Below are positions 1 to 20,732 of a DNA stretch of 20,732 nt, piece by piece. The notes under the pieces are model-generated. The model searched no databases. It saw only the letters and a list, made by a program, of their open reading frames with translations, and was not told where the DNA came from. The DNA comes from Fusobacteriota bacterium. GTDB taxonomy: Bacteria > Fusobacteriota > Fusobacteriia > JAPLKR01. Positions within the stretch are counted from its first letter, which is position 1. Each line of letters opens with the position of its first letter. The DNA lies in assembly GCA_026387965.1 (NCBI GenBank), contig JAPLKR010000069.1, positions 1 to 20,732 on the forward strand. The letters are read 5' to 3'. Both the position numbers and the translations under genes were made by a program.

Positions 1-1
1 C

Positions 2-277
2 GCCACTCATGAAAATGGAAAGATTTTCACTAAAGAGGGAACTTTAGCAGGTTCCGCTCTTACCATGATTGGTGCGGTAAAAAATTGTGTAAAATATACC
101 ACTATTTCATTTAAAGAAGCTATTAGAATGGCAACAATATACCCCGCAAAAGCTTTACATATCGACCATTGTCTTGGAAAAATACAACCGGAATACATTG
201 CAAATATTCTTATCTTAAATCAAGATTTATCCATTGACAGTGTTATTCATAAAGGCAATGTTGAAAAATTAATATAA
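2..277 (+). CDS. nagA: N-acetylglucosamine-6-phosphate deacetylase, C-terminal part (cut by window edge)
   Basis: NagA removes the acetyl group from GlcNAc-6-phosphate in the cytoplasm, feeding amino sugars from wall recycling or chitin into GlcN-6-P. Only the last 91 residues are in the window; the frame is open to the left edge and stops with TAA at 275-277. Visible family features are the segment GTLAGSALTM, typical of the last metal-site strand region of NagA, then a conserved helix (FKEAIRMATIYPAKAL) and a closing stretch ending in NILILNQDLSI, the usual NagA end where the small beta domain re-forms. A strong hairpin terminator follows six bases later, so this is the last gene of its transcript. 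Assignment rests on recognition of the C-terminal pattern; another amidohydrolase of the same family is the only serious alternative. Confidence 0.88.
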   Translation, partial: ATHENGKIFTKEGTLAGSALTMIGAVKNCVKYTTISFKEAIRMATIYPAKALHIDHCLGKIQPEYIANILILNQDLSIDSVIHKGNVEKLI

Positions 278-282
278 ATGAG

Positions 283-313
283 AGTCCCAACCAACATGGC
301 TGGGACTTTTTTT
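283..313 (+). terminator. Rho-independent terminator of nagA
   Basis: The arms AGTCCCAACC and GGCTGGGACT pair over ten positions with one A-C mismatch around the loop AACAT. A run of seven T follows directly. It begins six bases after the nagA stop codon. Confidence 0.9.
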
Positions 314-557
314 GCTCAATGTCAAAAAAACCGAAACTCTTCGCACTCACATACCACAGAAAAGTTCTGATTAGTTCCTTTTTTCTCTTTTTATCCACAT
401 AGTATTGGCTAAAAGTACTCATCCATTTCTATCTATTCAAATCCGCTAAACTCGTATTCTTGGATTAATTTTTTGTTTTGGCCGTGTAATCGCTGGTAAG
501 GCACTTGAATCTTGACCGATTTTAGTCAGACTCGTGTCAATTTTATATTGAATAATT

Positions 558-586
558 TTGCTTTTTTTTTCATTTTTTAGTATAAT
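558..586 (+). promoter_or_regulatory. Sigma-A-type promoter of the ArgR fusion gene
   Basis: A -35 hexamer TTGCTT (558-563) and a perfect -10 TATAAT (581-586) are separated by exactly 17 bases. Transcription would start near 593, leaving a leader of about 25 bases. A TATTGAAT motif (546-553) that fits the left half of the ARG-box consensus abuts the -35, which would suit autoregulation, but the right half is poor. Confidence 0.8.
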
Positions 587-607
587 ATATACACTAGTAC
601 AAAAAAT

Positions 608-613
608 GAGGTG
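608..613 (+). promoter_or_regulatory. Ribosome binding site fixing the ArgR fusion start
   Basis: GAGGTG lies four bases before the ATG at 618. The alternative in-frame TTG at 558 lies inside the -35 box and cannot be on the transcript. The in-frame ATG at 606 has no Shine-Dalgarno before it. Confidence 0.75.
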
Positions 614-617
614 TGAT

Positions 618-1532
618 ATGGACAGATTGAAACGAAAAAAACTCATACGAGCTTTGATACAAAACCAACAACTAGGTTCTCAACATGAGTTAATGGATGA
701 GTTAAAAAAACAAAACATCATTGTAACTCAAGCGACACTGAGTAGAGATATCAATGAGCTTGGTATTAAAAAAATCAAAAATCACGATGGCTTCAAGTAT
801 GTTTTAGACGAAGAAAAGCTTATAATTAATACACGCGTATTATTAAATTATGAGGTCATTGAAGTAACCAACAATGAAGTCGGTATTTATATCAAAACAC
901 TACCTGGTAGAGCTAGCGGGGTTGCAGATTTAGTGGATAAAGTCAGTGAAGATCTTATTCTAACAACCATAGCGGGCGATAACACTATTTTTATAGTGCC
1001 ATACTCAATAAATGATATTTCATTGTTAAAAGAGAAAATTGAAAATTTTATTGACAACAAAGAGCAACTTGATAGAAAAAAAATAATAAAAACACTAATT
1101 AAAAACCATAAAATCGAATCACAACAAGAGCTTCTTCATCTGCTTCAATTAGAAAATATTAAAATTACTCAAGCAACCTTAAGTCGAGATATGAAAGAGT
1201 TAGGTATTAAAAAAACCTACCCAAAAAACAATGATAGTTTTTATGATTTTGATCAAAAAGAACTGATATTAAGCACCCTTGCACTGATTAGCTACGAAGT
1301 TATTGATATTGTTTCAAATGAAATCGGCGTCTTCATCAAAACGCTTCCAGGAAGAGCCAATGGTGTTGCCGAACTTATTGATACCATTAATAATAAACAT
1401 ATTTTAACTACCATTGCTGGGGATAATTCAATTTTTGTTATTCCTAAAAGCATCAAAAATATCGCGCAAGTTAAAAAAACTCTAGAACTTTTTGTTGATG
1501 GGTTTATAAATGAAGAAAGCAGAGCCCAATAG
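618..1532 (+). CDS. Tandem-fused double arginine repressor (ArgR-ArgR)
   Basis: This 304-residue protein is two full-length ArgR/AhrC repressors in one chain; the family is normally about 150 residues. Half 1 (residues 1-147) and half 2 (about 150-304) each carry a winged-helix DNA-binding domain with the signature TQATLSRD..ELGIKK (37-52 and 184-199) and a C-terminal oligomerisation/arginine-binding domain with KTLPGRA.GVA (93-103 and 241-251) and TTIAGDN.IF (116-125 and 264-273). By eye the halves are about half identical. The C-terminal helix of half 1 runs into the N-terminal helix of half 2 through only a few polar residues. Both halves have GDN where well-studied ArgR proteins have GDD in the arginine pocket. 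ArgR normally works as a hexamer that represses arginine synthesis or activates catabolism; a fused chain could build an equivalent from three copies (inference). The gene stands alone between two terminators. No frameshift or stop separates the halves, so the fusion is real in this sequence. Confidence 0.93.
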   Translation: MDRLKRKKLIRALIQNQQLGSQHELMDELKKQNIIVTQATLSRDINELGIKKIKNHDGFKYVLDEEKLIINTRVLLNYEVIEVTNNEVGIYIKTLPGRASGVADLVDKVSEDLILTTIAGDNTIFIVPYSINDISLLKEKIENFIDNKEQLDRKKIIKTLIKNHKIESQQELLHLLQLENIKITQATLSRDMKELGIKKTYPKNNDSFYDFDQKELILSTLALISYEVIDIVSNEIGVFIKTLPGRANGVAELIDTINNKHILTTIAGDNSIFVIPKSIKNIAQVKKTLELFVDGFINEESRAQ

Positions 1533-1560
1533 CACTGCTTTCTTCATTTATAGCCGTTTT
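1505..1560 (+). terminator. Hairpin terminator overlapping the end of the ArgR fusion gene
   Basis: An 18-base perfect stem (1505-1522 with 1535-1552) closes a 12-base loop that contains the stop codon. The left arm is coding sequence for the last residues of the protein. The downstream T stretch is short and interrupted (GTTTTATT), so termination strength is uncertain. Confidence 0.65.
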
Positions 1561-1588
1561 ATTAAATATGAGAAATGAATGCTTCGCT

Positions 1589-1660
1589 TGTCATTTTGGT
1601 CATAGTGCCGGAATCTATTTTTAAAGTTTGTAGATACCGGCATTAACAGCCGGTATGACA
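1589..1660. repeat. REP/MITE-like palindromic intergenic element
   Basis: The 72-base element has inverted ends TGTCAT (1589-1594) and ATGACA (1655-1660). Inside, TGCCGGAATCTA pairs with TAGATACCGGCA around an AT-rich spacer, with one mismatch. A second perfect stem, ATACCGGC with GCCGGTAT (1634-1641/1649-1656), is an alternative fold. CCGG-rich blocks are unlike the AT-rich surroundings. It lies between the ArgR hairpin and the decayed 3' end of the HD-GYP pseudogene and has no coding capacity. The layout resembles dispersed palindromic repeats of other bacteria; copy number cannot be seen from one window. Confidence 0.6.
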
Positions 1661-1767
1661 AATTCTAGAATTCTATATCTTTTAGCAATCCGCTATAATA
1701 TCCTCATCTTTGTTATCCTTAGTTCGATTTTTTATTGCAAATAAATATGGCAACCCTAAACTTCCCG

Positions 1768-1797
1768 TAATACCCCTCCGCAAGCGGAGGGGTATTA
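1768..1797. repeat. GC-rich perfect hairpin inside the HD-GYP pseudogene
   Basis: TAATACCCCTCCGC pairs perfectly with its complement over 14 bases around a two-base AA centre. It lies at the point where similarity to HD-GYP proteins fades, just after the VNAFIKFQSG segment on the - strand. Its base composition differs sharply from its neighbours, suggesting an inserted palindromic element. There is no T run on either side, so it is not a normal terminator. Confidence 0.65.
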
Positions 1798-2770
1798 GAC
1801 CCGATTGAAACTTAATAAAAGCATTCACAACATCCGGATCAAAATGTTTACCACTCTCGGAGATAATTATGCGTTTGGCATCCTCAAATGAAAAAAACGC
1901 TTTTATAAACTCTTTTAAGGTCAATGTATCATATAACATCAACTAACGCCATTAATCGCCCACACACGGGGATTTCTCCCCCTATTATACCTTGCGTATA
2001 ACCAGTTCCATCCCATTTTTCATGATGTGTATAGGAAATGATTTTTGCCATTTTTATGAATTCATTTGAAGAATCATATTTTTCTGCTTTTTCCATAGTT
2101 TCTTTACCAATTTCAGTATATTTTTTCATATATTCAAACTCTTGAAGCGATAATTTGTTCGTTTTATGTAGTATTGAGTCAGAAATATTAGTTTTGCCAA
2201 TATCGTGCAGTGGAGTCGTCTTTTATGGCATTTCAATTTCAATACCTGTCAAATACTTTGAATACTTTGACATACGACTCAAACTTGTTTCGAGTACCTT
2301 CATTAATTCGCCCGTTCTCATTATATGCTCTCCTGTTTCATTATCACGTGTCTCTGCAAGTGAAATAAGTAGTACTTGCATCCCTTTTTGTACCACCTGT
2401 AATTATTGAGTTCTCTCTAAAACCTCAATTTCAAGATTTTTAGTTAATTGTTCCAAGGCCTCTGAAGCTTCTTTTCTTTCCGTCACATCCGAATACATGC
2501 GCGCAAGATAGCGACCCTCGTCTAACTCTGCAATAAGTGAATGAATAACAGCATAAAAGAATCTATCAATTTTTTTTCCACTTAATATTTCCAAGTATTT
2601 TCGGTTTATTGTTATTTTTTCAACTGATATGAGTGAGTTTTCAATCAAAAAAATAATCTTTTTCAAAATGCAGTAGCAGCGGGTCTCCTATGGAGATCAA
2701 ATTCTCTAAATTTAAAGAGCTCTCTAAACGCGCGATTTACAAAATACAATTTTTTCGCAGCTAGATTATA

Positions 2771-2810
2771 GTGTAGTGTAGTGTAGTGTAGTGTAGTATA
2801 GTATAGTATC
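2771..2810. repeat. Pentanucleotide tandem repeat (GTGTA/GTATA)
   Basis: Five perfect GTGTA units (2771-2795) are followed by two GTATA units and a GTATC unit. On the - strand the array encodes a run of Tyr, Thr, Leu and His in the first PAS-like region of the pseudogene, between DTAIL and NLAAKKLYF. Each gain or loss of one unit shifts the reading frame. Confidence 0.9.
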
Positions 2811-3242
2811 GCAGTGTCACTGTTTTCAATCAGACTTTTAAATCTTTTCACACTAGATTTTATTTGTTTTTCAAGCTTTAATGGTTCAGTTGAATCAATA
2901 TATAACTGTATAATTGCAATAAGGGCATCATGCCCATCTAAAGGAGGAAATGTGTGTATTGCCACTGCGTTGATAGGGCTTAACTCATTTTCATATATAC
3001 GTACACACTTGTAGGCAACTCGTCACGCTTAACAATATCTAAAGGCCTTCTAAAATTCTCAATCATTTTACGACATGCCATTCTTGGGATATTTATATCC
3101 TCTGGTATAAGATTATTGGTAAAAATAACTTCAAAATTATCTGGACGAAAGATATTTGGAGAATAAGGAAGCGTGTGAACAATTTCAGCAAATACTTTAT
3201 TTGTAATCAACTCATTTAGCGTTATCATGCTTCCCCTCCTCT

Positions 3243-5060
3243 TTATTCAACCGTTACAGATTTAGCTAAATTTCTAGGTTTATCTACATCTAAGCCTTTA
3301 ATTTCAGCCACATAATAAGCGATAAGCTGCATATAAATTACCGTAAGAAGCGGTGAAAACAGTTCTGAAATTTCTGGAATGTAAAGAACATCCATTCCTT
3401 CATTTTTAATTTTATCATCCCCTTCTGTGGCAATAATAATCACTTTCCCTTTGCGAGCTTTAATCTCTTGAATATTACTTAATGTTTTTGCATAGGTACT
3501 TCCCTTTACACAAACAGCTACTGATGGAGTAAACTCATCGATTAGGGCTATCGGCCCATGCTTCAACTCGCCCGCTTGGTAGCCTTCAGCATGAATATAA
3601 GATATCTCTTTAAGCTTTAACGCACCTTCTAATGCTATTGGATAGTTTATATTTCTTCCAACATACATAATGGACTTTACAAACGTAAGAGATTTCGAAA
3701 CACTTTGAATATATAGATGATTTTTTAAAATATTTTCTATTTGATTAGGAATTTTTTCTAAAATCTTTATATATTCTCTCTCTTTACCCTTACTGATTTT
3801 TTCTTGTATTCTCCCAATTTGAAGCATAAGAAGGTAAAAAGAGACAAGCTGTGCTATAAATGCTTTCGTTGACGCTACGCCAATTTCTGGTCCCGCATTA
3901 GTATATATCACGCCATTCGCTTCTCTCGCAATAGTACTTCCCACCACATTTACAATACCAATAACCTTTGCACCATGAGCTTTTACTTCCCTAAGTGCTG
4001 CTAGCGTATCTGCCGTTTCACCAGATTGACTCACTACGAGATATAAAGTATCTTCCTCAATAATCGGGTTTCTATATCTAAATTCTGACGCAACATCCAA
4101 ACTTACAGGTATTCTTAACTCTTCTTCAATAATATACTTTCCAACAAGTCCTGCATGAAAAGAGGTTCCGCATGCAATAACCGAAACACGTTTTATTCCG
4201 TGAAGTATCTCTGCTGAGATCTCTTTAATCTCAACTTGCTCAGAATAAATTTTTCCTCTTAACGTATTGATGATTACTTCTGGTTGTTCAAAAATTTCTT
4301 TTAACATAAAATGCTTATAGCCTAATTTTTCAGCAGCACTAATATCCCAATCCACAATTTTAATATCAAGTGGCAGTTCTACACCATTTGAATTCATGAG
4401 CTTTACACTGTCTGCTTTTACCACAGCCACCTCACCATCATTCAAATATACCACTTTATCTGTGTATTTTAGTGTTGCCGTCACATCAGAAGCAATGATG
4501 TTTTCGTGCTCTCCTACTCCAATAATGAGTGGGGAACCTTTTCTCGCTACGATTATTCTGTCAGGTTCGTGCTTAGATACCACCGCAATGGCATATGCCC
4601 CCTCTAACTCTTCCAACGCCTTAATTACTGCTATTTCTAAATTATCTATATAATAGTCTGCGATTAAATGAACAATCGTTTCTGTATCCGTTGCAGAACG
4701 AAACACATGACCTTTTTTAGAAAGCATCTCTCGAAGTTCCATAAAATTTTCAATAATCCCATTATGTACGACTGCGATATCATATCCCGTGCTTGTGTGT
4801 GGATGAGCATTCGCAACACTAGGCTCTCCATGAGTTGCCCATCTTGTATGACCAATAGCTATATTCGACATTAAATCTTTATTTCTTATTAGGTTTTTCA
4901 GCTCCGAAAGTTTTCCAACTTCTCTTTCTACAAAAAGATTCCCATCTTTTAATACCGCTATACCTGCCGAGTCATATCCTCTATATTCTAATTTTTCAAG
5001 GCCTTCAATAACAACGTCTTTCGCTTTATTATCGCCAATATATCCGACTATTCCACACAT
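3243..5060 (-). CDS. glmS: Glutamine--fructose-6-phosphate aminotransferase (isomerizing)
   Basis: GlmS makes glucosamine-6-phosphate from fructose-6-phosphate and glutamine, the entry step to UDP-GlcNAc and peptidoglycan. The 605 residues match the family length. Cys2 of MCGIVGYIGD is the glutaminase nucleophile, followed by the class-II amidotransferase features GHTRWATHGEP (70-80) and HNGIIEN (99-105). Two SIS domains follow, with CGTSFHAG (297-304), SQSGETADT (344-352) and a later EGYQAGELKHGP. The end KSVTVE is the canonical C-terminus that folds into the active site. Start ATG 5060 has AGGAGGGG before it, and that site overlaps the stop codon of the upstream peptidase gene. There is no room for a glmS ribozyme leader, as the gene sits ten bases behind its neighbour. 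Expression is therefore presumably set by the upstream operon. Confidence 0.98.
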   Translation of the reverse strand: MCGIVGYIGDNKAKDVVIEGLEKLEYRGYDSAGIAVLKDGNLFVEREVGKLSELKNLIRNKDLMSNIAIGHTRWATHGEPSVANAHPHTSTGYDIAVVHNGIIENFMELREMLSKKGHVFRSATDTETIVHLIADYYIDNLEIAVIKALEELEGAYAIAVVSKHEPDRIIVARKGSPLIIGVGEHENIIASDVTATLKYTDKVVYLNDGEVAVVKADSVKLMNSNGVELPLDIKIVDWDISAAEKLGYKHFMLKEIFEQPEVIINTLRGKIYSEQVEIKEISAEILHGIKRVSVIACGTSFHAGLVGKYIIEEELRIPVSLDVASEFRYRNPIIEEDTLYLVVSQSGETADTLAALREVKAHGAKVIGIVNVVGSTIAREANGVIYTNAGPEIGVASTKAFIAQLVSFYLLMLQIGRIQEKISKGKEREYIKILEKIPNQIENILKNHLYIQSVSKSLTFVKSIMYVGRNINYPIALEGALKLKEISYIHAEGYQAGELKHGPIALIDEFTPSVAVCVKGSTYAKTLSNIQEIKARKGKVIIIATEGDDKIKNEGMDVLYIPEISELFSPLLTVIYMQLIAYYVAEIKGLDVDKPRNLAKSVTVE

Positions 5061-5070
5061 CTTTCCCCTC

Positions 5071-6144
5071 CTATTTATCTAATAACAACAATTTTTTACT
5101 CGTTTTTGTTAGAATTTTCACCCCATTTTCCGTAATGTATACATCATCTTCAATTCTGACTCCAAATTGATTATCAATATAAGCACCTGGCTCTACAGTA
5201 AACGTCATTCCTATTTCAATAATGGCTTTTGAATTTGCATTTACATAAGGGGGCTCATGCACTTCTATTCCTAATGCATGACCCAATCCATGAACGAAAC
5301 AATCCCCGTAACCACTTTCAGTTAAAGAATTACGCGCAATGGCATCTAAATTAGAAAAAGCCATCCCGCTTTTAATACTTGATAGTGCAAGCTCTTGAGC
5401 TTTAAGTACCGCACTGTACATACTTTCCATTTCTTTAGGAATCTCTTTCCCAATAAAAATAGTTCGAGTCATATCGCTTACATAGCCTTGATACGTTGCC
5501 CCAAAATCAAATGTTATAAGTTCTCCTCGTCCAATAAGCTTATCACTCGCACCTGCGTGCGGCATACTTGAACGATATCCTGATGCAACGATACTATCAA
5601 ACGAGGCTTTTTCACTTCCAAGAAGTTTCATTTGATACTCTAAAAAAGCAGCTACTTCCCGCTCACTCATTCCAACTTGTAGGTACTCTAATGTTTTCTG
5701 AAATGCTTGATCGGCAATTTCAGCAGCTTTTTGCATTTTGTCTACTTCTAAACTCGATTTTATTTCACGAATCTTTAAAATTATATTGTCTAACGATGTT
5801 ATTTTTTTTGATATTGCCCCTTCTAACTCTTCAAATCGAATATGAGAAAGGTCGTATGCTTCTACGCCTACCGTTTCTATATCAAGTCCATTAATGAGTT
5901 CACATATTTCTTGAGTAAAATTTTTATTTACTTTAACCACTTCAATATCGCTTGATACAATCTCTTTTGCCACAAGTAAATATCTAGAATCCGTAAAAAA
6001 ATAATTTCCTTTTGTTGAAATCAAAAGATGCCCAAAAGAACCTGAAAACCCAGTTAGATATCTCACATTAAAACAATTTGTCACCCAAATTGCATCTACT
6101 TTTGCTGTTTCTAATATTATTTTGATCTTTTCACCTAAGTTCAT
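5071..6144 (-). CDS. M24-family Xaa-Pro aminopeptidase
   Basis: A cytoplasmic dinuclear-metal peptidase of 357 residues that removes N-terminal residues before proline or cleaves Xaa-Pro dipeptides. The N-terminal creatinase-like domain (about 1-125) is followed by the pita-bread catalytic domain. All five metal ligands are visible: Asp213 and Asp224 (TFDFGATYQGYVSDMTRT), His289 (HGLGHALG), Glu318 (TVEPGAY) and Glu332 (RIEDDV). The conserved FDSIVASG and HEPP segments are also present. ATG 6144 has GGAGG eight bases upstream, located within the last codons of mnmA, and the genes overlap by 14 bases. Length and the N-domain favour the PepQ/YpdF-like short aminopeptidase P group over methionine aminopeptidase. 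The exact substrate cannot be read from sequence. Confidence 0.93.
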   Translation of the reverse strand: MNLGEKIKIILETAKVDAIWVTNCFNVRYLTGFSGSFGHLLISTKGNYFFTDSRYLLVAKEIVSSDIEVVKVNKNFTQEICELINGLDIETVGVEAYDLSHIRFEELEGAISKKITSLDNIILKIREIKSSLEVDKMQKAAEIADQAFQKTLEYLQVGMSEREVAAFLEYQMKLLGSEKASFDSIVASGYRSSMPHAGASDKLIGRGELITFDFGATYQGYVSDMTRTIFIGKEIPKEMESMYSAVLKAQELALSSIKSGMAFSNLDAIARNSLTESGYGDCFVHGLGHALGIEVHEPPYVNANSKAIIEIGMTFTVEPGAYIDNQFGVRIEDDVYITENGVKILTKTSKKLLLLDK

Positions 6145-7162
6145 CGATTATGCCTCCAGCAACTAATTCTAATTTTTTTGTATAGATTACCAAATGTTGC
6201 CCTTTAGATCCGTGAGTATTTTTTTCGCTATACACAAAGACATAACGGCCCTCTATCTCTCTTAAATTGCCTTCAAATCCTTTACTCGAAGAGCGAGCCC
6301 GTCCAATTAACGTCATGTGCGATAGCTTATCATGCTCTATATGTAAAACTGTTTCCTTTAAATAAAACAAGCTTTTTTCTAGGAACATATGAGGGCCTAC
6401 AACAATTTCATTTTTCTCTGGATGAATTTCTAAAACAAAAAGCGGTTTTGAAAAATTTAAGTTAAGACCTTTTCTTTGTCCAACGGTATATTGCTGAAAT
6501 CCATTATGAGTTCCCAATATTTTGCCAAAATTGTCCACAATGTTGCCATGTCTTTTCTCAGGAATATAACGATTTAAAAAATCAATATACCCCTCTTTTG
6601 CAAAACATAAATTTTGACTATCTTTCTTTCCGTACACCGGCAAATTATAAAATTTCCCTAACGCTCTCACTTCGCTTTTAGGTTTTCCTGCAAGGGGAAA
6701 AATTGCTCTTTCTAATATGCCTGATGACACCCTATATAGCATATAACATTGGTCCTTTAAGCTTTCTTTGTCCCATATAAAAAGGGGTTTATTAAACTCC
6801 TCGCACTGCTTGATATAAGCATAATGCCCTGTCGCAATATAATCGTTTTCATTTTCAACAAACGAATAAAGTATTTTAAACTTAACACGCTCATTACATA
6901 AAAGACACGGAGAGGGTGTTTCACCACTGCAATAGCTCTCAATAAAAGGAGTCTTCACTTGTTCATTAAATGATTCAATCACATGATATTCAATATATTT
7001 TATGCCTATAACGTCGCACACTTTTTTTGCATCTTCATCTCTACTTGTTTCAGATACAACCAGATGAACTCCAATAACCTCATATCCCCGTTCTTTAAGC
7101 AAATACGCCGATACCGCGCTATCTACCCCACCGCTAATACCTAAAAAGACCCGTTTACTCAT
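6131..7162 (-). CDS. mnmA: tRNA-specific 2-thiouridylase
   Basis: MnmA uses ATP and a relayed persulfide to thiolate the wobble uridine (U34) of Lys, Glu and Gln tRNAs. The 343-residue protein has the PP-loop SGGVDS (10-15), the tRNA-binding segment ATGHYAYI (110-117), DQCYMLYR (137-144) and YTVGQRKGLNL (225-235). The two catalytic cysteines are expected at Cys89 (PCLLCNERVKF) and Cys186 (SQNLCFA). Cys86 forms the PCxxC variant common in clostridial members. It is slightly shorter than the E. coli enzyme because the loop after the first strands lacks the long insertion. ATG 7162 lies inside the 3' end of the recombinase gene, with an eight-base overlap and only a weak AGG before it, so translational coupling is likely. 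Confidence 0.95.
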   Translation of the reverse strand: MSKRVFLGISGGVDSAVSAYLLKERGYEVIGVHLVVSETSRDEDAKKVCDVIGIKYIEYHVIESFNEQVKTPFIESYCSGETPSPCLLCNERVKFKILYSFVENENDYIATGHYAYIKQCEEFNKPLFIWDKESLKDQCYMLYRVSSGILERAIFPLAGKPKSEVRALGKFYNLPVYGKKDSQNLCFAKEGYIDFLNRYIPEKRHGNIVDNFGKILGTHNGFQQYTVGQRKGLNLNFSKPLFVLEIHPEKNEIVVGPHMFLEKSLFYLKETVLHIEHDKLSHMTLIGRARSSSKGFEGNLREIEGRYVFVYSEKNTHGSKGQHLVIYTKKLELVAGGIIDELR

Positions 7163-8015
7163 CGCCTATATCAACACTTTCATACAATTTTTTTATTTTC
7201 TTCTTATCCACGTGCGTATACACTTGAGTTGTTGCAATACTTTTGTGACCTAGCAACTCTTGTACGATACGAATATTCGCACCTGAACTTAGTAGCTCCG
7301 TTGCTACCGTATGCCTAAAAAGATGTGGGTGGATTGCTTTTCCGAGCGCCATCTGTCCATACTTTTGAAGTCTCACCCAAAAATATTTTCGATCAATATT
7401 AAATACCTTATAATGATTTTTTTCTTTCAAATTATGTCTAATTTCCAACAGATAATGCTTTAGTTTATCTGCTAAATAATCTGTTATCGGAAGAATACGT
7501 TGTTGGGATCCTTTCGCCATAAACCGCAGTGTCAGACCCTCAAAATCTAAATCTTCGACAGCAAGATCAATTACTTCAGAAATTCTCGCTCCTGTAAAGA
7601 GCAGTAACTCTATAATCATTTTATCACGTTTTTCAGGCAAACTACTTCCTATAGCCCCCATGATTTTCTCAATCTCAATTGGCGTCAATGCATCGAAAAG
7701 AAGTTTTTCTCTCTTGATGTTTTTTAAATGATCGCCGATATCTACTGTAATAATTTTATTTATATAGAGAAACTGAAAAAGATTTTTGAGTGTCGTAATT
7801 TTTCTTACACAACTTGCTCGTTTATGAGAAGCGCTTAAATGCTCACTATAATCTCCTAGTATATTTACTGTTATCTCATTCCAAGACACAATATTTCTTG
7901 TTGCTAGATATGTTTCAAATTGTATAATATCGCGTCTATAAGAGTCTATCGTATTCTGTGACAGACCTTTTTCAAAGGTAATATAATCTAAATAATCTAG
8001 GCGTTCGTGCTTCAT
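7155..8015 (-). CDS. Tyrosine recombinase, XerC/XerD family
   Basis: A 286-residue site-specific recombinase of the size and layout of XerC/XerD, which resolve chromosome dimers at dif. The N-terminal SAM-like core-binding domain (about 1-95) includes GLSQNTIDSYRRDI. The catalytic domain shows Arg144 (TGARISEV), Lys168 (AKGSQQR), His231 and Arg234 (HPHLFRHT), His257 (LLGHKS) and nucleophile Tyr266 (QVYTH), so all key residues are present. The start is taken as ATG 8015, which overlaps the recN stop as ATGA and has GGAG five bases upstream. The GTG at 8021 has no spacing to that site. Housekeeping context (recN, mnmA) argues for a Xer protein rather than a mobile-element integrase. Which of XerC, XerD or a paralogue it is cannot be decided here. 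Confidence 0.9.
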   Translation of the reverse strand: MKHERLDYLDYITFEKGLSQNTIDSYRRDIIQFETYLATRNIVSWNEITVNILGDYSEHLSASHKRASCVRKITTLKNLFQFLYINKIITVDIGDHLKNIKREKLLFDALTPIEIEKIMGAIGSSLPEKRDKMIIELLLFTGARISEVIDLAVEDLDFEGLTLRFMAKGSQQRILPITDYLADKLKHYLLEIRHNLKEKNHYKVFNIDRKYFWVRLQKYGQMALGKAIHPHLFRHTVATELLSSGANIRIVQELLGHKSIATTQVYTHVDKKKIKKLYESVDIGDE

Positions 8016-9664
8016 TGGCACTCCAATAACATTTTAACATGTTCTAACACCTGCGTGGTCACACTGTTTCCTGCAATCATTCGCCCTATTTCCTGAATTC
8101 GCCGTTCTCCCACTACTTCGTAAATTTCAACTTTCGTTTCACTTTCAAACTCTTTTTTCTCAATATATAGCTGTTGATTTGCAATAGCTGCCACAGGCGC
8201 CGAATGGGTAATACAAAGAACTTGAGTTTGCGGCAATCTTTTTATGACCTGCGCCATTTTTTCAACGGTTTTACCCCCAACACCCATATCAATTTCATCT
8301 AGAATCAATATCTCCGCACCTTTATTCTCACTAAAAAGCGTTTTTAAAGCGAGTATTACGCGCGAGCCTTCTCCTCCTGAGAGCACTTCAGACATCGGCT
8401 TTAGCGATTCACCTTTATTCGGAGAAATTAAAAATATGACACTCTCACCACCATTAGGTAATAATACTTCATGAGGAACAAACTTAACTTTTATCTCTGT
8501 ACTTGGCATTCCCAGATTATTTAGTTCTTTCACTAACCGTTCTTCTAAACGCTTTGCGGAGAGTTTTCTAAGTTGAGTAAGCTCGGAGGCTAACGTTTCA
8601 ACAACACCTTTTTGAGCTTCTAATTTCTTTTCAGACTTTGTAATTTCTGCCGTTGAATTTGAAAAATTTTGAATAAACCTTTCCATTTCTTTCATCTGAA
8701 AAATTATTTCTGGAATTTCTAAACGATACTTTACTTTTACTTTCATTAATTCATCAAGTCTTATAGTTACTCTATCAAGTTCACTTTGATCCATTTCAAT
8801 GCTACTTGCCATACCCTCTAGTTCGTTTAAGATATCCTCAAACTCAAGATTTAGGCTCTCTATCCTAGCTAAAACTTTCCCAAAATCTTTATGTAGATAT
8901 ACTATTTTCGAAAGGCCTCTACTCCCCTTTTTTAAGTTAGCAAATACACCCCCAGTTCCAGCAAACAGATCTACAATAGAGGCAATTTCACCTTTAATCA
9001 CTTCTGCATTGCTTAGTATTTTATAGCTTTCGTTTAATTTTTCCTCTTCAAAATCCTTAATTTTCAACCCTTTTAATTCGCTTAATTGATACTGAAACAG
9101 ATCAAATTTATCTCGTGCTTCTTTTTCTTTTTCCCGTTCGGCTAAAGAGTGTTTTTGAAGGTCACTATACATTTTATACTGTGTTTTATATGCTTGTTTT
9201 ATTTTTTTTTCATCATCTTGGAGCAGTTCGTCTAAAAGGCTTAAATGGTTTTTTTCGGAAAACAAAAGCTGATTACCATGTTGCCCTATCACTTCAACAA
9301 CATCTTCAAAAACTTCTTTTAAAAGAGTTCCCGTTGCTCTTCGTCCATTAATAAAAACCTTGTTTTGCTTCGATGTGAATATCTCTCTTCTAATAATCAA
9401 TTCAGTTTCATTACTATCAAGAATCGTTTGAAATTTTTCTACTAACTTTTGACTTAAATTAAATACCCCTTCTACAACTAAACTCTCTTTCCCTGTTCGA
9501 ATCAAATTTGTTTGGGCACTTTTCCCCATTAAGAGTTCTAAAGCTTCTAAAATAATGGATTTTCCGGCTCCCGTTTCACCCGTGATAGCTGTAACACCCT
9601 TGTGAAACTCAATTGATGCCGATTCAATAATCGCAAGATTACTGATATTGAGCTCTTTTAACAT
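8012..9664 (-). CDS. recN: DNA repair protein RecN
   Basis: RecN is an SMC-like ATPase that binds broken DNA ends and promotes their cohesion in recombinational repair. At 550 residues it has the standard length. Walker A GETGAGKS is at 29-36; a long central coiled coil of Lys/Glu-rich helices spans roughly 150-380; the ABC-type signature VLSGGEGSRV and Walker B LILDEIDMGVGG (Asp456/Glu457) lie near the C-terminus, followed by CITHSAPVA. ATG 9664 has GGGGAG seven bases upstream and lies inside the end of nadK, with a 26-base overlap. In many Firmicutes argR separates nadK and recN; it is missing between them here. The stop codon overlaps the recombinase start. Confidence 0.97.
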   Translation of the reverse strand: MLKELNISNLAIIESASIEFHKGVTAITGETGAGKSIILEALELLMGKSAQTNLIRTGKESLVVEGVFNLSQKLVEKFQTILDSNETELIIRREIFTSKQNKVFINGRRATGTLLKEVFEDVVEVIGQHGNQLLFSEKNHLSLLDELLQDDEKKIKQAYKTQYKMYSDLQKHSLAEREKEKEARDKFDLFQYQLSELKGLKIKDFEEEKLNESYKILSNAEVIKGEIASIVDLFAGTGGVFANLKKGSRGLSKIVYLHKDFGKVLARIESLNLEFEDILNELEGMASSIEMDQSELDRVTIRLDELMKVKVKYRLEIPEIIFQMKEMERFIQNFSNSTAEITKSEKKLEAQKGVVETLASELTQLRKLSAKRLEERLVKELNNLGMPSTEIKVKFVPHEVLLPNGGESVIFLISPNKGESLKPMSEVLSGGEGSRVILALKTLFSENKGAEILILDEIDMGVGGKTVEKMAQVIKRLPQTQVLCITHSAPVAAIANQQLYIEKKEFESETKVEIYEVVGERRIQEIGRMIAGNSVTTQVLEHVKMLLECQ

Positions 9665-10445
9665 AACTATCTCCCCATCCTAATTTCTCTCTAAGCACTG
9701 AAAAATAATCAGCATTTTTTGGAAGAATCATTTGAATTTTTTTTTCACTTAAAGCTACCATTAAACACTCTTCTTCTTGCAATACACCAATATGAACGCC
9801 ATCACACACTACTTTAAGGGCACTACTCTTGAGATTCTTTATAGTAATTAGTGACTTTTCACCAACTATAATGGGTCTCGCACTTAACGTATGTGGCGCA
9901 AGAGGGTTAATAATAAGAGCTTCAACATCTAGATTCATAATGGGACCACCCGCAGAAAGAGAATATCCTGTAGACCCCGTAGGAGTCGCTACAATAACGC
10001 CATCCGCTAAGTAGGTGTTCAAATACACGTCATTGACCTTAATTTCTTGCGCCGTTAAGTTTTCCGCTTCACATTTCGTTGTGGCTACTTCATTAAGCGC
10101 ATAATATTTCACACCTTTGAAGATGACTTCAATAAATTTTCTCTCGACAATATTAACCTTTCCATCCAAAAATTCTTCTAAAACCAAATAGATATCTTGC
10201 GAACGAATTTCTGTTAAAAAACCTAAACTCCCCATATTTACCGCTAAAATGGGTATGGAGTTTTCCAAAATATTTTGACTAAATCGAAGAAGTGTCCCAT
10301 CACCGCCAATTACAATAGCAAACTCAGCATCACATATATTTTTAACGCGTTGGATTTTTGATGTCTTTGAAATATACACATCTAGCTCATTACCTAATTG
10401 AAGTGCACTCTCTTTTCCTTCATTTATACAAATATAGCATTTCAT
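9639..10445 (-). CDS. nadK: NAD kinase
   Basis: NadK phosphorylates NAD to NADP in the cytoplasm. The 268-residue protein shows the family's GGDG motif (47-50) with TLLRFSQ after it, VNMGSLGFLTEI (69-80), the NAD-binding Asn-Glu pair at 118-119, and the glycine-rich TPTGSTGYSLSAGGP (155-169) preceded by the DGVIVA strand. ATG 10445 has AAGGAGGT four bases before it. The gene follows the EnvC-like gene by ten bases and overlaps recN by 26 bases, consistent with one co-transcribed unit. Nothing is missing from the catalytic core. Confidence 0.96.
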   Translation of the reverse strand: MKCYICINEGKESALQLGNELDVYISKTSKIQRVKNICDAEFAIVIGGDGTLLRFSQNILENSIPILAVNMGSLGFLTEIRSQDIYLVLEEFLDGKVNIVERKFIEVIFKGVKYYALNEVATTKCEAENLTAQEIKVNDVYLNTYLADGVIVATPTGSTGYSLSAGGPIMNLDVEALIINPLAPHTLSARPIIVGEKSLITIKNLKSSALKVVCDGVHIGVLQEEECLMVALSEKKIQMILPKNADYFSVLREKLGWGDSYVKRAQYQ

Positions 10446-10455
10446 TCATACCTCC

Positions 10456-11634
10456 TTAAAAGAACTCTTTTGGATTTACGGGCACTCCCTTAAATCTTAC
10501 TTCAAAATATAAATTATTTCCACTACTAACAGACCCAACTACTGCACCTTTATTTATGACCTCTCCAACGCTTACACTGCAACTCGTCAAATTTCCATAA
10601 ACGGTTGCAACCGAACTACCATTATCTAAAATAACGACATTTTCCAAACTACCTAGAGGAGCCGCATATATGACTTTTCCAGCCCAAACAGCTTGTACCT
10701 TTGCCGCAACATTTGTCGATATTTCCAGCCCACGACTTAGAGACTTAACTCCATAATTTAAAGACTTTTGCTCCCCGAAAGATATTATGATTCTCCCCTT
10801 CAACGGAAGAAGCATCTTACCAAGTAGAGAACTTACTTGGTTTGTACTCATAGCAGGTACTATCAATCCATTTTTTACTGTGGTGACTTTTGAAGTATTC
10901 GATGTCGATTGTTTACTCGACAGTTGATAGGTGCCACCACTTTGTTGAATTATACTGGCAATTTGATTTTCTAAATTTGATTCTTGTTTTTGCAATCCAT
11001 TTACTCTAACAGTTAACGCAGTTTTCTCTTTTTGAAGAGAGACAATTTCCTTTATTTTGCTGGTTATTTGATTTTGATATCCAGATTGTTTACTACTGAG
11101 TTCACTTATAAGTTGTAACTGTTCTTGTTCTAAAGTTTGATTTTTATCCTCAACATTTTGCCACTTTGACTGTGTCTCGCCTAAAGAATTTAGTAAGTTT
11201 TGCTCTTTTATAATGATGTTTTTCAGTAGCGTCACTTCTTGATACCGACGATACTCTTTTAAATTGGTTGATGAAAGAGTTGTCAATTGATAATATTTTA
11301 TAAGATTGTACGTGATATCAATCTTCAAATTATCTACTAATGGCTGATTTTCGGATAACTTCTCTTGACTTGCCTCAACATAAGCCGAAGCACGCTGAGC
11401 TTGAAATGTGGCTGTATTTTGCTCTTGCTTTCCATTTGTGGCACTCTGCTTAAGTTGACTAAGAAGAACATTGTTTTGTTGTTCATTTACTTTTAAAGTA
11501 TTTAACTTTAATTCTGCATGATCAAGTGAATTTTGAACACTCTGCAACTCTAGCTTTAAACTTTGCAAAGATTGTGCAAAACACAGTGCGCTTAACACAC
11601 ATAAAAACCCAAAAACAATTAAGGCTCTTCTCAT
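10456..11634 (-). CDS. EnvC-like murein hydrolase activator with degenerate LytM (M23) domain
   Basis: An exported 392-residue protein with an N-terminal signal peptide (RRALIVFGFLCVLSALCFA, about 2-20), a long coiled coil rich in Gln, Leu, Lys and Glu (about 21-235), a Ser/Thr linker, and a LytM/M23 domain (about 280-392). The metal-binding residues of active M23 endopeptidases are absent: the HxxxD position reads SRGLEIS (300-306) and the LHFE motif reads LYFEVR (375-380). E. coli EnvC is altered at the same places and activates amidases instead of cutting peptidoglycan itself. The start overlaps the end of ftsX by four bases (ATGA), so the two are surely co-expressed, as expected for a coiled-coil partner docking on the FtsX periplasmic loop. 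The likely job is activating a wall amidase at division or elongation sites (inference). Confidence 0.85.
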   Translation of the reverse strand: MRRALIVFGFLCVLSALCFAQSLQSLKLELQSVQNSLDHAELKLNTLKVNEQQNNVLLSQLKQSATNGKQEQNTATFQAQRASAYVEASQEKLSENQPLVDNLKIDITYNLIKYYQLTTLSSTNLKEYRRYQEVTLLKNIIIKEQNLLNSLGETQSKWQNVEDKNQTLEQEQLQLISELSSKQSGYQNQITSKIKEIVSLQKEKTALTVRVNGLQKQESNLENQIASIIQQSGGTYQLSSKQSTSNTSKVTTVKNGLIVPAMSTNQVSSLLGKMLLPLKGRIIISFGEQKSLNYGVKSLSRGLEISTNVAAKVQAVWAGKVIYAAPLGSLENVVILDNGSSVATVYGNLTSCSVSVGEVINKGAVVGSVSSGNNLYFEVRFKGVPVNPKEFF

Positions 11635-12392
11635 TTTTCACTCCTGGAAAGTGAGAGTATGATAGCAGATATAATCATAAATACTATTGGGAACATTGAA
11701 GTGGATTGTAGTAGCGCTTTAAAAGAAATAGTGTCTCCCCTTGACCCTATATTAAAATTATGCGTTATCACACTGTACAAAATCATTGCAATAATATACC
11801 CCATTATGATATTCAAAATCCAAATCCCTACTACTCTTAGCATCACTTCTCTACGACTTCTTGCGCTATCTGAAAACAAATCATATAAGGAAAATGTACA
11901 CATCACCGACAACATCAAAAGAAGAAAATTTCCTCCATATGCCGAAATTTTCCATATTTTTTTTTCAATAGAAATAACATTAGAAACTTCCGATAAATAA
12001 TTTTGATCAAAATCGCACTCTCGAACGTAATCGCTACTTTCTATTGTAGCGGCTAACTCACTCACTGATATCCCCGGTTTGATAACAACAATAATTTGAT
12101 CCGAAAAGGGATTTTCTAAAAAATTAAATTTTGTTCCTAGCTTTTTTGATAGCTCCGCTATCGTATCTTCTTTAGAAATAAAACGGCTACTTGTAACTCC
12201 GTACATCTCAGTAATTTGATTTTCTAATTCTTGCTCTGCACCTTGGGGTACTTCTGGTTTTAACTGAACCACTACTATTAAATTTTTCGAATATGTATTT
12301 ATACTTTGACTCAAATAATAAGCAAAACTATTTAAGGCAACACTAAATATTATTACGCTAAAAAGCGCCACTACTGAAATACTTTTTCTCAT
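11631..12392 (-). CDS. ftsX: Cell division ABC-transporter-like protein FtsX
   Basis: FtsX is the membrane half of the FtsEX complex, which uses ATP hydrolysis by FtsE to switch on wall hydrolases through a coiled-coil partner. The 253 residues show the FtsX layout: transmembrane helix 1 (about 5-27), an extracytoplasmic domain (28-150) beginning with the SKNLIVVVQLKPEV strand, and three further helices (about 153-172, 188-210, 230-248). It is shorter than the usual 290-300 residues, mostly at the N-terminus, which normally has a longer cytoplasmic segment. AGGAG precedes ATG 12392. No ftsE is adjacent: the upstream neighbour is a divergent operon. FtsE must be encoded elsewhere, or this is a specialised paralogue. 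Overlap with the EnvC-like gene supports the assignment. Confidence 0.85.
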   Translation of the reverse strand: MRKSISVVALFSVIIFSVALNSFAYYLSQSINTYSKNLIVVVQLKPEVPQGAEQELENQITEMYGVTSSRFISKEDTIAELSKKLGTKFNFLENPFSDQIIVVIKPGISVSELAATIESSDYVRECDFDQNYLSEVSNVISIEKKIWKISAYGGNFLLLMLSVMCTFSLYDLFSDSARSRREVMLRVVGIWILNIIMGYIIAMILYSVITHNFNIGSRGDTISFKALLQSTSMFPIVFMIISAIILSLSRSEK

Positions 12393-12429
12393 AAAAATCA
12401 GCTCCTAAAATATTCATATATATATTTAT

Positions 12430-12438
12430 ATTATACCA
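12430..12438 (-). promoter_or_regulatory. Extended -10 promoter of the ftsX operon
   Basis: On the - strand TGG-TATAAT (TGn extended -10) lies about 38 bases before ATG 12392. No good -35 is visible at 17 bases, which is common with extended -10 promoters. It would drive ftsX, the envC-like gene and probably the long operon to glmS. Confidence 0.65.
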
Positions 12439-12558
12439 TATTTTCTATATTTTAAGCGTAGCGCGTAGATGGAATTCTAATATTTAGCTAATTTTATTAT
12501 TTTATTTTTTAAGAGTCATATGAATTTTCTTATTTTTCTTTATTTCGTTCGCTTTATA

Positions 12559-12567
12559 TGATATAAT
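12559..12567 (+). promoter_or_regulatory. Extended -10 promoter of the crcB-udk operon
   Basis: TGA-TATAAT (TGn extended -10; hexamer 12562-12567) lies 32 bases before the crcB start, with only a weak TTTATT at -35. The leader would be about 26 bases, so a fluoride riboswitch cannot fit downstream of it. A GGAGGTG ribosome site is at 12591-12597. Confidence 0.7.
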
Positions 12568-12599
12568 CAAGTAAAAATATTATTGAAGATGGAGGTGCC

Positions 12600-12983
12600 A
12601 TGTCGCTTATTTTATTAATTCTCGGCGTTGCTACCGGTGGCGCTATTGGCACTTTTATTAGATTTTTCATATCCTCTATTGTAAAAAAAGTTCATTTCAA
12701 ATACGCTCATATTGGTACGCTGATCGTCAATATTTCTGGATGTTATTTCATTGGGTTTTTCGCTATTTTTTTTACGTTCTATTTAAATACGTTTTGGAAA
12801 GATTTGGTTATTACTGGAATTTTGGGCGGCCTTACTACTTTTTCTTCATTTACTTTAGATTTTTACAAACTCCACTCTGAAAATAGATATCTCCATATTT
12901 TACAATACTTTATCATTACACTCATTGGAGGTGCTGCTGCTCTTCTTTTAGGTATTGCAACAGCACATGTTTTTCATTTATAA
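12600..12983 (+). CDS. crcB: Fluoride channel CrcB/Fluc, first subunit
   Basis: Fluc proteins are small four-helix membrane channels that assemble as antiparallel dimers and let toxic fluoride out. The 127-residue chain has all family signatures: GGAIGTFIRF (13-22) in helix 1, GTLIVNISGCYFIG (39-52) in helix 2, and GGLTTFSSF in helix 3 with the pore phenylalanines, then a fourth helix to the end. Positive charges cluster in the loop after helix 1 (Arg, three Lys), with more after helix 3. By the positive-inside rule these loops are cytoplasmic and both termini outside. It starts 16 bases before its paralogue and heads the crcB-crcB-udk-udk operon. Confidence 0.95.
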   Translation: MSLILLILGVATGGAIGTFIRFFISSIVKKVHFKYAHIGTLIVNISGCYFIGFFAIFFTFYLNTFWKDLVITGILGGLTTFSSFTLDFYKLHSENRYLHILQYFIITLIGGAAALLLGIATAHVFHL

Positions 12984-12998
12984 TTATAAGGAGGAGCC

Positions 12999-13394
12999 AT
13001 GCCTAAACTCTATTTTTTTATACTCGCTGTGTTAGGGGGCGCACTTGGAAGTGTATGTCGATTCCTTTTTGCTTACGCCAATACGCTTATTCTTCCACAC
13101 GACACCTTTATTGCAACACTACTTGTCAACATCTTAGGATGTTTAGTCATTGGTTATCTCTTTGTTTTTGTTAATTTAAAAAAACATCCTTATTTAGAGG
13201 TCTTTAGTGTGGTCGGGTTTTGTGGAGGTTTTACAACTTACTCTTCTTTTATGCTCGACAATTACCAACTGATTACTGCTGGACGAATTGAAATGTTTTT
13301 GCTATATTTTTTTATTTCTATCATTATCTGTTTTGTTTTTGTATATATCGGAGCTTTCGCAGGTCACATCATTCATAGAGAATATAAAGAATAG
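12999..13394 (+). CDS. crcB: Fluoride channel CrcB/Fluc, second subunit
   Basis: A 131-residue paralogue of the preceding gene with the same four-helix pattern: GGALGSVCRF (14-23), ATLLVNILGCLVIG and GGFTTYSSF. One pore-lining phenylalanine of the TTFSSF box is tyrosine here. Charges are distributed in the opposite way to the first subunit: Lys near the N-terminus, two Lys in the short loop between helices 2 and 3, and Arg/Lys at the C-terminus. This predicts both termini inside. The pair should therefore form an obligate antiparallel heterodimer, as for other adjacent crcB pairs in Firmicutes. The start has AAGGAGGA upstream; the stop TAG is part of the ribosome site of the first udk. Confidence 0.95.
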   Translation: MPKLYFFILAVLGGALGSVCRFLFAYANTLILPHDTFIATLLVNILGCLVIGYLFVFVNLKKHPYLEVFSVVGFCGGFTTYSSFMLDNYQLITAGRIEMFLLYFFISIIICFVFVYIGAFAGHIIHREYKE

Positions 13395-13404
13395 GAGAAA
13401 ACAT

Positions 13405-14049
13405 ATGTCTACATCTCATTTAAACACCTTATTTATTGGAATTGCAGGAGGATCTGCAAGTGGCAAGACTACTGTTGTTAAAAAGGTAATGGCCTCACTT
13501 AAAACGTCTGAAGTGGCTCTTCTTGACCTTGATTCTTACTATAAATCTTTTTCAGAACTTTCTGACTTGGAGCGTACAAAAATTAATTTTGACCACCCAG
13601 ATTCATTTGATGTTGATCTCCTTCTCTCACATATCGCCGAGCTCAGAACTGGGAATTCTATTAAGAAGCCGACATATGATTTTTCAAGAAATACCCGCGG
13701 AGATAATACAACAACCATTCTTCCTAGCCCTATTATTATCATAGAGGGAATTTTAATTTTTGCAATCCCAAAACTTCGAGAAATTTTTGATATGAAAATA
13801 TTTGTAGATGCACCTAAAGATGTCTGCTTAATGAGAAGAATTAAACGCGATATTTTAGAACGAGGAAGAACTCTAGAAAGTGTTGAAAAACAATATTTCA
13901 ATGTTGTAAGACCTATGTATCTACAATTTATCGAACCAACAATCTATTATGCTGATATCATTATTCCAAGAGGTGGCAAAAATACGGTGGCAATTAATAT
14001 GTTGGTATCTCGTATCAAAGCTCTAATTCAAGAAAAAAAAGCACTTTAA
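13405..14049 (+). CDS. udk: Uridine kinase, first copy
   Basis: Uridine kinase phosphorylates uridine and cytidine to UMP and CMP in pyrimidine salvage. The 214-residue protein has the P-loop GGSASGKTT, the nucleoside-binding DLDSYYK and NFDHPDSFD segments, YDFSRNTR, IIIEGIL (Walker B strand), the LMRRIKRDILERGR lid and the C-terminal RPMYLQFIEPT..YADIIIPRGG. A longer reading frame runs upstream, but ATG 13405 is chosen because AGGAG lies just before it and the upstream extension overlaps crcB and matches nothing. It departs from the usual YYKD by having Ser in place of Asp. By eye it is about 60% identical to the next gene, so the pair arose by an old tandem duplication. Confidence 0.93.
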   Translation: MSTSHLNTLFIGIAGGSASGKTTVVKKVMASLKTSEVALLDLDSYYKSFSELSDLERTKINFDHPDSFDVDLLLSHIAELRTGNSIKKPTYDFSRNTRGDNTTTILPSPIIIIEGILIFAIPKLREIFDMKIFVDAPKDVCLMRRIKRDILERGRTLESVEKQYFNVVRPMYLQFIEPTIYYADIIIPRGGKNTVAINMLVSRIKALIQEKKAL

Positions 14050-14060
14050 CTGGAGGCATT

Positions 14061-14684
14061 ATGGAAAATCGAACTATTTTTATTGGAATTGCTGGTGGTA
14101 CCGCTAGTGGGAAAACCACTGTTGTCGAAAAAATTATGGATCGATTTAAAAACGAATCTGTCGAATGTCTTGAATTGGATGCCTATTATAAAGATTTTAG
14201 CCACCTCTCTCCTTCAGAACGTGACCATTTAAATTTTGATCATCCTCAATCTATAGATTTTGATCTTCTGATTAGCCATATTCAGCTTTTAAAAGAAGGA
14301 AATAAAATCGAAAAACCTATATATGATTTTGGTACGCATCTTAGAACCTCTCAAACAGTCACTATTACACCTAGAAAAATAGTCATAGTAGAGGGCATTC
14401 TTATATTTTCTAACTCTAAAATTAGAGAGCTTCTAGATATGAAAATATTTGTTGATGCAGCACCAGATATTCGATTGATGCGGCGAATTGAGCGTGATAT
14501 GACCGAACGAGGAAGAAGCCTAGAAAGTGTCAAAGCGCAATATTTTAAAACTGTTCGACCGATGCATCTTGAATTTATCGAACCAACCAAGCAGTACGCA
14601 GATATTATTGTTCCACGTGGGGGTGATAACCACGTCGCTATCAGTATGATTCGAAGTCGAATTCGATATCTTTTAGAAAAATAA
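14061..14684 (+). CDS. udk: Uridine kinase, second copy
   Basis: A 207-residue paralogue of the preceding gene, starting 12 bases after it with GGAGG upstream of ATG 14061. Motifs are the P-loop GGTASGKTT, LDAYYKDF with the standard YYKD, LNFDHPQSIDFD, YDFGTHLR, IVEGILIF, LMRRIERDMTERGRSLESV and RPMHLEFIEPTKQYADIIVPRGG. It is closer to textbook uridine kinases than copy 1 at the YYKD and EPTKQYAD positions. Both copies keep every P-loop and lid residue I can check, so both are probably active. They may differ in preference or regulation, but that cannot be read here. It ends the operon at a bidirectional terminator. Confidence 0.94.
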   Translation: MENRTIFIGIAGGTASGKTTVVEKIMDRFKNESVECLELDAYYKDFSHLSPSERDHLNFDHPQSIDFDLLISHIQLLKEGNKIEKPIYDFGTHLRTSQTVTITPRKIVIVEGILIFSNSKIRELLDMKIFVDAAPDIRLMRRIERDMTERGRSLESVKAQYFKTVRPMHLEFIEPTKQYADIIVPRGGDNHVAISMIRSRIRYLLEK

Positions 14685-14736
14685 AAAAGTCCGCCGAACT
14701 TGATGTAAACATCAGATTCTACGGACTTTTCTTTTA
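14685..14736. terminator. Bidirectional terminator between udk and adhE
   Basis: AAAAGTCCG (14685-14693) pairs with CGGACTTTT (14722-14730). An inner stem TGATGT with ACATCA sits on top of it. The T run on one side and the A run on the other let it serve the converging udk (+) and adhE (-) transcripts. Confidence 0.88.
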
Positions 14737-17319
14737 TTTCTTGTGGTAGGCTTTAATTAATAACTCTTTTAATTCGCTAATAAGCGGGTATCTTGGATTT
14801 GCTCCAGTACATTGATCATCAAATGCATTTTCAGCAAGCTCATCTACATGAGCATAAAAAGTCTCTTGCTTTATTCCGAATTCTTCAAGTGAAAGAGGAA
14901 TGTCAATCGCTATTTTCAGCGCATCAATTTTAGCACACAGTTTTTCAATATACTCCTCTGGAGTTTTTGCCGCAATTCCTATAAGCTTGGCAATATCAAC
15001 GTATCTTTCAATCGCTTGTGGATATGCATATTGAGAAAAAATACCTTGTTTTCTTGGATTTTCTGTTGCATTAAACCGAATAACTTCATTTAACATCAAC
15101 GCATTAGCTACTCCGTGAGGTATATTAAACTCTGCGCCTATTTTGTGTGCCAGTGAGTGACAAATTCCTAAAAATGCATTTGAGAATGCCATTCCTGCGA
15201 TACATGAAGCATAAGCCATTTTTTCTTTCGCTTGCACAGCTTCTGCTCCGCCGTTATACGACGCTTCTAAATAATTAAATGTTAGTGAAATCGCTTCAAG
15301 TGAAAGCGGCTTTGTAAACTCTGTGGCCACTATTGAAACATATGATTCAATAGCATGTACGAGTACATCTATTCCAGAAGAAGAGCATAATCCTTTTGGC
15401 ATTGAGAGTGTTAGAAGTGGATCTACAATCGCTACATCAGGAGTCAATTCATAATCGGCAAGTGCGTGTTTTTGATGTGTAGAATCATCTGTAATTATCG
15501 CAAATGGCGTAACTTCTGAACCAGTTCCAGACGATGTAGGGATGCACACAAGTGATGCCTTAATTCCCGCTTTTGGGAACTTATATACACGTTTTTCAAT
15601 ATCCATAAATCTACTTGCTAAGTTTTCAAAAGATTCCTTAGGATACTCATACATTACTCTCATGAGCTTAGCGGCATCCATTGCAGAACCACCACCAAAG
15701 GCAATAATCACATCGGGATTGAACTCTCTCATTAATTTTGCACCATAATTAACACTTGAAAGTGTTGGATTTGCTTCAACATCAGAATAAATTTTATAGT
15801 GTATCTGAAGCTCATTTAAGATGTTTACTACCGGAGCAATTAGTCCCGAATTGTCTAAAAATTTATCCGTTATAATAAATGCTCTTTGTTTTGTTCCTTT
15901 TAATTTTGAAAGTGCAGGTTTAAGAGAACCTGATTTAAAATAAATCTCTTTTGGTGCTCTAAACCATAACATATTCTCCATCCTTTCAGCTACTGTTTTA
16001 TAATTTAATAAATGCTTAACTCCAATGTTTTCACTAGTACTATTGTGTCCATGAGAACCACACCCTAGAGTGAGCGACGGTGGCAGTGCAAAGTTATAAA
16101 CATCTCCGATTCCACCCAATGCTGAAGGGGTATTCACAATCACACGACATGTTGTCATTTTATTTACAAACGCTTCAAACTTCTCTTTTTCAACGTGTTG
16201 ATTGATAAAAATTGATGCTGTATGTCCGTAACCACCGATAGCTAAAAGCTTATCAGCCATATCTAAAGCTTCTGAAAAATCCGTATATTTATAGAGTGTT
16301 AATACAGGTGAAAGCTTCTCGTGAGATAGTGGATCTGCTTTATCGACACTCTCTGCCTCAGCAAGCAGAACCTTTGTTTCTTCACTAATAGTAATTCCCG
16401 CCATTGCAGCAATTTTATATGCCATTTGGCCTACGATATCAGCATTTAACGCCTTATCGATAAATATTACACCTCTAATTTTATCGCACTCTTCTTTATT
16501 TAAAAGATATGCACCCCTTTTTACAAATGTCTTTTTTACCTCTTTATAAATTGAACTTTCAACCACAACAGATTGTTCCGATGCGCAAATTACACCGCTG
16601 TCGAAACTTTTTGAAAGAAGTACCGAACACACAGCATCTTCAATATCGCATGATTTTTCAAATACCACCGGTACATTTCCTGGCCCAACACCAATAGCTG
16701 GTGTTCCTGCTGAATAAGCCGCTTTTACCATTCCAGGACCACCTGTCGCTAAAATCGTTTGTACTTTAGCCATAACAGTATTAGTCATTTCAAGAGTTGG
16801 CTCAGAAATACATGCTAAAATTCCTTCTGGTGCTCCTGCCTTCACCGCTGCATCTAGAACTGTTTTAACTGTATTCCATGTACACACTTTAGCTCTTGGG
16901 TGAGGTGCAACGATCATGCCATTTCGCGTTTTAAGGGCAAGTAACGTTTTGAAAATAGCTGTCGATGTTGGGTTTGTTGTTGGAATAATAGCACCAATAA
17001 CACCAATGGGTTCCGCTATTTTAGTAATACCGCTCATACTATCTCTTTCAATTACACCACATGTTTTTGTGTGATAGTATTTATTAAAAATAAACTCTGA
17101 AGCAAAATGGTTTTTAATCACCTTATCTTCAACAATGCCCATTCCTGTCTCTTCAACCGCTTGCTTAGCAAGTAGAATACGATTCTTTGACGCCGCTAAA
17201 GCTGCAGCTTTAAATATTTCATCTACTTGTTCTTGTGTAAAAGTTGCGTACTCTTCTTGTGCCTTTTTTACTTTGTCCAACTCTTTAACGAGTTCTTCTA
17301 AATTCGAAATCTTCTTCAT
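14734..17319 (-). CDS. adhE: Bifunctional acetaldehyde-CoA/alcohol dehydrogenase
   Basis: AdhE reduces acetyl-CoA to acetaldehyde and then ethanol, regenerating two NAD in fermentation; it often assembles into long filaments (spirosomes). The 861-residue chain has an aldehyde dehydrogenase half (about 1-440) with catalytic Cys245 in FDSGVICASEQS, and an iron-dependent alcohol dehydrogenase half (about 450-861) with GGGSAMDAAK (542-551) and IPTSSGTGSEVTPF. The iron ligands Asp651, His655, His721 and His735 fall at the expected spacing. An in-frame TTG lies one codon upstream, but ATG 17319 has the better distance to AAGGAGG. It is monocistronic, between two terminators. Its presence indicates fermentative metabolism. 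Confidence 0.98.
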   Translation of the reverse strand: MKKISNLEELVKELDKVKKAQEEYATFTQEQVDEIFKAAALAASKNRILLAKQAVEETGMGIVEDKVIKNHFASEFIFNKYYHTKTCGVIERDSMSGITKIAEPIGVIGAIIPTTNPTSTAIFKTLLALKTRNGMIVAPHPRAKVCTWNTVKTVLDAAVKAGAPEGILACISEPTLEMTNTVMAKVQTILATGGPGMVKAAYSAGTPAIGVGPGNVPVVFEKSCDIEDAVCSVLLSKSFDSGVICASEQSVVVESSIYKEVKKTFVKRGAYLLNKEECDKIRGVIFIDKALNADIVGQMAYKIAAMAGITISEETKVLLAEAESVDKADPLSHEKLSPVLTLYKYTDFSEALDMADKLLAIGGYGHTASIFINQHVEKEKFEAFVNKMTTCRVIVNTPSALGGIGDVYNFALPPSLTLGCGSHGHNSTSENIGVKHLLNYKTVAERMENMLWFRAPKEIYFKSGSLKPALSKLKGTKQRAFIITDKFLDNSGLIAPVVNILNELQIHYKIYSDVEANPTLSSVNYGAKLMREFNPDVIIAFGGGSAMDAAKLMRVMYEYPKESFENLASRFMDIEKRVYKFPKAGIKASLVCIPTSSGTGSEVTPFAIITDDSTHQKHALADYELTPDVAIVDPLLTLSMPKGLCSSSGIDVLVHAIESYVSIVATEFTKPLSLEAISLTFNYLEASYNGGAEAVQAKEKMAYASCIAGMAFSNAFLGICHSLAHKIGAEFNIPHGVANALMLNEVIRFNATENPRKQGIFSQYAYPQAIERYVDIAKLIGIAAKTPEEYIEKLCAKIDALKIAIDIPLSLEEFGIKQETFYAHVDELAENAFDDQCTGANPRYPLISELKELLIKAYHKK

Positions 17320-17342
17320 CAAAAACCTCCTTATATAAACTT

Positions 17343-17371
17343 ATTATACTCCATTTTTATGTTTTATTTAA
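17343..17371 (-). promoter_or_regulatory. Putative adhE promoter
   Basis: On the - strand a perfect TATAAT (17343-17348) lies 23 bases before ATG 17319, with a weak TTAAAT at the 17-base -35 position. I see no clear Rex operator near it. Confidence 0.5.
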
Positions 17372-17422
17372 GCATTTTTTTTAATTTGAATACTATAATT
17401 CTCTCTGATGATTCATTAAGCT

Positions 17423-17465
17423 AAAAATCTCTTCTACCCAGTTTACTTGAGTAGAAGAGATTTTT
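17423..17465. terminator. Terminator downstream of pstS
   Basis: AAAAATCTCTTCTAC (17423-17437) pairs perfectly with 17451-17465. The stem continues inwards past a mismatch to a short loop. The - strand copy ends in a T run, 14 bases after the pstS stop. Confidence 0.88.
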
Positions 17466-17478
17466 CATTCTAATTATA

Positions 17479-18507
17479 TTATTGTAGTTGTGCTTGAATA
17501 CTTTTTACTAAACTCTCTGGTAGTGGAACATAAGAGAGCTTCTGCGCTGTTTGTTGGCCAGTAGAGAATGCCCATGTAAAGAAATTCTTCACCGTTGTTC
17601 CATCGCTAGTTGAAAGAACCGATTTTGGCATTACAGCAAATGTCGTCGCCATAATTGGCCAGCTTCCTGCTCCTGGCATATTCGCAAGTAGTGTATTAAA
17701 CCCATTATCTATACTATATTTTGCACTCGCTGCTGCTGCCTCAAAGCTTGTTAAGTTTGGACTCACCATTTTTCCTGCACCATTTTGCATTGGACACATC
17801 TGTAAAGAGTTTTGAACAGCATAAGCGTATTCGACATAGCCAATGGAATTTGGTAACGTCTTAACTTGACTTGCAACCCCGGAATTCCCCTGGGCTCCTA
17901 TAGTTGTTCCTGGCCATTGTACAGTAGTATTTGCACCTACTTGTGATTTCCATGCACCACTTACTGCCGATAGATAGCTGGTAAAGTTAAATGTCGTTCC
18001 CGACCCATCCGATCTTCGCACTACAATAATTTGAGCATGAGGTAAGTTAACTCCCGGATTAAGTGACTTAATGCTTGAATCATCCCAATATTTTACGATT
18101 CCAAGATAGATATTGGCAAGTACAGGTCCAGATAATGCAATTGATCCCGTTACTCCCTGAATGTTGGTAATTGGAACGATTCCACCGATGGCAGCCGGGA
18201 ATTGAATCCAGCTATTTTTTATTAAAATCTCCATTGATTGAGGTTGATCACTACAAGCAAAAATTACTGTTTTCGATTGGAGTTGAGCGATTCCACCACT
18301 TGAACCAATGGATTGATAGTTGATTTGAATATTTTCCGCTTTATTATAATCTGCTGCCCACTGGGAAAATAGTGGATAGATAAATGACGATCCTGCGCCT
18401 GTAATTCCCGTAGTCGTTGGTGCTTTTTTTCCACCACAACCTACTAAACATACTGCCATGACAACAACTACTGCTACGATGATGCTCATAATGCTTTTTC
18501 TTTTCAA
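17479..18507 (-). CDS. pstS: Phosphate ABC transporter substrate-binding lipoprotein
   Basis: PstS captures inorganic phosphate outside the membrane and delivers it to PstCA. With the TTG start the protein has 342 residues: a signal peptide beginning KRKSIM, a hydrophobic stretch and the lipobox LVGC with the lipidated Cys24. The mature part shows GAGSSFIYPLFSQWAADY, IGSSGGI and SDGSGTTFNF, which form the phosphate pocket in the PstS family, and NSIGYVEYAYA. An in-frame ATG at 18519 is rejected because its own codons (ATGGAGG) are the ribosome site: GGAGG stands five bases before the TTG at 18507. The gene is last in the operon, behind pstB, whereas pstS is usually first. Confidence 0.94.
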   Translation of the reverse strand: MKRKSIMSIIVAVVVVMAVCLVGCGGKKAPTTTGITGAGSSFIYPLFSQWAADYNKAENIQINYQSIGSSGGIAQLQSKTVIFACSDQPQSMEILIKNSWIQFPAAIGGIVPITNIQGVTGSIALSGPVLANIYLGIVKYWDDSSIKSLNPGVNLPHAQIIVVRRSDGSGTTFNFTSYLSAVSGAWKSQVGANTTVQWPGTTIGAQGNSGVASQVKTLPNSIGYVEYAYAVQNSLQMCPMQNGAGKMVSPNLTSFEAAAASAKYSIDNGFNTLLANMPGAGSWPIMATTFAVMPKSVLSTSDGTTVKNFFTWAFSTGQQTAQKLSYVPLPESLVKSIQAQLQ

Positions 18508-18512
18508 TTTTT

Positions 18513-18517
18513 CCTCC
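18513..18517 (-). promoter_or_regulatory. Ribosome binding site fixing a TTG start for pstS
   Basis: GGAGG on the - strand, five bases before TTG 18507. It overlaps the alternative ATG at 18519, which would otherwise add four residues before the signal peptide. Confidence 0.75.
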
Positions 18518-18534
18518 ATAGAATTTTTTTGTTT

Positions 18535-19302
18535 TTACATATGAGACAAATATGCTTTAAGGGATTTAGATTGTGGATTTTCAAAAAACTCCTTTCTTTC
18601 GTTCATCTCTTTAATTTGACCATCTTTCATAAAAATAACCGTATCCGCTATCCTCTCAGCCTGCTTTAAATTATGTGTCACCAAAATAATTGTATATTTC
18701 TCTTTGAGTTGTAAAATCAACTCTTCAATTTGCTGAGTGGAAACCGGGTCAAGCGCCGAAGTCGGCTCATCTAAAAGAAGAATATCTGGCTCCATTGCAA
18801 GGGTACGCGCCATACAAAGTCTCTGTTGTTGACCACCCGATAACTCACTTCCTCCCTTTTTGAGGGTATCTTTTACCTCCTCCCAAAGTGCCGCTTGTTT
18901 TAATGCTTTTTTCACACGGTCTTTCATCTTTTGACCACTTAAGCGTTCATTATTTTTTAGAGCAAAAGCAATATTATTGTAAATAGACATAGGGAATGGT
19001 GTTGGCTTTTGAAATACCATTCCCACTTTCATTCTCAATTTTTCAACATCATGATAGTGCTTTGACACAATGTTTTCATCCTTATAAATAACTTCCCCTT
19101 TTGCACTTTGCTCTGGATAGAGTTCGTAAATTCTATTGAGTACTCTTACAAGCGTTGATTTTCCACTTCCGGAATGTCCAATAATAGCTGTTACATGATT
19201 TTTTTTGAATTCAACATTTACATTAAAAAGGGCTTGACTCTCTCCGTAGTAAAAGTTTAAATTTTTTACCTTCATAGCCGTTTCCATGTTGAGTTTAACC
19301 AT
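18535..19302 (-). CDS. pstB: Phosphate ABC transporter ATP-binding protein
   Basis: PstB is the cytoplasmic ATPase that powers phosphate import through PstCA. The 255 residues show Walker A GHSGSGKST (42-50), the Q-loop Gln98 in VFQKPTPFPMSIYNNIAF (a PstB-specific segment), the signature ELSGGQQQR (153-161), Walker B LLLDEPTSALD (175-185) and the switch His210 in LVTHN. ATG 19302 has GGAGG five bases before it. It lies 15 bases after pstA and 27 before the pstS start. Confidence 0.97.
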   Translation of the reverse strand: MVKLNMETAMKVKNLNFYYGESQALFNVNVEFKKNHVTAIIGHSGSGKSTLVRVLNRIYELYPEQSAKGEVIYKDENIVSKHYHDVEKLRMKVGMVFQKPTPFPMSIYNNIAFALKNNERLSGQKMKDRVKKALKQAALWEEVKDTLKKGGSELSGGQQQRLCMARTLAMEPDILLLDEPTSALDPVSTQQIEELILQLKEKYTIILVTHNLKQAERIADTVIFMKDGQIKEMNERKEFFENPQSKSLKAYLSHM

Positions 19303-19317
19303 TCTTCCTCCACTATC

Positions 19318-20304
19318 TTATTTAATTTTTTTCGGTTTTATATTGAATATTCCTCGAATAAACAGATTAATACCTAAGATTACCACTGTTACAACCAGTG
19401 CTGCAGCCCATGCCAGGTTTTGTGAATTTTCATATGGGCTCATCGCATATTGGTACATTACAACGGGTAGATTGGCCATAGGTTTAAAAAAGCTATAACT
19501 TGAAAACTGATTGCTTAGCATGGTAAAAAGTAGTGGAGCCGTCTCCCCCGCTATTCTCGATAAAGCTAGAATAATCCCTGTAATAATACCTTTTCTAGCA
19601 CTTCTATAAATAATCTCAAATGTAATTTTATGTCTCTTTACTCCAAGCGAAACTGCAGCTTCTCGAAGATTGGGTGGTAAACTTCTCATCACATCCTCTG
19701 ATGTTCTTACAATCATAGGCACTGCTATCATCAAAAGAGATAAAATTCCCGCAATAACCGAGTAAGCTCCCATGCTTTTGACTACCAACGCAAAGATGAA
19801 AAGTCCAATAATAATTGAAGGAACGCTAAGTAAAATATCATTTAGAAATCTTACAACGCTCTGCACTATCCCTTTCTCCGGAAATTCTGTTAAATACGTT
19901 GCAGCTAAGACACCAATTGGGGTTGCAATAATAATGGCTACCCCAGATACGAGTATACTTCCTATAATCGCATTTTTAATTCCACCACCACTCATTCCTA
20001 TTGCAGGAAGATTTTCAAAAAACAGTGTCCAACTCATTCCTTTCAGACCCTTTTCAACGACTGTTCCTAAAATAAACAGGAGTATTAGAAGGGCAATTGA
20101 AAGCGCTGCATAGCATGTTATCGTAAAGAGATAGTCTTGTAAAATTCTCTTTTTTCTGACTGTTTTTCGAATTCTTTTTTTACTTATCTTCTTCAGAGGG
20201 TCTTTACTCCCACTCGTTTTCTTTTTCATTTCTTTTTTTAAATGTTCATTTTCATCAAAATAATCCACACCCTCATGTTCTTTCACCGTTTTTACTTCAC
20301 ACAT
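19318..20304 (-). CDS. pstA: Phosphate ABC transporter permease PstA
   Basis: PstA is one of the two membrane subunits forming the phosphate pathway. With ATG 20304 the protein has 328 residues, longer than the usual 280-300. The extra length is a charged cytoplasmic N-terminus of about 60 residues rich in Lys, Arg and Glu before helix 1 (DYLFTITCYAALSIALLILL). Six membrane segments follow, with the EAA loop LREAAVSLGVKRHKI that docks on PstB. AAAGGGG precedes ATG 20304; the upstream GTG at 20322 has no ribosome site and would overlap pstC. The gene begins one base after the pstC stop. Confidence 0.94.
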   Translation of the reverse strand: MCEVKTVKEHEGVDYFDENEHLKKEMKKKTSGSKDPLKKISKKRIRKTVRKKRILQDYLFTITCYAALSIALLILLFILGTVVEKGLKGMSWTLFFENLPAIGMSGGGIKNAIIGSILVSGVAIIIATPIGVLAATYLTEFPEKGIVQSVVRFLNDILLSVPSIIIGLFIFALVVKSMGAYSVIAGILSLLMIAVPMIVRTSEDVMRSLPPNLREAAVSLGVKRHKITFEIIYRSARKGIITGIILALSRIAGETAPLLFTMLSNQFSSYSFFKPMANLPVVMYQYAMSPYENSQNLAWAAALVVTVVILGINLFIRGIFNIKPKKIK

Positions 20305-20305
20305 A

Positions 20306-20732
20306 TTAACCCCTTTTTCCACTATTGATAAGAGAACGTGAAATTGCTAAGATAATAAAACTCATTACAAATAAGATGAGCCCTAACTCAAGTAATGCGG
20401 ATGGATAGAGTGCCCCAAATGCTTCTTGAAACTCACTAGCAATGGTCGCAGAGATGGTTGTTCCTGGCATAAAAAGTCCCTGAAAGAGCATATGACTGTT
20501 TCCAATGACAAACGTTACCGCCATTGTCTCTCCGAGAGCTCGTCCTAGTCCAAGTATAATGGCTCCAAGTACACCATTTTTAGTATGAGGGAGTAGTATT
20601 TTTATAATCACTTCTCTGCGGGTTGCCCCCATAGAATACCCTGCTTCTCTTAGCATATCAGGTGCCGATGCAAAAAGATCTCTCATGACCGAAGTTATCA
20701 GTGGCAGTATCATTATAGCCAATATAATTCCA
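20306..20732 (-). CDS. pstC: Phosphate ABC transporter permease PstC, C-terminal part (cut by window edge)
   Basis: The last 142 residues of the second membrane subunit of the phosphate importer. The frame is open to the right edge of the window. Visible are a membrane segment with the PstC-type GIILAIMILP start, the EAA loop LREAGYSMGATRREVI contacting PstB, the conserved GLGRALGETMAVTFVIGN segment, and a final helix (LGLILFVMSFIILAISR). The order pstC-pstA-pstB-pstS on the - strand makes this an operon whose first genes lie outside the window, so its promoter and any PhoP box cannot be seen. Confidence 0.95.
   Translation of the reverse strand, partial: GIILAIMILPLITSVMRDLFASAPDMLREAGYSMGATRREVIIKILLPHTKNGVLGAIILGLGRALGETMAVTFVIGNSHMLFQGLFMPGTTISATIASEFQEAFGALYPSALLELGLILFVMSFIILAISRSLINSGKRG

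Follow-up and report, generated by a model that had tools for sequence, protein, structure and literature searches.

The window analysed here, a stretch of 20,732 nucleotides, carries on the forward strand a single uninterrupted open reading frame (618-1532) of 304 residues with two complete ArgR modules, each made of a DNA-binding domain and an arginine-binding/oligomerisation domain (Table 1). The frame starts with the ATG at 618 and is open up to the stop codon at 1530-1532. As the first-pass annotation had stated, no stop or frameshift separates the two halves, A and B, in the assembled sequence. The boundary between the modules lies near 1065, where FIDNKE closes half A and QLDRKK opens half B.

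Table 1. Features of the tandem ArgR locus and of other parts of the window.
Feature	Position	Strand	Basis
Stem-loop followed by a T run, 3' of the upstream amidohydrolase gene	283..315	+	sequence, stem listing
Candidate promoter region with TATAAT (581-586) and weak ARG-box-like words	547..591	+	sequence
Ribosome-binding site GAGGTG (608-613) and spacer before ATG 618	608..617	+	sequence
Tandem ArgR protein, 304 aa, single ORF	618..1532	+	ORF, Pfam and NCBIfam profiles
Half A: winged helix aa 1-66, linker, C-terminal domain about aa 75-145	618..1064	+	profiles, alignment, model match 2zfz
Half A recognition-helix segment TQATLSRDINELGIKK	726..773	+	sequence, alignment
Half A arginine-site motif IAGDNT; Asp121 kept, next Asp replaced by Asn	969..986	+	alignment
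Junction: last helix of A and first helix of B	1008..1106	+	structure models, start-codon scan
Half B: winged helix about aa 150-211, C-terminal domain aa 213-293	1065..1529	+	profiles, alignment, model matches 2p5m and 2p5l
Half B recognition-helix segment TQATLSRDMKELGIKK	1167..1214	+	sequence, alignment
Half B arginine-site motif IAGDNS; Asp269 kept, next Asp replaced by Asn	1413..1430	+	sequence, alignment
PAS/HD-domain sensor gene fragments in several frames; HD_5 (1929-2129), weak PAS_8 (2663-2965)	1682-3228	-	
Pentanucleotide repeat TAGTG, 7.8 copies	2769-2807		
CrcB/Fluc fluoride-channel genes, adjacent pair	12600-13394	+	
Two adjacent uridine-kinase-family genes (13402-14049, 14061-14684)	13402-14684	+	

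The stem-loop and T run after the upstream amidohydrolase gene suggest that the ArgR gene is probably transcribed on its own. The promoter scan reported no promoter in the candidate region, and the ARG-box-like word at 557-574 scores 13/16, which is not above background, with eight equal-scoring words in the window. No in-frame ATG, GTG or TTG occurs between TTG 1023 and ATG 1191 (1026-1190), so half B alone would not be readily translated; TTG 1023 itself falls in the final helix of half A and lacks an evident ribosome-binding site. The idea that half B is translated separately was rejected for want of a suitable standard start codon, and, given standard start codons, half B seems to exist only within the fused chain.

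Elsewhere in the window, the PAS/HD-domain sensor gene is probably decayed, and the TAGTG repeat lies inside it, where gain or loss of copies would shift the frame. The two uridine-kinase-family genes are apparently paralogues. The adjacent CrcB/Fluc genes are a known kind of pair.

The presence of two complete ArgR modules in one frame, proposed in the first-pass annotation, was borne out by three profiles, each of which matches twice. These are PF01316 for the N-terminal winged helix (73.5 and 68.8 bits, curated cut-off 27, E value 5e-38), PF02863 for the C-terminal oligomerisation/arginine domain (63.9 and 56.8 bits, curated cut-off 25, E value 8e-33) and NCBIfam argR_whole (223 bits, cut-off 130). 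Both halves carry TQATLSRD, which corresponds to the family DNA-recognition motif TQAT[LVI]SRD. Aligned with 77 further ArgR sequences, both halves retain 18 of the 19 positions at which at least 90% of those sequences agree; the one exception is position 33, where glycine is replaced by Asn in both. Asp121 of half A is equivalent to Asp128 of Escherichia coli, whose pocket residues are numbered Asp128 and Asp129 (PMC7248756). The second Asp of the arginine pocket is Asn in both halves, as it is in 16 of the 77 relatives. Profiles, conserved residues and fold all place both halves as full members in the ArgR/AhrC family (PF01316 and PF02863, TIGR01529). The family's known proteins have one module of about 150 residues per chain and assemble from three or six chains, whereas here two modules share one chain of 304 residues, and the protein is, as far as its sequence can tell, a variant architecture of the family in which each module still reads as ArgR by the family sequence tests.

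The fold was examined in an AlphaFold2 monomer model built from a four-row alignment, which is of modest confidence (mean pLDDT 68, pTM 0.37). The modelled C-terminal domain of half A (residues 69-145) matches 2zfz (Z 12.5) and that of half B (residues 213-293) matches 2p5m (Z 13.1), while the DNA-binding domain of half B matches 2p5l, AhrC on DNA (Z 12.5). The junction is predicted as one continuous helix (residues 131/134-163, local pLDDT about 50-70) in this model and in a single-sequence fold, which was poor (pLDDT 57) and served only for the recurrence of the junction helix. The placement of the halves relative to each other is not readable from either monomer model. A long continuous helix might keep the two modules apart, in which case the protein could trimerise through one half and build larger assemblies, for example of twelve modules or as open chains, that would bridge or loop DNA. 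Such linked trimers are unlikely in our judgement, the confidence in the junction helix being low.

Between the two halves, identity is 53% at the protein level and 62% at the DNA level. Synonymous change between them is saturated in the codon comparison and pN is 0.26, which indicates that both halves are under purifying selection. In the DNA- and arginine-binding segments 37 of 43 positions (86%) are identical, as against 37 of 104 (36%) elsewhere; together with the retention of the conserved positions, this likeness of the functional segments is an argument that both modules work and prefer similar DNA and ligands. These observations bear on a near-neutral tandem duplication, in which one half works and the other is tolerated. 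The tandem is known from one genome only and no regulon was identified for it, as such a duplication would allow, but the low pN at saturated synonymous change and the near-invariant residues kept in both halves speak against it, and we regard it as quite improbable.

In two maximum-likelihood trees (40 and 76 rows), the halves are sister sequences on a long stem (support 100/99), and the end branch is longer for half B (0.72-0.82) than for half A (0.35-0.43). Both halves also have the unusual residues N33 and T116. The sister relation and the concentration of likeness at functional sites indicate that the tandem arose on the lineage of the host genome, when a single argR gene was duplicated internally, head to tail. 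The first-pass annotation had described the halves as two diverged paralogues, a description that the trees, the shared N33 and T116 and the contrast between functional and other positions show to be misleading; a fusion of old paralogues was rejected since the halves are sisters in both trees. The closest single ArgRs found belong to one other phylum, probably Calditrichota (the phylum of genomes G170 and G389), at 31-43% identity, and their grouping with the halves has support of 94/94 and 88/92 in the two trees. In those checked, the linker has the same length as in the tandem halves. The 29 carrier genomes of this phylum hold single modules only and no tandem, in contrast to the host.

The host genome is a draft of 1.79 Mb in 141 contigs, 95.5% complete, and the contig starts at the first base of the window, which leaves room for an artefact, whether two separate argR genes joined in assembly or a contaminating contig. 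The longest word common to the halves is 13 bases, too short to make a repeat-driven misassembly likely, and a chimera of this kind was rejected. The RecN protein encoded on the same contig has its best matches, about 85 apart from itself, all within its own class, with scores of up to 361 bits inside the class vs at most 284 outside, which indicates that the contig belongs to the host genome; a contaminant was rejected on the same matches. Either artefact is very improbable. The host does not appear to be Gram-positive, as RecN groups with its own class, probably Fusobacteriota; no 16S sequence turned up in the assembly, and the name is therefore only a probable one.

The tandem is the sole ArgR gene found in the host genome, where neither domain has any other match. 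No other ArgR above the family cut-off was found in the host phylum (98 species, one class). In a domain-wide sample the PF02863 domain occurs in 37 of 389 genomes, and two such domains in one frame occur only in the host. One large phylum with 344 ArgR-bearing genomes gave no tandem among the matches listed, at the head of which a tandem would be expected as the highest-scoring match. The first-pass annotation had proposed looking in databases for double ArgRs of about 300 residues, and across about 410 ArgR-bearing genomes sampled no other was seen among the matches listed. Plasmids and phages gave single modules only, and a protein-query scan of genome contigs gave no relative. A degenerate DNA codon pattern found no tandem argR in 84,980 species; this is a weak negative of low sensitivity, because, of the 64 argR loci sampled, only 10 match the pattern at its first site (53 of 64 at the second). 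One Enterococcus record labelled as a phage (PQ520094.1, L007; 3.2 kb) carries two argR-like genes on opposite strands and looks like DNA of the phage's host. In the open literature searched, no description of a natural ArgR tandem was found, in keeping with the earlier remark that the arrangement lacks an apparent precedent. A survey of 761 genomes describes ArgR as architecturally monolithic, with low architectural diversity (PMC5882156). Taken together, the data point to an architecture that is real and rare within a well-known family, and in which selection maintains both modules.

Ornithine carbamoyltransferase (OTC) and arginine deiminase (ArcA) are usual targets of ArgR. Neither was found in the 95.5%-complete genome. 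The sole carbamoyltransferase found is an aspartate carbamoyltransferase (346 bits, cut-off 237), which falls below the OTC cut-off and whose gene adjoins that of a dihydroorotate dehydrogenase subunit. This enzyme (L011:1483-2553) has about 50 extra C-terminal residues with a CxxxxC...CxxC pattern, which may belong to a fused PyrI zinc domain. A transporter regulon was rejected, since no PF00497 binding protein was found in the genome. The three absences are probable rather than certain because 4.5% of the genome may be missing. Perfect ARG-box palindromes number five in the genome, mostly intragenic, where about 7 are estimated from base composition, and ARG-box searches gave no convincing operator or regulon and nothing above background.

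In ArgR two trimers pair, and the interface between them holds six arginine sites; across it the N-terminal domains touch the C-terminal domains (PMC7248756). In Bacillus-type ArgR arginine drives the step from trimer to hexamer (PMC4865122). Our best mechanism, a plausible one drawn from these known assemblies, is a three-chain pseudo-hexamer. Each chain would supply two C-terminal and two DNA-binding domains, so that three tandem chains could form the core of six units for which ordinary ArgR needs six chains. The tether would take over part of the arginine-driven joining of two trimers and make the association partly permanent, and the assembly would bind paired operator half-sites and respond, through the conserved pocket, to arginine or a ligand like it. 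That the protein is a genuine ArgR-family transcription factor, arisen by duplication of argR in one frame and forming such a pseudo-hexamer from three chains, has in our estimate slightly better than an even chance. A stricter version, with an obligate three-chain pseudo-hexamer, mixed A/B ligand pockets, arginine-independent assembly and, because the organism would lack the usual arginine pathways, a rewiring to another regulon, is conceivable and rather doubtful.

Two related ArgR modules acting together are also found in Lactococcus lactis, where ArgR binds DNA and AhrC senses arginine (PMC6586332). By analogy, one half of the tandem might mainly bind DNA and the other mainly sense arginine, as an obligate heteromer locked by fusion, and the faster evolution of half B in the trees would suit such a division of labour. 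The L. lactis proteins, however, come from two separate genes and have specialised roles, whereas here one gene encodes halves whose recognition-helix and ligand motifs are almost identical and complete, and which are sisters rather than old paralogues. We therefore hold a division of labour to be improbable. With near-identical reading and sensing motifs in both halves, the gain from the pseudo-hexamer would more likely be fixed stoichiometry or easier assembly.

A duplicated chain that replaces a symmetric oligomer is known from the double-motif LAGLIDADG homing endonucleases. The likeness is one of principle only, as that family is unrelated to ArgR; Foldseek matches to LAGLIDADG endonucleases were weak (TM-scores below 0.3). 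ArgR is a textbook example of regulation in which a ligand brings two trimers together. With a natural covalent double, that step could be tested directly: whether assembly, DNA binding or both require arginine, and whether the symmetry can be broken pocket by pocket. The tandem also shows that internal duplication is a route of evolution open even to a family that has been called architecturally monolithic.
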